Shown: positions 1 to 64,000 of the stretch, one piece after another
Position numbering within the stretch: position 1 is the first letter of the stretch
How the letters are laid out: each line of letters begins with the position of its first letter
Source of the DNA: Desulfoluna sp.
GTDB lineage: Bacteria > Desulfobacterota > Desulfobacteria > Desulfobacterales > Desulfolunaceae
Length of the DNA: 64,000 bases
Assembly (NCBI RefSeq): GCF_030145185.1
Contig: NZ_JAQYWB010000019.1
Span: 1 to 64,000 of the forward strand
Reading direction: 5' to 3'
Position numbers and translations under genes: made by a program
Notes under the pieces: model-generated
What the model was told of the DNA's origin: nothing
Database searches by the model: none
What the model saw: the letters and a program-made list of their open reading frames with translations, nothing else

Positions 1-368
1 AGGCGAAGCGCCAGGGCATCCTTCATGGCCCTGATATCTTTTTCCATCAGGTCCAGCTCCCGCTTGCGCTCCTGGACCTCCTCGATTTTCAGCTCCGCAT
101 AGGCCAGGCTCTTTTCGATCTGGCCCACCTCGCTGACTTCGGTGGAAGCGAGACCGATGATCTCTGCGATCTCTTCTAAGGAACAGCCAAACCGTTTCCC
201 TCGAAGAATAAGCTTCAACCGCGCCCTGTCTTTCGACGTATAAACCCTTTGATTTCCAGGTGTTCGAGAAGGCGAAATCAACCCCTTCTCTTCATAGTAC
301 CGAATGGTTGACGGGCTGAGTTCCAAACTCGACGCCAACTCCGAAATGGTCCACTGCTTTTGTTCCAT
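1..368 (-). CDS. MerR-family transcriptional regulator (3' end outside window)
   Basis: This is a partial gene: 122 N-terminal residues are visible and the C-terminus runs off the left edge of the window. Residues 6-75 form a classic MerR winged helix-turn-helix (WTISELASSLELSPSTIRYY then EEKGLI), followed by the start of the usual dimerising coiled coil (residues 85-122, rich in E, K and L). The ATG at 366-368 is the first in frame. A 16-bp perfect palindrome lies 18 bp upstream of the start codon, so autoregulation is likely. The spacing and GTTAAC-containing site recall MerR regulators of acyl-CoA catabolism (LiuR-like), but the effector domain is not visible, so the regulon is an inference. 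Confidence 0.85.
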   Translation of the reverse strand, partial: MEQKQWTISELASSLELSPSTIRYYEEKGLISPSRTPGNQRVYTSKDRARLKLILRGKRFGCSLEEIAEIIGLASTEVSEVGQIEKSLAYAELKIEEVQERKRELDLMEKDIRAMKDALALR

Positions 369-386
369 CACCCACCCTACCTCTAT

Positions 387-408
387 TTAAAGTTAACTTT
401 AAGTTAAC
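387..408. promoter_or_regulatory. Palindromic operator of the MerR regulator
   Basis: Positions 387-402 read TTAAAGTTAACTTTAA, a perfect 16-bp palindrome, and a second GTTAAC follows directly at 403-408, giving GTTAAC half-sites on both sides of a TTAAA core. It sits between the divergent MerR gene and the plus-strand acidic protein gene, in the place expected for a MerR-bound promoter spacer. Assignment to this regulator is by position only. Confidence 0.55.
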
Positions 409-595
409 GGCCCACCCACCCGATGTCAAGTTCTGTTTGACAGCATAAACAGTGATCCGCGAGTACACCCCCACGGTTCGTTCTCCCAGGTTTCACATTT
501 TCGAAGAGTATGTCATAATGCCGCGCATCGAAACCATCAGAAGCTCTCTGCGCTTCCGATTCAACTCGCAGGAACACCCTGCCACAGGAGACCAC

Positions 596-1066
596 ATGAG
601 CATCAACCGATTTATGGACGACGTTATTTCACGGGGAGCGGAAGCGGTTTTACCCCAAAACCTTGAAGAAGAGTGGCTTGACATCCTCTTTACGGCGGCA
701 AAAGATTTTCTTGCCCTCGCCATACATGAGGAAGCTTTAGAAGAAGAGCCCTTCGGGGATGAAAACTCCATGATGCTTCTCTCCGCCGTCACCGAACTGA
801 CCCAATCCCAAAAAAACTACGTACCCGGCGAGACAGATGAGCAAGTGGATGAAGGCCTCTTTTTTGAGAACCTCTCCTGCTATGCTCTCTCCATTCTCTT
901 TGAGGCGATCCGAAAACAAAGCGAATTTACATTCGACCTGCCGAGCACAGAGTCCATTTTCGACCGGGAACGTCTTTACGCCATTGAACAGGACACACCG
1001 GTCATCACTGAAATCCTGAATCAACTTGTCCTCGGTGAAGCCGCCGAAGAGTCTGAAGACGACTAA
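596..1066 (+). CDS. Acidic protein of unknown function
   Basis: This is a 156-residue protein that I do not recognise. The ATG at 596 is chosen over upstream in-frame starts (452, 518) because AGGAG lies eight bases before it. The protein is rich in Glu and Asp, ends in an acidic tail (EESEDD), and looks mostly helical and cytosolic, with no signal peptide or membrane segment. It stands alone, divergent from the MerR gene, and is followed by a strong hairpin terminator. No catalytic motif is visible. Confidence 0.7.
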   Translation: MSINRFMDDVISRGAEAVLPQNLEEEWLDILFTAAKDFLALAIHEEALEEEPFGDENSMMLLSAVTELTQSQKNYVPGETDEQVDEGLFFENLSCYALSILFEAIRKQSEFTFDLPSTESIFDRERLYAIEQDTPVITEILNQLVLGEAAEESEDD

Positions 1067-1259
1067 CCGGGGCTGCCCGCTTCATCCGTGCCATTTACAG
1101 CCATCGCCAGATGCGTATACCCAGCCTCAACGATTCGAAATAATGGAATTTCATACCAGGAGCAGCTGCCATCTCTATGGGGTCCATAACGGCGTGCGAC
1201 ATCTGCCAGCCACGATCACCTTGATCGTAGCTGAGAAAGGGTGGCTATCAAAAATAAAA

Positions 1260-1302
1260 ATGGGGACCCGGCTCAATGCCGGGTCCCCATTTTGTATTTT
1301 TT
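1260..1302. terminator. Bidirectional rho-independent terminator
   Basis: A perfect 13-bp stem (1260-1272 with 1278-1290) and a 5-base loop are preceded by an A-rich run and followed by a T-rich run to about 1302. It lies between the convergent acidic protein and hemerythrin genes and should terminate both. Confidence 0.9.
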
Positions 1303-1318
1303 TTGACTCTTGCCCGAA

Positions 1319-1774
1319 TCAGCTTCGTCCGCGGCGCCCCATGGCCTGGCACTCGGCCAGATAATTCTGCACCCGAACAAAGGGTGCATAACGAGCGTCC
1401 TCTTCTTTAATATGCGAGGGGAGCCACTCCTTGACGTAACCCACAGCATCGTCAGTCACTTTTCCGGGATCTTCCGAGAAAAGGCGGCGGAAACCCATCA
1501 TTTTCTTGATAAATTTTTTGTGTTCCCGTCTGTGTTGATTCAGTTCGGGGTACTGCTTGCCCACCAGAAGTTTTTCCTCTTCGTTGAAATGCATTCTGGC
1601 AAATTCCATCATATCGGCAAGTACTTCACCAATGGCTTCAAAATCTTCTTCTTTCTTGCGTTTAACGGCATTAAGCTCAACGAGCTTCGCCGCAATCTCC
1701 ATAAGACGCTGATTGCGTTCGTCCATCAACGAAATCTGTATTTTGCAGGAATCATCCCAAGCAAGTCCTTCCAT
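1319..1774 (-). CDS. Bacteriohemerythrin with an altered first metal ligand
   Basis: This 151-residue protein has the length and motif order of bacteriohemerythrins, which are non-haem di-iron O2-binding proteins. The HFNEEE segment carries a His and a Glu ligand, QHRREH two His, and HIKEED the C-terminal His and Asp. The first conserved ligand, normally His in a DEQH motif, is Asn at position 21 (MDERNQRL). Loss of one of the five His would change or weaken the di-iron site, so canonical O2 binding is uncertain. AAGGAG lies about 12 bases before the ATG. The gene stands alone, convergent with the acidic protein. A palindrome at 1858-1872 lies upstream and could control it. Confidence 0.88.
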   Translation of the reverse strand: MEGLAWDDSCKIQISLMDERNQRLMEIAAKLVELNAVKRKKEEDFEAIGEVLADMMEFARMHFNEEEKLLVGKQYPELNQHRREHKKFIKKMMGFRRLFSEDPGKVTDDAVGYVKEWLPSHIKEEDARYAPFVRVQNYLAECQAMGRRGRS

Positions 1775-1857
1775 AGGGTACCTGTCTCCTTTGCGCCGAT
1801 CAGTTTATGTGTATGATATGTGGATCGGACGATCTGCCCGCAACGTCGCCACCGGGC

Positions 1858-1872
1858 ATGATACGGTATCAT
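1858..1872. promoter_or_regulatory. 15-bp palindrome upstream of hemerythrin
   Basis: ATGATACGGTATCAT is a perfect 7-1-7 palindrome located 84-98 bp upstream of the hemerythrin start and just beyond the stop of the HD-domain gene. It is a candidate operator; no binding protein can be named. Confidence 0.35.
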
Positions 1873-1899
1873 TCGTACGATTGTTTTCTGACGATCTGG

Positions 1900-2820
1900 T
1901 TACTGTTTTGAATATATAGCATCGATATCATGGGGGGGACAACTCATTTTCACAGGACCCATTCGAAGGGTCTCCCGGTACGCATCGCCACCCTTGGCGA
2001 TCACCTCTTCCAGAAAAGAAATCTGCCCTCGAATCTGGTCGACATACACGTTCCGATCCATGCCCCGGTACACCCTGAAATGTGTCTGGAAATGGTCCAG
2101 CACACTCTTCCCCGTCTCATCCACCATCTCAGCAAGAATGCGACGACAAAAGGCCGGAGAATTTTCCAGAAGCGTTTTTTCCCCTATAAAGGCTTGTTTT
2201 TCGGCAGCATGAAGTTCCTCACCAAGGAGCAGGATCTTCTCCCCATAACGCATGTCCGCCATCTGCCCCGCCAGATCCGCCGCCTTCAAGAGCGCACCCA
2301 GATATCGCTGTTCCTGATTCTCAAAGACGACGAGAAAGGAGTCGGCCGAAAGTTCGGTACAGGCCAATAGAGAGGCGACAAAACCACAGGCATCCTCACC
2401 CCAGCCCCGCTCCCGCAGGTAGGTTCCCAGCATCACCATGCCCCGTGCCACATGCTCTGTCGTGAGCTCAGCGCCTCTGGTTTCGGGATCTTCTGTGCGC
2501 CGAATCAACCCTGCATCATGAAAAAGTGCCGCCACGATAGAGAGAAGCCCCTCTCGTTCCGACACCGGATATCCGTCCAGAACGGCCCCATGAAGAAGCC
2601 GGGCCATCGCCAGGGTCACCGTGATCACATGGGTGAGATTATGATAGGGCGTGTCACAGGCGTGATAACCTGGCCACTGGCCATTATAAAGACGCGCCAC
2701 GTCCCCCCAGGCCTCATCCAGAAGAGACACATCTCCATCGGGCCAGATCAGACAAAAAAGAGTGCGTACCTCGTCACGCACCTCATCATGCGAGCCCATG
2801 GTGACCAAATCCAATATCAT
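1900..2820 (-). CDS. HD-domain phosphohydrolase, cyclic nucleotide PDE-like
   Basis: This 306-residue soluble protein keeps a complete HD-type metal site: YHNLTHV at residues 59-65, HDAG at 101-104, a further His at 123 and Asp in KAADLAG (about 182). The YHNxxH signature is the one seen in class I 3',5'-cyclic nucleotide phosphodiesterases, while the HD spacing fits the wider HD superfamily. It is the last gene of a four-gene operon whose first gene is a class III cyclase. Its start overlaps the stop of the TPR lipoprotein gene (ATGA), implying translational coupling. A role in degrading the cyclase product is an inference from motif and context; other nucleotide substrates are possible. Confidence 0.75.
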   Translation of the reverse strand: MILDLVTMGSHDEVRDEVRTLFCLIWPDGDVSLLDEAWGDVARLYNGQWPGYHACDTPYHNLTHVITVTLAMARLLHGAVLDGYPVSEREGLLSIVAALFHDAGLIRRTEDPETRGAELTTEHVARGMVMLGTYLRERGWGEDACGFVASLLACTELSADSFLVVFENQEQRYLGALLKAADLAGQMADMRYGEKILLLGEELHAAEKQAFIGEKTLLENSPAFCRRILAEMVDETGKSVLDHFQTHFRVYRGMDRNVYVDQIRGQISFLEEVIAKGGDAYRETLRMGPVKMSCPPHDIDAIYSKQ

Positions 2821-3995
2821 GGTTTCTTTCCCCTTTTTTCCAACTGAATGCCTTTCACCTTTTCAAGCAAATATCCGGCATTGGCGACACCCTCTCCGGC
2901 TTTCACAAAGTCAGGGTTCAGTTCCAGACTCTTTTTCCACTCGGCAATGGCACCCACGAGATTTTCCTCCAGAAAGAGTCGGACCCCGATTCGATAATGG
3001 GCCTCTGCCTTTTGGTTCATTCGCTTCGTAAGTCGTCGTTCCAACGCATCGCGCCCGGAAAAACCCGGGTCGATGGTGTTCAGGACCTTCCGTGACGCCA
3101 CCAGCGCCCCCTGCTGCTCAAGAAGGGTGGCCTCCTTCAACAAAGCGGCATTCTTGGATACCTGAGCTGCCTCCCGGCGGTTCTTCTGGATGGAGAGAAT
3201 CGCTTCAATCTGCGGTTTCTCATTTCTAAAATAAACGTCCACCCGGCGGTACATGACCAGGGCTTCCGGGTAACGCCCGGCCTCAAACAGCTCTCTGGCC
3301 ATATTGTGGGTGGCCGTGTTCTTTAAATACAAGGCCTCCTGATCATCCGGGGCATAACTGAGGATCTCCTCGGAGACGGTCAGCAAGGCATCCCAGGTTT
3401 CTGATTTATACTGCCTGCGCGCCTCGAAAATAGCCCTTCTGTAACTGAACTGTGCGGCCACAAGAGAGGCCTCCACCCTGGGCAGCCAGAGCACCTCTCC
3501 CGCCACTGTGCCCGGGCCATGAAGAACCTCAACCAGAGAGGCCAGCTGCACATTTTTGTAAACCCGACCGGCGATGGTGACCGTAGATTCTCCACCCTGC
3601 ACCGTGTAGGGCAGCACCAGCCGTCGAGAGAGGCTCTCCCGAAGTCGCTGCCGGGCCATGGCGTGGGCAGGAGCCATGCGTAACACCTTGAGGAGATGCA
3701 CTTTTTGCTGATCCATCTCGCCTTGGGCCAAGGCCTGGTCCGCAGCCGTGAGTGCCCCTTGAATCGTCGCCCTTCGAAGGGACTGAAGGGTCGTCCTTTT
3801 TTCTGCCGCCACCGCCGAAGCGGCCTCCCAATACCGAAGGGCCTCTGTAAAATCACCGCGATCTTCCAATGCCAGCGCCCGCGTCTGCAAGGCATCGGGG
3901 AAGGGCACCGACGCCCGAGGTAAGGTCAGGGACTGACAGGCCCCCATAAAAAAAATGGCGCACAGAACCCACAGATATCGTCCAAGCCTCACCAT
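2817..3995 (-). CDS. TPR lipoprotein with LysM-like segment
   Basis: This 392-residue exported protein has a short signal peptide ending in a lipobox (MGAC, lipidated Cys20). Tetratricopeptide-like helices occupy about residues 38-125 and 190-385, with a clear TPR near the end (YRIGVRLFLEENLVGAIAEW). A beta-rich stretch at about 130-175 beginning YTVQGGES resembles a LysM domain. The family is unnamed; such proteins usually act as scaffolds at the inner face of the outer membrane or in the periplasm. The gene overlaps both neighbours by a few bases, so it is firmly part of the cyclase operon. Confidence 0.75.
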   Translation of the reverse strand: MVRLGRYLWVLCAIFFMGACQSLTLPRASVPFPDALQTRALALEDRGDFTEALRYWEAASAVAAEKRTTLQSLRRATIQGALTAADQALAQGEMDQQKVHLLKVLRMAPAHAMARQRLRESLSRRLVLPYTVQGGESTVTIAGRVYKNVQLASLVEVLHGPGTVAGEVLWLPRVEASLVAAQFSYRRAIFEARRQYKSETWDALLTVSEEILSYAPDDQEALYLKNTATHNMARELFEAGRYPEALVMYRRVDVYFRNEKPQIEAILSIQKNRREAAQVSKNAALLKEATLLEQQGALVASRKVLNTIDPGFSGRDALERRLTKRMNQKAEAHYRIGVRLFLEENLVGAIAEWKKSLELNPDFVKAGEGVANAGYLLEKVKGIQLEKRGKKP

Positions 3996-4966
3996 GACAA
4001 ATCGGCCCTCCGAAACGTATCCAGGTACCGGCTGAGGGGCACCTCCGCACCGCGACGCCCCACATCCATGCGCACCACACTCAAAGGGTCACAAAAAAAA
4101 GGGTTGCCTCCGGTCCCCTGTATGAAGATCCACTGGATCCCCAGAGAGACCATCACCGAGGCCATGACGCTGTTGCCCTGATTGTCCGGATAAGCAGCAA
4201 ATCTTACGGGCATCTTTGCCTGTTGAACCAACAGCGCATGGGAGGTAGAGATCACGTCCTTAACCCGCCGGGCATACCCCACCAGGCTCTCTTCCCCGAC
4301 AGGGGCAGAGAGCCCCGTCTCTGTCGGGGGGAGCAGCGCGGGCTCTATCCCCTCTCCGGATAGACGTCGCACCTCTTCCCAGGTCAACGCCCCCTCTTCG
4401 CCCACCCCAGCCGGATCCACAAAGAGAAGCCCGGTCAGGCCTGGCGTGGAGAGCGAGGACACCAGTGCCCTGAACGCTTCGGCTCGTGACACTTCAAAGG
4501 CAAGCAACACAGACTGTTCAGGGATGGATCGTTCCATACGGATAAAGGCCAGAAAATCGCTGGGTGAGAGCAGGGTACAACCGGAGGCTTCCAGCTGAAG
4601 AAGATCGGCCTGAACACGGGCGAGTGAAGGGCCTGTCCCCGCCTCAGGTCCCCATCGGTAGGAAAGAACCGGAACCACAGGGTACCCATCGGGACGAATC
4701 CCCAACTCATAGACGGGCTTGCTCGGAACAAGCAGCGGGGTATTTCCCGGCGTCAAGGCCCGGGGATTGAGAGATTCTATGGTCCTCAATCCAGCCGCAC
4801 CGCCCCCGAAGGACTCGGCCACCGATTCTAAGGTCTCCCCTGGGGCCGGCTGAACCACCTCATACTCCCCCGCCTGACGGTGCCAAGGGCTTCCCACACA
4901 GGCGACCCCGAAAAAAAACACCCCGAGCAAAAAAAGCCAATATGGCGTTATGGCTTTACTTTCCAT
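3989..4966 (-). CDS. LysM lipoprotein with degenerate polysaccharide deacetylase-like domain
   Basis: This 325-residue lipoprotein has the lipobox FGVAC (Cys23). A LysM-like peptidoglycan-binding segment covers residues 35-82, and from about residue 97 to the end there is a fold resembling NodB/PgaB polysaccharide deacetylases (VPVLSYRWG in place of the usual PVLxYHxV). The catalytic Asp pair of the FDDG motif is absent (AFEVSR), so it is probably an enzymatically dead glycan-binding or sensor protein. The ATG at 4966 is preferred over the GTG at 4972 because of spacing from GGGGA. It overlaps the cyclase stop codon and the TPR gene start. Confidence 0.7.
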   Translation of the reverse strand: MESKAITPYWLFLLGVFFFGVACVGSPWHRQAGEYEVVQPAPGETLESVAESFGGGAAGLRTIESLNPRALTPGNTPLLVPSKPVYELGIRPDGYPVVPVLSYRWGPEAGTGPSLARVQADLLQLEASGCTLLSPSDFLAFIRMERSIPEQSVLLAFEVSRAEAFRALVSSLSTPGLTGLLFVDPAGVGEEGALTWEEVRRLSGEGIEPALLPPTETGLSAPVGEESLVGYARRVKDVISTSHALLVQQAKMPVRFAAYPDNQGNSVMASVMVSLGIQWIFIQGTGGNPFFCDPLSVVRMDVGRRGAEVPLSRYLDTFRRADLSW

Positions 4967-6668
4967 AACCACGAATCCCCGTGACGCGATAGACCTCCAC
5001 CAACCCGGAGCGCCCTTTCACCTTTTGTGGAACCAGGGACTCCACCTCCAGGATGTCTCGATGGCGCTCCATGACGATGCTCCCCACAACAATCTCACCG
5101 CCCTGGGCCAGCGTGTTGATATAAGCGGCCACGTTGACCGTATCCCCGATGACGGTGTACTCCATTTTCGCCTGAGATCCGATACTGCCCGCCACCACGA
5201 CCCCACTCTTAATGCTGATGCCCACACGGGAAAGAAGGGGATTCCGGCCGGATTCAGCGGCCTGCCGAAAGGCCTTCTGCATCTCGACGGCAGCCCGGAG
5301 ACACCGCTCCGAATGATTCTCATAGTTAACGGGCACACCAAACACCGCCAAGACCGCGTCCCCGATAAATTTATCCACGTACCCACCGTGTTTAAGGATA
5401 ATGGTGGTGGCAATTTCAAAATACTGGTTAAGCTCCTCCACCAGCGTTTCCGGAGCCCGCGTCTCTGTGTAGGCGGTAAACCCCCGAATATCGGCAAAAA
5501 GAACCGTGGCCTGATTTTTTCGCCCCTTAAGCCAGGTGGTCTCTGGATTCTGCATGATCAGTTCCAGCACGTCGGAGCCCACATACTTGCCGAAGGACTC
5601 CCGCATCATGGACTGCTTAAAGAGCTCTTTGCCCATGCGGTTAAAGGCGGTGGCCAGACGCCCCAGCTCATCATTTCGACGGCTGTCCACCCGGTGACTG
5701 TAGTTGCCCTTGGCAAACTCCTGGGTCGCCACCACAAGGCTTGAAATCGGCTTGGAAAAACGGCGACCGAAAAGCACCGCCACCACCAGTCCGATCAGCC
5801 CGATGATCATCGTGCTGATCGCCAGAAACGCCCGCTCCTCTAAAAAAAGCTGATCGATAAAGTCAATGGAGAGCCCCACATGCACCTCGCCGAGCCGCTT
5901 CTCTTTAAAGATGATGGGCACGCTCATGTTCAAAACCGGCCCCACCCCACCGCCGTCGTGGGTAAAGTAGGTCACCTCACCCCGGGACTCCACCTCCCCT
6001 GTGGGGGGATAACGCACCATGGTTTTGCCGATTTGAGAGGCATCTGTGTGGGCCTTGATGACCTCCTTGTTGTCCACAATCAGGGCATACAAATGGCCAT
6101 CGACGCCTTCGGCGTTTTTAATCAAAGCATTCAGGGAGAGGATGTTGTCTTCAAGGAGGAGGGTCTTCGCGTTGCTGCCGAAGTAACCGAGGCTCACCAT
6201 GCCGAGTTTGACGGCATGATTGTAAAGTTTCTCTTTCTGGCGTTCCAGAATAACATAGCTTAAAAGACCGACGGTCAGAAGCATCACCACCGTCATGGTC
6301 ACGGAGAGCTGTAGCCAGATGGGCACACGGGGAGCAGGGACCTCCTCGGTCAGGGAGTCACCAATTCGGCGAATCAATCCCCGGATGTTGTCAGACAACG
6401 AGGTGACATGAATGCGATAATGCTCATTGACGGCCTGAACAATCTGCGCCTCCGTGGCGTACTTGAGCTCCACCACCACCTTTCCCAACGGAACCGCCAC
6501 GCCCCTTTGAAACAGCTTGTCTCTCTGCACATCCAGAGCTGTCTCCAGCTCTTTACGCGTAATCACGTTTCGGGCAATCAACACTTCGCCAATGATCATA
6601 TCATCGCGATTACGCCTGAAAAAAAAACCGCTGACCAAATGACTCCATGAGCGGAGGGTTTTCAACAT
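4956..6668 (-). CDS. Membrane class III adenylate cyclase with MshEN-like N-terminus and HAMP
   Basis: This 570-residue protein opens with an MshEN/GspE-N-like module (residues 24-100, IIGEVLIARNVITRKELETA). It then has TM1 (117-141), an extracytoplasmic Cache-like sensor, TM2 (281-300), HAMP (300-352) and a class III cyclase domain (385-565). FADIRGFT (Asp393) and FIGDAV (Asp437) supply the metal ligands, and Lys433 fits ATP specificity. The transition-state Arg of the NxxxR motif is Tyr516 (NVAAY), which would lower activity if the family rule holds. The start at 6668 has GGAG eight bases upstream. First gene of the operon with two envelope lipoproteins and an HD hydrolase. Confidence 0.88.
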   Translation of the reverse strand: MLKTLRSWSHLVSGFFFRRNRDDMIIGEVLIARNVITRKELETALDVQRDKLFQRGVAVPLGKVVVELKYATEAQIVQAVNEHYRIHVTSLSDNIRGLIRRIGDSLTEEVPAPRVPIWLQLSVTMTVVMLLTVGLLSYVILERQKEKLYNHAVKLGMVSLGYFGSNAKTLLLEDNILSLNALIKNAEGVDGHLYALIVDNKEVIKAHTDASQIGKTMVRYPPTGEVESRGEVTYFTHDGGGVGPVLNMSVPIIFKEKRLGEVHVGLSIDFIDQLFLEERAFLAISTMIIGLIGLVVAVLFGRRFSKPISSLVVATQEFAKGNYSHRVDSRRNDELGRLATAFNRMGKELFKQSMMRESFGKYVGSDVLELIMQNPETTWLKGRKNQATVLFADIRGFTAYTETRAPETLVEELNQYFEIATTIILKHGGYVDKFIGDAVLAVFGVPVNYENHSERCLRAAVEMQKAFRQAAESGRNPLLSRVGISIKSGVVVAGSIGSQAKMEYTVIGDTVNVAAYINTLAQGGEIVVGSIVMERHRDILEVESLVPQKVKGRSGLVEVYRVTGIRGYGK

Positions 6669-6883
6669 AGGGTGGGCTCCATCGTCCATCTTTCGTTCGA
6701 TATCAATTCGAAAATCATCGCTTACATTTACGAGGCCTTCACTGAATTATCAATAGAATTGTAGTACGATGATTCGTTGGGATGTCATGGTTAACCGGTC
6801 CGGACGCCTCCGGAAGTCATCCGGAAGAGAAAAGAAAGGCGTGTCTCAAGCAGAAACGCGCCGAAGAGACGCTATCTATAATA

Positions 6884-8368
6884 TCACGGTTTCCCCACGC
6901 CGGAAAGAGCAGGCGAAACCTGCCTTGCCTCCAGCATGGTCAGTAACCGGCCATGAATGCCTTCAAACCCGCCGTTGGACATCACCATCAAAAGATCACC
7001 GGCACGTGCCTCGGACTGAAAATAATTCACAATCGCCCCGGCATCAGGAAAGAGGTGCGCCTCTTTACCCGAGCACTTCAGGGCCTCCACCAGGGCCTCC
7101 GAGGAGAACCGTTGCCCTTCGGGCACCTTTTCCGGGTGGGGGGGCATGCGCACACAAATCAGATCCGCAGCCTCAAACGCATGGGTATAGGCCTCCTGAA
7201 AAACATCGCGCATGCTCGAATTGGTGCGGGGCTCAAAAATGGCCACCAGCCGGTGCCCCTTGTAAAAGGAGCGAACCGCTGACAGGGTACTGGCCACCGC
7301 CGTGGGATGATGGGCAAAATCATCCATCACCAGAACGCCTCCCACCTGCCCCCGGATCTCCTGCCGGCGCCGAATACCCTTAAAGGTCGCGAGGGCCTCG
7401 GCCACCCGCCCACGATCCAGCCCCAGACGATGGCAGGCCGCAATGACGGAGACGGCATTTTCCACATTGTGCCCGCCGGGCATGGGCAGGGTGTACTCCC
7501 CATAGAGACGGCCCTGATAAAAAAGGCGAAACCTCGTCTCCGGAGCTGTGTCCTTGATCACCTCCGGACGCCAGACAGGCGCTCCGCGAAAACCATAGGT
7601 AAACACATCACAGGGGGCCTGGGCCACAACACGGGCCACGTTCTCCCCGGGCCCGGCCATCACCGCCGCCTCCGGTCGATGCTTTTTCATAAAGGCTGTA
7701 AACGCGGAAACCACGTGAGAAAGATCCCGATAAATATCGGCGTGATCGAACTCTACACTGGTTAAAATCGTCACCTCAGGATCATAATGCAAAAACTTGG
7801 GACCCTTGTCGAAAAAGGCGGTGTCGTACTCGTCACCCTCCACCACCAGGAAATCCCCGGCCCCCACCTTGCAGTTACTTGAAAAATTCTGCAGCACCCC
7901 GCCAATCATAAAGCTGGGGTCGAGCCCTGCATACTCGAGCACCCAGGCCATCATGGACGAGGTGGTGGTCTTGCCGTGGGTCCCGGCCACCACCACCGTG
8001 CGCTTGCCCCGGCCAAAAAAACCCTCCACCGCCTGGGGAAACGAGCAATAAGGGAGCTTGCGCTCCCCCAGCGCCAACGCCTCGGGGTTCTCCTTACGAA
8101 TGGCGTTGCCCACCACCACCAGGTCCGCATCTCCGATATGTTCGGGCTTAAATCCCTCCAATAGGGTGATCCCGCTTTCGGAAAGCAGGTCACTCATGGG
8201 GGGATAAATCCCGGCATCGGAGCCGGTCACCTCCAGACCAATCTTTTTAAGCATCAGGGCCAACGCCCCCATGCCCGTCCCACAGACGGCAATGAGATGC
8301 ACCCGACGCACCCCTTCGGGGATAACATTCAACAACGGGTCAAGATGATGGGGTGGTGTCTGCTGCAT
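6884..8368 (-). CDS. mpl: UDP-MurNAc : L-Ala-gamma-D-Glu-meso-DAP ligase
   Basis: This 494-residue Mur ligase-family enzyme matches Mpl, which recycles the murein tripeptide by joining it to UDP-N-acetylmuramate in the cytosol. It has the N-terminal Rossmann motif (CGTGMGALA, residues 29-37), the ATP loop GTHGKTTT (129-136), VEGDEYDTAFFDK and DDFAHHPTA typical of Mpl/MurC. The ATG at 8368 follows AAGGA; an upstream in-frame GTG lacks a site. Together with nagZ, mltG and the LysM proteins elsewhere in the window it points to active murein recycling in a Gram-negative cell. It ends about 215 bp from the cyclase start, so it is probably transcribed separately. Confidence 0.95.
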   Translation of the reverse strand: MQQTPPHHLDPLLNVIPEGVRRVHLIAVCGTGMGALALMLKKIGLEVTGSDAGIYPPMSDLLSESGITLLEGFKPEHIGDADLVVVGNAIRKENPEALALGERKLPYCSFPQAVEGFFGRGKRTVVVAGTHGKTTTSSMMAWVLEYAGLDPSFMIGGVLQNFSSNCKVGAGDFLVVEGDEYDTAFFDKGPKFLHYDPEVTILTSVEFDHADIYRDLSHVVSAFTAFMKKHRPEAAVMAGPGENVARVVAQAPCDVFTYGFRGAPVWRPEVIKDTAPETRFRLFYQGRLYGEYTLPMPGGHNVENAVSVIAACHRLGLDRGRVAEALATFKGIRRRQEIRGQVGGVLVMDDFAHHPTAVASTLSAVRSFYKGHRLVAIFEPRTNSSMRDVFQEAYTHAFEAADLICVRMPPHPEKVPEGQRFSSEALVEALKCSGKEAHLFPDAGAIVNYFQSEARAGDLLMVMSNGGFEGIHGRLLTMLEARQVSPALSGVGKP

Positions 8369-8447
8369 GTGCTTCCTTTTTTTCAGGGCTACCACAGAGG
8401 CAAAGTAAAGAGATGCCTTCTATGGTTAAAGTACGGGGCAAAAACGT

Positions 8448-8700
8448 GCCTCCGGCGGCAAGGTAAGCCACCTTGAAAGCAGGTTGCAAATGCGCTTTGC
8501 CCCCTTGTCACGGCAGACGGATCGCTTGTCGCGCCGTAGCCCATTGACGTTGGTCAAATGGTGACGCACAGACATGGGCGCAGGCGGATTCCTCGGGTCA
8601 AATCACATTGCCTTGGGCTTTATATTTACCCAAGATTGTTTTTTAAGACCTGTTTGTCAAACTTTTCAAAAGTTTGGCCCCCGGCAGGGCCGCCGGAGGC
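8448..8700. repeat. Hairpin-rich intergenic repeat, copy A (complete)
   Basis: This 253-bp element begins GCCTCCGGCGGC (8448-8459) and ends with its exact reverse complement (8689-8700). Inside the left end is an AAGGT/ACCTT hairpin. Next to the right end is the palindrome AAACTTTTCAAAAGTTT, followed by CCCCCGGCAGG. It fills the gap between mpl and hemL and starts a few bases after the hemL stop. A flanking segment (about 8416-8447) is nearly repeated at 29343-29375. Confidence 0.9.
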
Positions 8701-8707
8701 ATGCTTT

Positions 8708-9994
8708 TTAATCGGCCAATTCGGCCAGTACCTTGGTGGCGGCGGCGATGGTGAAGTCGATGTCTTCATCCGTATGGGCGGCAGAGACAAAGGCCGCTTC
8801 AAACTGGGAGGGAGCGAGATAAACGCCCTCTTCGAGCATGCGATTGTAATAAGCGCTGAAAAGTTCCAGATTGGAGGTTTTGGCGTCCTCAAAGTTGGCC
8901 ACACAAACCCCGGTGAAATAGAGCCCGAACATGGAGCCTGCGGTATCGGCGGTACAAGGGATGCCCGCTTTTTCGGCAGCCCCGACAAGGCCACTCACCA
9001 GGCGGGTGGTTTTTTCAGCGAGGGCTTCGTAAAAACCCGGCTCTCGGATCGCTTTCAGGGTCTCGATACCCGCGGCCATGGCCAGGGGGTTGCCGGAAAG
9101 AGTGCCGGCCTGATACACTGGACCGTTGGGAGAGATATGGGCCATAATATCGGCCCGCCCGCCGTAGGCACCCACGGGGAGCCCTCCGCCGATGATCTTG
9201 CCCATGGTGGTCAGATCCGGGGTGATGCCGTAAAGAGACTGCGCGCCACCCAGAGCCACACGAAATCCTGTCATGACCTCATCGACAATCAGAAGCGCCC
9301 CGTGCTTTTCGGTCTCTTCCCGGAGCACCTTGAGAAAATCGTTCTGGGGTTTGATAAAGCCCATGTTGCCGGCAATGCCCTCCACGATAATACAAGCCAC
9401 CTGGTCCCCCATGGCCGTCATCACCTCACGCACCTTGTCGATATCGTTATAAGGGATGGAGAGGGTGTGTTTGGTGGTGTCCTCGGGCACGCCGGGGCTG
9501 CCGGCAATATTATAGGTGGCCACACCGGATCCGGCCGCCACGAGAAAGGGGTCGGCATGCCCGTGATAGCAACCGTCAAACTTAATCACCACATCCCGGC
9601 CCGTAAAGCCCCGAGCAAGACGAATGGCGCTCATGGTGGCCTCGGTGCCGGAGTTCACCATCCGCACCACATCCACTGATTTCACGGTATCGATCACCAG
9701 CTCTGCCAGATCGATCTCAAGTTCCGTGGGGGCGCCAAAGCTGGTCCCTTTTTCAATGGCGTCCCTTAAAACGGCGTTCACGCGCTCTGGGGCGTGGCCC
9801 AGAATCATGGGGCCCCAGGAGCCTACATAATCAAGATATCCATTGCCGTCAGCGTCATAGACCCTGGCACCCTTGGCACGTTCTATAAAAAGGGGATCAC
9901 GCCCCACAGACTTGCAAGCCCTCACCGGACTGTTCACACCACCGGGAATCACCCTCTGGGCCCGCTCAAAAAGCGCTTTTGATTTTGTATCCAT
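8708..9994 (-). CDS. hemL: Glutamate-1-semialdehyde 2,1-aminomutase
   Basis: This 428-residue PLP enzyme converts glutamate-1-semialdehyde to 5-aminolevulinate, the second step of C5-pathway tetrapyrrole synthesis. It opens [20 protein letters not shown] as HemL proteins do. It carries NSGTEAT (residues 114-120), DEVMTGFR (238-245) and the PLP lysine at 266 in TMGKIIGGG, and the full length matches the family. Tetrapyrroles feed haem, sirohaem and the corrinoid needed by the methyltransferase at 57 kb. No other hem gene is adjacent. Confidence 0.97.
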
Positions 9995-10215
9995 ACGAGT
10001 TCAAAGCTCCTTGTGTTATGATGCGATGGCAAAATCAACGCTCCGATTTTTTTTGAAGAGCCATCATAGAAAACAGACATGGGGTCTGGGCCGAAAACCC
10101 AAGGGATCTTCGGACCGTCTCCAGACACTCTTGACTTACCATCAACGGCTTAAAATGCAACAGCCATTTTCAAGAATTGATGCGGTCAGGGGTGAGGATT
10201 GAGAAAAGAGAGATC

Positions 10216-10965
10216 ATGAGTCAGATCAAAGCGGCCAAAGCCTTCGCAAAAATCCTCGCCTACACCCTGGGAGTGGATCCCTATGAGTTCGGCCTCATCC
10301 CTGATGCGGACGGATACGTCAAAATCAAAGAGTTCCTCAAAGCCATCAACGAGGAGGAGGGGTGGCGGCACATCCGGGAGGGCCATATCAAAGAGGTGTG
10401 CCTCACCATCAGCCCCTGCCCCGTCGAAATGAATGAGAAAAAAATCCGAGCGACAGACCGGAGCCGCCTCACCCTTCCCCGCTACGGGGAGGAGGTCCCC
10501 GGAGAGCTCTATGTCGCCATTCGCCAAAAGGCCTGGCCCAGAGTACACGACCGGGGGCTTGCCGCCACGGACGACACCCTGATTCGTCTGGCAACCGAAA
10601 AAACTTTTTCGACTCGCCTGGGGAAACGCATCGACGGCAACCCGGTTATTCTCACCGTGCAAACCGCCCGGGCCGAAGACGCCGGCATTGTGTTCCTGAA
10701 AGCCGCCGCCCACCTCTTCCTGGCCGACGAGATACCGGCCGGAGCCCTCTCGGGACCTGGCTTGCCCAAACCCGACGAGCCGAAAAAAAAGGCCACCAAA
10801 AAAAAGGCGAAGCCCGCTCCGTTACCGGGCAGCTTCTTACCCGACACCGATGACATACCCGTCAACCCCAACAAGGCGATCAAGGGCAAAAAGGACAAAG
10901 AGAGCTGGAAAGAGAACAAAAAACGGTTTCGAAGGGATAAAGGCCGTTTCAGCGAGCCGGAATAA
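10216..10965 (+). CDS. Divergent KptA/Tpt1-like RNA 2'-phosphotransferase family protein
   Basis: This is a 249-residue protein. Residues 5-60 resemble the N-terminal winged domain of KptA/Tpt1 (FGLIPDADGYVKIKEFL), and 75-180 the ADP-ribosyl-transferase-like catalytic domain (KIRATDRSR, ELYVAIR, RGLAAT, VFLKAAAHLFLADEIPAG). Canonical enzymes have IRAxQGHS, and that His is missing here (TDRS), so phosphotransferase activity is doubtful. The C-terminal 65 residues are a Lys- and Pro-rich basic tail, possibly RNA-binding. The ATG at 10216 is chosen because alignment to the family begins there. It is divergent from hemL and convergent with the Fe-S gene. Confidence 0.6.
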   Translation: MSQIKAAKAFAKILAYTLGVDPYEFGLIPDADGYVKIKEFLKAINEEEGWRHIREGHIKEVCLTISPCPVEMNEKKIRATDRSRLTLPRYGEEVPGELYVAIRQKAWPRVHDRGLAATDDTLIRLATEKTFSTRLGKRIDGNPVILTVQTARAEDAGIVFLKAAAHLFLADEIPAGALSGPGLPKPDEPKKKATKKKAKPAPLPGSFLPDTDDIPVNPNKAIKGKKDKESWKENKKRFRRDKGRFSEPE

Positions 10966-10979
10966 AGCGGGGGGAGCTT

Positions 10980-11152
10980 GCCTCCGGCGGCAAGGTGAGC
11001 CACCTTGAAAGCTGGTTTGCGAATGATCTCGCCCCTCGTTCCTCGGGTCAAGATCATTCGCAATATTTTCTCAAAAAACCACCATGACCTGTTTGTCAAG
11101 CCAAGGCCATCAAAATAGGCGAACGTTTGGCCCCGGCAGGGCCACTGGAGGC
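10980..11152. repeat. Hairpin-rich intergenic repeat, copy B
   Basis: This 173-bp copy has a perfect left end (10980-10991), the AAGGTG/CACCTT hairpin, and an inner inverted repeat TTGCGAATGATCT / AGATCATTCGCAA. Its right end is degenerate (GCCACTGGAGGC, 11141-11152). It separates the convergent KptA-like and 4Fe-4S genes. Confidence 0.85.
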
Positions 11153-11159
11153 AATCCTT

Positions 11160-12257
11160 TTAAAGTGTGTTCTCTGCCTGAAAAGCTTTCAACATTTTTC
11201 CGGAGGAGGCAAAGGGCGTGGACCTTTCAAAGCGCTCCAGCTTGAGGGCCTCGGCCTCGCAATTAAACGTGCACAGACCGCATCCGATGCACTTTTCCGG
11301 GTCGACCACCGCTTTTCCCTGCGTTTCGTCCAGAGAGAGGGCGCCAAAGAAGCAGCGCTCCATGCACTGGCCGCACATGACGCAGTCATCATTAGCCCGA
11401 GGAATAAAATTGGACGGAGAAATGGACTCCGGGTTGTCCCAGCGAGTCCGCCCCCGCACCTGGGAACAGCAGCACTCACAGCAGAGACAGATGGTGGAGC
11501 TCTCCTTTTCAACATTCTCGGTGTTGGGAACCAGTCCGAGGCGGATCATCTCATCCATGTAAACCAGGGCCTGCTCTCTCGTCACCCGTCTGCCCAACCC
11601 CAGCCCCTCAAAATGCAGAGCGGTAAAGCCGATCATGATGCAGCTGGCGATGGGGAACTTGTCTTTGCATGCCCGATCCCCTGCCTTTTCCGCACGGGTC
11701 CGGCAAGGACAGGGAACCAGCACGAAGTCCTCTGTTTTGAGACTGTTCACAAACCGGTGGGCCTCGTCCGCAGTCAGAATCTTCTCCCCACAGCGAATGG
11801 ATTCCTCCACCGGAATGGTCCGAAAAACAGGGCTTCCAGCCTCGCTGGTCTCGTAATAACGGGAGTATCCCTTGTCGATGAAAAAATCACGGTAAAGGGC
11901 AATGGATGCGAGATCATCCTCTTTCAGGTCGGCGTAGAAATGATGAAGGTTGAGGAGGACCGGAATGGGTGGGAGACAAAACATGTTCCCCATCCCCACC
12001 AGCGCATTTTTCCTGTGGGCGGATGCGATCCGTTTTTCCACCTCGTCAAGGGAAAGTCCGGTGGCTTCTGCCACCTGCTCAAAGGTGACAAAGGCAGGAA
12101 GGATATCCAGATGCTGAACGACTTCAGCTTCTTCGAGGGTATAGACAAGTTCCAGATAGTTGATAAATGAGGGTGTGAACTCACCCTCCACCCGCGGCGT
12201 CCTCATCGGGTTCCGGTTTATCCTCTCGGCAATTGTGATGTATACCTCTGCGGCCAT
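11160..12257 (-). CDS. 4Fe-4S ferredoxin-type protein with N-terminal winged helix
   Basis: This is a 365-residue protein. The N-terminal third looks like a winged-helix domain (FVTFEQVAEATGLSLDEVE), followed by a Cys-rich middle with PCPCRTR and CLCCECCCSQ. A C-terminal 2[4Fe-4S] ferredoxin has CVMCGQCMERC and CIGCGLCTFNC. It belongs to a family of anaerobe Fe-S proteins without an assigned reaction; electron transfer or redox sensing is the likely role. AGGAG lies about eight bases before the start. It stands alone, with copy B of the repeat directly after its stop codon. Confidence 0.75.
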   Translation of the reverse strand: MAAEVYITIAERINRNPMRTPRVEGEFTPSFINYLELVYTLEEAEVVQHLDILPAFVTFEQVAEATGLSLDEVEKRIASAHRKNALVGMGNMFCLPPIPVLLNLHHFYADLKEDDLASIALYRDFFIDKGYSRYYETSEAGSPVFRTIPVEESIRCGEKILTADEAHRFVNSLKTEDFVLVPCPCRTRAEKAGDRACKDKFPIASCIMIGFTALHFEGLGLGRRVTREQALVYMDEMIRLGLVPNTENVEKESSTICLCCECCCSQVRGRTRWDNPESISPSNFIPRANDDCVMCGQCMERCFFGALSLDETQGKAVVDPEKCIGCGLCTFNCEAEALKLERFERSTPFASSGKMLKAFQAENTL

Positions 12258-12351
12258 GAAATCATCTCCTGTTCAAGAATACACTGTCACTGGCTCTGTC
12301 AACGACGGCAAAATATCCCTTAACTTTTCCACACCATAATTTAAAAATCAA

Positions 12352-12369
12352 TGTTTCACATGTAAAACA
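12352..12369. promoter_or_regulatory. Near-palindrome between divergent genes
   Basis: TGTTTCACATGTAAAACA matches its own reverse complement at 16 of 18 positions and sits in an AT-rich gap between the Fe-S gene (minus) and the lipoprotein hydrolase (plus). It is a possible operator for either gene. Confidence 0.3.
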
Positions 12370-12468
12370 AAACGCAAACCACCGTCACCTGTGATATAGA
12401 GGCACCATTCATTATGGCTGGCATCCACGCCCCTGCCACCACGACCCCTTGCCCCCCAGGAAACCACT

Positions 12469-13320
12469 ATGACCCGACAGACCCCTTATCTTGTCCTGCT
12501 GCTGCTCGTCACCACCGGCTGCGCCAACGGTCTCTTTTACCAGCCCGACAACCGGCTTTATCAGACCCCTTCGAGCGTTTACGAGGAAGTGGCCTTTCAA
12601 AGCCTTGACGGCACGCAGCTCACGGGCTGGTTTCTCCCGGCAGAGGCGAAAAACCCTGTGGCGACGATCATCCATTTCCACGGTAACGCCGCCAACATCT
12701 CGAACCACTACGGCTTTGTCGGCTGGCTTCCCGAGGCGGGTTTTAACGTGTTCCTGTTTGACTACAGGGGATACGGTGACTCCGAGGGGCACCCGAACCG
12801 ACAGGGTGTCTTCGAGGATTCCGTCGCGGCCCTCCGATATGTGGCCACACGAACCGATGTGGACCCCACCCGCCTCATCGCCTTCGGCCAGAGCCTGGGA
12901 GGGGCCAATGCCGTCAGCGCGGCCGCCGCCACGCCCGAGGTGCCCCTGAAAGGCGTGGTCGTGGACAGCGCCTTTTACTCCTACCGATCCATTGCCCGCG
13001 ATAAAATCGGGCTCATTCCCATTCTCGGGTGGTTCAAGTGGCCCCTCTCCTTTATCACCGCCACCAACGGCCACAGCCCCGGCCCCATCATCGCCCGTCT
13101 CGCCCCCACGCCGGTTCTGATCATCCACGGAACGAAAGATCGGGTCATTCCTTACGCGCAGGGATGCCGCCTTTATCAAGACGCAAACGCTCCCAAAGCC
13201 ATGTGGACGGTCGACGGGGGAGACCATACAGATGCACTCATGACCCACCGGGCCACCTACCGGCAACGGCTGGTCCGCCACCTCCTCGCCTTACTCCGCA
13301 GACCCGAAAGCCTTGAATAG
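12469..13320 (+). CDS. Alpha/beta hydrolase lipoprotein
   Basis: This 283-residue serine hydrolase has a lipoprotein signal (TTGC, Cys18). The catalytic triad is visible: Ser142 in the nucleophile elbow FGQSLGGA, Asp224 in GTKDRVIP, and His253 in GGDHTDA. HFHGNAANIS (69-78) supplies the oxyanion region. It resembles the Bem46/YfhR class of membrane-associated hydrolases, whose substrates are mostly unknown. It probably acts at the periplasmic face of a membrane and stands alone upstream of the DUF3015-like gene. Confidence 0.85.
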   Translation: MTRQTPYLVLLLLVTTGCANGLFYQPDNRLYQTPSSVYEEVAFQSLDGTQLTGWFLPAEAKNPVATIIHFHGNAANISNHYGFVGWLPEAGFNVFLFDYRGYGDSEGHPNRQGVFEDSVAALRYVATRTDVDPTRLIAFGQSLGGANAVSAAAATPEVPLKGVVVDSAFYSYRSIARDKIGLIPILGWFKWPLSFITATNGHSPGPIIARLAPTPVLIIHGTKDRVIPYAQGCRLYQDANAPKAMWTVDGGDHTDALMTHRATYRQRLVRHLLALLRRPESLE

Positions 13321-13436
13321 AAACGGTTTATACTATATATTAACCAAGATATCCCATCACATCATCCACGGCAGCTCTTCCCCTGTACCGGTCCATGGCT
13401 GCACAACCCCCCTTATTTAAACGCAGGAGAATAAAA

Positions 13437-13901
13437 ATGAAAAAATGGATTATCGTGACAGGGCTTTTTTTTATTCTGGCGGGAACCTCTTACGGTGCGA
13501 CAGTGGCTCAGGATTGCGGTTGCGGCCTGGGAAAGGTAGCGATCGGGGAAAAGGTGGGACTCGGCTGGAACCTTCTGGGTACCTTTTTGAACGGTATCAG
13601 CGGCAATCAAACCTTCGGCATGTCCAGTGGAACCTCTGAGTGTGGAAAAACCCGCAACCTGGTCATCAATCAGAAAATTGAGCGCTTCGTGGCGGATAAC
13701 ATGGACACTCTCGCCGTAGATATTGCCTCCGGTGGCGGGGAGTCCCTCACCGCCCTGTCGGAAATCGCCCAGGTCCCGGCCGACCTGAGAGCGCCTCTGG
13801 CCTCAACACTTCAAGCCCGCTTTGACACCCTCTACCCGGACCCACAGGTCAGCCACACCCACGTGGCCGACACCCTGCAAGCGATCATCGCAGGGATCTG
13901 A
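13437..13901 (+). CDS. Small exported DUF3015-like protein
   Basis: This 154-residue protein has a clean N-terminal signal peptide (MKKWIIVTGLFFILAG, cleavage near residue 20). The mature part opens with CGCGLGKV and contains LGTFLNGISGNQTFGMSSGT, the layout of the DUF3015 family of small periplasmic proteins of unknown function. AGGAG precedes the ATG at 13437. A long inverted repeat at 13930-13963 follows and separates it from the convergent sensor kinase. Confidence 0.7.
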   Translation: MKKWIIVTGLFFILAGTSYGATVAQDCGCGLGKVAIGEKVGLGWNLLGTFLNGISGNQTFGMSSGTSECGKTRNLVINQKIERFVADNMDTLAVDIASGGGESLTALSEIAQVPADLRAPLASTLQARFDTLYPDPQVSHTHVADTLQAIIAGI

Positions 13902-13929
13902 CCCCTTCCTGAGTCAGACGGATGCATCC

Positions 13930-13963
13930 TTCATTCCGGGCAGCACCAGCGGCCCGGAATGAA
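13930..13963. terminator. Convergent-gene hairpin
   Basis: A perfect 12-bp inverted repeat (TTCATTCCGGGC 13930-13941 and GCCCGGAATGAA 13952-13963) with a 10-base loop lies between the convergent DUF3015-like and sensor kinase genes. No long T tract follows, so it is only a probable terminator. Confidence 0.6.
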
Positions 13964-13971
13964 CAAAGGGT

Positions 13972-16900
13972 TCACCCCGACGTATCCAGGGCGCCTCGCA
14001 CCTGGGTCGCCAACTCATCCATACTCACCGGCTTCTTCACAATCCCCACAATTCCGAGCCCTTTGGCGCTTCGTTCCTGGCTTGCGTCTTTCAGGCCGGT
14101 ACACAGAAGAACCGGAAAAGAGAGCCCTGTCTCACGAACCCTCGCCACCAGCTGCAAACCGGTCATCTGCGGCATGGTCATATCGGTCAGCATCAGGTGC
14201 ACCGTCGGTTCGGTCGCCAGGAGTTCCAATGCCTCCGGCCCGCTTGAAGCCACCGAGACCCGATACCCCAAGCGCTCGAGCATCATCTGCTCCACCACGC
14301 CCACCTCCTCTTCATCGTCCACCACGAGAATGTGCTCATGCCCGGTGGGCATAGGAACCTTCTCCTGGGGGGTGTTGCGGATGCTGGCGGCCTTCAGACC
14401 GGGAAGGGTCACCGTAAACGTCGTTCCCACGCCGGGAGTGCTCTGAACGTCAATCTCGCCGCCGTGATTATCGACGATCCCGTGAACCACCGCCAACCCG
14501 AGTCCGGTCCCCTTCTCTTTGGGTTTGGTGGTAAAATACGGGTCAAAAATGCAGTTCATCACCGAAGGGTCGATGCCGCAGCCGGAGTCCCGAATGGTGA
14601 GACAAAGCCCGGGGGCCACCCCACCGGCGCCCTCGGTGGCGGGCCTCTCACTGGAAGCCAGCCGTACCCAGATACATCCACCCCGCCCCTCCATGGCATG
14701 GAAGGCATTGGTCACAAGATTCATGACCACCTGATGAATCTGCGTGGCATCTCCCATCACCGGCAGAATATCGTCGGCAATATCCATCTTCATATCCACG
14801 GTGGCTGGCAGACTGGCCCGAACGAGATCCAGCACCTCCCGGAGAACATCAGGCACCGTCACCGGTTCAAAAACCTGATCGCCCTTTCGGCTGAAGGCCA
14901 GAATCTGGTCCACCAACTTCTTCGCACGCAGAGAGCTGGCATGAATTTTACTTAAATACCGGCCATGGGGGCTCTCCGGAAGGGTCTCCTCCTGCATCAT
15001 CTGCACATACCCCATGATAGGAAAAAGCATGTTGTTAAAATCGTGGGCGATTCCCCCGGCCAGAGTCCCCATGGCCTGCATCTTCTGAGAACGGATCAGG
15101 CTGATCTCCATCTCCTTTTTTTCCCGTTCGTTCTTCAGGCGTTCCATCTCGTTGGCAATCCCCTGGGCCAGAATCGCCACAACCTCCTGGGTGTGTTTGG
15201 GGATGGAAAACCGTTTCCTGGAAACCGCGGACATAATCCCGATGACCTTCCCATGACGATCCCGCAGGGGAAAGCCAAGGTACCCTTCGGCCCCCACTTT
15301 CTTGAGCATAAGATTCGACGGGAAATAAGACTGGACCCCCTCGGCATAGATACAGACGCCTTCGCTCATCGTTTCAAAACAGGGCGTGCCCGACAGAGGG
15401 TAGTCCATGAAGCTGTCGATGCACCCATCTTGCACCATGGCCAGGGTTTGAACCATGGTATCGTTCTTTAATTCACCGATGATGGCGAGGTTGCAATCCA
15501 GAAAGGAGCAGAGCTGACGGACAGCGCCATCAAAAAAATCCTGCTCCACGCGACTCGCCAAGGTCTCCACCAGGGCTTTCATGGCGATATCTTCCTGCTT
15601 GGCATCCGTAATCTCCGTTGCCATACCGGCGATCTCCACATCCCCGCTGCCAGCCTGCTGAATGCTGAAGCCTTGAAAACGGACCCAACGCAACTGACCC
15701 TTGACGTCCCGCATACGGAACTCAATGGCCGCCAGGTTCTCCTGCCCGGACTGAATCTGAGCCAAATACGCAAAAACCGATTCCCGATCCGCCTCGTGCA
15801 CCGCTTCGACAATCAATTCAGGGTTGCGACGGATTTTTGCAGGGGACATCCCAAGGATATTTTCAACGGCAGGGGTGACCTCATGAATTTGCAAAGACTC
15901 CATGGACCCCACACAAAACACCTCTTGCATGTGCCGGGTCAACCGCCGGAACCGCAACTCGCTTCGCGCCACCTGTTCGTCTGCACGTCGCCGATGAAAG
16001 GTAATCACAGCCATGACGCAGATCAAAAAAGAAAACACACCGATGCCCCACAAGGTCAGCCGCGCGTAAACACCATACGTACCGACCTCCTGAACGTCCT
16101 CCTGAAAACGGCCCACCCCGCCTGGAATCAAGGACAGAGACAACCCCCTGTCCCTCATCGCCTTGGGGTCTACCAGAAACCGATACCGGCTGTCTTCCTC
16201 CACGGGAATTTCATACACCGGCCGGCCTGAGAGAATCTCCGAGGCTATCTTCGCGGCCACCTGACCCTGATCAAAGGCACTGATCAGCTTGCCGCCGATG
16301 ACACCCGCCCCCATGCCGTGATACCAGAGATGGTACAAGGGAGCCCCGAGGTGATCCGTCACCCTTTTAAGTGACGCGCCAAAGGGGAATCGACGTCCGG
16401 TGCTGTCCACAAAGGCCGACAGCAACAGCACCGCATCCCGCTTGTCAAACGTCTTCAGAACCTCTGACAGCTCATCAAAACTGAGATTTTTTAAAGAAAG
16501 ATTGGAAAATTGAATGGGCTTGAAGTCACGGGACACCGCATAGAAGCGATCCAGGAGCCCCCGGGCACTTGCGGTGCCATCGGAGATGGCGACGATCCGC
16601 TGTACATCCGGTTGCAATTGGGTAACCAAGGTCAATGTTTCGGCCATGGCAACCGACTCTATCGCACCGGTAACATGAGGATTTCCGTTCTGGTCAAGGG
16701 CCAGGTTCCGATTGCTCACGCCTAAAAAAACAACGGGAATATTTTTGAACAGGCCTTCCTGATGGGCCAGCACATAACGCAAGGCGTTGTCATCACCGGC
16801 CAGCACCAGATCATAAGCGGGAAGGTGGGCCATTTTATAGGAGAGAAGTTTATGAAAAGGCGCCTCGATAACCTTCGGATCGAACCGTTTCGAATCCATA

Positions 16901-17133
16901 AACTCAATATCGAGATGCGTGTCCCTGGACTCCAGGACGGACAGAACGCCCTCCACCTGCCTGTAAAAGGGAGGGTAGCCGGGGTGATGCGAACTGATAA
17001 AAAGAATATGGCTGTACGTCTGAGGTGAGGCCTCCGCAAAAAAAACAGAGGCCCAAAGAAACAGGAGCCCTGAAAAAACAGCCCATGCCACCCTTTTTAA
17101 GTTCCCGCGCAAAAAACCCGAATATGCCGTCAC
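13972..17133 (-). CDS. Hybrid sensor histidine kinase with ABC-type substrate-binding sensor domain
   Basis: This 1053-residue membrane kinase has an N-terminal signal/anchor and a periplasmic ABC substrate-binding-like domain (about 36-345). A transmembrane helix (359-378), PAS (398-513), GAF (530-670), HisKA with GGIAHDFNN (His697), HATPase with DSGCGID and GTGLGLAVVHG, and a C-terminal receiver (935-1050, phospho-acceptor Asp984 in LTDMTMP) follow. The sensor type suggests recognition of a small ligand. The GTG at 17133 has GGAGG just upstream; an earlier in-frame ATG at 17214 has no ribosome site, so the start is moderately sure. No separate response regulator is adjacent. Confidence 0.9.
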   Translation of the reverse strand: MTAYSGFLRGNLKRVAWAVFSGLLFLWASVFFAEASPQTYSHILFISSHHPGYPPFYRQVEGVLSVLESRDTHLDIEFMDSKRFDPKVIEAPFHKLLSYKMAHLPAYDLVLAGDDNALRYVLAHQEGLFKNIPVVFLGVSNRNLALDQNGNPHVTGAIESVAMAETLTLVTQLQPDVQRIVAISDGTASARGLLDRFYAVSRDFKPIQFSNLSLKNLSFDELSEVLKTFDKRDAVLLLSAFVDSTGRRFPFGASLKRVTDHLGAPLYHLWYHGMGAGVIGGKLISAFDQGQVAAKIASEILSGRPVYEIPVEEDSRYRFLVDPKAMRDRGLSLSLIPGGVGRFQEDVQEVGTYGVYARLTLWGIGVFSFLICVMAVITFHRRRADEQVARSELRFRRLTRHMQEVFCVGSMESLQIHEVTPAVENILGMSPAKIRRNPELIVEAVHEADRESVFAYLAQIQSGQENLAAIEFRMRDVKGQLRWVRFQGFSIQQAGSGDVEIAGMATEITDAKQEDIAMKALVETLASRVEQDFFDGAVRQLCSFLDCNLAIIGELKNDTMVQTLAMVQDGCIDSFMDYPLSGTPCFETMSEGVCIYAEGVQSYFPSNLMLKKVGAEGYLGFPLRDRHGKVIGIMSAVSRKRFSIPKHTQEVVAILAQGIANEMERLKNEREKKEMEISLIRSQKMQAMGTLAGGIAHDFNNMLFPIMGYVQMMQEETLPESPHGRYLSKIHASSLRAKKLVDQILAFSRKGDQVFEPVTVPDVLREVLDLVRASLPATVDMKMDIADDILPVMGDATQIHQVVMNLVTNAFHAMEGRGGCIWVRLASSERPATEGAGGVAPGLCLTIRDSGCGIDPSVMNCIFDPYFTTKPKEKGTGLGLAVVHGIVDNHGGEIDVQSTPGVGTTFTVTLPGLKAASIRNTPQEKVPMPTGHEHILVVDDEEEVGVVEQMMLERLGYRVSVASSGPEALELLATEPTVHLMLTDMTMPQMTGLQLVARVRETGLSFPVLLCTGLKDASQERSAKGLGIVGIVKKPVSMDELATQVRGALDTSG

Positions 17134-17253
17134 AACACCTCCCCGCCAGCGAGCCCTACCTGGTAACCCCTGTTCAGACAAAGAACTGCCTGCACGCGCC
17201 AGAACACCTTTCATTATTATCGTCCCACCGCTGCGGTTTCTTAAAGAGGAACC

Positions 17254-18489
17254 CTACTTTCGCCTCTTTTTCTTCTTTCGGGTCTTTTCAAAGGCCTCCT
17301 GCTCAGCGACCATCTCTTCGGGAGTCAACTCATTGGAAAATTGAAGGGTTTGCGTGTAATCTGTCTTTCCGACATGAAGCACCACAATCTCCTTGCCGAG
17401 AAAGGCCTGAATCTCCTCCAGGCGCTCCTTCTCTTCCGTACTGCAAAACGAAATAGCAACCCCCTTGTTCGTGCCGCGACCGGTCCGGCCCACCCGGTGG
17501 ACATAATTCTCAGCCACCTCGGGAAGATCGTAGTTGATCACCACGGCGACATCTGGAATATCGATGCCCCGCGCGCTGACATCCGTGGCGATAAGCATCC
17601 CGCGGCCCCCGTGCTTAAACATTTTCATGGCCTCAAGCCGCTCGTTTTGATCCTTGTCACCATGAATGGAGAGCGCCTCGATGCCCACACGGGCCATGGC
17701 CTTGGCCACGCGTTCGGCACGCACCCGGGTTCGCACAAAGACCACCATTTTACTCTCGGGGTGGTCCCTCACGTAGCGTTCCAGAAAGAACCGTTTGTCG
17801 TCCATCTCCACAAACATCACCGCATGGGAGACATTTTTAGAGACCGGATCTTCCGGGGAGAGCTGAATACGGATGGCAGAACTCTTCACCTGCGAAAAGG
17901 CCAGCTTCTTGATTTTTTCGTTAATGGTCGCGGAAAAAAAGAGCGTCTGGTGCTTACGGGTCAGCTTTTTCTTTACAAAGCGAATGTCATCGATAAACCC
18001 GAGATCCAGCATCCGGTCGGCCTCGTCCAGCACCAGGGTGTCGATGCGATCCAGCCGGATAAACCCCTGGCTGATAAGGTCGAACATACGCCCCGGTGTC
18101 ACCACCAGGATATCGATCCCATCCTGGAGCTTTTTAATCTGCGCATCCTGCTCTACCCCCCCATACAGGGCAAAGGTTTTCACCTTGGTGTGGCGGGAGA
18201 GGCTTTCAAATACCTCACCGATCTGTGCCGCCAGCTCCCGCGTGGGTACCATGACGATACAGCGCAGGCCATACGTCCGCTTGCTGCTCTTGCTGCGCTG
18301 GATCTTATCGATGAGGGGAATGGCAAAGGCCGCTGTTTTTCCCGTCCCCGTCTGAGCAATAGCCAGCACATCTTCCCCTTTCTGAATGGAGGGGATGGCC
18401 TTGTACTGGATGTCCGTGGGCCGTTTAAACCCCAGCTGCGCCAGGTTTTTCTTGAGGTCATCGGATATATAGTATTGATCGAATTTCAT
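17254..18489 (-). CDS. rhlE: DEAD-box RNA helicase, RhlE type
   Basis: This 411-residue ATP-dependent RNA helicase starts at an ATG with AAGGAA upstream. It has the Q motif (FKRPTDIQYKAIP), motif I AQTGTGKT (45-52), [22 protein letters not shown], and the C-terminal RecA motifs ARGIDIPDV and HRVGRTGRG. A short basic Lys/Arg tail follows (RKKKKRRK). It probably remodels structured RNA during ribosome assembly or mRNA decay. The window encodes a second RhlE at 39.8-41 kb, so this is a paralogue pair. Confidence 0.9.
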   Translation of the reverse strand: MKFDQYYISDDLKKNLAQLGFKRPTDIQYKAIPSIQKGEDVLAIAQTGTGKTAAFAIPLIDKIQRSKSSKRTYGLRCIVMVPTRELAAQIGEVFESLSRHTKVKTFALYGGVEQDAQIKKLQDGIDILVVTPGRMFDLISQGFIRLDRIDTLVLDEADRMLDLGFIDDIRFVKKKLTRKHQTLFFSATINEKIKKLAFSQVKSSAIRIQLSPEDPVSKNVSHAVMFVEMDDKRFFLERYVRDHPESKMVVFVRTRVRAERVAKAMARVGIEALSIHGDKDQNERLEAMKMFKHGGRGMLIATDVSARGIDIPDVAVVINYDLPEVAENYVHRVGRTGRGTNKGVAISFCSTEEKERLEEIQAFLGKEIVVLHVGKTDYTQTLQFSNELTPEEMVAEQEAFEKTRKKKKRRK

Positions 18490-18937
18490 TCGGTTTCCTT
18501 CGTTATTCTGTCCATGGGGTGCCAGGGCGGTTGAGGATGACGCGTCACCCATGGCCTGTAACCCATTTGTTTTTTGCCGTTTCGGTTCATCCACTTACAT
18601 GCGAATGATTAAAATAGCAACACCCAGCCCGCCCAAACCTTTGTGTGGAAAATGAATATGGCATATCATATAAGGTGACAACAGAATCCTCGAACGGCTC
18701 ATTCAAGAATTAAGACAGCACCACAGGCCCCCGAAAGAAACGCGACAAACTGAAATTTATGGACCGCTTCACCGCCCTCAAAAGAAACCGACTCGGCGGC
18801 CGTCCCTGAAAATAACCATGCCTTATACAAGAACCATTTAAAACCAGCCGCCTCGTATCCCGAATACACACCCGGCCATATCGAGTGCAGAGACACCCAC
18901 AAACGGCCATAACCCTGTGACAAAAGGGCCTTCAAAC
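18490..18937. other. Gene-free stretch upstream of the RhlE gene
   Basis: These 448 bases lie between two divergent genes. I see no convincing ORF, repeat or hairpin. The first part is AT-rich and presumably carries the rhlE promoter. Confidence 0.4.
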
Positions 18938-19327
18938 ATGGATTATCATAAACGCATCGTGCTCTGGACGCTCCTGTTCATCATCCTTGCATCCTGTCTG
19001 TCCGGTTGCTGGGTCTATCTCTGCCCGACCACCTACAAATGCAGAAACATCGGGGCAACGTACACATATCGGGAAAGCCCACCAGCGGGAAGCATGGGCA
19101 TGACGAAAGAAGACGTCATTCAGGATTTCACCCGGTCAGAATCAGATTTATCTTTGACCGATGAAGACCCTCAGACCCTTTATTTTTTATACGGCAAATG
19201 CCCGATCTGGAAATACACGTTTAAAGACAACCAATTGGTGGCGGTAGGATATCTTGTCATGGAGTTAGGGGTGTGGTCCTATATTGACGCTGACTTTCCT
19301 GGACCGACACATGATGAGACGCACTGA
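18938..19327 (+). CDS. Small lipoprotein of unknown function
   Basis: This 129-residue protein has a lipoprotein signal peptide (LSGC, Cys24) and a short mature domain with aromatic residues and the phrase GMTKEDVIQDF. The last half (YFLYGKCPIWKYTFKDNQLV) resembles SmpA/OmlA-like beta-sandwich lipoproteins that read out a calculated step, but the match is weak. The ATG at 18938 is chosen because the signal peptide begins there. It is convergent with isocitrate dehydrogenase, with a repeat fragment after its stop. Confidence 0.65.
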   Translation: MDYHKRIVLWTLLFIILASCLSGCWVYLCPTTYKCRNIGATYTYRESPPAGSMGMTKEDVIQDFTRSESDLSLTDEDPQTLYFLYGKCPIWKYTFKDNQLVAVGYLVMELGVWSYIDADFPGPTHDETH

Positions 19328-19367
19328 ACAAAGGCAATGGAAGAAATAAAGTAACTATTCAGCTTAC

Positions 19368-19422
19368 GCCTCCGGCGGCCCTGCCGGGGGCTAAACTTTT
19401 GAAACATTCAACAAACAGGTCA
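19368..19422. repeat. Intergenic repeat fragment, copy C (right end, inverted)
   Basis: GCCTCCGGCGGC at 19368-19379 is followed by CCTGCCGGGGGC, AAACTTTTGAAA and AACAAACAGGTC, which is the right end of the repeat read backwards. The outer flank GTAACTATTCAG just before it (about 19351) is shared with copies G and H. No left end is found, so this is a truncated copy between convergent genes. Confidence 0.75.
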
Positions 19423-19513
19423 CAACTGCCCGAGCCAGGGGGATTTGCCGGACTGCCGGTGGCCTTCCGGCTGAACTCAGACGACGTCTCCCCCTTTTTT
19501 CCAGCCCCCTGCC

Positions 19514-20521
19514 TTACAGTCTCTCCATCACCGCCTGGGTGAAATCGGTGGTACCGTGGGTTCCGCCCAGGTCGCAGGTGGTCCGGTCGCCCTCTTCGAT
19601 AACCGCGGTAACGGCTGTACGAATGGCATCGGCCTTCTCCTGCATCCCCAGGTACTCCAGCATCTGAATGGAAGCCAGGATCACGGAGGTGGGGTTGGCC
19701 AGGTTTTTTCCGGCGATATCCGGGGCACTGCCGTGGACGGCTTCGAACAGGGCGGCGTCATCGCCGATGTTGGCGCCGGGGGCCATGCCAAGACCACCCA
19801 CCAGGCCGGCACAGAGGTCGGAGATGATGTCCCCGAAGAGGTTGGTGGTAACAATCACGTCAAACTCCTCCGGATTCATGACCAGTTTCATGCAGGTGGC
19901 GTCCACGATCATCTCGGCGGTTTCGATGTCGGGATACTTTTTGCTGATCTCCCGGGCTACGGTCAGAAAAAGACCGGAGGTGGACTTCAAGATATTGGCC
20001 TTGTGTACGATGGTGACTTTTTTACGGTTCTCTTTTCGTGCCAGCTCATAGGCAAAGATGACGATGCGTTCGGCACCTTCACGGGTGACAAGGCTCATGG
20101 CTTCGGCGGTGCATCCGTCTTCCGACACCGTCTGGCCCAGGCCGGAGTACATCCCCTGGGTATTCTCGCGCACGGTAATGATATCGATGTTCTCGTAGCG
20201 TGCCTTCGTCCCTTTAAAAGAGACCACAGGCCGCAGGTTCGCATAGAGATTAAAGGTCTTGCGCAAGGTCACGTTGATGGAGGTAAAGCCCTTGCCGATG
20301 GGCGTTGTGAGCGGGCCCTTCAGGGAGACACCGTTTTTCTTAATCAGATCCAGGGTACGCTGGGGAAGGAGCTCACCGTGCTTCTCCAGTGCGGTAAGGC
20401 CTGCGTCTGCGAACTCATACTTAAAATCGCATCCGGCCTTATCCAAAATTTTAAGGGCTGAATCAATAATATCGGGACCGATCCCGTCCCCGGGAATAAC
20501 GGTAATTGTTCGCTGTGTCAT
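19514..20521 (-). CDS. Isocitrate/isopropylmalate-type dehydrogenase, probably NAD-isocitrate dehydrogenase
   Basis: This 335-residue beta-decarboxylating dehydrogenase acts in the cytosol. It has VIPGDGIGPDII, SINVTLRKTFNLYANLRP (substrate-binding Ser and Arg residues), TVRENTQGMYSG, the DATCMKLVMNP metal region, NLFGDIISDLCAGLVGGLG and the nucleotide loop EAVHGSAPDIAGKN. The short length and sequence are of the NAD-linked isocitrate dehydrogenase class; homoisocitrate or isopropylmalate specificity cannot be excluded by eye. AAGGAAT precedes the ATG at 20521. It stands alone, without leu genes, which favours isocitrate. Confidence 0.85.
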   Translation of the reverse strand: MTQRTITVIPGDGIGPDIIDSALKILDKAGCDFKYEFADAGLTALEKHGELLPQRTLDLIKKNGVSLKGPLTTPIGKGFTSINVTLRKTFNLYANLRPVVSFKGTKARYENIDIITVRENTQGMYSGLGQTVSEDGCTAEAMSLVTREGAERIVIFAYELARKENRKKVTIVHKANILKSTSGLFLTVAREISKKYPDIETAEMIVDATCMKLVMNPEEFDVIVTTNLFGDIISDLCAGLVGGLGMAPGANIGDDAALFEAVHGSAPDIAGKNLANPTSVILASIQMLEYLGMQEKADAIRTAVTAVIEEGDRTTCDLGGTHGTTDFTQAVMERL

Positions 20522-20908
20522 GACGATTCCTTTCTTGGTACCCCCGACGAGGGCGAGTATGGACAATGGCGAGTTGCGTAACGACAGGCACCGCCATAAA
20601 AAATAAATGCGACCCTGGCAAGGCGAGGTTGCAGACAGCCTTGCGAAAAACGCGAAAAAACGGACGAACCCGGGCCAGGCGTTCGCAAAAATCCCGCCGG
20701 GTTACCGCAACGCGCAGCAGGATGTGACAAGGCACATTCAACCGTATTTTTAAACAAACGCATCTTTTACAGGAGTTGTCTCACGATCTCAACCCCCAGG
20801 CAAAGAAAACACCCTTAAAAACATGGGGGGGGGGGCAAAACCTGCCTCTTGGTAACCGACCTCACAGACGCTTCCAAGTAAATACGGCAGGGGAGACATC
20901 GGCGGTAC
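20522..20908. other. Intergenic stretch with an 11-base G homopolymer
   Basis: This 387-base gap lies between the chemoreceptor stop and the isocitrate dehydrogenase start. A run of 11 G (about 20825-20835) is the only such tract in the window. The middle (about 20640-20720) is GC-rich with CCCGCCGGG and may hold structure. No ORF is convincing. Confidence 0.5.
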
Positions 20909-22960
20909 CTACACTTTAAAACGCCCCACCAGTTCGGACAACTCCGTGGCAAGAGCCGAGAGTTCCTCGGCACTGTTGCTCACCTGAGCACTGCTGGAAG
21001 AGGTCTCGCCGGAGATTCGATTAATCTGAGAGATCTCATCGGCTATGCTGTTTGAAACCGAAGAACTCTGGGCCACGTTTTCATTCACCTCCTGAATGCC
21101 CGTTGAGGCCTGGGCGACATTCCCGGCGATCTCCTGTGTGGTGACGGTTTGCTCTGTAACGGAAGACGCAATCGTGGCGACAATGCCGTTGACATGATTG
21201 ATCACCTGGGTGATCTGGCTAATCTCATCAGCCGTTTCCGCAGTGGACGTCTGTATGCCTTCAATGTGACTGCGGATCTCCTGGGTGGCCTGGGCGGTTT
21301 GATTGGCCAGTTCCTTGATTTCGTTTGCCACAACGGCAAACCCGCGCCCCGCATCCCCGGCTCGTGCCGCTTCAATGGTGGCATTCAAAGCCAGCAGATT
21401 AATTTTGCCTGAGATCTCCGTGATCACCTCGGTGACTTGGCTGATCTCCCGGGCCGCGGTTCCCAAGGTGTCCATCTTATCTGCCGCGTTTTGAGCCTGG
21501 ATAACCGCTTCACCGGTGATAGCATGGGATTTATCGGAATTTTGCGCGATTTCAGAGATGGTGACCGTCATCTCTTCTGCCGCTGAGGCCACCATGTTCA
21601 TGTTGGTCGATGCCTGCTCGGTTGCGGCAGCGATGGACTGCATGGTGGCACTCATCTCTTCCGATGAGGCCGACGCGATGATGGATTTGGAAGAGGCTTC
21701 ATCAGCGCCCTCACTCATCATATGCGAAATCCTGGCAAGAGCGGTGGAAGATCCGTTGAGTTTATCCGCATTTTCCGACACCAGCCGAATAATCTCCTGC
21801 ACCTTTTCAATGAAGGTGTTAAACCAATGGGAAAGCTCGGACAATTCGTCCCTGCCTTTAATTTCCAGGCGAACGGTTAAGTCCCCCTCACCATCGGCAA
21901 TATCTTTCATTCCCGCCGCAATTTCGTTGATGGGCCGTGTGATGGATCGTGCAATGAAAAAGGCCACGAGGATGATGGCCGCCACCCCCAGGAAGGCCAC
22001 AATGCCGATCAAGGTCTTCAGCTGACTGACCGCGACAAAGGCCTCTTTCTGATCCATCTTTGAAATCAAGACCCAGTCAAGGCCATCAAGTCCCATCTTA
22101 CCATAGGAGATCAATTGTTTGACGCCATTTTCCGTATAGGTCCCTGCACCGCTGTCCTGGGAAAAGGCATCCTCCAGGTACGTCAGAGAGGCCACATCAC
22201 CGGCACTGCCGGTTTTGTTATCCGTATGAAAGTAGGTGCCACCGCCTGATTTTCGAACAAGAAAGGACTCACCGGTCTCCCCCATCCCTTCCCGGCGATT
22301 GGTCATCGTGTTGAGCTGACTGTTATCGAGTTTCAGAACCACAAGGCCCGTGACCTTGGTTTCCTGAGTCAGTTTGTCAACCACCTCAATGGGGGCAAGA
22401 ATAAACGCAATGGGCTGATTATCAGCCTGCGCGTACGGGTGAAAATCAGTGGTCGTTATACCCTCAAGCCCCTGTTTAAAAGCCCGACCCAGATGAGACT
22501 CAGCAAGAGGACCCTCCAGGACCGACAGCCCAAGGTCCGGCGACTTCCGGGCCGAATAGACGATCCGGCCACTGGCTTGAATCAGAAGCAGGTCATTGTA
22601 TCCATACTCCTTGACGGCAAGCTTCATCGAATCCCCATACCGGGTATCGTAAAAATCGTAACCCTCCATATTGATGGCCCCATCTTCATCAAAGAGCAGG
22701 GGAAACCGGTTGAGGGCCTCAGAAAGGGCATAGTTTTTTGAGAGCACGGTAAGATCACCGAGACAACGGGAATAGTATTCACGAACCTGAGCTTTTTTAA
22801 TTTCCTGAACAATTTTAAGTTTTTCAAAGGACTGCTCGGAGAGGGCTTCACTCGATTTAAAAAGAGACACAGAGCCAATCACAGCAAAGGGAACAATACC
22901 AACAATTAAAAATGTAATCAGTATCTTGGTCCCAATTTTCAATCTTTCCAAAATTATCAT
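20909..22960 (-). CDS. Methyl-accepting chemotaxis protein with dCache sensor
   Basis: This 683-residue chemoreceptor has TM1 (10-33), a large periplasmic Cache-like ligand domain (36-316), TM2 (317-337), HAMP (338-392) and a cytoplasmic signalling coiled coil. The conserved tip EISGKINLLALNATIEAARA is present, followed by GDAGRGFAVVANEI. There is no C-terminal pentapeptide. The ATG at 22960 has AAGGAAA at good spacing, and upstream in-frame codons do not. The ligand cannot be deduced. No che genes are adjacent. Confidence 0.93.
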   Translation of the reverse strand: MIILERLKIGTKILITFLIVGIVPFAVIGSVSLFKSSEALSEQSFEKLKIVQEIKKAQVREYYSRCLGDLTVLSKNYALSEALNRFPLLFDEDGAINMEGYDFYDTRYGDSMKLAVKEYGYNDLLLIQASGRIVYSARKSPDLGLSVLEGPLAESHLGRAFKQGLEGITTTDFHPYAQADNQPIAFILAPIEVVDKLTQETKVTGLVVLKLDNSQLNTMTNRREGMGETGESFLVRKSGGGTYFHTDNKTGSAGDVASLTYLEDAFSQDSGAGTYTENGVKQLISYGKMGLDGLDWVLISKMDQKEAFVAVSQLKTLIGIVAFLGVAAIILVAFFIARSITRPINEIAAGMKDIADGEGDLTVRLEIKGRDELSELSHWFNTFIEKVQEIIRLVSENADKLNGSSTALARISHMMSEGADEASSKSIIASASSEEMSATMQSIAAATEQASTNMNMVASAAEEMTVTISEIAQNSDKSHAITGEAVIQAQNAADKMDTLGTAAREISQVTEVITEISGKINLLALNATIEAARAGDAGRGFAVVANEIKELANQTAQATQEIRSHIEGIQTSTAETADEISQITQVINHVNGIVATIASSVTEQTVTTQEIAGNVAQASTGIQEVNENVAQSSSVSNSIADEISQINRISGETSSSSAQVSNSAEELSALATELSELVGRFKV

Positions 22961-23769
22961 GAATTTCCTTTCACTGCGTATGCATACGTGCGCGACGGCT
23001 TGAGACAATAATCCAATAAATAAGCAGCTTGCCCAGAGACATGTCACAAACCAACGAATCAATGCGCCCCACCAGGAGTTTCATTACGCCTGAATAATCA
23101 ATGCGGGCATTTTAGCTAAATTGGTTATATATCGCCAGTCTTTAATTTAGACATCGTTAGCTTAAAAGCAAAAAGACTAAATTCTTATCGAAAGGCCTTC
23201 CAAGACAAACGGATAACGACCCCCCAGGCAAATCATTCAAACCGTCCAGCGAAAACCACACGACCCTTTTTAAAACTTTATTTAACGACATCTGCCGCCA
23301 TCGCCATCGTCTGGCCCCAGACCCCTTTCCCATTCCATACTTGTCGAATGATAGATCTTATGGTAATCCTTTTTTGTTTTGATGACCGTCTCCCTGCGCC
23401 CGGTTAAGACTTGGGAATAGGTGAAAATCAAGGTTTTTCCCGAGCGTCTGATGTAAGATCAGAACAGGAGAGATGAGTTAAAATGAATCAATGCGGAAAA
23501 AATAAGCCACCCCTTTCGGGGCTTCGCCTGTCGAAGTCGAAGATCAACCGCAGATCGCTTACCAGCAACTTTTTCAAAGAAATCACCTTTCTAACGGTTT
23601 TTTTTATAAAGGTGTGGATGCTGAATTTACGGTCCGGTAACACCAGAGGGGAGGGGGGCAGATCGGGAAACCGATATTTTTTGTCGAACTCAAGTTAAAC
23701 AGCGTTTTCAAAGGCTATCCATATTCATGGCCAAAAACATTTATAAACACAGAGTAAGAGAGAAAATGC
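22961..23769. other. Large divergent intergenic region
   Basis: About 800 bases separate the chemoreceptor from the activase gene. An ORF of 71 codons at 23483-23698 has an AGGAGAGATG-like site upstream, but its product is basic and low in complexity, and I do not call it a gene. The rest is AT-rich with no clear repeat. It probably carries both promoters and perhaps a leader for the activase operon. Confidence 0.35.
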
Positions 23770-25221
23770 ATGATAAATAATGGCACAATCTCAACCAACA
23801 AGATCACAGGCTTTGCGTCTTTGCCACTCAAGCCGGGACAGATCTTCTATAGAATCCCCTACCTGTTTCTTCAAAAAGCAAAAGACCGTGTCCAGGATGC
23901 CTGGGGGTCTGTGGCACCGGTCATCGACATCCTTAAAAAAGAGACGCGAACCCACACCATCAACGAAGAAGACACCGCCACCTTTACATGTGAAGACGGC
24001 TCCAGAGTCGAGATCAGCACCACCGCTTCTGACCTCTGGATCAAAGCAGAAACAGCCGACCAGACCCCGGCCTCCCCGTTTCAAAAAATTGACACCCTCA
24101 TCCAGGGGCTGAAAAAACCGGCCTACAAATACATCAGCGAAAAAACCCGGGTATTGGCCTTTCCCCTGGTCTGCGGCACCTGGGGCAACACCATCAAGGG
24201 CTTCATCGGCCTGGATGCCGGCTCCATCTCCATCAACATCGCCTTCGTTGACGAGGCAGGCGTGGTCCTTGATACCGAGTACACCCTGACAGAAGGGGAC
24301 GTGATCAATAACATCAAAAAAGCCTTTTCCCGCATATCGGCAAAGCTGCCCGCCAACATCGACATCCTGGGCTCCGGCGTCACCGGAAGCGGCCATGAGA
24401 TCTCTGCGGCTCTGCTGGGCGCCGATGTCTACGAAACGGAGTTGGACGCCCACGCCGAGGCGACCCTCCACCTCCTCCCCGAGACCCAGGTCATCTTCGA
24501 TATCGGTGGCCAGGACTCCAAGGTCATGTACATCGAAGATGGCGAGTTGGAGGATGCGTGCATGAACAAAAAATGCGGCGCAGGGACCGGCGCCTTCCTC
24601 GACGCCCAGGCAGACCGCCTCGGCATCCCCATTGAAAAATTCGGCGAGACGGGCCTGAAAGCCAAAAAACCTTACACCTTTTCCAGCATGTGCACGGTCT
24701 TCGTGGGACGCGACCTCATCGCCGAGCAAGCCAAGGGCAACACCAAAGAGAACATTATCGCCGGCCTTCACCGGTCCCTGGCCATGAACTTCTACTCCAC
24801 CTTGGGCATCAACAAAAAACGCCTGAAAACCCCCATCGCCTTCCAGGGAGGCGTGGCCTCCAACAGCGGGGTCAAAAAAGCCATGGAGGATATCCTCGGT
24901 GAAGCACGGGGCGAAAAGGCCGAACTCTTTATCCCCATACACCACAAGGTCATGGGCGCCATCGGCATGGCCCTGTTTGCCCGTGACGAAGTGGAAGAAA
25001 GGGGCTCTTTCCGAGGCATTGAGGCCATCCAGGAGATCACCTCCACCTTCACCGAGTGCACCCGCGCGAGGGAAATCGGCTGCAACCGGACCATGCTCTG
25101 CGACCTCGTACACCTGACCAGAGGCGACGAGGTGATCCAGACCCTTTACGCCTGCGAAGCATACGAGAACACTCCCGCGGCCTATGCAGATGAGATATTA
25201 ACCACAAAGGTCGGAGGCTAG
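23770..25221 (+). CDS. BcrAD/BadFG/HgdC-type ATP-dependent activase with long N-terminal extension
   Basis: This is a 483-residue protein. From residue 145 it is an ASKHA-fold activase (GLDAGSISINIA, DIGGQDSKV), the iron-sulfur ATPase that injects low-potential electrons into 2-hydroxyacyl-CoA dehydratases or benzoyl-CoA reductases. Cys269 (KCGAGTGAF) and Cys308 (SSMCTVF) are the cluster ligands, at the family spacing of 39. Usual activases are about 260 residues. Here there are about 144 extra N-terminal residues that I do not recognise, and about 60 extra at the end with Cys residues. It is the first gene of a three-gene operon with the two dehydratase-type subunits. Confidence 0.88.
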   Translation: MINNGTISTNKITGFASLPLKPGQIFYRIPYLFLQKAKDRVQDAWGSVAPVIDILKKETRTHTINEEDTATFTCEDGSRVEISTTASDLWIKAETADQTPASPFQKIDTLIQGLKKPAYKYISEKTRVLAFPLVCGTWGNTIKGFIGLDAGSISINIAFVDEAGVVLDTEYTLTEGDVINNIKKAFSRISAKLPANIDILGSGVTGSGHEISAALLGADVYETELDAHAEATLHLLPETQVIFDIGGQDSKVMYIEDGELEDACMNKKCGAGTGAFLDAQADRLGIPIEKFGETGLKAKKPYTFSSMCTVFVGRDLIAEQAKGNTKENIIAGLHRSLAMNFYSTLGINKKRLKTPIAFQGGVASNSGVKKAMEDILGEARGEKAELFIPIHHKVMGAIGMALFARDEVEERGSFRGIEAIQEITSTFTECTRAREIGCNRTMLCDLVHLTRGDEVIQTLYACEAYENTPAAYADEILTTKVGG

Positions 25222-25226
25222 CCCAC

Positions 25227-26273
25227 TTGAAAAAAATCGGATGGTTTTGCACGTACACCCCCGTAGAAATACTCCACGCGGCAGGAGCCCTTCCCGTGGG
25301 CCTCAAATCAGACTCCGGCGCCGAGCATGAGGACGTGGTCCTGGGAGACTCCATGTGCTCCTATGTCCGATCCTGCATGGGAGGCGCCCTCACCGGATCC
25401 TACGACGCCCTCTCTGGCGTGGTCATCGCCCACTCTTGCGAGTGCATGAGACGTTTAGCCGACGGCTGGCTCTATCGCCAAGATGAGATCAAGCCTAAAA
25501 TGCTCCACCTCTTAGACGTGCCGAAGATCGTCACCCAATCCAGCATCGCCTTCTTTGCCGGCGGCCTGAGACGAATGAAAGAGGACATAGAGGCCCATGT
25601 CGGACCCATCTCTGAAGAGGCCTTAAGGGCCTCCATGGCCACATGCAACAAAACCCGAGCCCTTTGCAGAGCCATCGACGCCCTCCGTAAAAAGGAGGCC
25701 CCGGCCGTCACCGGGCGGGAGGTGGAGAAACTGATTGCGGCATCCTGGGAGATGCCAAGGGAGACCTTCAACGCCCGGTTAGAGACCTTCATCGCCGACA
25801 AAGAGGGCCAAACCGGAGACAAGAACGCCCCGCGCATCATGATCATCGGCGGTCCAGGCAACGGCTCTCTCATAAAAACCATCGAGGCTGCAGGGGCTCT
25901 TTCTGTGGTAGAACACATGTGCACCGGCCTGCGCGCCTATACCGGCGAGGCCGCCTTCAACGAAGACCCCTTCCTTGAGCTGGCCGACCTCTACCTCACC
26001 CAGACCCCCTGCCCCCGCATGCTCGGTAAGGCGGCCCAGGATGCCATCAGCGAAATCGAATCTCTGATCAAAGAGTACCGGGTGGATGGCGTCCTTTACT
26101 ACTCCATGCAGTTCTGCTCCAACATGCAGATGCAGTGGGCACGCCTTAAAAATGATAGCCCCATTGATGTACCCATGAAGGTCCTGGACGGAGACATCAG
26201 CACCGAGATCAACGAGTGTGAAATTCAGTCATTTATCAAGCGACTCAAAAAAAGAAGAAAGAGAAACAGATGA
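25227..26273 (+). CDS. 2-hydroxyacyl-CoA dehydratase / benzoyl-CoA reductase-type subunit (small)
   Basis: This is a 348-residue protein of the HgdB/BcrB-C fold (dehydratase D component). It starts GWFCTYTPVEILHAAGALPV, with GDSMCSYVRSCMGG and SCECMRRLADGW supplying Cys residues for a [4Fe-4S] cluster, and ends in YYSMQFCSNM and a DGDIS loop. It is five bases after the activase stop and overlaps the next gene by four bases (ATGA), so the three are co-translated. The pathway substrate cannot be read from sequence; no acyl-CoA ligase, CoA-transferase or acyl-CoA dehydrogenase is in the operon. Confidence 0.85.
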   Translation: MKKIGWFCTYTPVEILHAAGALPVGLKSDSGAEHEDVVLGDSMCSYVRSCMGGALTGSYDALSGVVIAHSCECMRRLADGWLYRQDEIKPKMLHLLDVPKIVTQSSIAFFAGGLRRMKEDIEAHVGPISEEALRASMATCNKTRALCRAIDALRKKEAPAVTGREVEKLIAASWEMPRETFNARLETFIADKEGQTGDKNAPRIMIIGGPGNGSLIKTIEAAGALSVVEHMCTGLRAYTGEAAFNEDPFLELADLYLTQTPCPRMLGKAAQDAISEIESLIKEYRVDGVLYYSMQFCSNMQMQWARLKNDSPIDVPMKVLDGDISTEINECEIQSFIKRLKKRRKRNR

Positions 26274-27622
26274 ACCGAGCGGACATGATAAAAGAGAACA
26301 CGGAGCAACGAAAGGTCCAGGTAAAAAACCTGCTTCGCGTCAACGGCCTTGAGGGGATCGAACCGGGGGATGCGGTCAAGATGGCCTTTCCCAAAGCGTT
26401 TGACACGCTCTCCCCTTCAGCCAAAAGGGGTTACCTCAACACCGAGCAGTTTTTTAACGCCTATAATCTCGATACCAACGGAGAATTCGTCTACCAGCCC
26501 ATGGCCTGGCGAAGCCTCTTTGTCCCCACTGAAATCATGTACGCCATGGGCCTGCTCCCCTTCACCTCGGAGATGGTTGCCTCCCAGCTTGCCATGACCG
26601 GGGCAGCCAGAGGACGCATCGAGACCGCCGAGGCCAACGACTTTTCCATCGACCTCTGCTCCTTTATGAAGACCGTGGCAGGCGGCGTGATTGAAGACAT
26701 CCTCCCCACCCCGGATGTCCTGATCACCTCCACCCACCTCTGCGACCCTTCGGCCAAATACGCCGAGCTGGCCTCCCACACCTACAAACGCCCGGAGTTT
26801 GTCTTAGACATCCCCTACGGCCTCTACGATCTGGCAAGCAGCCGTGATGAAAAAGACATCAAACGGGTGGAAGAGGGCGTGGCCTACGTTCACGAACAGC
26901 TCCTTGAGATGATCGCCTTTATCACCGAGCACACCGGCCTCACCCTGGAAGAAGAGACACTCCGCCAGGTCATCCGATGGACCAACGAAGCCCGCACCTG
27001 GCTCAATGAAGGCAACGACGTGATCCTTCAGCAGTTCGCCTCGGCCAAAAAAGGGGTGCGCGAGCTCGACTACGCCGCCAACCTCATGCAAACCTGGGGC
27101 ACCGAACGCATCGTGGATGTCTACAAATCCCGCTGCAAAGCATACAAGGCAAATCCTGCGCCCGACGAAAGCGAAACCCGTCCGCGCATCGCCTGGTTCC
27201 ACCTGCGCCCCTACTTCAAGTCCCCCCTGATGCCCTACCTGGATGAGCGCATCGACATCTCCGCGTCTCAGGTTAACTTTGCCTTCTGGGAGCCTCTGGA
27301 TCCATCCGATCCCATCCGCTCCATTGCCAGGCGAACCGTCCTCCACCCGGCCTTCTCATCGGTCACGGCGCGCACCGAAATCGCCATCAAAGAGCTCCCG
27401 GACGACACCGAGGGGATCATTGCCTACTACCCGAAGTCCTGTCGCCACTTCCACGGCGGATCCATCATGGAAAACGAAATGTTCAAGAAAGCGGGCATCC
27501 CCATCCTCACCATCGACGGGGACTGCATCGACGACCGCGGGGACGATTTCCCCATCGTCAAAACCCGTGTGGACCGCTTTTTAAAATCCATCAAAAAACA
27601 CCCGCGCAGCAAAAAGAAATAA
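26270..27622 (+). CDS. 2-hydroxyacyl-CoA dehydratase / benzoyl-CoA reductase-type subunit (large)
   Basis: This 450-residue partner of the preceding subunit has the same fold. ITSTHLCDPS, YYPKSCRHFHG and IDGDCIDDRG follow the HgdA/BcrC pattern, with the three Cys likely binding a [4Fe-4S] cluster. The N-terminus (about 75 residues) carries MAWRSLFVPTEIMYAMGLLP, the family's entry motif. With the activase it completes a radical-forming two-component system. The operon ends in a GC-rich hairpin at 27628-27662. Possible reactions are dehydration of a 2-hydroxyacyl-CoA or reduction of an aryl-CoA; sequence alone does not decide. Confidence 0.85.
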   Translation: MNRADMIKENTEQRKVQVKNLLRVNGLEGIEPGDAVKMAFPKAFDTLSPSAKRGYLNTEQFFNAYNLDTNGEFVYQPMAWRSLFVPTEIMYAMGLLPFTSEMVASQLAMTGAARGRIETAEANDFSIDLCSFMKTVAGGVIEDILPTPDVLITSTHLCDPSAKYAELASHTYKRPEFVLDIPYGLYDLASSRDEKDIKRVEEGVAYVHEQLLEMIAFITEHTGLTLEEETLRQVIRWTNEARTWLNEGNDVILQQFASAKKGVRELDYAANLMQTWGTERIVDVYKSRCKAYKANPAPDESETRPRIAWFHLRPYFKSPLMPYLDERIDISASQVNFAFWEPLDPSDPIRSIARRTVLHPAFSSVTARTEIAIKELPDDTEGIIAYYPKSCRHFHGGSIMENEMFKKAGIPILTIDGDCIDDRGDDFPIVKTRVDRFLKSIKKHPRSKKK

Positions 27623-27627
27623 AACAC

Positions 27628-27668
27628 CGGCCTCCGGCGGCACACCTTGCCGCCGGAGGCCGCTTTTC
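27628..27668 (+). terminator. Terminator built from the intergenic repeat ends (copy D)
   Basis: GGCCTCCGGCGGC and GCCGCCGGAGGCC face each other across a short loop (27642-27648), followed by CTTTT. This is both a strong terminator for the dehydratase operon and a collapsed copy of the repeat with only its two ends left. Confidence 0.85.
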
Positions 27669-27816
27669 ATAAGCTGAATCGTGACGCCTCAGCCCGCCCC
27701 CGTGGCAAGACTTCGCTGGAAAACCCCTGACTTGACATTTCCCAAATCTGCCCCATCTTGTTAAGGAACCGCATCACTGCGGGCCACCCCTCACGATTTG
27801 AATGGAGAAATGCCCC

Positions 27817-28212
27817 ATGGTTTTACGTCTTTTCCTTTTGTTCACCCTGATCCCGGTTATCGAGCTTTGGCTCCTCATCAAGATCGGGTCAATCATGGGG
27901 CCCTTTGCCGCCATTGCTTTAGTCATCGGCACCGGCATTGCCGGGGCTTCCCTTGCCAAAATCCAGGGACTTCAAACCATCATGAAGATCAGGGCATGCA
28001 TGGATCAGGGCATCACGCCCACCGAAGAGCTCATTGACGGCTTCATGATCCTCATCGCGGGTATCGTCCTCATCACTCCAGGCCTCCTCACCGACTGTAC
28101 AGGCATCCTTCTGCTGATCCCCACCTCCCGGAATCGCATCAAGGCATGGGCCAAAGAGATGTTTAACCGACGCATCGCAAACAGCACCATCCGCATCCAC
28201 CGTAATTTTTAA
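27817..28212 (+). CDS. fxsA: FxsA-family inner-membrane protein
   Basis: This 131-residue protein starts FLLFTLIPVIELWLLIKIG and has the FxsA/YtzB layout: three to four hydrophobic segments, the GIAGASLAKIQGL motif (about 45-58) and ITPGLLTDCTGILLLIP near the end. FxsA proteins are small cytoplasmic-membrane proteins; overexpression in E. coli relieves F exclusion of phage T7, but the normal role is unknown. The ATG at 27817 is preferred because GGAG precedes it at normal spacing. It is probably cotranscribed with the ChaN-like gene. Confidence 0.87.
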   Translation: MVLRLFLLFTLIPVIELWLLIKIGSIMGPFAAIALVIGTGIAGASLAKIQGLQTIMKIRACMDQGITPTEELIDGFMILIAGIVLITPGLLTDCTGILLLIPTSRNRIKAWAKEMFNRRIANSTIRIHRNF

Positions 28213-28231
28213 TCCCCTGACCCCCCATGGC

Positions 28232-28253
28232 GCTCCCCATTTTAATGGGGAGC
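28232..28253. terminator. Intercistronic hairpin
   Basis: GCTCCCCATT (28232-28241) pairs with AATGGGGAGC (28244-28253), leaving only a two-base gap. It lies between fxsA and the ChaN-like gene and may reduce read-through or protect mRNA. Confidence 0.5.
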
Positions 28254-28272
28254 CCAACCCCAAAGGTGCCCT

Positions 28273-29208
28273 GTGATAAATCGTCCCCTTTACGCCCTGG
28301 GCCTTCTCATCGTGACCCTTCTTCTGACAACCGGATGCAACAGCTTCGGAAAAAAAACCATGGAACAACCCCGCTACACCATCCTCCATCCCGACGGTAC
28401 CCAGGTAAGCCAGGCTGATCTTCTGGACGAGGCCGCACAGGCAGACGTGCTGCTGGTGGGGGAGACCCACGACAACCCCTCCGCCCACCATCTGGAGTAT
28501 GCCCTTTTCAAAGGAATCCTTGAAAGGCGGGCAAAGTCGGGAGAGACCCCTGGGGTGGCTCTCTCCCTTGAGATGCTGGCCCGGGATCTCCAGCCCGTCA
28601 CCGACGAATACCTCTCCGGCCTCATCACCGAGATGCACTTCATGGCGGCCTCCCGCCCCTGGGGAAACTACGGCCCCTCATACCGAAAAACGCTCAACCT
28701 GGCCAAAGAGAAGGGTGCCCCCGTCATCGCTGCCAATGCCCCAAGGCGCTATGTCAACCTTGTCTCACGTAAAGGAAAAGCGGCCCTCGAACAGCTCAGC
28801 CCCGAAGCCCGGAGCTGGATCGCCCCCCTTCCCTACCAGGGGGCCTCACCCGCCTATCTCGCCAAGCTGAAAGCCCTTGAAGAACGCTTCGAGACAAAGG
28901 GGATAAAGGAGACAAAGGGGATAAAAAAACCAACCCAACACAGTCTCCCCGATGCCCAGGCCCTCTGGGATGCCACCATGGCCTGGTCCATTTCCGAAGC
29001 CCGAAAACAGGACCCGAAAAACCTCGTGATGCATATCTCCGGCACCTTCCACTCAGAAGGGGGGCTGGGTATTCCCGAACACCTGTCCCTCTACGATCCC
29101 CTGGCAAGGGTTCTCATCATCACCATCAAGCCGCGCCAAAAGAACAACCCTCTGCCCTCCTTCCGGTCCGACGCCCCAATCCGGGAGTATCTCATTTTTA
29201 CAGAGTAA
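28273..29208 (+). CDS. ChaN-family haem-binding lipoprotein
   Basis: This is a 311-residue lipoprotein (TTGC, Cys22) with a GTG start preceded by AAGGTG. The ChaN (DUF399) fold is recognised by VLLVGETHDNPSAHH, SLEMLARDLQP and the C-terminal MHISGTFHSEGGLG. In Campylobacter the ChaN protein binds cofacial haems and takes part in iron uptake, so an outer-membrane or periplasmic haem/iron role is likely. Two exact copies of an 18-bp unit give ETKGIKETKGIK at about residue 210, a recent in-frame tandem duplication in a surface loop. A terminator follows. Confidence 0.82.
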   Translation: MINRPLYALGLLIVTLLLTTGCNSFGKKTMEQPRYTILHPDGTQVSQADLLDEAAQADVLLVGETHDNPSAHHLEYALFKGILERRAKSGETPGVALSLEMLARDLQPVTDEYLSGLITEMHFMAASRPWGNYGPSYRKTLNLAKEKGAPVIAANAPRRYVNLVSRKGKAALEQLSPEARSWIAPLPYQGASPAYLAKLKALEERFETKGIKETKGIKKPTQHSLPDAQALWDATMAWSISEARKQDPKNLVMHISGTFHSEGGLGIPEHLSLYDPLARVLIITIKPRQKNNPLPSFRSDAPIREYLIFTE

Positions 29209-29249
29209 ATAAAGCCGAGGATGACGCAAAATCAAACGCTATGAACGCT

Positions 29250-29290
29250 AAAAAGCCCGTCTCCAAAATATGTCTGGAGACGGGCTTTTT
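29250..29290 (+). terminator. Rho-independent terminator after the ChaN-like gene
   Basis: A 16-bp arm (29250-29265) pairs with 29275-29290, ending in a T run; the left arm starts with an A run, so it also works for the minus strand. Confidence 0.88.
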
Positions 29291-29342
29291 GGGGTTGGCT
29301 GAAAGGGATGTTTGTCCCACCCTTCAGCTCATGAAAAGCAGC

Positions 29343-29395
29343 CTTCTATGGTTAAAGTTCGAGGCAAAAACGTGCCTCGGCGGCAAGGTGCGCCA
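29343..29395. repeat. Intergenic repeat fragment, copy E (left end)
   Basis: The flank CTTCTATGGTTAAAGT matches that of copy A (8416-8431). It leads into GTGCCTCGGCGGCAAGGTGCGCC, given here in two parts, GTGCCTCGGCGG and CAAGGTGCGCC, with one base lost from the end motif. The right half is missing. Confidence 0.7.
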
Positions 29396-29398
29396 GAA

Positions 29399-29758
29399 TC
29401 ACCGGGAGCTGGAATTTCGGCCCGCCAGGTATTCAATGGCCCAGGTGCTGATGTCTTGCAAGACAGGGCTTAGTTTCCGGCCAATGTCCGTTAACGAATA
29501 TTCAACAACAGGGGGAACTTCCGGGTAGATTTTTCTGCTGACGATTCCATGCTTTTCAAGGGCTCTCAGTTGTTGAGTCAGCATTTTCTGGGTTGCCGAC
29601 GGCATGATGCGTCTCAACTCGCCGAACCTTTTTGTGCCTTCTGTTGAGAGGGTCCAGACGATAAGCGGAATCCACTTTCCTGAGAGAATTTCAAAGGCGA
29701 CCTCCACTTCATTAACATACGAACTGCAACTGACTTTATGGGTCCTGTCTTCCGGCAT
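29399..29758 (-). CDS. HxlR-family transcriptional regulator
   Basis: This 119-residue winged-helix repressor/activator of the HxlR family has VEVAFEILSGKWIPLIVWTL, RFGELRRIMPSATQKMLTQQL and the wing REYPEVPPVVEYSLT-type tail. A Cys at residue 11 (VSCSS) is at the position used by redox-sensing HxlR members. The ATG at 29758 has GGAGG upstream. It is divergent from an iron-dependent alcohol dehydrogenase; regulation of that gene is a standard HxlR arrangement but is inferred. Confidence 0.9.
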   Translation of the reverse strand: MPEDRTHKVSCSSYVNEVEVAFEILSGKWIPLIVWTLSTEGTKRFGELRRIMPSATQKMLTQQLRALEKHGIVSRKIYPEVPPVVEYSLTDIGRKLSPVLQDISTWAIEYLAGRNSSSR

Positions 29759-30030
29759 CACGCACCTCCAGCCTTCTATTTCTGCTCTAAGAGCTATCTT
29801 ATCCTATTTTTTTCCGAATCGAGCACCCGGTCGCAAGGCCCGAAAGGCTTCTTCCTGGAAACCCTCCATCGCATGCATTTCCTGCCATAACACAGAATTG
29901 CACCCAGCCGAAAGATAGTTCCCTTTTGGGAACCACGCCACCAAAAGCATACTGAAACACGAAAAAGTGCCTACTTTACAGGGAATTTTAAAAAAGGTTT
30001 ATTGCCCCACGTCGGACAAAAAACGTCTCC

Positions 30031-30150
30031 TGCGGAAAGTAAATTCCGCAAGGGGCGAAACAGCTGGCCCGGCATTATACAGGCAGAAGCAAACCAACAA
30101 AGAATTGACGATCCCAGGAAAAGCCATATCGGAACAATACGGCTTTGTTC
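30031..30150. promoter_or_regulatory. Two inverted repeats in the HxlR / alcohol dehydrogenase promoter region
   Basis: TGCGGAA-n6-TTCCGCA (30031-30050) and GAACAA-n7-TTGTTC (30132-30150) are perfect. The second ends about 37 bases before the dehydrogenase start, a good place for a repressor site. The 429-base divergent gap (29759-30187) holds nothing else I can identify. Confidence 0.45.
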
Positions 30151-30187
30151 TTACAAAAGCACGTCACGAAAAAAGGCAGGAAAAACC

Positions 30188-31339
30188 ATGACAAAATTTA
30201 TCGTCCCCAAAGAAATCTACCACGGGTTAGGAACTCTTGAGAACCTCAAAGAACTCAAAGGCGGAAAAGCGGTGATTGTGATCGGCGGCCATTCCGTTCA
30301 GAAAAACGGGACCTTGGAAAAAGCTCAGAACTTCTTGTCTGAAGCGAATATTAAATCCGCTGTTTTTGGGGGTGTCGAGGCCGATCCGTCCATTGAAACC
30401 GTTATGAAAGGTGCGGAGTTCTTCACGCAGGAGCAGCCCGACATCATTGTCGGATTGGGCGGATGTTCAGCCATCGATGCGGCCAAGGCCATGTGGGTTT
30501 TTTATGAGCACCCGGAGTCAACCCTTGAAGAACTGGCCGCTCCCTTCGCGGTGAAGCCACTGCGCAAGAAGGCTTATTTCGTGGCCATTCCCTCAACGAG
30601 CGGCACGGGCACCGAAATCACCGGTCTTTCTGTCATTACCGACAGAGCAAAAGGGACAAAGTACCCCATCGTTTCCCACGAATTAACCCCTGACGTGGCG
30701 ATTATTGACGGTGAGCTTTGTGCCAGCATGCCCAGGCACATTACGGCCAATACCGGTCTCGATGCCTTGAGCCATGGTGTGGAGGCTTATGTCTCGAACA
30801 TTGCGGACCGTTATAATGATGCCCTGGCCAAGGGGTCGATTGATCTGGTGTTCAAGCATCTTCCCACTGCCGTTGAAGAGCCCAACCACTTAGAGACTCG
30901 CCAGGCCATGCACGACGCCTCTTGCATGGCAGGCATGGCATTTACCAACGTGTGGTTGGGTATTGTTCACTCTATGTCGCATCAGATCGGAGGCACCTTC
31001 GGCGTCCCCCACGGTTGCGGCAATGCCATCCTCATGCCCAACGTCATTCGTTTTAACGCCAAGGTAACCGACAAGTATAAGGACCTGGCAGCCTTGTCGG
31101 GTAAATCAACCGCTGAAGAGTTTGCCCAGGCCGTCTCAGACCTGCGTGCCTCGACAGGGGTTGCCGGCTCACTGAAAGAGTATGGCATCGATAAAAAAGA
31201 GTGGGAAGCCGCGTTGGATACTCTCACCGAAAATGCCATGAAGGATCCCTGCACCCTTTTCAATCCAAGAAAACCTGAGTTTGAAGAGATTAAAGCGATC
31301 TTCCAGGCCTGTTACGACGGAACAGCCATTGATTTCTAA
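30188..31339 (+). CDS. Iron-containing (group III) alcohol dehydrogenase
   Basis: This 383-residue NAD(P)-dependent alcohol/aldehyde oxidoreductase of the FucO/DhaT fold has the nucleotide motif GLGGCSAIDAAK (89-100) and the metal ligands Asp192, His196, His261 and His275 (LDALSH and HSMSHQ...PHGCGNA). The first part is the Rossmann domain and the rest is helical. In anaerobes such enzymes reduce aldehydes or oxidise short-chain alcohols. AGGAAAAA precedes the ATG at 30188. It is followed by a hairpin at 31389. Substrate is unknown; divergent HxlR suggests induction by an electrophile or aldehyde. Confidence 0.92.
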   Translation: MTKFIVPKEIYHGLGTLENLKELKGGKAVIVIGGHSVQKNGTLEKAQNFLSEANIKSAVFGGVEADPSIETVMKGAEFFTQEQPDIIVGLGGCSAIDAAKAMWVFYEHPESTLEELAAPFAVKPLRKKAYFVAIPSTSGTGTEITGLSVITDRAKGTKYPIVSHELTPDVAIIDGELCASMPRHITANTGLDALSHGVEAYVSNIADRYNDALAKGSIDLVFKHLPTAVEEPNHLETRQAMHDASCMAGMAFTNVWLGIVHSMSHQIGGTFGVPHGCGNAILMPNVIRFNAKVTDKYKDLAALSGKSTAEEFAQAVSDLRASTGVAGSLKEYGIDKKEWEAALDTLTENAMKDPCTLFNPRKPEFEEIKAIFQACYDGTAIDF

Positions 31340-31388
31340 ATCTCAAACCGATTTCGCATAATTTCAGCTCAACAGGCACTCAAAAAAA

Positions 31389-31411
31389 GGGGCTCCCTGA
31401 AAGGGAGCCCC
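31389..31411. terminator. Hairpin after the alcohol dehydrogenase
   Basis: GGGGCTCCC (31389-31397) pairs with GGGAGCCCC (31403-31411) over a TGAAA loop. An A run precedes the first arm but no T run follows, so it would be a canonical terminator only for minus-strand transcription. Confidence 0.55.
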
Positions 31412-31554
31412 AGACTCCATCCGACTCGAGAAAATCACCATTTCCCGGCAACGCCAAAGACAAAACCAATCGAGCTGAGACGGCCGCCAGCCTTTGAGAT
31501 TGCCTGCATGTTTCCCCTGATTTATAGTTTTGGTATAAACAACATAAATTCAAC

Positions 31555-31580
31555 TTGACATTTGGTGTGGTGGGTATACC
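31555..31580 (+). promoter_or_regulatory. Candidate promoter/operator region of the NAD salvage cluster
   Basis: TTGACA at 31555-31560 is a perfect -35 hexamer, and GGTATACC (31573-31580) is an 8-bp palindrome overlapping where the -10 region should be. It lies about 200 bases upstream of pncB. It could be the site of the NrtR-like regulator encoded downstream; no match to a published NrtR motif is claimed. Confidence 0.4.
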
Positions 31581-31773
31581 TTTGGCCTACCTTTGGATGA
31601 TTTCCAAGGGCCATCCACCCCGGTTGAAGCGCCTTGAATACGACCCTCCGGGCTCGATGCATTCACCCTCCTCAGCACTCAGGCCGTGGAGACCGACTCC
31701 TGGTGACCCCGGGCAGGGGCGCCCGTTGAAATGATTTCGCCTTTTCGGCGCCACAACAGTGGAGATCCATCCG

Positions 31774-32949
31774 TTGACAACCCCGATCATTCAATCTTTG
31801 CTGGACACCGACCTGTATAAACTCACCATGATGCAGGGCGTTCTTCACCAGTTTCCCTGGGCGGAAGTGGAATATGAGTTTCGCTGCCGCAATCATGGTA
31901 TCGACTTTGCATCCGTCACCGACGAAGTGGATCGAGAGCTCGATCACATCTGCGGCCTTCGATTTACAGAAGAAGAGCTCGAGTTTCTTCAAGGCCTGCG
32001 ATTTATCAAACGGGATTTCATCGAATTTCTCCGCCTTTTTCAACTCAATCGCAAATTCATCACATCCGAAATGGACGGCGATGATTATGTCTTGAAAATC
32101 AAGGGGCCCTGGCTTCACACCATTCTTTATGAGGTCCCGGTCCTCGCCATCATCAACGAGGTCTACTTTCGGCACCACCACCCCCACGCCGACCTCGCCG
32201 AGGGACTCGCAAGGCTTCAGACAAAAATCGACCTGGTAAAAAACGCGAACGCCCAAGGGTTGCCTCTTAAATTTTCCGATTTCGGCACGCGCCGACGCTT
32301 CTCACGGGACTGGCAGGAGACCGTCATCAAAACCCTCACCGAGGCCATTCCCGAAAACTTCATGGGCACCAGCAACATTCTCTATGCCTGGAAATACGGC
32401 CTCACGCCCGTAGGCACCATGGCCCATGAATGGCTCATGGCCAGTCAGGCCTTAGGCCCCCGGCTTGTGGACAGCCAGAAGTTCGCCCTGGAGCACTGGG
32501 CCCAGGAGTACCGAGGCGACCTCGGTATCGCCCTCTCCGACGTGGCGGGCTTCGACGCCTTCTTAAAAGATTTTGACATGTACTTTGCTAAACTCTTCGA
32601 CGGATGTCGCCACGACAGCGGCGATCCCATCGAATGGGGCGAAAAACTCATCAGCCACTATCAGAAGCTGCGCATTGACAGCACCTCTAAGGTAGGGGTC
32701 TTCAGCGACGGCCTCAGTTTCCCCAAAGCCCTTGAAATCGCCCGTCACTTCAAGGATCGTCTGATCACCTATTTCGGCATCGGCACCAACCTGACCAATG
32801 ACGTCGTAGGCGAGCCCCTTCAAATCGTCATCAAGATGACACGCTGCCAGGGAACGCCAGTGGCCAAACTTTCCGACTCGCCGGGCAAACAGATGTGCGA
32901 CGATCAGGGATACCTGGCCTACATGAAGCGGGTGTTTGGAAAACCTTAA
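31774..32949 (+). CDS. pncB: Nicotinate phosphoribosyltransferase
   Basis: This 391-residue enzyme makes nicotinate mononucleotide from nicotinate, PRPP and ATP in the NAD salvage (Preiss-Handler) pathway. SLLDTDLYKLTMMQGVLHQF at the N-terminus, FSDFGTRRRFS and SHDSGDP-like DGCRHDSGDPIEWG and GVFSDGLSF follow the PncB family. The TTG at 31774 fits the N-terminus of known PncB proteins and has GGAG eight bases upstream; a GTG five codons earlier is the alternative. It lies 32 bases ahead of a nicotinamidase gene and near a NrtR-like regulator, forming a salvage cluster. Confidence 0.93.
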   Translation: MTTPIIQSLLDTDLYKLTMMQGVLHQFPWAEVEYEFRCRNHGIDFASVTDEVDRELDHICGLRFTEEELEFLQGLRFIKRDFIEFLRLFQLNRKFITSEMDGDDYVLKIKGPWLHTILYEVPVLAIINEVYFRHHHPHADLAEGLARLQTKIDLVKNANAQGLPLKFSDFGTRRRFSRDWQETVIKTLTEAIPENFMGTSNILYAWKYGLTPVGTMAHEWLMASQALGPRLVDSQKFALEHWAQEYRGDLGIALSDVAGFDAFLKDFDMYFAKLFDGCRHDSGDPIEWGEKLISHYQKLRIDSTSKVGVFSDGLSFPKALEIARHFKDRLITYFGIGTNLTNDVVGEPLQIVIKMTRCQGTPVAKLSDSPGKQMCDDQGYLAYMKRVFGKP

Positions 32950-32981
32950 GAGAAAGAAGGCCTAAACCGAGGAGAAAAACC

Positions 32982-33755
32982 ATGAAACGGATTCTTTTGA
33001 TCATTGACCCCCAGAATTCATTCTGCGACCCCGCAGGCGAGCTCTTTGTGGAAGGGGCCAGTCGAGACATGGAGCGTCTCACCGATTTCATTGAAATGAA
33101 CGGCGACGCCTTCGACCGGATCGTGGTGACCCTGGACTCTCATAACCGCATGCACATTGCCCACCCCGCCTGGTGGGTGGACAAACAAGGCAACCCTCCA
33201 GCGCCCTTCACCCTCCTCTCCGAAGAGGAGGTGACAAACGGTGCCTGGCGCGCTGCAAACCCTTCCGACCAGGCGTGGAGCGAGGCGTACCTGGCACAGT
33301 GCGCCCCCCACGTCATCTGGCCCCCCCACTGCATCATGGGCACCTGGGGGCATGCGGTCTACCACCCCCTGGACGCCATTTTAAACCGCTGGGCCAACCG
33401 GCACACCGATCTTGTCATGATCCCCAAAGGCCACTGCCGGCACACGGAACACTTTTCCATTTTTCAGCCCAAAGTCAAACGGGAGGGAGAACCTGCCGCC
33501 CTGTTTCACAAGGCCCTGCTGGACGACCTCTCTGGCTTTGATGAAATCTATGTCGCCGGCGAAGCCTCGTCCCACTGCGTGGCCGACAGCCTCAGAGACC
33601 TGATCACCGCACGTCCCACGCTGGCGACACGGGTCACACTCCTCACCGATGCCATGAGCCCCGTTAGCGGTTTTCACCACCTGAGTGAAGCCTTTTTTGT
33701 CGAGATGGCTGCGGCCGGTGTCCGAACCTCAACGACCTCCACCGAGGTCGGATAA
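32982..33755 (+). CDS. pncA: Nicotinamidase / isochorismatase-fold hydrolase
   Basis: This 257-residue cysteine hydrolase converts nicotinamide to nicotinate, which the adjacent PncB uses. The catalytic triad is visible: Asp9 (LIIDPQNSF), Lys149 (MIPKGHC) and Cys199 (GEASSHCVAD), with Asp52 and His residues in LDSHNRMHIAHP for the metal. GGAG precedes the ATG at 32982. Genomic context next to pncB makes nicotinamidase the most likely activity; other isochorismatase-fold amidases are possible. It lies 32 bases downstream of pncB in one operon. Confidence 0.87.
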   Translation: MKRILLIIDPQNSFCDPAGELFVEGASRDMERLTDFIEMNGDAFDRIVVTLDSHNRMHIAHPAWWVDKQGNPPAPFTLLSEEEVTNGAWRAANPSDQAWSEAYLAQCAPHVIWPPHCIMGTWGHAVYHPLDAILNRWANRHTDLVMIPKGHCRHTEHFSIFQPKVKREGEPAALFHKALLDDLSGFDEIYVAGEASSHCVADSLRDLITARPTLATRVTLLTDAMSPVSGFHHLSEAFFVEMAAAGVRTSTTSTEVG

Positions 33756-33917
33756 AACACCGTCTGCGCAAGGCCAGGCCCGGGCTCCGTCACGGCCCAT
33801 CCTCTCCAGAGTCTCGTCTGCCTTTTGCGTCGTGCGAACCAGGGCTCCTTTAATCCTGGGCCCTTAATAAACAACGGCGGCTTCCTCCGCCCCTTCCACT
33901 AAAGCTGTGAACCAAAC

Positions 33918-35033
33918 ATGAAACAAAAGGATGAAATCATCAAGCTGGGTATTGATGTCCATGGGGTGGCCGACACCTTTCCCGACTTCTTTTCCAAGGT
34001 AAGCCGGGAACTCGTGAGCCAGGGCCATGAAGTACACATCATCACAGGAGCCGAACACACCCGAGCCCTGGAACTCTATCTGAAAGATCAACTGGGCCTC
34101 TCCTGGACCCACCTCTTTTCCGTGACCACCTACCACAAAAAAGAGGGCACCGAGGTCACGTACATCGACGGCAATCCCTACATGGACAACCGCATCTGGA
34201 GCCGTTCAAAGGCAGAATACTGCCGGAGAAACGGCATTGAACTCCACATCGACGATTCGGACATCTACGGCAAATACTTCTCCACGCCCTACGCCCGGCT
34301 GATGGATGGGATGCCCCATGACGAAGCACTCCCTCCCCTTGCCAAAGGCGGAGAGTGGCACGCCACCCAGGCCGGAAGCGATCCGAGCATCTACAACGTT
34401 AAAACCACCTGCCCCCTGCCCACGGTCTCGGTGGAGATGGTCATTGCCGCCTTTTCACAAGGAGAAATAAAGGTCCTGCTGCCCCCAAAACCCGGTAAGC
34501 CTGACTTTCGAGCCCTCCCCTTCCTGCCCTTCACCCCCTCCGATGGCGGCGCCCTTGAAGCGTGTGCCACCCATATCCTGGAGGCCATGACCGGCCTGAA
34601 AAACACCTGGATGGAACAATTGAAAACATACGACGGGGCACGGCATCTCGTGACCAGCTATTTTGCCCTGGTCTCGGAAAACGCCATGGCCCATCAGGCA
34701 GACGCATGGTTCTCCCTTCGAGAGATCACACACACCGAAAAACCCTCTATGTCGCCGTTCCATCAGGCATTGCTCCGCGATTTTTACGATCGAATCAAAG
34801 GGAAAATATCCTACACCCCTATCGCCTTCGCCCTCCTGGAAAACCGGTTCACCTGGACGGAGTTGCGGTGCATCTATGAAGCGGTGCTGGAAAAGCCCAT
34901 TGACCCGGCCAATTTCCGAAAGATGATCAGGACCCACTACACGATCCGAAGCCTGAAAGAGAAGAAGGTAAAATCCACGGCCGGAAGACCCCCGGAGCTC
35001 CTGACCTATGAAGGAATCCGAGACGTCTACTAA
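33918..35033 (+). CDS. HAD-like / Nudix / winged-helix fusion, NrtR-type regulator of NAD metabolism
   Basis: This 371-residue fusion has a HAD-like N-terminal domain (residues 8-125: GIDVHGV at 11-17, IITG at 41-44, DD at 112-113). The second catalytic Asp of DxD is His15. A Nudix-like domain (165-270) has lost its REXXEE glutamates (ATHILEAM), so it should bind but not cleave. The C-terminal 70 residues (FTWTELRCIYEAVLEKPIDP to GRPPELL) match the winged helix of NrtR, the ADP-ribose-sensing regulator of NAD genes. It sits 162 bases after the nicotinamidase. I infer a sensor/regulator of pncB-pncA; the HAD part is unusual. Confidence 0.75.
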   Translation: MKQKDEIIKLGIDVHGVADTFPDFFSKVSRELVSQGHEVHIITGAEHTRALELYLKDQLGLSWTHLFSVTTYHKKEGTEVTYIDGNPYMDNRIWSRSKAEYCRRNGIELHIDDSDIYGKYFSTPYARLMDGMPHDEALPPLAKGGEWHATQAGSDPSIYNVKTTCPLPTVSVEMVIAAFSQGEIKVLLPPKPGKPDFRALPFLPFTPSDGGALEACATHILEAMTGLKNTWMEQLKTYDGARHLVTSYFALVSENAMAHQADAWFSLREITHTEKPSMSPFHQALLRDFYDRIKGKISYTPIAFALLENRFTWTELRCIYEAVLEKPIDPANFRKMIRTHYTIRSLKEKKVKSTAGRPPELLTYEGIRDVY

Positions 35034-35488
35034 CCCGAATATTTCATGAGAAAACGACCTGAGTAAGAAGATAATCCGTTATTACAGCTGGTTGCCGAAA
35101 AAGACATAGACATTTCAAAAATGCAAAATGTAATTCACCGTTCTCGACTCGTGAAATATCCGGGCTAAGACGGACAGGCCGTGAGAAACTGCAACGCAAA
35201 TAAAGACAGGATCTAATGACAGAAGGTTCATTGGACGTCGAAAGACGATAGGGGGACGTGGGCGCACGTCTCTCCTCAACGGAGAGAAAGCCCGCAGAAA
35301 AGCAGAAAAGAGACAGGCGAGAGGCAAACACTCGAAACCGCCCGTTCAAACCAACCCGAACACCTTGTCTCCGAATAAGGAAACACAGGCATCAAGGCCA
35401 TTCATAACAGCATGCCCATGGGACTGGCCAAAGGATTGCGCATCCCATGGGCTGCCATGCTTTTTCATGCTTTCAAAGCGTCACGAGA
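35034..35488. other. Gene-free stretch with paired hairpins
   Basis: This 455-base gap contains an inverted repeat ATATTTCATGAG (35039-35050) and CTCGTGAAATAT (35148-35159), 11 of 12 paired across about 100 bases. Two neighbouring hairpins follow, GACGTG/CACGTC (35255-35270) and CTCTCC/GGAGAG (35270-35286). No convincing ORF. It could encode a structured RNA or be the remnant of an inserted element; neither is proven. Confidence 0.35.
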
Positions 35489-35716
35489 TCAATAAACGGT
35501 CTCGTAATCATAACTTGCTTTGACTTTTTTAAGATTTCGAAAATACTCTTTTGACCCCATACGAAGTTTATCGCTGCTGCGAGCCCTGTACTCCGTATTT
35601 GCTTTGATGAAGCATTTTTTACATGCTGCACGAAGCCCGTCTTTCCCGCCTTTCTGCCGATAATATTCGTTTACCGGCTTCTCCTCTCCACACTTGGAAC
35701 ACAATTTAGTCATCAT
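35489..35716 (-). CDS. Small zinc-ribbon protein
   Basis: This 75-residue basic protein has two Cys pairs (Cys6-x2-Cys9 and Cys32-x2-Cys35) in TKLCSKCGEEKPVNEYY and CKKCFIKAN, the zinc-ribbon layout found in small phage-like and HNH-associated proteins. No HNH catalytic His is visible, so nuclease activity is not supported. Two adjacent ATG codons at 35716 and 35713 follow GGAAA. It stands alone between regions without genes, and may be a relic of a mobile element. Confidence 0.65.
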   Translation of the reverse strand: MMTKLCSKCGEEKPVNEYYRQKGGKDGLRAACKKCFIKANTEYRARSSDKLRMGSKEYFRNLKKVKASYDYETVY

Positions 35717-36086
35717 AATTTCCAACCTCTTTCCTTCAACAGTCAAAACAACAACCCTTAACCAAAGGCGGGATATTACTAAAACCAAACGAGGCTGTAC
35801 AGTTTTTTTTAACTTCCGGTAAAATTTTTCACCCTTCAGAATGGTCTGTATTAAGAAACACTTCAAGAATTCTGCATAGCATTTGTTGGCTTATTCGAGG
35901 TATACTAACTCTTGAGACGCCCTGAATACGGCGATCTTCGACTTTTTCCATTGTCCTGTGCCATGGCCCGTTTCTGGTGAACACTTCTGCATGTCACCCT
36001 CCTGTGACGGCCCCCAAAAAACTTCATTTTTTGTTGTGAAAGGAGTAACGGTGCCTTTTGAGTCGTATGATTTTATGAAATACTTT
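35717..36086. other. AT-rich gene-free stretch
   Basis: These 370 bases lie between the small zinc-ribbon gene and nfo. There is no ORF, repeat or strong hairpin that I can support; the T- and A-rich part near 35780-35880 could hold a promoter for the small gene. Confidence 0.35.
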
Positions 36087-36926
36087 TTAACATAGTGATT
36101 TAAGAAGGACTAATTCCTCCTCCCAGAGACTGGAATCCGGTGTTTCCAGAACCATGGGAATCTCTTCGAATCTCGGGTCGTTCATCACACAACGAAACAC
36201 CGCCATCCCCAGCTGTCCCTTCCCCAGCGAGGCATGGCGATCCACTCGTTTTCCCAGCTCCGGCTTGGCGTCATTCAAATGCATGCCCTTGAGATACGGA
36301 AATCCCACCACCGCCTCAAACCGGGCGAACGTTTCATTGCAGGCCTCCACGGTTCGAAGATCATACCCAGACGTAAAGGTATGGCAGGTGTCAAGGCAGA
36401 CCCCCACCCGGCTTTTGTCCTCCACCTGAGCTATGATGTCCCTCAAATGCTCAAAACGATACCCCATATTGGTCCCCTGCCCCGCCGTGTTCTCAATCAC
36501 GGCGCAGACGCCTGCCACCTCCTGGTGAGCCATATTGATGGACTCGGCAATCCGGGCGATGCAGGTCGCCTCATCCTGCTTTTTCAGGTGACTGCCGGGA
36601 TGAAAGTTCAATCGATCCAACCCCAGCTGACGCACCCGGATCATCTCATCGACAAAGGCTTCCCTGGACTTGGCCAGCCCCTCGGCCTCCGGGTGCCCCA
36701 GGTTGATCAGGTAACTGTCGTGGGGAAGAATGTGCGCCGGTAAAAAACCGTGGGCCTCGCAATTCGTCCGAAACGCCGAAATACTTTGTTCCGTCAGGGG
36801 CTTGGCCTTCCACTGCCGCTGATTCTTCGTAAACACGGCAAAAGCCGTGGCTCCGATGGCCGCTGCGTTCAACGGTGCGTTCTCCACGCCACCCGCCGCA
36901 CTCACGTGGGCTCCGATTCGTTTCAT
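36087..36926 (-). CDS. nfo: Endonuclease IV (AP endonuclease)
   Basis: This 279-residue Nfo enzyme cleaves DNA 5' to abasic sites in base excision repair, with three zinc ions. The family pattern is intact: [64 protein letters not shown] and VLETPD. GGAGG stands eight bases ahead of the ATG at 36926. It lies downstream of rlmN on the same strand, with about 110 bases between, so it may share its transcript. Confidence 0.95.
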
Positions 36927-37040
36927 GATATGTTCCTCCGAGGGCCTGCCCCTGGGCAGGGCCTCTGTATCGTGGGGATAAAGTTCAGGCGTAAAAGGCA
37001 TCGCTTTTGGGTACACATTATTTTGTATACGATTCTCAGG

Positions 37041-38111
37041 TCACTGCGACGGCACATGTTTCTTCCCCAGCTGCCCGCAGCCTGCCACAAGATCACGCCC
37101 TTTAGAGGCCCGGATGCGCACGTAAGCACCCCTGGCGATCAGCAGGTCACGAAAACGCTCCACAGCGCCCTGGCAGGTGGAAGGGAAGGGGGCTCCGGGG
37201 CCCGCGTTAAAGCCAATCAGGTTGTAACGAACAGAAAGAGGGGAAAGGATCGCCACCAGTGCCTCTGCATCCTCGAGGCTGTCATTCACCCCTTCGATGA
37301 CGATGTACTCAGCAAAAAGAGCCCCTTTTCGGGCAAAAGGAAACCTTGCCAGGGTTTTCACAAGACGCTCCAAGGGAGTCTTGCGATTCACGGGCATCAG
37401 GGACGAACGCACCTCATTGGTGGCGCCGTTAATGGAGACGGCAAGATTCACGCCCGAGATATCGGAACCGGCCAGCGTTTCAATGCCCTCGACACTCCCC
37501 ACGGTGGAGACGGTAATCCGCCTCAAAGGGATATCAAACCCCCTCTGATCGCTCATGATGGCAACGGCATCGGCGACGGCATCAAAGTTGTCCAGGGGCT
37601 CTCCCATCCCCATGAAAACGATATTCTGGATGGGATAGTTCAACCGGTGACGAGCCAGATAAAGCTGATCGATAATCTCAACCGGTGTGAGATCCCGGAC
37701 AAAACCCATTTTCGCGGTGGTGCAGAAAACGCAGCCCCTCTTGCATCCCACCTGAGAGGAGACACAAAGGGTATAATGGTTCATCATGGGAAGCACCACC
37801 GATTCCACTTCATGCCCATCGTGAAGGCGGGCGGTGAATTTCACCACGCCCTCCGCCTCTTTGACGGTGACCAGCTCAGGCTCGGGAAAAACCAGGGTCC
37901 CCCTGATGGCCTCGGCCAAACCGTCCCGGTCGGGAAGCCGCGTCAGGGCGGCAAGGTCCACTGATCCGGTGCGGATCACCATGGAATAAAGCTCCGCCGA
38001 TGCGTACCGATCAAGCCCCAGCCGTGCCACCATGGCGTCACGAAACCCCTCATAATCCAAGGCAAAAGGGCGGACCCCTGCCTGCGTCTGATCAAGACGA
38101 CGTTCCATCAT
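37041..38111 (-). CDS. rlmN: RlmN-family radical SAM 23S rRNA/tRNA (adenine-C2) methyltransferase
   Basis: This 356-residue radical SAM enzyme has the cluster motif CKRGCVFC (Cys123, 127, 130). The conserved C-terminal Cys (AGCGQL, about 345) is one of two catalytic cysteines used for C2-adenine methylation; the other sits in NHYTLCVSSQ. It would methylate A2503 of 23S rRNA and A37 of some tRNAs. The sequence lies nearer to RlmN than to Cfr in gross features, but a paralogue is possible. Its start overlaps the stop of the tandem RHH-like gene by four bases. Confidence 0.88.
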   Translation of the reverse strand: MMERRLDQTQAGVRPFALDYEGFRDAMVARLGLDRYASAELYSMVIRTGSVDLAALTRLPDRDGLAEAIRGTLVFPEPELVTVKEAEGVVKFTARLHDGHEVESVVLPMMNHYTLCVSSQVGCKRGCVFCTTAKMGFVRDLTPVEIIDQLYLARHRLNYPIQNIVFMGMGEPLDNFDAVADAVAIMSDQRGFDIPLRRITVSTVGSVEGIETLAGSDISGVNLAVSINGATNEVRSSLMPVNRKTPLERLVKTLARFPFARKGALFAEYIVIEGVNDSLEDAEALVAILSPLSVRYNLIGFNAGPGAPFPSTCQGAVERFRDLLIARGAYVRIRASKGRDLVAGCGQLGKKHVPSQ

Positions 38112-38701
38112 AACCCTTCCAGTCCCTCACCCCGTTTGACCAGGGCTTTCAAATCGTCCACCGTGTGTTCCAGGGTGCCGCAAATATGGGCCAGACGCTC
38201 CACAAAGGGATCCGCCTCCCCCAACGCCTGAGCCGACTCAGAGAGACTCAGGTAAAAAAGCTCTTTTCTCTCCTCAACCCTTTTTAACAAGGCCTTTCGG
38301 ATGGCATGGCGCTTGCGCTCGCCATCAATAAGCTCCCCCAACCGCTGGATGGAAAACTCCACCAGGGCGTCTCTGGGAGCGCCAAACTGCCGGGACACCA
38401 GCTCCAGGGAATCCAGGGTCCGGCGGCTGATCACAAAGGTCTTCTGCACCCTCGGGACCTCTTTCATGGCATCGGCGGTCAACTTTCCGGCAATTGCGTT
38501 GAGCGTGTCCACATCCTCCACCAGATGATCAAAAAGGGATTTCTGCTTAATCCCGAAATGTTCCGCCACCACGGCCATGGACTCAATGGCCCGTGATGAG
38601 ATGCGAAAGGTGGCCCGCACCGACTGTTTGCCCATGAGATCCCGCAACGATGCACCGCCGGGGCCTGCCATTATATTTATTGGATCGTTCTTTTTTTTCA
38701 T
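38108..38701 (-). CDS. Protein with two tandem ribbon-helix-helix-like repeats
   Basis: This is a 197-residue protein of no known name. Residues 27-64 (VRATFRISSRAIESMAVVAE) and 85-122 (VQKTFVISRRTLDSLELVSR) are a recognisable internal duplication, each a beta-strand then two helices like an Arc/MetJ half. A single chain could therefore form one RHH unit. A helical C-terminus follows (128-197). GGAGG precedes the ATG at 38701. It is cotranscribed with rlmN and divergent from hsp20; an 18-bp inverted repeat lies between them. DNA binding is an inference from the fold guess. Confidence 0.6.
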   Translation of the reverse strand: MKKKNDPINIMAGPGGASLRDLMGKQSVRATFRISSRAIESMAVVAEHFGIKQKSLFDHLVEDVDTLNAIAGKLTADAMKEVPRVQKTFVISRRTLDSLELVSRQFGAPRDALVEFSIQRLGELIDGERKRHAIRKALLKRVEERKELFYLSLSESAQALGEADPFVERLAHICGTLEHTVDDLKALVKRGEGLEGL

Positions 38702-38780
38702 ATGACCTCCTCTCCTTTCTATATCAAAGATAAGCCCATTCGTCATTCTCATTACTTTATTTTATTATTTGTTTTACGTA

Positions 38781-38798
38781 ATGATACAAAAATATCAT
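38781..38798. promoter_or_regulatory. Inverted repeat between tandem RHH and hsp20 genes
   Basis: ATGATA-n6-TATCAT is perfect and lies in the 186-base divergent gap, 80-100 bases from each start. It is a natural operator candidate for the RHH-like protein controlling itself and/or hsp20. Confidence 0.45.
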
Positions 38799-38807
38799 AT
38801 TTTTTAA

Positions 38808-38835
38808 TTGACACAATAAAGATCATGACTATTTT
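38808..38835 (+). promoter_or_regulatory. Putative promoter of hsp20
   Basis: TTGACA (38808-38813), 16 bases, then TATTTT (38830-38835); the ATG is about 53 bases downstream. The -35 is perfect, the -10 matches at four of six positions. No CIRCE element or heat-shock sigma site is evident. Confidence 0.5.
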
Positions 38836-38887
38836 TGTTTCAGACAAAAGAAACAACACACTCAACAACACATATGGAGGCCTCATC

Positions 38888-39328
38888 ATGGAACGTGTCA
38901 GATTTAACCCCTTTGTAACCGCCCCGTCCGTTAACAGCCGAATCAACCGCCTTTTTGACGACTTTTTTACCGACGCAAATCGCCTTCCCGCAAACCCTGC
39001 AAAGTGCTGGAGCCCGGAGGTGGACATCTACGAAGAGGAGGGGAACGTGATCATCAAGGCTGATCTCCCCGGCATTGAAAAAGAAGACATTTCCATCCGC
39101 ACCGAGGAGGGAATTCTTACCCTGAAAGGCGAGCGAAAAGCCGAGGAAGAGAGCGAAAAGAAAAATATCTACCGACGCGAACGCTTCTCCGGACGCTTTG
39201 AGCGGGCGTTCAGGCTCTCGCCTAAAACCGATGTGGATCACATCGAGGCAGAATTCAAAAACGGGGTTCTGCACATCACGATCCCCAACGCCACAGAACC
39301 GGAAGGCAAGGAAATTTCCATTCATTAA
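38888..39328 (+). CDS. Hsp20/alpha-crystallin family small heat shock protein
   Basis: This 146-residue protein has an N-terminal variable arm (NPFVTAPSVNSRINRLFDDF), an alpha-crystallin core (about 45-136: PEVDIYEEEGNVIIKADLPG, LTLKGERK, RRERFSGRFERAF, HIEAEFKNGVLHITIP) and a short C-terminal tail. It holds unfolded proteins as an ATP-independent chaperone. The tail lacks a clear IxI motif. AAACAACACATATGGAGG upstream gives a GGAGG site nine bases before the ATG at 38888. Divergent from the RHH-like protein. Confidence 0.93.
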   Translation: MERVRFNPFVTAPSVNSRINRLFDDFFTDANRLPANPAKCWSPEVDIYEEEGNVIIKADLPGIEKEDISIRTEEGILTLKGERKAEEESEKKNIYRRERFSGRFERAFRLSPKTDVDHIEAEFKNGVLHITIPNATEPEGKEISIH

Positions 39329-39344
39329 AACAAAAAAGGCCTCC

Positions 39345-39392
39345 GGCGGATGCGCTTCGTTCCCTCTAAATCTTAGGCACAGCGCATCCGCC
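39345..39392. repeat. Intergenic repeat fragment, copy F, forming a hairpin
   Basis: GGCGGATGCGCT (39345-39356) pairs exactly with AGCGCATCCGCC (39381-39392), and the first arm continues the GGCCTCCGGCGG end motif of the repeat family. It follows the hsp20 stop directly and may act as its terminator. Confidence 0.65.
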
Positions 39393-39477
39393 CCGACCGC
39401 AACCGATGCAGACGAAACGACCCACGGCGCCATCCCCCACACAATAGGCGCTATGCAAGATCAGCCATCGCAAAACA

Positions 39478-39517
39478 CAAAAAACCGGGTCTCCCATAAG
39501 GGAGAACCCGGTTTTTT
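39478..39517. terminator. Rho-independent terminator
   Basis: CCGGGTCTCCC and GGGAGAACCCGG pair with one bulged base and are flanked by A and T runs, so it can act in both directions between hsp20 and the second RhlE. Confidence 0.85.
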
Positions 39518-39566
39518 GGTTCAATTCCAAAACAAAAAAAAATAACTATTCAGCTCAGGAAAAGCA

Positions 39567-39835
39567 GCCTCCGGCGGCAAGGTGTGCCACCTTGAAAGCT
39601 GCTTGCGAATGCGCTTTGCCCCCTTGTCACGGCGAAGCCGCAGCCGAAGACGGATTGCTTGTCGCGCCGTAGCCCACCGACGCGGGTTGTCATGATGACA
39701 CACAAGCACGGGCGAAGGCGGAGTCCTTGGGTCAAATCACACCCGCATTTGGGTCGACGTAAATCTGGAATATGTATTTAAAACCTGTTTGTTAAACTTT
39801 TCAAAAGTTTAGTCCCCGGCAGGGCCGCCGGAGGC
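39567..39835. repeat. Hairpin-rich intergenic repeat, copy G (complete)
   Basis: This 269-bp copy has perfect 12-bp ends (39567-39578 and 39824-39835), the AAGGTG/CACCTT hairpin and the AAACTTTTCAAAAGTTT palindrome. ATAACTATTCAGCT lies upstream, as in copies C and H. Its right end lies inside the 3' part of the rhlE gene and provides eight codons and the stop. Confidence 0.9.
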
Positions 39836-41050
39836 ACAAGCTGAAGAGTTCCCTTTTTTTTTCGGCTTTTTGGGCTTCTTGGGGCGCACGTTCACCTGAC
39901 GGGTGAGGGGCACTTTAAATGTGGGGACAAAATCAGGATCGACCTCACGCACCAGGGTCTGGCGGATCAGGCTCTCAATGGCGGACAGGAGTGTGACCTC
40001 ATCGGCGCTGACCAGAGAGATCCCCTCCCCTTCCAGGCCGGCGCGCCCGGTACGCCCGATGCGGTGAATGTAATTTTCAGAGACTTTCGGCAACTCAAAA
40101 TTGATCACCCGGGGCAATTCGTTGATATCCAGGCCACGCGCAGCCAGGTCGGTCGCGACCAGGACCCGGCTCTTGTTCGCCTTAAAATCAGCCAAAGCGC
40201 GACTGCGCTGCCCCTGACTCTTGTCGCCGTGAATCGCCACAGCCAGCACCCCGTCCTCACCCAGGTCTCGCACCAGGCGGTCGGCCCCCTTTTTGGTGCG
40301 GGTAAAAACCAGCACCTGCGCCCAGCCATGGGTACGGATCAGGTGGCTGAGCAAGGCCCCCTTCCTGCCCTTATCCACTTCGTAGGCCCACTGTTTCACG
40401 CTCTGCGCCGAGGTATTTCGGGGACTCACCTCAATCATCACCGGGGCCTCAAGGAAGGTATCGGTAAGCTGGCGGATCTCCTCTGAGAAGGTGGCAGAAA
40501 AAAGAAGATTCTGCCGCTTTTTCGGCAACAGGGCCATCAACTTATAGATATCCTTAAGAAACCCCATATCCAGCATACGATCCGCTTCATCGAGAACGAG
40601 GATCTCCACCTGCGAAAACGTGACGGCGTTTTTAGAAAAAAGATCCAGCAACCGCCCCGGAGTCGCCACCAGGACATCGATGCCTCTGCGCAATCTCATC
40701 ATCTGAGGATTAATCTTGACCCCGCCGTAAACGAGGCCCGACGTCAGGGAGAGATGACGGCCATAAACCGCGACGTTCCCGGCAACCTGTATCGCCAGCT
40801 CACGGGTCGGCGTCAGCACCAGGGCACGAATATGATTCGCTCGGGCCCTGGGGCCGGTTGCAAGACGCTGAAGCATGGGAAGGGTGTAACTGGCGGTTTT
40901 GCCCGTGCCGGTTTGGGCCGCGGCCATGACATCCCGGCCGGAAAGCACCGCAGGGATCGCCTGGGCCTGAATGGGAAAAGGGGCCGAATACCCCTCGTCG
41001 TTAACGGCACGAAGCAGTGGAGCAGAGAGTCCAAGGGAAGAAAATGACAT
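39809..41050 (-). CDS. rhlE: DEAD-box RNA helicase, RhlE type, ending inside a repeat
   Basis: This 413-residue helicase has [46 protein letters not shown] and [10 protein letters not shown]. It resembles E. coli RhlE, with a short basic tail ([11 protein letters not shown]). The final residues ASGGPAGD are encoded by the right end of the intergenic repeat (39812-39835), and the TAA sits in its AAACTTTTCAAAAGTTT palindrome. The repeat therefore appears to have inserted at or near the original stop codon. The window has another RhlE at 17.3-18.5 kb. Confidence 0.9.
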
Positions 41051-41190
41051 GAGGCGTGATTCTCAATAAAAGGGGGTTGAAGGTCTCGGCCGTAAAGCAC
41101 GGCTCTGCAGATTAAAACAAAACATGGGTCCATGTTGGACGCTACTATACCAACCCCAGCAGCAGACTCAAGCTCTAAGAATCCAACCGC

Positions 41191-41472
41191 TCATCCCCAC
41201 ACCTCAAACCCGTCAAAACTGTTCCCATAGGCTTCCACCTTGACCTTCACGTCCTCAACCCGTGCCATACGCGGACCCATCCGGCACCAGAAAGCAAACT
41301 CATCCACAGCGGCGGTCTCCCCTTCGGCCAGAACCTCCACCGTCCCGTCAGGGACATTCCGAACCCAGCCGGTCACCCCAAATCGCTGGGCGGCATCCAC
41401 GGTATGATACCGAAAGGCGACCCCCTGCACCCCACCGCTGATCCGTAATCTCACGCGTTTCATGCGCACCAT
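41191..41472 (-). CDS. acyP: Acylphosphatase
   Basis: This 93-residue enzyme hydrolyses acyl phosphates. The signature GGVQGVAFR (13-21) with the catalytic Arg21, and GWVRNVPDGTVEV with catalytic Asn39, are intact. GGAG lies five bases before the ATG. It is a single-domain cytosolic protein close to the thioesterase gene, in the same direction. Confidence 0.93.
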   Translation of the reverse strand: MVRMKRVRLRISGGVQGVAFRYHTVDAAQRFGVTGWVRNVPDGTVEVLAEGETAAVDEFAFWCRMGPRMARVEDVKVKVEAYGNSFDGFEVWG

Positions 41473-41522
41473 AAGGACTCCGTTGATTGTAGCCGTTGCA
41501 AATTACCGGCCACTTCGTGAGA

Positions 41523-41945
41523 TCAATAGGCCAGGATGGCCGCGGTCATGCGGACGACGGAGATGAGCTTCTCCTTCTCATCGGTGATGCGCACATCCCA
41601 GACGTGATTGCGCCGCCCCAGGTGAAAAGGTCTGCACGTGCCGTAGACCCACCCGTCCTTGGCGCTTCGAATGTGACTGGCACTGATTTCGGTTCCCACC
41701 ACGCCATGGCTTGTCAGATCAACGCAAAGGGCGGAGGCGATGCTGGCCAGGGATTCCCCCAGCACGCAGGTAGCGCCGCCATGAAGGAGCCCGGCCGGCT
41801 GTTTTGTTTTCTCGTTGACGGGCATACGCCCTTTCAGCCAGTCATCTCCCAGGGCCACCAGTTCAATCCCCAAATGATGGAGCATCGCCACCTCCACAAT
41901 GGGTTTCACCTCTTCAAGGGTCACGGCCTGATGCCAGATATGCAT
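41523..41945 (-). CDS. Hotdog-fold acyl-CoA thioesterase (PaaI/YdiI-like)
   Basis: This is a 140-residue single hotdog domain. PAGLLHGGATCVLGESLASIA carries the conserved HGG turn and the catalytic Glu position of the YdiI/MenI group, and GTEISASHIRSAKDGWVYG continues the sheet. It would hydrolyse an acyl-CoA or aryl-CoA; whether it serves menaquinone synthesis (1,4-dihydroxy-2-naphthoyl-CoA) cannot be told. GGGAGA precedes the ATG at 41945. Confidence 0.85.
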   Translation of the reverse strand: MHIWHQAVTLEEVKPIVEVAMLHHLGIELVALGDDWLKGRMPVNEKTKQPAGLLHGGATCVLGESLASIASALCVDLTSHGVVGTEISASHIRSAKDGWVYGTCRPFHLGRRNHVWDVRITDEKEKLISVVRMTAAILAY

Positions 41946-42214
41946 GGTCTCTCCCGGTTTCGGTTTCTTGTAAAAACCCCCAAACAAAGAACACACAGAC
42001 GGATGCCGCGGTACGCAAGGGGGGATGGATCAGGCTGAAATCCCCTTGACACCCGCCTTGCGATTGGTAATAAATGGCTGGTGCGGTTTTCCATCATGAA
42101 TGGGTTTCCCTTTTTTTTCAACTGTTAATGGGAATTTACGCCACACCGTACATGCCGGTTTCACCCTCTCCCGAGGATTTCACGCGTCTGATGCACCAAG
42201 GATCACATGAGAAT

Positions 42215-42955
42215 ATGAGCCAGGATAAAATTTACTCAAAAAAACTGCCCTCCGTACCGCCCTTTGAATTCAATGAAAATGTGGCCGGAGTTTTTAATGA
42301 CATGATTCACCGCTCCGTCCCCCTCTATCGGGAGACGGTCAAGCGGCAGGCCCAACTCGCCGCGCGTTTTTATAAGGAAGGCACAGCGGTCATCGATCTG
42401 GGATGTTCCAACGGCAATTTCGGCATGCGCCTCTTAAATGAGATGGGCAAACACCCCCTTCACATGGTGGCCGTGGACAACTCGGCACCCATGCTGCAAA
42501 TCTATCAGGAACGCCTTGACAACCACCCCTCAGGCGATCAGATCGAGTTGGTTCAAGCCCATATCCAGGAGCTGGCCATGGAGCCCGCCTCGGTGGTGGT
42601 CCTGAATCTGACCCTGCAGTTCCTCCCCATGGCGGAGCGGGACACCCTTGTGGCCCGCATCCACGAGGCCCTCATCCCCGGCGGCATTCTTCTCATCACC
42701 GAAAAAGTGGTGCACGAAATGGAGAGCCTCTCCGCACTTCAGCAGGAGTTCTACTACCGATTTAAAGGGGAAAACGGGTACTCTAACCTGGAGATCAGTC
42801 AGAAAAGAGACGCCCTGGAGAACGTGCTGGTGCCCGAAACCGTGCAATCCCATACAGCACGATTCAACGCCGCAGGCTTTACCCAGGTGGACATCTGGCA
42901 GAAGTGGTTCAACTTCACCAGCTTTATCTGCATGAAAGACGAGGAAAAGAAATAA
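42215..42955 (+). CDS. cmoA: Carboxy-S-adenosyl-L-methionine synthase
   Basis: This is a 246-residue class I SAM-fold enzyme. IYSKKLPSVPPFEFNENVAG, VIDLGCSNGNFG (SAM binding), VAVDNSAPMLQIY and LNLTLQFLPMAERD follow CmoA. It makes carboxy-SAM from SAM and prephenate, the donor for 5-oxyacetyluridine at tRNA position 34. The ATG at 42215 is fixed by family alignment; its ribosome site is weak. The stop is one base ahead of cmoB. Confidence 0.93.
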   Translation: MSQDKIYSKKLPSVPPFEFNENVAGVFNDMIHRSVPLYRETVKRQAQLAARFYKEGTAVIDLGCSNGNFGMRLLNEMGKHPLHMVAVDNSAPMLQIYQERLDNHPSGDQIELVQAHIQELAMEPASVVVLNLTLQFLPMAERDTLVARIHEALIPGGILLITEKVVHEMESLSALQQEFYYRFKGENGYSNLEISQKRDALENVLVPETVQSHTARFNAAGFTQVDIWQKWFNFTSFICMKDEEKK

Positions 42956-42956
42956 G

Positions 42957-43928
42957 ATGGACGCCCTGTTACATGACCTGAACCGATTGGGCCTGGACCC
43001 TGTCCAGAAAGAGCTCACCGCCCTGATTGAAGAGAAAAAAGCCCTGGTAGGACGCGATTTCGGCAATGAAAAAAAATTCCACACCCTGGTGGAGAACCTC
43101 CCCGAGATGCACGGGGCCGACATCGACATCACGGGAAGGCGTGTCAGTGTTCTGCCTCGAGACGATCACGACCCCGCAGAGATCGAGGCCCTTCATCAGG
43201 GGCTTAAGGATCTCCGGCCCTGGCGCAAAGGCCCCTACGGCCTCTTTGGCGTCGACATCGATACCGAATGGAACTCCGACGTCAAATGGGATCGCCTGGC
43301 CCCCCACATCGCCTCCCTTGAAGGGCGACGCATTCTGGACATCGGCGCCAGCTCCGGATACTACATGTTCCGCATGGCGGCCCACCAGCCAGAGATGGTC
43401 CTGGGCATCGACCCCCAGATCCTGTTTTATTTCCAGTACCAGGCACTTCAAAAGTACCTGCAGATCCCCGGTCTCTACTTCATCCCCGCAAAAATGGAAG
43501 AGATGCCCGTCCTCAAAGCGTTCTTTGACACGATCTTCTGCATGGGGGTGATCTACCACCGCAAATCACCCATCGACACCCTGAAAGAGATCCACGCCTG
43601 CCTGCGCCCTGGCGGGGAGTTGGTCATGGAAACCCTCATCATTGAGGGGGACTCCGAAACCGCTCTTTTTCCCGTGGACCGTTACGCAAAAATGCGAAAC
43701 GTCTTTTTCATCCCCACCGTCCCCTGCCTCGCCAACTGGCTAACGCGGGCTGGTTTTACCAACATCCGCTGCGTGGACGTCTCCCCCACCACCCTTGCCG
43801 AGCAGCGGAAAACAGACTGGGTCAACACCGAATCCCTGGAGATGTTCCTGGATCCCAACGACCCCACCCAAACCGTGGAAGGCTACCCCGCCCCTGTCCG
43901 GGCCGTGGTACTGGCCGATGCGGAATAA
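42957..43928 (+). CDS. cmoB: tRNA U34 carboxymethyltransferase
   Basis: This 323-residue partner of CmoA transfers the carboxymethyl group to 5-hydroxyuridine-34 of tRNA. It has FGVDIDTEWNSDVKWDRL, the SAM motif ILDIGASSGYYMFRM, GIDPQILFYFQYQALQKYL and CMGVIYHRKSPIDTL, as in all CmoB proteins. The pair broadens wobble decoding. It is one base after cmoA and 10 bases ahead of an unknown protein, all one operon. Confidence 0.95.
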   Translation: MDALLHDLNRLGLDPVQKELTALIEEKKALVGRDFGNEKKFHTLVENLPEMHGADIDITGRRVSVLPRDDHDPAEIEALHQGLKDLRPWRKGPYGLFGVDIDTEWNSDVKWDRLAPHIASLEGRRILDIGASSGYYMFRMAAHQPEMVLGIDPQILFYFQYQALQKYLQIPGLYFIPAKMEEMPVLKAFFDTIFCMGVIYHRKSPIDTLKEIHACLRPGGELVMETLIIEGDSETALFPVDRYAKMRNVFFIPTVPCLANWLTRAGFTNIRCVDVSPTTLAEQRKTDWVNTESLEMFLDPNDPTQTVEGYPAPVRAVVLADAE

Positions 43929-43938
43929 AGGAGCCCCC

Positions 43939-44469
43939 ATGGCCACAGCAGAAAAACGCGACGTCACCCTTTCAACCATGTGTGAAAATCTGGCAGCCTT
44001 TGCCGTGGATCGGGAGGACATCAAGCAGCTCCTGGCCACCCTCCCGGCCGATGACACCGTTAACCTGGTGACCGTGGAGTACGAACTCCAACTCCTTAAA
44101 ATCATCAGCGCCGGATGGGCCATCAACGTTTACATGGATGGAAAACCCGAAAAGGAGACCCTGGCTGAAAATTTCTGGCTGATTATCCGGGAATTTTCCA
44201 AAAACCTTTCCGAGACCCTGCACCTCACCACCGGGGCGGAGGTCGACTACTTCGAGGCCCTTAAAGAGCGCCTCAACACCTACCTTGCCGCCATGGAAGA
44301 GGCCGGTTCCGGCGAGCCGGTGCAGGCCGTGGGCCCCAAGTTCGCCTCTCTCTGTGGAAGCCCGGACAACGCCTTTGTCACCCTCAACGGCGCACGCCTC
44401 TTCCATCTCACCTCCACCGCCGTGCAGGAGTACGTCGGCTCGGTGGAGATTGTGGCCGAGACAGTATAA
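43939..44469 (+). CDS. Protein of unknown function cotranscribed with cmoAB
   Basis: This 176-residue soluble protein has an AAGGAG site and an ATG 10 bases after cmoB. It is alpha-helical in the first 115 residues (LATLPADDTVNLVTVEYELQ) and has a short beta-rich C-terminus (NAFVTLNGARLFHLTS). I do not recognise the family. The tight operon position makes a role near tRNA modification or translation possible, but nothing in the sequence shows this. Copy H of the repeat follows. Confidence 0.65.
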   Translation: MATAEKRDVTLSTMCENLAAFAVDREDIKQLLATLPADDTVNLVTVEYELQLLKIISAGWAINVYMDGKPEKETLAENFWLIIREFSKNLSETLHLTTGAEVDYFEALKERLNTYLAAMEEAGSGEPVQAVGPKFASLCGSPDNAFVTLNGARLFHLTSTAVQEYVGSVEIVAETV

Positions 44470-44476
44470 AAAAAAC

Positions 44477-44689
44477 GTAATTGTTCAGCTCTTAAAAAGC
44501 AGCCTCCGGCGGCAAGGTGTGCCACCTTGAAAGCTGCTTGCGGATGCGCTTTGTCCCTCGTTCCTCGGGCAAATCACATCCGCCTTTGATTGTAGTGTAA
44601 TCTTGAAATCATGCAAAAATCCTGTTTATCAAACTTTTCAAAAGTTTGGTCCCCGGCAGGGCCGCCGGAGGCACTGTCTGAATAGTTAC
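44477..44689. repeat. Hairpin-rich intergenic repeat, copy H (complete, with outer ends)
   Basis: The inner ends are perfect (44502-44513 and 44661-44672). Outside them GTAATTGTTCAG (44477-44488) faces CTGAATAGTTAC (44678-44689), 10 of 12 complementary, so the element here appears to span 213 bp with an outer inverted repeat. It lies between two plus-strand genes. Confidence 0.88.
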
Positions 44690-44745
44690 AAGAAAACGTT
44701 CTTGCCCTTTGCCCTTCACCTTATACCCGATTTTTTTGAGGTTTT

Positions 44746-44991
44746 ATGAACGCCCGAAACTACGATCACCTTCTTGAACTGATGCGCGAAAACCCGGACG
44801 CCACCCCCTCAACCTTTCTGGAAGACAGCTCCTACAGCTCCTGGCTTTACGACCACAGCGATGTTCGTCGCCTGAAATCCGCCATGCAGGGAGACCCCGA
44901 GCCTGGGGACCTGCAGCGATGGGACCTCTCCCCGGGACTTTGGAGGGAACAGGTGGCCATGGCCCTGGGGGCTCTGAAGCGGAAAAAGTAG
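44746..44991 (+). CDS. Small protein of unknown function
   Basis: This 81-residue protein is acidic to neutral, with no signal peptide or motif that I can name. GAGG precedes the ATG at normal spacing, and the coding region is bounded on the left by copy H of the repeat. The composition (aromatic SSYSSWLYD, then QRWDLSPGLWREQVA) looks like a real folded domain. Context gives no function. Confidence 0.55.
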   Translation: MNARNYDHLLELMRENPDATPSTFLEDSSYSSWLYDHSDVRRLKSAMQGDPEPGDLQRWDLSPGLWREQVAMALGALKRKK

Positions 44992-45153
44992 ACGGGCAGG
45001 GAACATCCAGCCCTCATGGGGGCAAAACCCTTGACCTCCCCCGGGAGGTTTGACACAGTGCCACCACTCCATAAGACGAGTGTAAAAAAATCAGGCGACC
45101 TCATATCAAACAATTCGTTTGAATCGAGGCTCTAAATTTGAAAGTGATTTTCC

Positions 45154-46071
45154 ATGTCGGCATTGAGTCAAAAAATCGGAGCATATTTTGTGGCTATGGC
45201 AGCCATGATGTGGGGATTTGACGCAGTCGTGCTTACCCCGCGCCTCTTCAACCTGAACGTGATCTATGTCGTGTTCATGCTCCATGCCCTGCCCTTTGCT
45301 GTCATGCAGCCCATCCTTTTCCGGGAATATGCCTGGATTAAAAAGATGCGGCCCAGCGATCTCACCTTTCTCTTTCTCGTGGCCCTTTTCGGGGGAGCCA
45401 TCGGCACCATAGCCATCGTAAAGGCCCTCTTTCTGGTGGAGTTCAAGCACCTGACCGTGGTGGCGCTGTTACAAAAGCTGCAACCCGTCTTTGCCATTCT
45501 CCTGGCCCGAGTTGTCTTGAAGGAACGCTTAAGCAAATACTTTCTTCTCTGGAGTATCATTGCCATCATCGGCGGGTATTTTCTCACCTTTGAATTCAAT
45601 GTCCCCACCCTTGCCCACAACGGTAAAATGCTGCCCGCAGCCCTCTTCGCGCTTCTGGCAGCCTTCTCCTTCGGCAGCGCCACCGTCTTCGGCAAACGCA
45701 TCTTAGGGCTGCTCCCGTTTCAGACGGCTCTTTTTTTCCGATACGGCTTAACGACTCTGATCATGCTGGTTTTCGTCCTCGCAACCGGGACCCTCTCCCA
45801 GGTCGCCGTCACCACCCAAACCAACTGGGTCTTCTTCTGCATCATCGGCCTGACGACCGGAAGCGGCGCCATTCTCCTCTACTATTACGGCCTGAGACAC
45901 ATCTCAGCCGGGGTGGCCACCATCTGCGAACTTCTCTTTCCCATCTCCAGTATCCTCTTCGACTACATCTTCAACGGAAACGTCCTCTCTCCGATCCAGT
46001 GGTTCAGCGCCACGATCATGCTCTTTGCGATCTACCAAATCGGAACGGCACCCCCTGCAGTCAAGGGCTGA
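45154..46071 (+). CDS. DMT-superfamily (EamA) permease
   Basis: This is a 305-residue membrane protein with about ten transmembrane segments arranged as two EamA repeats. The first runs MMWGFDAVVLTPRL to QPVFAILLARVVLKERL, which holds the conserved Glu, and the second ends YGLRHISAGVATICELLFPI. It is a drug/metabolite transporter of unknown substrate, located in the inner membrane. The gene follows the small protein and precedes an amidohydrolase that might use or produce its substrate. Confidence 0.87.
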   Translation: MSALSQKIGAYFVAMAAMMWGFDAVVLTPRLFNLNVIYVVFMLHALPFAVMQPILFREYAWIKKMRPSDLTFLFLVALFGGAIGTIAIVKALFLVEFKHLTVVALLQKLQPVFAILLARVVLKERLSKYFLLWSIIAIIGGYFLTFEFNVPTLAHNGKMLPAALFALLAAFSFGSATVFGKRILGLLPFQTALFFRYGLTTLIMLVFVLATGTLSQVAVTTQTNWVFFCIIGLTTGSGAILLYYYGLRHISAGVATICELLFPISSILFDYIFNGNVLSPIQWFSATIMLFAIYQIGTAPPAVKG

Positions 46072-46194
46072 TAAAAGCCTGTTTTTCCGCCTCTTCGCGT
46101 TATAAAATATGGCAGCCTTTGTCAGCGCATAACCCCGCCTGCGCCGTTGCCATAGCAGGCACGCTTCTTATTCATAACCCCGCAAAGGAGCCCC

Positions 46195-47526
46195 ATGACC
46201 CGCGACCAGATGAAAAAAGCAGTGTTCGAGGCCATTGACGCAGAAAAAGAGACCCTTTTTGCCCTCGGAGAGGCCCTTTACACCCACCCCGAGCTCGGCT
46301 ACCGGGAACATTTCGGCACGCAAACGGTCGCGCAACTCTTGACTGAGTTAGGCTTTCAGGTGGAACAAAATATCGCCGTCACTGGGGTGATCGCACGCTC
46401 TCTGACATCCCGGCCCGGCCCCACTGTCTCCGTCCTCGGCGAACTTGATGCCATCGTCTGTCCCGATCACCCGGACGCCGACCCGCAGACCGGGGCCGTC
46501 CACGCCTGCGGACATCACCTGCAGATCGCGGCCATGGTGGGCATCGCCCTGGGCCTTCAGCGCGCCAACGCCTTTCCCTTCCTGGGTGGCAGCGTGAACT
46601 TCATGGCCGTCCCCGCCGAAGAGTTCGTGGAGATGGATTTCCGGGCCCGTCTTAAAAAAGAGGGAAAAATAACCTGGTACGGTGGCAAACAGGAGATGAT
46701 TCAAAAAGGTCTTTTCGACACCACAGACATCGCCATGATGATCCATGCCCTGGACCTCGGCCCCGGCCCCGCCGCCGTCATCGGAGCCACCGGCAACGGT
46801 TTTATCGGCAAAGAGATTCGGTTCATCGGCAAAGAGGCCCACGCGGGTGCCGCCCCCCATGAGGGCGTCAACGCCCTCAACGCCGCCATGCTCACCATGA
46901 ACAACATCCACGCCCAACGGGAAACCTTTCAGGACGAGGACCACATCCGCGTCCACCCCATCCTCACCAAAGGCGGCGATATCGTCAACGTCGTCCCCGC
47001 CGATGTCCGCATGGAGAGCCACGTCCGCGGACGCACCCTCCACGGCATGCAGGACGCTTCAAAAAAAGTAGACCGTGCCATCGCCGCCGGCGCCATGGCC
47101 GTGGGAGCCTCAGTCACCATCGAGAACTTGCCGGGTTACCTGCCGCTTCTCACCACGCCGGAGCTCGACACCCTCTTTAAAGAAAATGCCCGCCCCTTCT
47201 GCGAAAACCGTCTCATCGAAGGCGCCGAGTTTGCAGGCTCCTTTGACATGGGCGACCTCGCACACCTCATCCCCTGCCTTCACCCCTTCACCGGCGGGGT
47301 TTCCGGCAACATACACACCCGAAATTTCACCGTCGCCGACAAGGAAACCGCCATCCTCTTCCCTGCCAAGGCCCTGGCCGGAACCCTTATCGACCTGCTC
47401 TGGGACGACGCCAAAAAGGGGAAAACCATCATCGAAGGCTTTTCCCCAAGACTGACCAAAACACAGTACCTGGCCTTTTTAGAACGGACATGGGAAACAC
47501 GGAAGATTCATGGGGACGCCCTTTAG
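46195..47526 (+). CDS. M20-family amidohydrolase
   Basis: This 443-residue metalloenzyme of the AbgB/HipO (M20D) class has LGELDAIVCPDHPDADP, HACGHHLQIA (metal His/Cys), VPAEEFVEMDF and KEAHAGAAPHEGVNALNA, which carries the second metal His and the lid-domain contact. It probably cleaves an N-acyl amino acid or a p-aminobenzoyl-glutamate-like amide in the cytosol. AAAGGAG precedes the ATG. A fragment of the repeat family starts about 45 bases after the stop. Confidence 0.87.
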   Translation: MTRDQMKKAVFEAIDAEKETLFALGEALYTHPELGYREHFGTQTVAQLLTELGFQVEQNIAVTGVIARSLTSRPGPTVSVLGELDAIVCPDHPDADPQTGAVHACGHHLQIAAMVGIALGLQRANAFPFLGGSVNFMAVPAEEFVEMDFRARLKKEGKITWYGGKQEMIQKGLFDTTDIAMMIHALDLGPGPAAVIGATGNGFIGKEIRFIGKEAHAGAAPHEGVNALNAAMLTMNNIHAQRETFQDEDHIRVHPILTKGGDIVNVVPADVRMESHVRGRTLHGMQDASKKVDRAIAAGAMAVGASVTIENLPGYLPLLTTPELDTLFKENARPFCENRLIEGAEFAGSFDMGDLAHLIPCLHPFTGGVSGNIHTRNFTVADKETAILFPAKALAGTLIDLLWDDAKKGKTIIEGFSPRLTKTQYLAFLERTWETRKIHGDAL

Positions 47527-47569
47527 AAAGATAAGGGACGAAGCAAAAATAAAACATACAATAAACGAT

Positions 47570-47665
47570 GCCTCCGGCGGCAAGGTGGCGCCACCTTGAA
47601 AGCGGGTTTGCGAATGCTCTGCGGCTGTCGCTATTCCAAACACCTCGCGTCCGCATTCGCGTGAA
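47570..47665. repeat. Intergenic repeat fragment, copy I (left end)
   Basis: GCCTCCGGCGGC (47570-47581), the AAGGTGGCGCCACCTT hairpin and GCGAATGC facing GCATTCGC are present, but the right end is absent. It is followed by a partly similar second fragment (copy J) 190 bases on. Confidence 0.8.
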
Positions 47666-47765
47666 GTGCAAGAAAACGCACAGTGCGTCGCAAGGGCATG
47701 AGCTGTAGATGGGCAGAATTCAACTCAGCCGTTGACCTTAACCGGAAGGATTCAGCCCATGAACA

Positions 47766-47860
47766 ACTCCGGCGGCAAGGTGAGCCACCTTAAAAGCGGG
47801 TTTGCGAATGCTCTGCGGCTGTCGCTATTCTATACACCTCACATCCGGATCAAATCACAG
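47766..47860. repeat. Intergenic repeat fragment, copy J (left end)
   Basis: CTCCGGCGGCAAGGTGAGCCACCTT and TTGCGAATGCTCTGCGGCTG repeat copy I almost exactly (named here in pieces CTCCGGCGGCAAGG and GAGCCACCTT). It lacks the first two bases of the end and the whole right half. Two tandem left halves suggest decay or local duplication. Confidence 0.75.
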
Positions 47861-48336
47861 CGACATGTCTATAGACGTGTGTTTGTAAACCCTGCCCCAC
47901 CGAAAAACAGGCCATAAAAGACAGGCAAATTTCGTTCGCTCCAGACGACCACTCTCAACGGTTTTTTACTCAAATCAGATCAATATGCACTTGAATAGAA
48001 GAGCTTGCCCCCCCACATTCATTCTGGTTCCGGTATCGCCAGTTTCCGATTTTCCTTACGCCAGCCTGAAAAAGCCGCCCCTTCATATTGAGATTGCGCT
48101 TGCCACGCGAACACTATAAAATAAATAAAATCGTCCCCTTGAGATAGCCAGTCGCCACAAGCGCCACCATTCTTTTTTCATGCAAACAAATACACACAGA
48201 GAGGCATCGAAATTCTCTGTTTCACCCTCACGGTAACCCGCCTGCGTTGTTCAGCCCCTCTTTACAGACCCCGCTTCTTCATGACCTGTGCTCCCCGACA
48301 AAGGGAACACCTCATCCCAAACCCAGGGGAGGACAT
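47861..48336. other. Gene-free stretch ahead of the pilin gene
   Basis: About 475 bases lie between copy J and the pilin start. The region is AT-rich around 48100-48180 with no ORF that I trust; a promoter for the pilin operon probably lies here. Confidence 0.4.
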
Positions 48337-48834
48337 ATGGAAACGACATCACGATGGAAGAGCCAAAACGGATTTACCCTGATTGAGCTGATGACAGTCG
48401 TCGCGATCATCGGCATCCTGGCCACCATCGCTCTACCCAATTACCACCAGTATATTCTCAAGGCCGAAGCCGTGAAACTTGTGGGCCAAATTGAAATCAT
48501 TAAAACCGCCTTGGCTGTGGCCTACGCAGAAGAGAACAAGTACCCGGATTTTGAAACAGCCGCCGCCGGCAAGGCACCGAATTCCATGAAGGGTTTCCTC
48601 ACGGATGAGATCTTCAATGGTCCCGATACCATTGTGATCCGTCTGAGATCCGGGGCGCCGAACATATTTAGAGCCGACAGGGGCTTCGCTGAAATGAACG
48701 AGCCCTATCTGATATTCGGATCAAGACAATATGGAAAAGCAGACAAGCTCCTGATCACCCTTCAGCAGATGATGGGACCCGACAGATTTAAATTTTATAT
48801 GGGGCACAGCTGGGCAAAGGTAAAAATCATGTAA
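48337..48834 (+). CDS. Type IV pilin-like protein
   Basis: This 165-residue protein has the prepilin signature [20 protein letters not shown] preceded by a charged leader ([10 protein letters not shown]); cleavage should occur before Phe13, with Glu at +5. The C-terminal globular domain is short (ending VKIM). GGAGG and an ATG at 48337 are clear. It is followed by a bitopic protein and a PilB/GspE-type ATPase, forming a pilin-ATPase cluster without a PilC platform or prepilin peptidase nearby. Confidence 0.85.
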
Positions 48835-48851
48835 TCACAAGGGGAGCAACT

Positions 48852-49343
48852 ATGGCTGACCAAAAGAACACACAAGATGATCCTCATAAAAAAATCAGCG
48901 ATGCAAAAGCCATTGATGAACTTGTACAAGCCGCCCAGGACCAGGCAATCAAAATGTCCCACGCAAAACAAGCCCACGGAGAATCACCGGAGAGGGCACG
49001 CCTGACCGTATGGATCCTGGTGATAACCCTCCTTGTCCTCATCGCCTCATTCATCCTGCACTATGACCAGATGTTTCATCCCTTTCACCGGCCCGAGGCA
49101 CGGCAGATCGAACACGCGGCCCGGCTGGAAATCATCACGGCGGCCGATCTTCTTGACCAGTTCCGCAGCGAGCAGGGAGAGCTGCCCATCAACCTCCCGG
49201 AAGCACTCAATGCCAGGGATTTTATCGACTATGGGCGGGTGGGAGACAACTACACACTGACCATGAAACTCAACGGCAAAGTGCTGCAGTTCCAGGAAGG
49301 GGACGATAAAATTGCCTTCCTGAAAGACGCCCTGACAGATTAG
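48852..49343 (+). CDS. Bitopic membrane protein next to pilin gene
   Basis: This is a 163-residue protein with a soluble charged N-terminus (about 48 residues), one transmembrane helix (LTVWILVITLLVLIASFILH, 51-70) and a periplasmic part of about 90 residues. It is unrecognised. The periplasmic part (EHAARLEIITAADLLDQFRS then YGRVGDNYTLTMKLNGKV) resembles the C-terminal half of pilin-type globular domains in its alternation, but without a prepilin motif. The gene is 17 bases after the pilin gene, so it is probably a pilus assembly or substrate component. Confidence 0.65.
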   Translation: MADQKNTQDDPHKKISDAKAIDELVQAAQDQAIKMSHAKQAHGESPERARLTVWILVITLLVLIASFILHYDQMFHPFHRPEARQIEHAARLEIITAADLLDQFRSEQGELPINLPEALNARDFIDYGRVGDNYTLTMKLNGKVLQFQEGDDKIAFLKDALTD

Positions 49344-49411
49344 AAAACGGCCCACAAAAAAACCCTGGTTCGGCACCCGCCTCACCCCAATGAGTACCAC
49401 AGGAACGGCCC

Positions 49412-51697
49412 ATGATCTCCATCAGCCACCCGAAGGCCAGTGATATCCTGGAACTTGCCCTCTCCCTCAGCCAGGCCACCGACGTTGAACGCCTCCTCAA
49501 CGAACTGGCTGAACAAATCACCACCCTGTTCCACGCTGAAAAGGTCCGCCTCTTTGCCTTCGATGCAAAAACCCATGAACTTCTCACAAGGTTCAAGTTC
49601 CACGACATCTACACCGGTCTGAGGTTTCCCGTCTCCAACGACACCCTGGCCGGGTATACCGCCCAGAACAAAATCGTGGTCAATGTCAATGACGTGCGGG
49701 ATCCAGAGGATATCGCCAGGTACCCCGGCATGAAATACGACCCCCGCTATGAGGAAAAAACCGGCGTTCAGATACAATCCATCCTCTCGGTTCCTCTCCT
49801 GTTAAAGGGTAAAGAGCTGATCGGAATCATTCAGCTGATCAACACCGAAGACGAGACCTCCCGTTCTCCCGACGTGGCCGACTTTTTGACCCACCTCGGC
49901 AAAATCGTATCGGCCACCCTGTTTCACCGTGACCACAGCCACCCTGGCGCAGGAAAATTCGATCTCCTGCTGAAAAAAGGGGAACTCACCACAGATGAAC
50001 TGAACGAGGCCACCCGGGCGGCACGCGAGCACAGCTCAGACCCCCTGAACGGCGATGTGGTGAGCGTGCTGCTGGAGAGATTCCAGATCCCTGAAAAGGC
50101 GATGGCCGCCGCCCTCTCCCGTCACTATCTTACCGATTTCCTGTTCTTTTCCGAGACACGAATCATCTCCCCGGACCTGTTGAAAGGGTTTAACACAACC
50201 TATTTTCGGAGTTCCTTTGCCATCCCCATTGCAAAGGAGGCGGGGACCCTCTCCCTGCTTCTGGATGACCCCCTGAACTCTGACGTGGTCAATGAGATAA
50301 AAACAACCATGATGGTGGATGAAATCAAGCTCTATGTCGGATTCAGAAAGGACATTTTAAGGTACATTGACGCCGTCGAAAGCATGATATCCCCCCATGG
50401 TGACGTTGCCTCTCTTATGGAAGCCCAACTCTCAGAGCCCATGGTGGATGAACGGGACAATGACGTTGAAGACATCCTGAACGAAAATGCCCCCCTGGTC
50501 ATCCAGGTGGTCAACAAAATGATCCTGGATGCCTGCGACAAATCGGCCTCGGACATCCACTTCGAGCCGGGCACGGGACGGGATAAGACCGTGGTACGGT
50601 TCAGATCGGACGGTGCCTGTTTTCCCTACACCGACATTTCCCCCGCCCTCTCCCAGTCTGTCCTTAATCGTATCAAACTGCTGGCCGGCCTGAAACTGGA
50701 TGAACACCGCCTCCCCCAATCCGGAAAAATACGCCTGAAAAACGGCCATCAAATTATCGAATTACGGGTGGAGATCACCCCGACGATGGGCGGAAAAGAA
50801 GACGCCGTCCTCCGCCTTCTCTCAGGAGGAGGAGGATTTTTATCACTGGATGCCCTTGATTTTTCGGACGCCAACCGAACAGAACTGCTCAGAATCATCC
50901 GCAGGCCTTATGGAATCCTCCTGGCAGTGGGTCCCACAGGATCAGGAAAAACCACGACGCTCCACGCCCTGATCCACATTTTAAACACCCCGGAAAAGAA
51001 AATCTGGACCGTGGAGGACCCCGTGGAAATCACCCAGAAAGGCCTGCGCCAGGTTCAGGTAAACCGCAGCATAAAAGCCGACCCGCTGGATTTTGCCCGG
51101 GCCATGCGGTCCCTTCTCCGCGCGGACCCCGATATCATCATGATCGGGGAGATGCGCGACCTGGAGACCGCAAAAATCGCCGTGGAGGCCTCCCTCACCG
51201 GCCACCTGGTCCTGAGCACCCTGCACACCAACTCCGCCGCGGAAACCGTGACCCGCTTAACAGAAATGGGCATCGACGCCATGAACGTCGCCGACAGCCT
51301 GCTGGGGGTTCTGGCACAACGCCTGGTACGCCTTCTCTGTGACCACTGCAAAAAGGCCTACACCCCCGCCCCCCAGGAAGTCGATGCCCTGATCAATGAG
51401 TACGGAAAGGCCCGTGCCGAAGAGCTTGGCCTTACGGACACTACGGAATTGACCCTCTACAGACCCACCGGGTGCGATTTCTGCAACAGCAGCGGTTACC
51501 GGGGAAGAGCCGGCATCCACGAACTCCTCGTGGCCACACCGGACATCAAAGACCTCGTCCACAGACAAAGCGCCTCCGGCCCCATCAAAGAGATGGCCCT
51601 CACCCAGGGAATGCGAACCCTGAAAATGGACGGAATTCGAAAAGTCATCAACGGAAAGACCACCCTTGCAGAGGTCAAAAGCGTCTGCAGTGACTAG
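49412..51697 (+). CDS. PilB/GspE-family ATPase with N-terminal GAF domain
   Basis: This is a 761-residue secretion/pilus ATPase. An N-terminal GAF domain (about 10-165, LRFPVSNDTLAGYTAQNKIV) precedes an MshEN-like segment (about 184-290, LLKKGELTTDELNEATRAAR) and the T2SE ATPase. Walker A is GPTGSGKTTT (about 508-517), with the RADPDIIMIGEMRD Walker B/Asp box and HLVLSTLHTN. Cys pairs (CDHCKKAYTP, CDFCNSSGY) form the zinc site typical of PilB. A GAF domain is unusual for this family and would add ligand control. Last gene of the pilin-bitopic-ATPase cluster. Confidence 0.88.
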   Translation: MISISHPKASDILELALSLSQATDVERLLNELAEQITTLFHAEKVRLFAFDAKTHELLTRFKFHDIYTGLRFPVSNDTLAGYTAQNKIVVNVNDVRDPEDIARYPGMKYDPRYEEKTGVQIQSILSVPLLLKGKELIGIIQLINTEDETSRSPDVADFLTHLGKIVSATLFHRDHSHPGAGKFDLLLKKGELTTDELNEATRAAREHSSDPLNGDVVSVLLERFQIPEKAMAAALSRHYLTDFLFFSETRIISPDLLKGFNTTYFRSSFAIPIAKEAGTLSLLLDDPLNSDVVNEIKTTMMVDEIKLYVGFRKDILRYIDAVESMISPHGDVASLMEAQLSEPMVDERDNDVEDILNENAPLVIQVVNKMILDACDKSASDIHFEPGTGRDKTVVRFRSDGACFPYTDISPALSQSVLNRIKLLAGLKLDEHRLPQSGKIRLKNGHQIIELRVEITPTMGGKEDAVLRLLSGGGGFLSLDALDFSDANRTELLRIIRRPYGILLAVGPTGSGKTTTLHALIHILNTPEKKIWTVEDPVEITQKGLRQVQVNRSIKADPLDFARAMRSLLRADPDIIMIGEMRDLETAKIAVEASLTGHLVLSTLHTNSAAETVTRLTEMGIDAMNVADSLLGVLAQRLVRLLCDHCKKAYTPAPQEVDALINEYGKARAEELGLTDTTELTLYRPTGCDFCNSSGYRGRAGIHELLVATPDIKDLVHRQSASGPIKEMALTQGMRTLKMDGIRKVINGKTTLAEVKSVCSD

Positions 51698-51718
51698 GCC
51701 ACAAACGATCAGATAACC

Positions 51719-52534
51719 TTACAAGACAGACCCCGCCTCAGCATCCATTTCAGTCAACAGCATACGGATATGACCTTTTTCGGCCTCGGCCAATGCGTAG
51801 AAGGTACCGCGCCCTTCGCCGTCCATGCCGGCTGCCAGACTGCGGTACATTTCATAGGCGGCCATTTCGATTTCAAGGGCCACCTCAAAGAGAGATTCCC
51901 AGCCCAGATCGCCGTTTTCAAGTCGCTGAAACAAAAGGGACACGCTTTCCCCCCCTTCGGCCAGGACGCCGGGAAGCGAATTAAAAAGGGCCATATTATC
52001 CGGGGCCTGAGGGTCGATGCGTTTGAGGCGGGTATGAAGGAGGTTCAGGTGGGAGATTTCCACGGCGGCGAGCCGTCTCACCAGGGCCTCAGGGCCAGCG
52101 CCTGCCATCAGCATCTCCAGCCGCTGGTAAAACCGCCACGCCCCTTTTTCAAGGTCCATGGCCGTCACCAGCATCCGGGGCAGGTCGTCATGGATGCTCA
52201 CGAGTCGGATCCGGGGCAGGCCATAAGCGAGCCGGCCCATCCAGGCATCGAGACCGCCCATGAGGTTGTAGACGTCCCCCTCGGGATGGACCTTCTCCTC
52301 GAAGATCAGTGCCGTGGCAAGGGACTTGGCTCCCCGGGCACAGATAAACACGGTCTTCAGGCTGGGATCCAGCTCCCCGGCACGCGCACCGAGTTCAAGC
52401 GCCGGGATGCAGATGGAGCCTGGCATGTGCTCTGCCTCGTACTCCTCTTCCCCCCGCACGTCCACCAGGGTGTACTCCCCTTCCCCATGCCTTTTCAAAA
52501 ACCTGCCCAGCTCTTCCGGCCATAGCTGCTTCAT
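51719..52534 (-). CDS. Rhodanese-ferritin-like fusion protein
   Basis: This is a 271-residue two-domain protein. Residues 4-105 are a rhodanese (LVDVRGEEEYEAEHMPGSIC, Cys65 in FICARGAKS as the persulfide cysteine). Residues 120-268 are a rubrerythrin-like four-helix bundle with repeated E-rich helices (AMDLEKGAWRFYQRL, EISHLNLLH, EIEMAAYEMYRS, EAEKGHIRM) placing Glu/His for a di-iron site. Such fusions are found in anaerobes and suggest sulfur transfer coupled to peroxide or iron handling. Convergent with the PilB-like gene, 22 bases apart. Confidence 0.82.
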   Translation of the reverse strand: MKQLWPEELGRFLKRHGEGEYTLVDVRGEEEYEAEHMPGSICIPALELGARAGELDPSLKTVFICARGAKSLATALIFEEKVHPEGDVYNLMGGLDAWMGRLAYGLPRIRLVSIHDDLPRMLVTAMDLEKGAWRFYQRLEMLMAGAGPEALVRRLAAVEISHLNLLHTRLKRIDPQAPDNMALFNSLPGVLAEGGESVSLLFQRLENGDLGWESLFEVALEIEMAAYEMYRSLAAGMDGEGRGTFYALAEAEKGHIRMLLTEMDAEAGSVL

Positions 52535-52571
52535 TGCATCATCCTTATGTCACCGGCACCCGAAGGTGTTG

Positions 52572-53495
52572 TCAGCTTGCATTCGATTTTTCGGTCTTCA
52601 GCTTCATGAGGGATTCGGGGATGTCCCAGCCCTCCGGGTCTTCCTGAACTTTCCAGCGTTTGTGAAACCACCACCATTGGTTGGGGGTTTCACGAATCCA
52701 GGATTCCGCGATGCGGTTCAGCCGTTCCGTGTTATGCCGGATATTCAGGTCCCGGTCTTCATAGGGGGTTTCCAGGGCAAAGGATGGACCGACCTTGACA
52801 TGGTGATACCCGGCTTTTTCTTTTCGGTTGATCACCGCCGGGATAATGGTGGCACCGGTTTCAAGGGCAAAACGCGCGGGAGCCGGGGTGGTGGATGCCA
52901 GTTGCCCGAAAAATTCACACACGATGGAACGATGCATGGCAAGATGCTGGTCGATGACCAGAGTGACAATTTTATTTTCTGCCAGCAGCTCTTTAATGTA
53001 ATTTTTGGTTCCGTTGCGGGAAATAATGGTCACACCGGTATTCTCACGCACCATGGAGATAAACGCTTCCGCGTTTTTACTCATGGCTTTCACGACCACT
53101 GCGATGGGAGCACCCCGCATGGCCATGGAACACCCGCCGATATCCACGTTGTCAAGGTGGGTCGCCACCAGAATGACCCCCTTCCCACGCGCAAGGGCCG
53201 CGTCAACATGTTCCCACCCGTCAATCTGAACCAATTTTTTATTTTCTTCGAGGGACATGTGAGGGATACGAAGAATTTCCATAATATACATGCAAAAATT
53301 CGAATACAGTTCCCGAATCATCTGCTTCTGTTGCGTCGCCGAGAGTTCATGCCCGAGTGCACGGTTGATATTCTGCAACGCCAATTTTCTTCGGACCGGG
53401 ATGATATTGAACCAGACCCACCCAAGACAGCGTCCCAAGGCCATGGCCCACGATAAAGGTAAGAATGCGATGAATCGACTGAACAAATTTAACAT
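52572..53495 (-). CDS. Lipid A lauroyl/myristoyl acyltransferase (LpxL/HtrB family)
   Basis: This 307-residue inner-membrane enzyme has an N-terminal hydrophobic anchor (FIAFLPLSWAMALGRCLGWV) and the acyltransferase motif THLDNVD (His113-x4-Asp118). VIDQHLAMH and EWGDIPES-type end motifs follow, with WWWFHKRWK near the C-terminus as in HtrB proteins. It adds a secondary acyl chain to lipid A, confirming a Gram-negative envelope. It is 37 bases upstream of the rhodanese-ferritin gene, same strand. Confidence 0.9.
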   Translation of the reverse strand: MLNLFSRFIAFLPLSWAMALGRCLGWVWFNIIPVRRKLALQNINRALGHELSATQQKQMIRELYSNFCMYIMEILRIPHMSLEENKKLVQIDGWEHVDAALARGKGVILVATHLDNVDIGGCSMAMRGAPIAVVVKAMSKNAEAFISMVRENTGVTIISRNGTKNYIKELLAENKIVTLVIDQHLAMHRSIVCEFFGQLASTTPAPARFALETGATIIPAVINRKEKAGYHHVKVGPSFALETPYEDRDLNIRHNTERLNRIAESWIRETPNQWWWFHKRWKVQEDPEGWDIPESLMKLKTEKSNAS

Positions 53496-54230
53496 GTATA
53501 ATAATACCTTCTATGCTTTATATTCTGGTCCAACCCCCGAGATGGGGAAAAGAGAGCGGCCCTTATGGACGAAAGACAAAAAGAATCAAGCGGTCATCAT
53601 GAACCGCTCACTCTTCAATTATTTTAGCTAGTATATTCCAAGCCTATCGGCTTTAGCAAGATTTTTTGTCACTGATCCGTGCCCATGAAAATAAGGAGAA
53701 TCACCAAAAATTATTCGCACCTCAGCACGTAAAACGGCCCTCCCCACCCGCAGCGGCCTCTGCCTCAATAACTTGGTTCCATGGATACGCCCCCCGATCA
53801 TTTCATCTTTCCCCATTCAAAAACAAGGCAAGACCCTTCAATCAATGAACCGGCCGATTTTAGACATTCCCCATGGATGTTCTCGTTTCCATTGCGATCC
53901 GTCAGGCTCCCGCCGGCACCGGTAAACGCTCCCCCAAATCAGGAGGCGGGGCTGTCTCCTCTGAAGAAGAATCGGGTGTTTGAAAAACACAAAATGTCAT
54001 TTTCGGTTTTCTGTTCAATTTTCTCATCCTTTGACTAACCGACCCTTCGGACTCTTTTCCTGCCTCAAGATTTCACTCATGCTGCCGATAGTATCAGAAA
54101 ATAGACGTGACTCTCTGTTTCTAAAACCAGTCAACACGATGGCTGTATGTTCCGAAAAAAATATCCCCGGGAGGGGAGTACCGTCACAATAACGCTGCCC
54201 TTCAAATTGATTTCTAAACCTGGAGTATCC
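53496..54230. other. Gene-free divergent region
   Basis: About 735 bases lie between the acyltransferase gene (minus) and the HD-GYP gene (plus). It is AT-rich, has several short ORFs in all frames but none with a ribosome site and sensible product, and shows no repeat. Confidence 0.4.
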
Positions 54231-55265
54231 ATGGACTTCTACACGTTGATGATCAGCTTTTTTATTCTTTCAGGTGCAGGAATAATGATATACAGCATCC
54301 GGCAGTTTCGAAGCACAATTCAACTGCTGCAAGCCTTTTATATTCGCAAAAGCAAAAAGTTATCGCGGATGATCACGCTTCACCTGACGATGATGGCATT
54401 CTTTTTCTTCGGCTACATCGGCTTTTTATTCTTTTTTCTCGCAGGCGCCGACACGGGGATTGAGCTCATCACGGCGCTGGTCTTTTTTTGGGGAGCGATT
54501 TTTGTGGCCATGGGCAACGGCATTCACAAAGGGATGCTCAGCACCATCCAGGAAAGCTACAAGAGCACGGTGAGCATCAGCATCGCGCTGAAAGAGGAGC
54601 AGGAAAAACTCCTCACCATCAACCGTCAGCTGCTCCAGACCGAAGACGTCACCATCCTGGCCCTGGCCTATCAGGCGGAACTCCGCGATGGGGAAACCGG
54701 TCGCCACGTCACCCGCGCTGCGGAATACACAGGCATCATTGCCCGGCAATTAAAAAAGGACTCCACCCAATCCTCTTATCTTACAGATCAGTATATCGTG
54801 GATTTGGTGAAGTCCGCCCCGCTCCACGATATCGGCAAGGTCGCCATCCCGGATCAGATTCTCCAGAAAAAAGGGCCGTTCATTCCCCAGGAATTTGAGA
54901 TCATGAAACAGCACTGCCAATATGGCGCCGATATCATCTGCAAAGCCCAGGAGAAACTTAAATTCCGCTCCTTTCTCACGATTGCCGTTCAGCTCACCTT
55001 GTCCCATCATGAAAAATGGGACGGCAGCGGTTACCCGGCGGGGCTGGCCGGCAAAAGCATTCCCCTCTCCGCCCGAATCATGGCACTGGCCGACGTCTAC
55101 GATGCGTTGAGGACGAAAAGGTATTACAAAGAGGCCTTCTCCCACGAAACGTCCTGCCAGATTATCAGGGAGGAGCGGGGCAGACATTTCGACCCCGAAA
55201 TCGTGGAGGCCTTTTTTGCCGTTGAAAAAGAATTCGAGCGCATCTCCCTCGAACAGGCGGATTGA
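54231..55265 (+). CDS. Membrane HD-GYP domain protein (c-di-GMP phosphodiesterase-like)
   Basis: This is a 344-residue protein. Three hydrophobic segments (2-22, 53-72, 79-97) lead through a coiled linker to an HD-GYP domain. Conserved residues are His159 (GRHV), HDIGKVAIPD (199-208), SHHEKWDGSGYP (258-269) and LADVYDALR. It is expected to hydrolyse c-di-GMP. The ATG at 54231 has GGAG seven bases upstream. The N-terminus resembles a membrane sensor without a named domain. With the MshEN-like modules elsewhere it fits a c-di-GMP-responsive organism. Confidence 0.9.
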   Translation: MDFYTLMISFFILSGAGIMIYSIRQFRSTIQLLQAFYIRKSKKLSRMITLHLTMMAFFFFGYIGFLFFFLAGADTGIELITALVFFWGAIFVAMGNGIHKGMLSTIQESYKSTVSISIALKEEQEKLLTINRQLLQTEDVTILALAYQAELRDGETGRHVTRAAEYTGIIARQLKKDSTQSSYLTDQYIVDLVKSAPLHDIGKVAIPDQILQKKGPFIPQEFEIMKQHCQYGADIICKAQEKLKFRSFLTIAVQLTLSHHEKWDGSGYPAGLAGKSIPLSARIMALADVYDALRTKRYYKEAFSHETSCQIIREERGRHFDPEIVEAFFAVEKEFERISLEQAD

Positions 55266-55357
55266 CCGGCGAGCCGAGATCATGAAGCATGCCGAGCGGG
55301 CGAAACCGCACGTGCCCCTTTTCAGACTCATCATGGGTTACCCGCAGACGGGATCGA

Positions 55358-56512
55358 TCAGATAAACTGGGTCATGAGCTGGGTAATGACCTCGTCCACG
55401 TTCTCGGGCGTAATGGCGTACTGCCGGCACGTCGCCTCCACCTGCTTCATATGGGCAGACCCCTGCATTCCCCCGATGCCGTGAAACAGCCCCAGTCTCC
55501 GCCCCACCTGGTAATGCATCTTCTCAACCGGGGCCATGGCAAGGAAGGCTCGGATCTTTTCGCACATCGCCTCCCGGTCCTCGGGAAAGCGCCCCTCCAC
55601 ATCCTGAAACAGGTTCAGGATATGATCGCTGGCAAGGGTGCTGGTAATCTCCCCCAGCGACTCCAGGAAGAGAAGGATCTCCCCGGCAGCCTGCTCGTCG
55701 GTGATTTTTTCAAAGCGCCCCTCTTTCCAATCCGTGTAGAGCTCGGTGTGACCGGGGATGGCAAGGGTCCGAAGCCGAATATAATCGGGGTTGATCTGCG
55801 TGAGGGCATCGGCGGTCTCCAGGGCGTGCTCCCGGGAAAGCGCCTTGCCCCCCAGACCGGGCATGACATACTCGGAAAGCTCCATGCCCGCTCGCTTCAC
55901 CTTCTGGCCCCCTTCGATATGCATGGCCTTGGTAGACCCCTTTTTCATCTGTTTCAAGACCGCATCGGAGCCGGATTCCATGCCGATATGAATCCGGTTA
56001 AGCCCCGCCGCACACATACGGGTGAGATGTGCGTCGCTGATGCGGGCGACGGTGTGGGACCGTGCATACGAAGTAATCCGATACGCCCATGGAAAAACCT
56101 CTCTCATGTACTCCAGAACCCGAATCAGATCTTCCGGCTTGACGATGAGGCTGTTGGCATCCTGAAGGAACACCGACTTCATCCGCCCCCGGCTCCAGTT
56201 GACGGCCGCCTGAAATGCATAGATATCCCCCCCGCTCACCGTCTGCTGAACCCCCTCGATGTCTTGACGCGTCACCCGACCCTTTTCTGCCAGCACCTCA
56301 TGGAGGGGAAGTGCATACCGGGCCACGGCATCGATATCCCGGATCACATCCTCCACCGACCTCAGGGAAAAGGACGCCCCTTTATACACCGGGCAGAAGG
56401 TGCAACGGTTCCACGGGCAGTTCCGCGACACGCGAATCAACAGGCTCGCGGCCTCACTCGGAGGCCGGATGGGCCCCTGCTCAAAACCTTCATACTCACA
56501 GGTTGTCTTCAT
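55358..56512 (-). CDS. Radical SAM protein
   Basis: This 384-residue enzyme has the cluster motif CPWNRCTFCPVYKG near residue 32, a central radical-SAM barrel (FLQDANSLIVKPEDLIRVL, RIHIGMESGSD) and a C-terminal helical extension of about 110 residues (MHYQVGRRLGLFHGIGGMQG). The family is common in anaerobes; its reaction is unknown. It is divergent from the corrinoid protein genes. An ortholog class resembling oxygen-independent coproporphyrinogen oxidase-like enzymes was considered, but the N-terminal motif does not fit HemN. Confidence 0.85.
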   Translation of the reverse strand: MKTTCEYEGFEQGPIRPPSEAASLLIRVSRNCPWNRCTFCPVYKGASFSLRSVEDVIRDIDAVARYALPLHEVLAEKGRVTRQDIEGVQQTVSGGDIYAFQAAVNWSRGRMKSVFLQDANSLIVKPEDLIRVLEYMREVFPWAYRITSYARSHTVARISDAHLTRMCAAGLNRIHIGMESGSDAVLKQMKKGSTKAMHIEGGQKVKRAGMELSEYVMPGLGGKALSREHALETADALTQINPDYIRLRTLAIPGHTELYTDWKEGRFEKITDEQAAGEILLFLESLGEITSTLASDHILNLFQDVEGRFPEDREAMCEKIRAFLAMAPVEKMHYQVGRRLGLFHGIGGMQGSAHMKQVEATCRQYAITPENVDEVITQLMTQFI

Positions 56513-56944
56513 CGTATCCTCACTTTTCTGTCCAGAGTCATCATCAATACACTAATGTAGACATCCCTGACGAGAATGCAACGCGCCAGAAACAAATGCC
56601 CTTGCCATTTGAATCGAGGAGCCCCCCGCGAAAACGAACAGACGACGGCTTCCCGAGCCGATTATTATTCCATAATATGGATATTCATTTAATATATTGC
56701 ACAGTATGGAATTATGTGCTTAAAAAGAAATCGACTGAAAAGGTACCACCCCACGGAAGCAGCACAGCATATGAGGTCTCCTCTGGATGATTTTTTCTGC
56801 CCTGAAAAATAACACCGTTCATATGCTGAACAGGAAAAGGGAAGGCCACTCTGAGAACAACCCCCACACCCGGGCTTCCCGATCTCTGACCTTCATTTTC
56901 ACAGGAAAGCCCCAACACGTCACATTTAAATATGGAGAGTCATT
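56513..56944. promoter_or_regulatory. Divergent control region with a 13-bp palindrome
   Basis: TCCATAATATGGA (56669-56681) is a perfect palindrome about a central A, and a further TATGGA half-site lies at 56705-56710. It precedes the corrinoid protein start by about 265 bases. No cobalamin riboswitch box is recognisable. The rest of the 432-base gap has no ORF. Confidence 0.4.
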
Positions 56945-57577
56945 ATGTCTGATTTGAATGCCATCACTGAAGCCCTTATTTCCGGCGACCTCGATACCCT
57001 GACAACCCAGGTCAAAGCAGCCCTGGACCAGGGAACCTCTGCCAGTGATATCCTGAGCCAGGGCCTTATTAAAGGCATGGGCATCGTAGGCGAACGCATG
57101 GAGTCCGGTGCGATGTTCATCCCGGAGGTCCTGATGTCGGCCCACTGCATGGGAACAGCCGTAGAGATCCTGACCCCCCTGCTTGCTGCCGGAGAGGCGT
57201 CCTCAGCCGGTCGCGTGGTCATGGGCACCGTGAAAGGAGATCTCCACGATATCGGAAAAAATCTCGTGGTGATGATGCTTGAGAGCGTGGGATTTGAAGT
57301 CACGGACTTGGGCGTCGACGTGGACGCGGACACCTTCCTGAAAGCCATCGAAGAGCACAAACCCCAGATCGTCGGCCTCTCCGCACTGCTAACCACGACC
57401 ATGCCCATGATGCGCGAGACAGTCAATAAAATCAGCTCACAGACGGACAGAAAGGCCCTGAAAATAATGATCGGTGGAGCCCCCGTTGACCAGGCTTTTG
57501 CCGACGAGATCGGTGCCGACGGGTATGCCTCCGATGCCGGTTCCGCCAGCAAACTGGCCAAAGCCCTTCTCAACTAA
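56945..57577 (+). CDS. Corrinoid protein of a methyltransferase system (MtbC/MttC-like)
   Basis: This is a 210-residue protein with an N-terminal four-helix cap (GLIKGMGIVGERMESGAMFIPE) and a B12-binding Rossmann domain. The His of GDLHDIGKN (His101) coordinates cobalt in the base-off/His-on mode, with GLSALLTTTMPMM and MIGGAPV further on. It carries a methyl group from a methyltransferase I to a methyltransferase II. It is followed 81 bases later by a pterin-type methyltransferase, with a strong hairpin between them. The methyl donor (methylamine, glycine betaine, methoxyaromatic) cannot be told. Confidence 0.92.
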   Translation: MSDLNAITEALISGDLDTLTTQVKAALDQGTSASDILSQGLIKGMGIVGERMESGAMFIPEVLMSAHCMGTAVEILTPLLAAGEASSAGRVVMGTVKGDLHDIGKNLVVMMLESVGFEVTDLGVDVDADTFLKAIEEHKPQIVGLSALLTTTMPMMRETVNKISSQTDRKALKIMIGGAPVDQAFADEIGADGYASDAGSASKLAKALLN

Positions 57578-57593
57578 TCGGAACCTCAGGATG

Positions 57594-57624
57594 GCCTCGC
57601 AACACCGATGTCATGTTGCGAGGC
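57594..57624 (+). other. Intercistronic hairpin in the corrinoid operon
   Basis: GCCTCGCAACA (57594-57604) pairs perfectly with TGTTGCGAGGC (57614-57624). It lies between the corrinoid protein and methyltransferase genes and is not followed by a T run, so it more likely sets relative expression through mRNA stability than terminates. Confidence 0.6.
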
Positions 57625-57657
57625 GCTCAACAAGGCACTACATATTAAGGAGACGCC

Positions 57658-58458
57658 ATGTTTACCGTTATCGGAGAACGCATCAACACCACCCTTAAAA
57701 AAGTAAAGGCCGCCACCGCTGAACGCGATGCTGCCTACATCCGAGGCGATGTGCAAAAACAGCAGGCTGCCGGAGCCACCTACATCGACGTCAACGCAGG
57801 CGCCCGCATCGGCCACGAAGAAGACGATATGCAATGGCTTCTTTCCGTGGTCAAAGAGGCGACCCGGCTCCCCTTATGCCTCGACAGCCCCGACCCGGCC
57901 ATCCTGGAGATGGCTTACGGCATGGTCGATCAGCCCCCGATGATCAACTCCATCAGCCTCGAAAAAGATCGTTTTGACCCGATGATCCATTTTCTTAAAG
58001 GCAAAGAGTGCCGCATCATCGCCTTGTGCATGGATGACTCTGGAATGCCCAAGGACGTAGACGACATCTTTTCCCGGGCCAAAACCCTGGTCGAAGAGTT
58101 GGAAGGCATTGGCTTTAAACGAAATGACATCTTTATCGATCCGCTGATTCAGCCCATAAGCGTGGCGGCCGAAAACGGCACCATGGCCATGGATGCGGTG
58201 GAAAAAATCATGACGGAGCTCAAAGGGGTTCACACCACCGGCGGCCTCTCCAACATCTCCTATGGCCTGCCCCAACGCAAAGTGGTCAACCGTATCTTCC
58301 TGTCCATGATGATGGCACGTGGCTTTGACTCCGCCATCATGGACCCTCTGGACACCGAGATCATGGCGGTCCTGAAGACCTCAACCATGATCCTGGGCCA
58401 GGACAACTTCTGCATGAATTACCTGAAAGCCGTTCGGGCAGGATCGATCATCGCCTGA
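57658..58458 (+). CDS. Pterin-binding methyltransferase (methyl-THF : corrinoid type)
   Basis: This 266-residue TIM-barrel protein of the MtvA/AcsE/DHPS-like family starts FTVIGERINTTLKKV. It has DVNAGARIGHEEDDM, PLCLDSPDP and GLSNISYGLP, the pterin-binding loops. It would move the methyl group between the corrinoid protein and tetrahydrofolate, feeding or drawing from the Wood-Ljungdahl branch. GGAG precedes the ATG at 57658. No MttB-type demethylase or corrinoid activator is in the window, so the full system must be encoded elsewhere. Confidence 0.88.
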   Translation: MFTVIGERINTTLKKVKAATAERDAAYIRGDVQKQQAAGATYIDVNAGARIGHEEDDMQWLLSVVKEATRLPLCLDSPDPAILEMAYGMVDQPPMINSISLEKDRFDPMIHFLKGKECRIIALCMDDSGMPKDVDDIFSRAKTLVEELEGIGFKRNDIFIDPLIQPISVAAENGTMAMDAVEKIMTELKGVHTTGGLSNISYGLPQRKVVNRIFLSMMMARGFDSAIMDPLDTEIMAVLKTSTMILGQDNFCMNYLKAVRAGSIIA

Positions 58459-58748
58459 GAAACGACCCCTCTCGCGGATCGTTCACGAGTCGAGTGGCAT
58501 CCGCCAAAAGGGTCACCGGTAAAGCACTGTATTTCGAGCCCCACGGATCCACCGAAGGGTCGCCTGCTCTGCATGCGGCCCTTCCCCGGTTCTGAACGTT
58601 CCGAGGGGACAATCCCGCCCTCTCTGACGACGGCCCACGCAAGGCACACTTTGACAAACAACCAGGGCCTGACATATGATCGCGGTGATGGTGCATCGTC
58701 AGCAGCGACAAAGCGATGCCGTGATTTGAACCAGACAATTGGGTACCC

Positions 58749-59789
58749 ATGACGGAAACAAAGACCAAACCACGCACACTCAAGATCCTCTGGCCCCTCC
58801 TCCTCCTGATATTTTTTCTTGCAGTGGCCGCCGGAGGCTCGGCAGTACACCTTCACCGGTTCTACCGCACCCCCCAGGGAGACCCGAACCTGACGCTGAT
58901 CTATACCCTCGGCCGTGGCCAAAATTTTAACACCACGGCGCGTCAACTGGCCCAGGCCGGGATCTGCACCTCAGAAACCAAACTCCGGCTCATGGCCACC
59001 CTTTACGGCCTCGACAAAAAAATCAAAGCCGGAGAATACCGCCTGTCGGGTTCTATGACGCCTGAAGCGATTCTTTCCAGCCTCACCCGCGGCAAAGTCC
59101 ACCTCCACAAACTCACCATCCCTGAAGGCTACACGGTCTCACAGATCGCCAAGGTGGTGGAACAAAACGGACTCGGAAAGGCGGAACGCCTCTCCCAGCT
59201 CTGCTTCTCCAAAAAATTTATCCACCGCATGAACCTCCCGAAAGGAGCGCCTTCCCTGGAAGGCTACCTCTTCCCGGAGACCTACTTTTTCGAAAAAGGA
59301 ACGACCGAAGAGGCCATTATTACAGCCATGGTCAAACGGTTTAAAAGCGTCTTTACCCCTCAGCTGCAAACCGACGGAAAGGCCCTGGGGCTTACCCCCA
59401 ATGAGGTGGTAACCCTGGCCTCGATTATCGAAAAAGAGACCGGCGCCACCTTTGAACGTCCGTTGATCTCCTCGGTCTTCCACAACCGCCTGAAAAAAAA
59501 GATGCGGCTGGAAACGGACCCCACGGTGATCTACGGCATCAAAGACTTCAACGGAAACATCACCCGAAAAGACCTGCGCCGAAAAACCCCCTACAACACC
59601 TATGTCATCAGGGGACTCCCCCCAGGCCCCATTGCCAGCCCAGGCCTGGCCGCGCTCACCGCCGCCGTCCGCCCCGAAAAAACATCGTACCTCTACTTTG
59701 TTTCTAAAAAAAATGGGACCCACCACTTTTCGCAAAGCTTAAAAGAACACGGGAAGGCCGTGCGGACGTATCAGCTGAGGAAAAGGTAA
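58749..59789 (+). CDS. mltG: Endolytic murein transglycosylase
   Basis: This is a 346-residue MltG protein anchored by one N-terminal helix (ILWPLLLLIFFLAVAAGG, 13-30). A LysM-like region is followed by the YceG domain with LEGYLFPETYF, the catalytic Glu228 in SIIEKET, DPTVIYGIKD and YNTYVIRGLPPGPI. It cleaves nascent glycan strands and sets their length. The stop codon lies inside the first degenerate unit of a heptanucleotide tandem repeat, and nagZ follows. The start has no strong ribosome site. Confidence 0.92.
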   Translation: MTETKTKPRTLKILWPLLLLIFFLAVAAGGSAVHLHRFYRTPQGDPNLTLIYTLGRGQNFNTTARQLAQAGICTSETKLRLMATLYGLDKKIKAGEYRLSGSMTPEAILSSLTRGKVHLHKLTIPEGYTVSQIAKVVEQNGLGKAERLSQLCFSKKFIHRMNLPKGAPSLEGYLFPETYFFEKGTTEEAIITAMVKRFKSVFTPQLQTDGKALGLTPNEVVTLASIIEKETGATFERPLISSVFHNRLKKKMRLETDPTVIYGIKDFNGNITRKDLRRKTPYNTYVIRGLPPGPIASPGLAALTAAVRPEKTSYLYFVSKKNGTHHFSQSLKEHGKAVRTYQLRKR

Positions 59790-59934
59790 AGGTTAAAGGC
59801 GAAAGGCCAAAGGCGAAAGGCGAAAGGCCAAAGGCCAAAGGCGAAAGGCCAAAGGCTAAAGGCTAAAGGCGAAAGGCCAAAGGCCAAAGGCGAAAGGCGA
59901 AAGGCGAAAGGCTAAAGGCTAAAGGCTAAAGGCG
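59781..59934. repeat. Heptanucleotide tandem repeat (AAAGGCN)n
   Basis: From 59795 to 59934 there are 20 uninterrupted units of AAAGGC plus one variable base (G, C or T), preceded by two degenerate units (59781-59794) that contain the mltG stop codon. The last-base pattern shows local duplications of blocks of units. As 7 is not a multiple of three, unit gain or loss would shift any reading frame through it, but no gene reads across it here. Confidence 0.95.
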
Positions 59935-60077
59935 AGAGTAGCCCAAGACTTAGAGGCGTCAACGAATAAAAGAACAAACAGTGGAAAAATAGAACCGGCA
60001 TCTTCTTCAGCGACGGCTGCCGGATTTCACCCTTCGCGCGAATGCCCCGAAAGCGCACGCATAACGACGACCTCCAC

Positions 60078-60123
60078 GCATTCGCCATTGGGTTTCAAGG
60101 TGCCCCCACCTTGCGCCGGAGGC
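60078..60123. repeat. Intergenic repeat fragment, copy K (left end, inverted)
   Basis: Read on the minus strand it gives GCCTCCGGCGCAAGGTG, GGGGCACCTTGAAACC and GCGAATGCG, i.e. the left end with one base missing. No right end is found. It lies directly ahead of nagZ. Confidence 0.65.
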
Positions 60124-60164
60124 AGCTTCTTTATTGTTTTATTCCGAAAACCAGAGAAAGTGAT

Positions 60165-61169
60165 ATGACACATTTTTCAAGCATGACATTGGTCGAACAG
60201 GTGGGGCAGCGACTCCTTGTGGGCTTTGACGGCACCGGCCTTACCGACGACCTGCAATACCTCATCGACACCCTCAAGGTAGGCGGGGTCATTCTTTTTG
60301 CCAGAAACATCGAGTCCCCAGACCAGGTGGCCTCCCTTTGCAATGCAATGCAAAAACATGCGGCCTCTTGCGGGCTTCCCCCTCTTTTCATCGCTGTAGA
60401 CCAAGAGGGGGGCGTCGTGTCCCGCATGAAAGAACCCCTGACCCTCTTTCCAGAAGGGGCTCCAGCCTTAGGCTCGTTTGAAGCGGCGCAGCACTTCGGA
60501 CGCACCACGGGAAAAGAGCTGTCCGCCATCGGCTTTAACATGGACATGGCCCCGGTGCTGGACGTGCAGCCCGAGGGGTTTTCCGGCATCATGGAAAAAC
60601 GGGTTTTTCCGGGATCTCCTGGGGAGGTGGGCACACGGGGCGTTCAGGTCATGGAAGCCCTTGAAGCGGAAGGGGTTCTCTCCGTGGTCAAACATTTCCC
60701 CGGGATCGGGCGCACCACCCTGGATTCCCATCTCACCCTGCCGGAACTGGCCACCCCCTTTTCCGAGCTGATGCAAGCCGATCTGGTCCCGTTCCAGGTG
60801 GCATGTCATGCCGGCGCCTCCGCCGTCATGCTCTCCCACATCAAATACACTGATATTGACCCCCAGTGGCCCGCCAGCCTCTCGCCCGAGGTGGTCAAAG
60901 GACTGCTCCGAGGACGCCTGGGGTACAAGGGCGTGGTCATGACCGACGACCTCGACATGAAGGCCATCACCTGCGATATGGAGACCGTGGCACATCAACT
61001 GGTGAACGCAGACGTCGACATCGCCCTTATCTGCCACCGAAGCCCCCGCTACGAGACCCTGGCAGAGACCCTGAAAACCCTGGCGGCCAAATGCCCCGAG
61101 GCTCATGCCGTCGCGACGGGCCGCATCCTGGCGTTAAAAGAATCTTTCCTGCAAAAAGGGCCTGCCTGA
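60165..61169 (+). CDS. nagZ: Beta-N-acetylhexosaminidase
   Basis: This 334-residue glycoside hydrolase family 3 enzyme removes GlcNAc from anhydro-muropeptides in murein recycling. FIAVDQEGGVVSRM, KHFPG (176-180), the flexible loop with the catalytic DSH (187-189) and the nucleophile Asp261 in MTDDLDMKAI are in place. The usual His after KHFPG is Ile181, a minor departure. The product feeds the pathway completed by mpl (6.9 kb). Its TGA overlaps the ATG of the next gene by one base. Confidence 0.93.
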   Translation: MTHFSSMTLVEQVGQRLLVGFDGTGLTDDLQYLIDTLKVGGVILFARNIESPDQVASLCNAMQKHAASCGLPPLFIAVDQEGGVVSRMKEPLTLFPEGAPALGSFEAAQHFGRTTGKELSAIGFNMDMAPVLDVQPEGFSGIMEKRVFPGSPGEVGTRGVQVMEALEAEGVLSVVKHFPGIGRTTLDSHLTLPELATPFSELMQADLVPFQVACHAGASAVMLSHIKYTDIDPQWPASLSPEVVKGLLRGRLGYKGVVMTDDLDMKAITCDMETVAHQLVNADVDIALICHRSPRYETLAETLKTLAAKCPEAHAVATGRILALKESFLQKGPA

Positions 61170-61528
61170 TGGCCAGCCTGGCATATCGCCTCACAAAAAG
61201 CTATCTGACCTGGATCGCCCCGGCCACCCCCAGGGCCATCCGAATGCGAAACGCCCTCTGTTTTCTTATTCTTCTCGCCTGGACCCCCTTCGGGGTCGCC
61301 TCTCTCTTCCTCTTTGACAGCCCCGGATCAGAATCAGACCCCTTCGCCTGGATCATCGTCGGCTTCGTCTGGATTTACCCTCTCCTGTTTCTCCTCTCCC
61401 TTCCCCTCACCTTGCTGGCCCTGCGCAAAAGAGAGATCCACCGCGCCGCCAAACGGGCGACCCTTCCCCTGTGGTTTGCCAAGGCCATGCTCATGATAGG
61501 CCTGGGTCTTTATTTAAAGCTTAAATAA
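61169..61528 (+). CDS. Small membrane protein coupled to nagZ
   Basis: This is a 119-residue protein with two to three hydrophobic helices (LCFLILLAWTPFGVASLFLF, AWIIVGFVWIYPLLFLLSLP, AMLMIGLGLYLKLK). It is unrecognised. The overlap with nagZ (TGATG) shows translational coupling, so a role in envelope maintenance or muropeptide handling is plausible but not shown. Confidence 0.7.
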   Translation: MASLAYRLTKSYLTWIAPATPRAIRMRNALCFLILLAWTPFGVASLFLFDSPGSESDPFAWIIVGFVWIYPLLFLLSLPLTLLALRKREIHRAAKRATLPLWFAKAMLMIGLGLYLKLK

Positions 61529-61796
61529 AAAAGCCAACCATTTATGCGCAACAAACGACGCAACAGTCTTTTTTCCCTAAAAAGGAACTTCATAAGTTGC
61601 GACAGCCATCCGATATATAATAGGTGTGCCTTTCAAGGCAAAAGGACAGGACTCAACAATGCTGATTCATTAAATATAGTAAGCTGATATCACAGCGCCA
61701 TTGTCGTTCCCCTCCTTTTCAATGTACCCGTTCATGCGCCTGAGCCTCGCAGGGACATTTTTTTCTAAATGACAAACACGGCCTGGATCCTCTTAA

Positions 61797-63866
61797 ATGA
61801 AGTTCAACGACATTCTGTGCAGCCAACAACACACCGAGATAGAATCCCCTCAAAAAAAAGACGTCGCCCCCATAAAGCAGATAAAACGTCCCCTGTACAA
61901 GCAACTCAAGAGCGGGGTGGAATTCGGCCAGATGATGGTCAAAAACCGTTATATTTCCGAGGCCCAGCTCCGAGAGGCGTTAACCAGGCTGAAAGATGAG
62001 CTCAACGCCGGGAAAAAAGCGTCAATTGATGACATCCTTGTTATCAAAGAGTGGGTCCCCCAAAACGTCATCACCATGCTGCGAACGATCAAAGGGTTAA
62101 CCCAAAGGGGGGCTACAGACAAACAATTCGGTGAGGTGGCCATTGAACTCGGACTCATCACAGGCCATGACATCAAAGAAGCCTTCCGGCAGCAACTCCA
62201 TGACGTAAAAAATGATCAGGAACTGCGAAGTCTCTCAGAAATTCTGGTGATTAAACACGGTTTGGCGGGATCTGACACTGAAAAAATTCATCGCCTCATA
62301 AGCGAAAGAAAAAGCGCGCCTTCCGCAGCCCGGAAGCCCATCCAGAAAAACGGCGGTGAATCTCCAGAGGCAGCCGCACTTCCCGTGCAAATAGAAGCCC
62401 TGAGGATTAACGTGTCCGAAGACGGCTTATCGGCCACCCTAATCGTTCCTGATGAGCTGTTGGATACAATGACTCACCGGCACCTGCAGACCCTGGCCGC
62501 CGATGCAGGGATTGTTTTCGGGTTGGTGGATGAGGCATGGTTCACCGCTCTTTTGCAGCAGCCCGATACAAAATCACGGGCCATCCTGGTGGCTCAGGGC
62601 CAAGCGCCTGTCTCAAAAGAGGAGGCCACCCTCGAATACCATTTTAAAACCGACTGCCTGTGCGCCGGTCAAACCCTTGAGGAGGAGCACACCGACGATG
62701 AGGACCTGGGCACCATCCCCTATGTCAAGACGGGCACCCTGCTGGCAAAAAGCACCCCATCGCGTCTGGAGACCCCCGGAACCAACGTTCGAGGGGAACC
62801 ACTAGTCGCCCCTGTTACCGACCGGCCCCCCCTCGCTGTTGGATCCGGGGCCTTCCTCTCCCCGGATGGCCAGGCCGTCTATGCAAAAATAGACGGATCT
62901 CCCCATGCGGAATGGGACAGCACGATCTCCGTGGTGCCAGAGTTTCTTGTTGAGGGGGATGTCGGGTTGCGAACCGGCCACATCTATTTTAACGGAAATA
63001 TCCAGATCACCGGCACCGTTCAAGAAGGATTTCACGTTCAAGGGATCCATGTGTCAGCGAGAGCCATCAGGGGGGGACAGATCGAGGCCTCGGCAGGGCT
63101 GAGAGTCACTGAAGGAATCATAGACGCCCGAATCAGAACCGGAGGCAGCCTGCAAGCCAAATACATCTCCAACTCCCGGATCGACGCCTTTGGGGACGTG
63201 GTGGTCTTAAACGAAATTATGGACTCCACCCTGCGCTTGAGTGGCCGCTGCATCAACCGCCGGGGTGAGATCATCTCATCGAACATTGCCGCCCTGATGG
63301 GGTTTTTTGTTCGGAATGTCGGCACGGGCATGTCCTCTCCCTGCCATCTTAAAATCGGAGTCCATAACCACGTCAACGCGTGGCTGGCCGAACTGATGGA
63401 CCAACTGAAAACGACCGAAAAATCAATGGACAAAGAGAACCAGGCCCTGAAAAGGCTTGAAGCGAAACTGACCACCCTCCAGGGGAAAACCGCCACCCTG
63501 GTCAACAGGCAGGAACAACTTCTTATAGTAAAAACAAGCCGCGGGATCCCTGAACAATTAAAAGCCATTGAGACCCAGATACAGGTTTGTTTTGACCGGG
63601 ATGACACGCTAAGCGATGAAATTACCCAGATCAAAGGGAAGCTCCTCTCCCTTGAGGAAGCCATCGAAGCCCTTCAAAAAAAGTATAACGCTCTTAGCTT
63701 CTGGGCCAGGAATCAAAAAGGCAAAACCCAACTCCAGGCCTCGGGAACTCTCATGGAAGGGACCCTCCTGACGGGACCCCATTCGAAACGTGTGCTGTTA
63801 AAAAATATGATCCGTCCCCGTCTCACGGAGAAAACCATGGAAAACGGAGAGTACGACATAGCGTAA
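61797..63866 (+). CDS. FapA/DUF342-family protein with MshEN-like N-terminal modules
   Basis: This is a 689-residue protein. Residues 30-170 hold two helical modules resembling GspE/MshEN N-domains (GQMMVKNRYISEAQLREALT and FGEVAIELGLITGHDIKEAF). A linker follows, then the DUF342 region (about 200-530) with a right-handed beta-helix (GDVGLRTGHIYFNGNIQITG then VQEGFHV) and a coiled coil (540-640). FapA proteins are beta-helix polymers linked to flagellar or surface assembly. The start at 61797 is the first ATG; its ribosome site is weak. The context is murein genes, not flagellar ones. Confidence 0.82.
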   Translation: MKFNDILCSQQHTEIESPQKKDVAPIKQIKRPLYKQLKSGVEFGQMMVKNRYISEAQLREALTRLKDELNAGKKASIDDILVIKEWVPQNVITMLRTIKGLTQRGATDKQFGEVAIELGLITGHDIKEAFRQQLHDVKNDQELRSLSEILVIKHGLAGSDTEKIHRLISERKSAPSAARKPIQKNGGESPEAAALPVQIEALRINVSEDGLSATLIVPDELLDTMTHRHLQTLAADAGIVFGLVDEAWFTALLQQPDTKSRAILVAQGQAPVSKEEATLEYHFKTDCLCAGQTLEEEHTDDEDLGTIPYVKTGTLLAKSTPSRLETPGTNVRGEPLVAPVTDRPPLAVGSGAFLSPDGQAVYAKIDGSPHAEWDSTISVVPEFLVEGDVGLRTGHIYFNGNIQITGTVQEGFHVQGIHVSARAIRGGQIEASAGLRVTEGIIDARIRTGGSLQAKYISNSRIDAFGDVVVLNEIMDSTLRLSGRCINRRGEIISSNIAALMGFFVRNVGTGMSSPCHLKIGVHNHVNAWLAELMDQLKTTEKSMDKENQALKRLEAKLTTLQGKTATLVNRQEQLLIVKTSRGIPEQLKAIETQIQVCFDRDDTLSDEITQIKGKLLSLEEAIEALQKKYNALSFWARNQKGKTQLQASGTLMEGTLLTGPHSKRVLLKNMIRPRLTEKTMENGEYDIA

Positions 63867-64000
63867 AGCGTGGATTATGCCCGGCATCGGTTTCTATCTA
63901 AAACTCAGCTGACTTTTAATGAGATCGTTAAAAAAAATCAATTTCAGAAAAAGGCGAAAAGAACCGATATTTAGTAAAAAAACATTTTTCATCACAAGAA

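Follow-up and report, generated by a model that had tools for sequence, protein, structure and literature searches.

A receptor-type cyclase operon with two putative envelope lipoproteins in Desulfoluna and the conservation of its three-gene core

We analyzed a window of 64,000 nucleotides (the whole stretch of DNA considered here) from Desulfoluna (Desulfobacterales), a marine sulfate-reducing bacterium. The four overlapping genes of the original prediction are real: four serial ORFs on the minus strand, in the order CYC, PDA, TPR and HD, overlap by 17, 7 and 4 nt. The features of the locus are as follows.

4956..6689, minus strand: CYC, 577 aa, with the layout MshEN-like domain, transmembrane (TM) segment, sCache_3_2, TM segment, HAMP and class III cyclase (TM segments assigned by eye)
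6423..6593, minus strand: MshEN-like domain of CYC (aa 33-89) with a degenerate c-di-GMP motif (NF053729, 32.1 bits, just below the NCBIfam cut-off of 38)
5844..6146, minus strand: sCache_3_2 sensor of CYC (aa 182-282; Pfam, 43.6 bits, cut-off 28.4)
5622..5774, minus strand: HAMP domain of CYC (aa 306-356; Pfam, 53 bits, cut-off 25)
4989..5522, minus strand: class III cyclase domain of CYC (aa 390-567; Guanylate_cyc, 94.6 bits, above the Pfam cut-off)
3989..4972, minus strand: PDA, 327 aa, putative lipoprotein (from its N-terminal sequence, by eye) with a LysM-like stretch and a NodB2 pseudo-deacetylase domain
4721..4864, minus strand: LysM-like stretch of PDA (about aa 37-84), drawn from the family consensus
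4013..4690, minus strand: NodB2 domain of PDA (aa 95-320), Asp-Asp and both His lost (fold match to PgaB and residue alignment)
2817..3995, minus strand: TPR, 392 aa, putative lipoprotein with TPRs above the Pfam cut-off (TPR_2, E 7.8e-13) and a LysM-like stretch
1900..2820, minus strand: HD, 306 aa, HD hydrolase fold with YHNxxH ... HD ... AD (motifs and alignment)
1319..1774, minus strand: hemerythrin-like protein (Pfam Hemerythrin, 57.4 bits)
1257..1293, no strand assigned: bidirectional terminator-like hairpin with a 16-bp stem, 3' of the hemerythrin-like gene (consensus match only)

The true start of CYC is likely the internal Met at 6668, where it had originally been placed and where the homologues at loci L033 and L034 start. 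The hemerythrin-like gene, whose position is matched at five other loci (L032, L036, L037, L038 and L039), is possibly the last gene of the operon transcript. The pN/pS values of the four operon genes (0.08-0.58, window compared with 3 to 5 relatives per gene, several pairs being near synonymous saturation) indicate constraint and give no indication of decay. Comparison with PHROGs was of no use here.

CYC is the membrane class III cyclase with a Cache domain that had been predicted, its sCache_3_2, HAMP and Guanylate_cyc matches all exceeding the Pfam cut-offs. The nearest solved catalytic domains are 6fht, 2w01 and 3r5g. The nearest named receptors, which we take to be class III adenylate cyclases with HAMP of the CyaB type and Rv1625c-like ones, have the same sensor-HAMP-catalytic layout, but CYC differs in having an MshEN-like domain at its N-terminus and, encoded in its operon, two conserved lipoprotein partners. 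The XC_0250/XC_0249 cGMP pair of Xanthomonas likewise consists of a class III cyclase and a linked gene but, unlike the CYC operon, comes with no mention of envelope lipoproteins in the opening of the abstract (PMC3770947). The MshEN-like stretch had no place in the original prediction. According to PMC5013675, the MshEN c-di-GMP receptor has two RLG...G...L...L..Q motifs with a 5-residue linker; in the window, the first reads IIG and has Asn in place of Gly, the second reads PLG and has Lys in the Gly and His in the Gln position, and the linker has 11 residues. Judged by that motif, c-di-GMP control of the cyclase through this stretch is unlikely.

The window PDA itself had no Pfam match, and Polysacc_deac_1 was recovered (E<=0.01) in 16 of 21 aligned members of its family. 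Its AlphaFold model (pLDDT 89.5) aligns with PgaB/IcaB-type deacetylases at Z 20.5-23.6, the match to the NodB2 barrel of PgaB (Z 23.6) covering 222 residues with an rmsd of 2.4. The NodB2 class of CE4 enzymes, known members of which include poly-N-acetylglucosamine deacetylases, has as catalytic residues an Asp-Asp in MT1 and two His in MT2, as given in PMC10967932; the window PDA has Glu-Val at the Asp-Asp site and no His. It therefore shares the fold of aa 95-320 with the de-N-acetylases PgaB, IcaB, BpsB and Bc0361 and differs from them by the missing Asp-Asp/His-His, the LysM-like stretch in front and the linkage to signalling genes. BA3943, by its structure entry titles a CE4 pseudoenzyme, likewise has a deacetylase fold, but its fold match to PDA is much weaker (Z about 10). 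For the LysM-like folds ascribed to both lipoproteins, Pfam LysM matches exist in some relatives (2 of 21 PDA and 6 of 20 TPR family members at E<=0.01) and none in the window copies. Given this lack of matches and the NodB2 class of the PDA domain, the murein-facing sensor role proposed for the lipoproteins is an inference.

The grouping of the cyclase with envelope lipoproteins was borne out far beyond the genus. At 79 loci collected by the cyclase sensor alone, i.e., without selecting for PDA, PDA follows in 59, TPR in 62 and both in 56; HD follows in 3, all of them Desulfoluna. More than half of the loci without PDA (11 of 20) reach a contig edge within 1.5 kb. The full triad is present in 71 of 95 distinct cyclases, a count that omits the join described below, and in 16 of 20 loci from outside the order, at least four of these proteins being already among the named loci. 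Some of the genes are even joined: in Desulfofustis glycolicus (L107), CYC and TPR form one 854-aa ORF, and PDA and TPR are one ORF at L092 (sequence read) and, by length alone, at L157 and L205. CYC, PDA and TPR are a conserved three-gene core. Neither lipoprotein occurs as a separate gene at 14 of the 79 cyclase loci, nine of which are at a contig edge and one of which is the L107 join. Four others (L109, L121, L124 and L130) have neither despite room on the contig, and in G004 CYC adjoins HD with both lipoproteins absent, so CYC can do without them. Open PMC papers that treat a cyclase together with a polysaccharide deacetylase and either LysM or TPR were not found, nor were any about cAMP in Desulfobacterales.

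The distribution of HD is different. A search of 389 genomes from the order found homologues in 98 (E<=1e-20) and, among the loci examined, Desulfoluna alone has HD within the operon. At the 12 HD loci examined outside this genus there was no CYC-like cyclase in the stretch, their neighbours had one weak match common to two loci, and no close HD-PDA pair outside Desulfoluna appeared among the matches listed (positions compared by eye). The original prediction, in which co-occurrence of all four genes, with synthesis and degradation in one operon, made up a signalling unit, did not hold beyond Desulfoluna, and the four genes were rejected as a general system. Within the genus, it is possible, if somewhat short of an even chance, that HD is a true cyclic-nucleotide phosphodiesterase (PDE) that closes the loop and makes the unit self-contained. 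The predicted YHNxxH/HD pattern is present (YHNLTH and HD), and H60, H64, H101, D102 and D182 are invariant in 18 of 18 aligned members; in class I PDEs, YHNxxH, HD and a later Asp provide metal and acid residues. The best Pfam model is PDEase_I, with E<=0.01 in 10 of the 18 members, but the score in the window (21.7 bits) is under the cut-off of 24.8. The second motif of class I PDEs, HDxxHxxxxN, is missing from the alignment, which has HDAGLIRRTED in the window and HDAGYIQ in the consensus. Class I PDEs make up 50 of 50 among the Foldseek matches listed (best E 1.1e-3), a list crowded by the abundant PDE entries in the PDB and obtained with a poor model (4 sequences, pLDDT 59), for which the Z scores tie between PDE2/10 (about 13), the PPX/GppA exopolyphosphatases (PPX, 14.5) and the generic HD protein 2pq7 (13.0). 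The adjoining CYC and HD of G004 fit a PDE. HD scores 43.6 bits with NF045583, against a cut-off of 400, and falls outside the Npun_R2479 HD family; searches of the open PMC literature for Npun_R2479 and for bacterial HD phosphodiesterases gave no paper. HD has an HD fold, as judged from motifs and model, and a putative action on cyclic nucleotides.

PDA and TPR also accompany other signalling enzymes. Where PDA occurs in the absence of the CYC receptor (39 loci), the stretch around it contained a Ser/Thr kinase (29), a HAMP-SpoIIE receptor (3), type VI secretion genes (2) or none of these (5); the kinase query had a match in 9 of 94 cyclase loci. In kinase-type loci, the lipoprotein pair has the kinase as well as PP2C and FHA proteins in its vicinity. 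The type VI secretion (T6SS) threonine phosphorylation pathway, PpkA-PppA-Fha with Tag lipoproteins, has kinase, PP2C and FHA in common with them. Unlike in that pathway, T6SS structural genes occur in only 2 of the 39 loci (with the queries used), and the lipoproteins are of the NodB2 and TPR-LysM types. Since relatives place PDA and TPR beside other signalling enzymes, the two appear to form a reusable part for envelope sensing that has not been described before, and are best read from these sequences as an exchangeable periplasmic sensor pair that is often a pseudo-enzyme in cyclase operons. Of 94 cyclase-linked PDA copies, 33 retain the NodB catalytic residues (31 of 90 minus four duplicate rows), compared with 39 of 39 copies that are not CYC-linked, or 39 of 41 when L042 and L161 are counted, two set-aside loci with degenerate residues and no cyclase in view that speak against a pattern linking loss to the cyclase; L146 has a degenerate PDA beside a split cyclase. 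These counts come from 142 PDA rows, of which four duplicate other rows and nine were assigned no context (L042, L048, L146, L161, L168, L192, L170, L179 and L222; six intact, three not); PDA above 600 aa (L092, L157 and L205) was excluded, and for loci from outside the order a cyclase match at any position in the stretch, adjoining or not, was enough to score them as cyclase-linked. A quick tree of PDA with long branches had 7 state changes and 6 context changes but only 3 well-supported independent pairs; the pattern is clustered, a sign test was not significant, and with so few independent events the link between NodB loss and the cyclase is doubtful.

It seems unlikely to us that PDA and TPR are a polysaccharide-handling or outer-membrane assembly pair that the cyclase, kinase or phosphatase merely controls, with information passing from messenger to envelope. 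The proximity of the PDA fold to PgaB/IcaB, the intact residues of nearly all copies not linked to CYC and the two pairs within type VI secretion clusters would agree with it, and the pair may presumably be likened to PgaB plus the TPR part of PgaA, or to AlgK. On the other side, the active site is gone in 61 of the 94 cyclase-operon copies, and L107 has TPR and cyclase in one ORF.

The metal-binding Asp pair of class III cyclases is kept in the window (D400 and D444) and in 96 of 96 cyclases, as are the ATP-selecting K440 (Lys in 96 of 96) and D516 (Asp in 89 of 96) and, in the window, the transition-state N519. CYC probably makes cAMP. The transition-state Arg, present in 70 of 96 cyclases, is missing: the window, three other Desulfoluna copies and G003 have Tyr523 and G004 has His, and with Tyr at this position the activity of the window cyclase may be low or absent. 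That the Desulfoluna cyclase is a weak or dead scaffold or regulator with the pseudo-deacetylase, HD acting on an unrelated substrate, would suit this replacement, the 12 HD loci without a CYC-like cyclase and the tied HD fold scores, but is quite unlikely given that no other gene of the operon is as well conserved as CYC (pN/pS 0.08-0.12; 89-93% identical to its counterparts in three species) and that CYC keeps the other catalytic residues and is paired with HD, lipoproteins absent, in G004.

At about even chances, we favor reading the operon as a transmembrane receptor-cyclase with two envelope partner lipoproteins, PDA-TPR being the exchangeable part. In this receptor-cyclase, PDA, with its NodB2 fold devoid of catalytic residues behind the LysM-like stretch, would bind a glycan or cell wall ligand and TPR would be the scaffold linking PDA to the sCache domain. 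The state of the complex would pass through HAMP to the cyclase dimer, and the resulting cAMP would be sensed by CRP-type proteins; cNMP_binding matches occur in 10 ORFs of the host genome, 11 matches in all. The HD hydrolase, added in Desulfoluna, would most likely remove the messenger or a product. A bolder version, which we consider improbable, would have PDA-TPR serve in the envelope of Desulfobacterota as an exchangeable sensor head made of two lipoproteins. The ancestral NodB2 enzyme would have fed acetate or trimmed glycan to the adjoining sCache receptor, thus producing itself the ligand that its receptor senses. Along the cyclase branch, it would have lost its activity and become a direct glycan receptor, with outputs (cAMP, phosphorylation, dephosphorylation and secretion control) swapped behind it.

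If the receptor-cyclase reading is true, comparing related PDA copies that retain the deacetylase residues with copies that lack them would help to study the change from enzyme to receptor. One periplasmic lipoprotein pair would then serve cyclases, kinases and phosphatases, and a large group of environmental bacteria would have a defined pathway, open to testing, by which glycans of the envelope or matrix act on cAMP.

The original prediction spoke of four overlapping genes, and four minus-strand genes are indeed seen at 6689-1900, with overlaps of 17, 7 and 4 nt. They code for a receptor with MshEN-like, sCache_3_2, HAMP and class III cyclase domains (CYC), a LysM-like and NodB2 deacetylase-like putative lipoprotein (PDA), a putative TPR/LysM-like lipoprotein (TPR) and an HD hydrolase (HD). 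The pN/pS values indicate constraint on all four, strongest for CYC. The flanking genes are as follows.

1774-1319, minus strand, hemerythrin-like gene, 3' of HD
6884-8395, same strand as the operon, upstream, Mur ligase gene (Pfam Mur_ligase), which we take to be mpl
8708-9994, same strand as the operon, upstream, presumably a hemL-like gene

Mur ligase and hemL-like genes are also found upstream in the loci L032, L033 and L036-L039 of relatives, and, as in D. limicola (L032) and the genomes G004, G005, G006 and G007, the window has a hemerythrin-like gene 3' of the operon. The latter gene may be on the operon transcript, since a consensus terminator scan located a 16-bp bidirectional hairpin past it and no terminator-like site in the interval separating it from HD. 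In Desulfoluna, HD appears to be an insertion between TPR and the hemerythrin-like gene.

The conserved core is made up of three genes, CYC-PDA-TPR. The closest named genomes to the window are Desulfoluna limicola, spongiiphila and butyratoxydans, and within the genus all four genes adjoin in four of the six genomes (G000, G001, G002 and G005); in G003 the string is broken across two contig ends, yet consistent, and in G004 CYC is followed directly by HD, PDA and TPR being absent. Among the first 58 relatives, the CYC-PDA-TPR order was found in nine families (f1, f19, f21, f29, f34, f38, f40, f43 and f46). Using the sensor part of the cyclase as query, i.e., with no selection for PDA, we recovered 79 named loci, of which PDA follows in 59, TPR in 62 and both in 56 (in 11 of the 20 without PDA, the contig runs out within 1.5 kb). 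The predicted synteny holds for CYC and the two lipoproteins but not for HD, which was present in only 3 of the 79, all Desulfoluna, and does not belong to the unit in general. PDA was also found outside the order (395 genomes of the phylum searched), and the triad in 16 of the 20 loci fetched afterwards, at least 4 of which duplicate proteins already seen in the named loci. A working link among the three is supported by single-ORF joins: L107 (Desulfofustis glycolicus DSM 9705) has at 8995-11559 one 854-aa ORF with sCache-HAMP-cyclase and TPR lipoprotein, joined at a lipobox-like stretch, with sequencing error a possible source of the join, and L092 has PDA and TPR in one ORF. The envelope-linked cyclase unit that had been proposed does exist as this ordered triad, in 71 of 95 distinct cyclases, and term searches of open PMC papers found no description of it.

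Of 389 genomes of the order, 98 have relatives of HD, and no CYC-like cyclase was present in the 12 HD loci examined beyond Desulfoluna. The YHNxxH-HD-D residues do not vary among the 18 aligned members. PDEase_I is the top Pfam model, with a score below the cut-off. With a poor structural model, the 50 Foldseek matches listed are all class I phosphodiesterases, and in a second aligner exopolyphosphatases tie with these, as does a generic HD protein. A phosphodiesterase is plausible, mainly from the position beside CYC, in G004 too.

Of the residues characteristic of adenylate cyclases, the window protein keeps the two metal Asp as well as the Lys, Asp and Asn. Position 523 is Tyr instead of the transition-state Arg. 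The other Desulfoluna copies also have Tyr, apart from G004, where it is His; the Arg is conserved in 70 of 96 cyclases, with His, Tyr, Lys or Ser in the remaining 26. The residues point to a putative adenylate cyclase, with Tyr523 putting its activity in doubt. Motif comparison detected no c-di-GMP residues in the MshEN-like domain. The genome has one further class III cyclase match and candidate cAMP readers, as judged by 11 cNMP_binding matches in 10 ORFs.

The window PDA has no Pfam match of its own; Polysacc_deac_1 is matched by 16 of 21 aligned members. Its predicted structure (pLDDT 89.5) fits PgaB, IcaB, BpsB and Bc0361-type deacetylases (Z 20.5-23.6), the remaining structures among the matches listed reaching Z <=11.3. 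In PMC10967932, the NodB2 class includes PNAG deacetylases and Bc0361/Ba0330. When the second Asp of motif MT1 and the two His of MT2 are scored, 33 of 94 cyclase-linked PDA keep the full catalytic set (31/90 minus duplicates; 20/79 within the order), as do all 39 of the others (39/41 with the set-aside degenerate L042 and L161). The window PDA has lost these three residues and the first Asp of MT1. On the PDA tree, which has long branches, the NodB state changes seven times and the context six; with three well-supported independent pairs, a sign test of loss against cyclase link was not significant. Loss is a trend within the cyclase branch, the cyclase link not being proven as its cause. The TPR protein contains TPRs, and LysM was matched in 6 of 20 relatives.

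Among the 39 PDA loci without a CYC receptor (TPR is missing from view in a few), the fetched stretch holds a Ser/Thr kinase in 29, mostly with PP2C and FHA proteins, a HAMP-SpoIIE phosphatase receptor in three, type VI secretion genes in two and none of these in five. The kinase has an sCache part in both examples scanned (L046 and L213). Five of the 39 are not cyclase-free, an FHA-cyclase being nearby, and the kinase query matches 9 of 94 cyclase loci; the two contexts are distinct, not exclusive. At L046:756-5137, an FHA-cyclase fusion protein adjoins PP2C and the sCache kinase, divergent from PDA-TPR. At L054:2327-11358 and L182:857-9298, PDA-TPR with intact NodB residues lies within type VI secretion clusters (TssF, ClpV-like, FHA). 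PDA-TPR is best read as an exchangeable pair of lipoproteins that occurs beside receptors of several classes, the best-supported part of the analysis. This exchangeability, which goes beyond the wording of the original prediction, is also its most interesting part.
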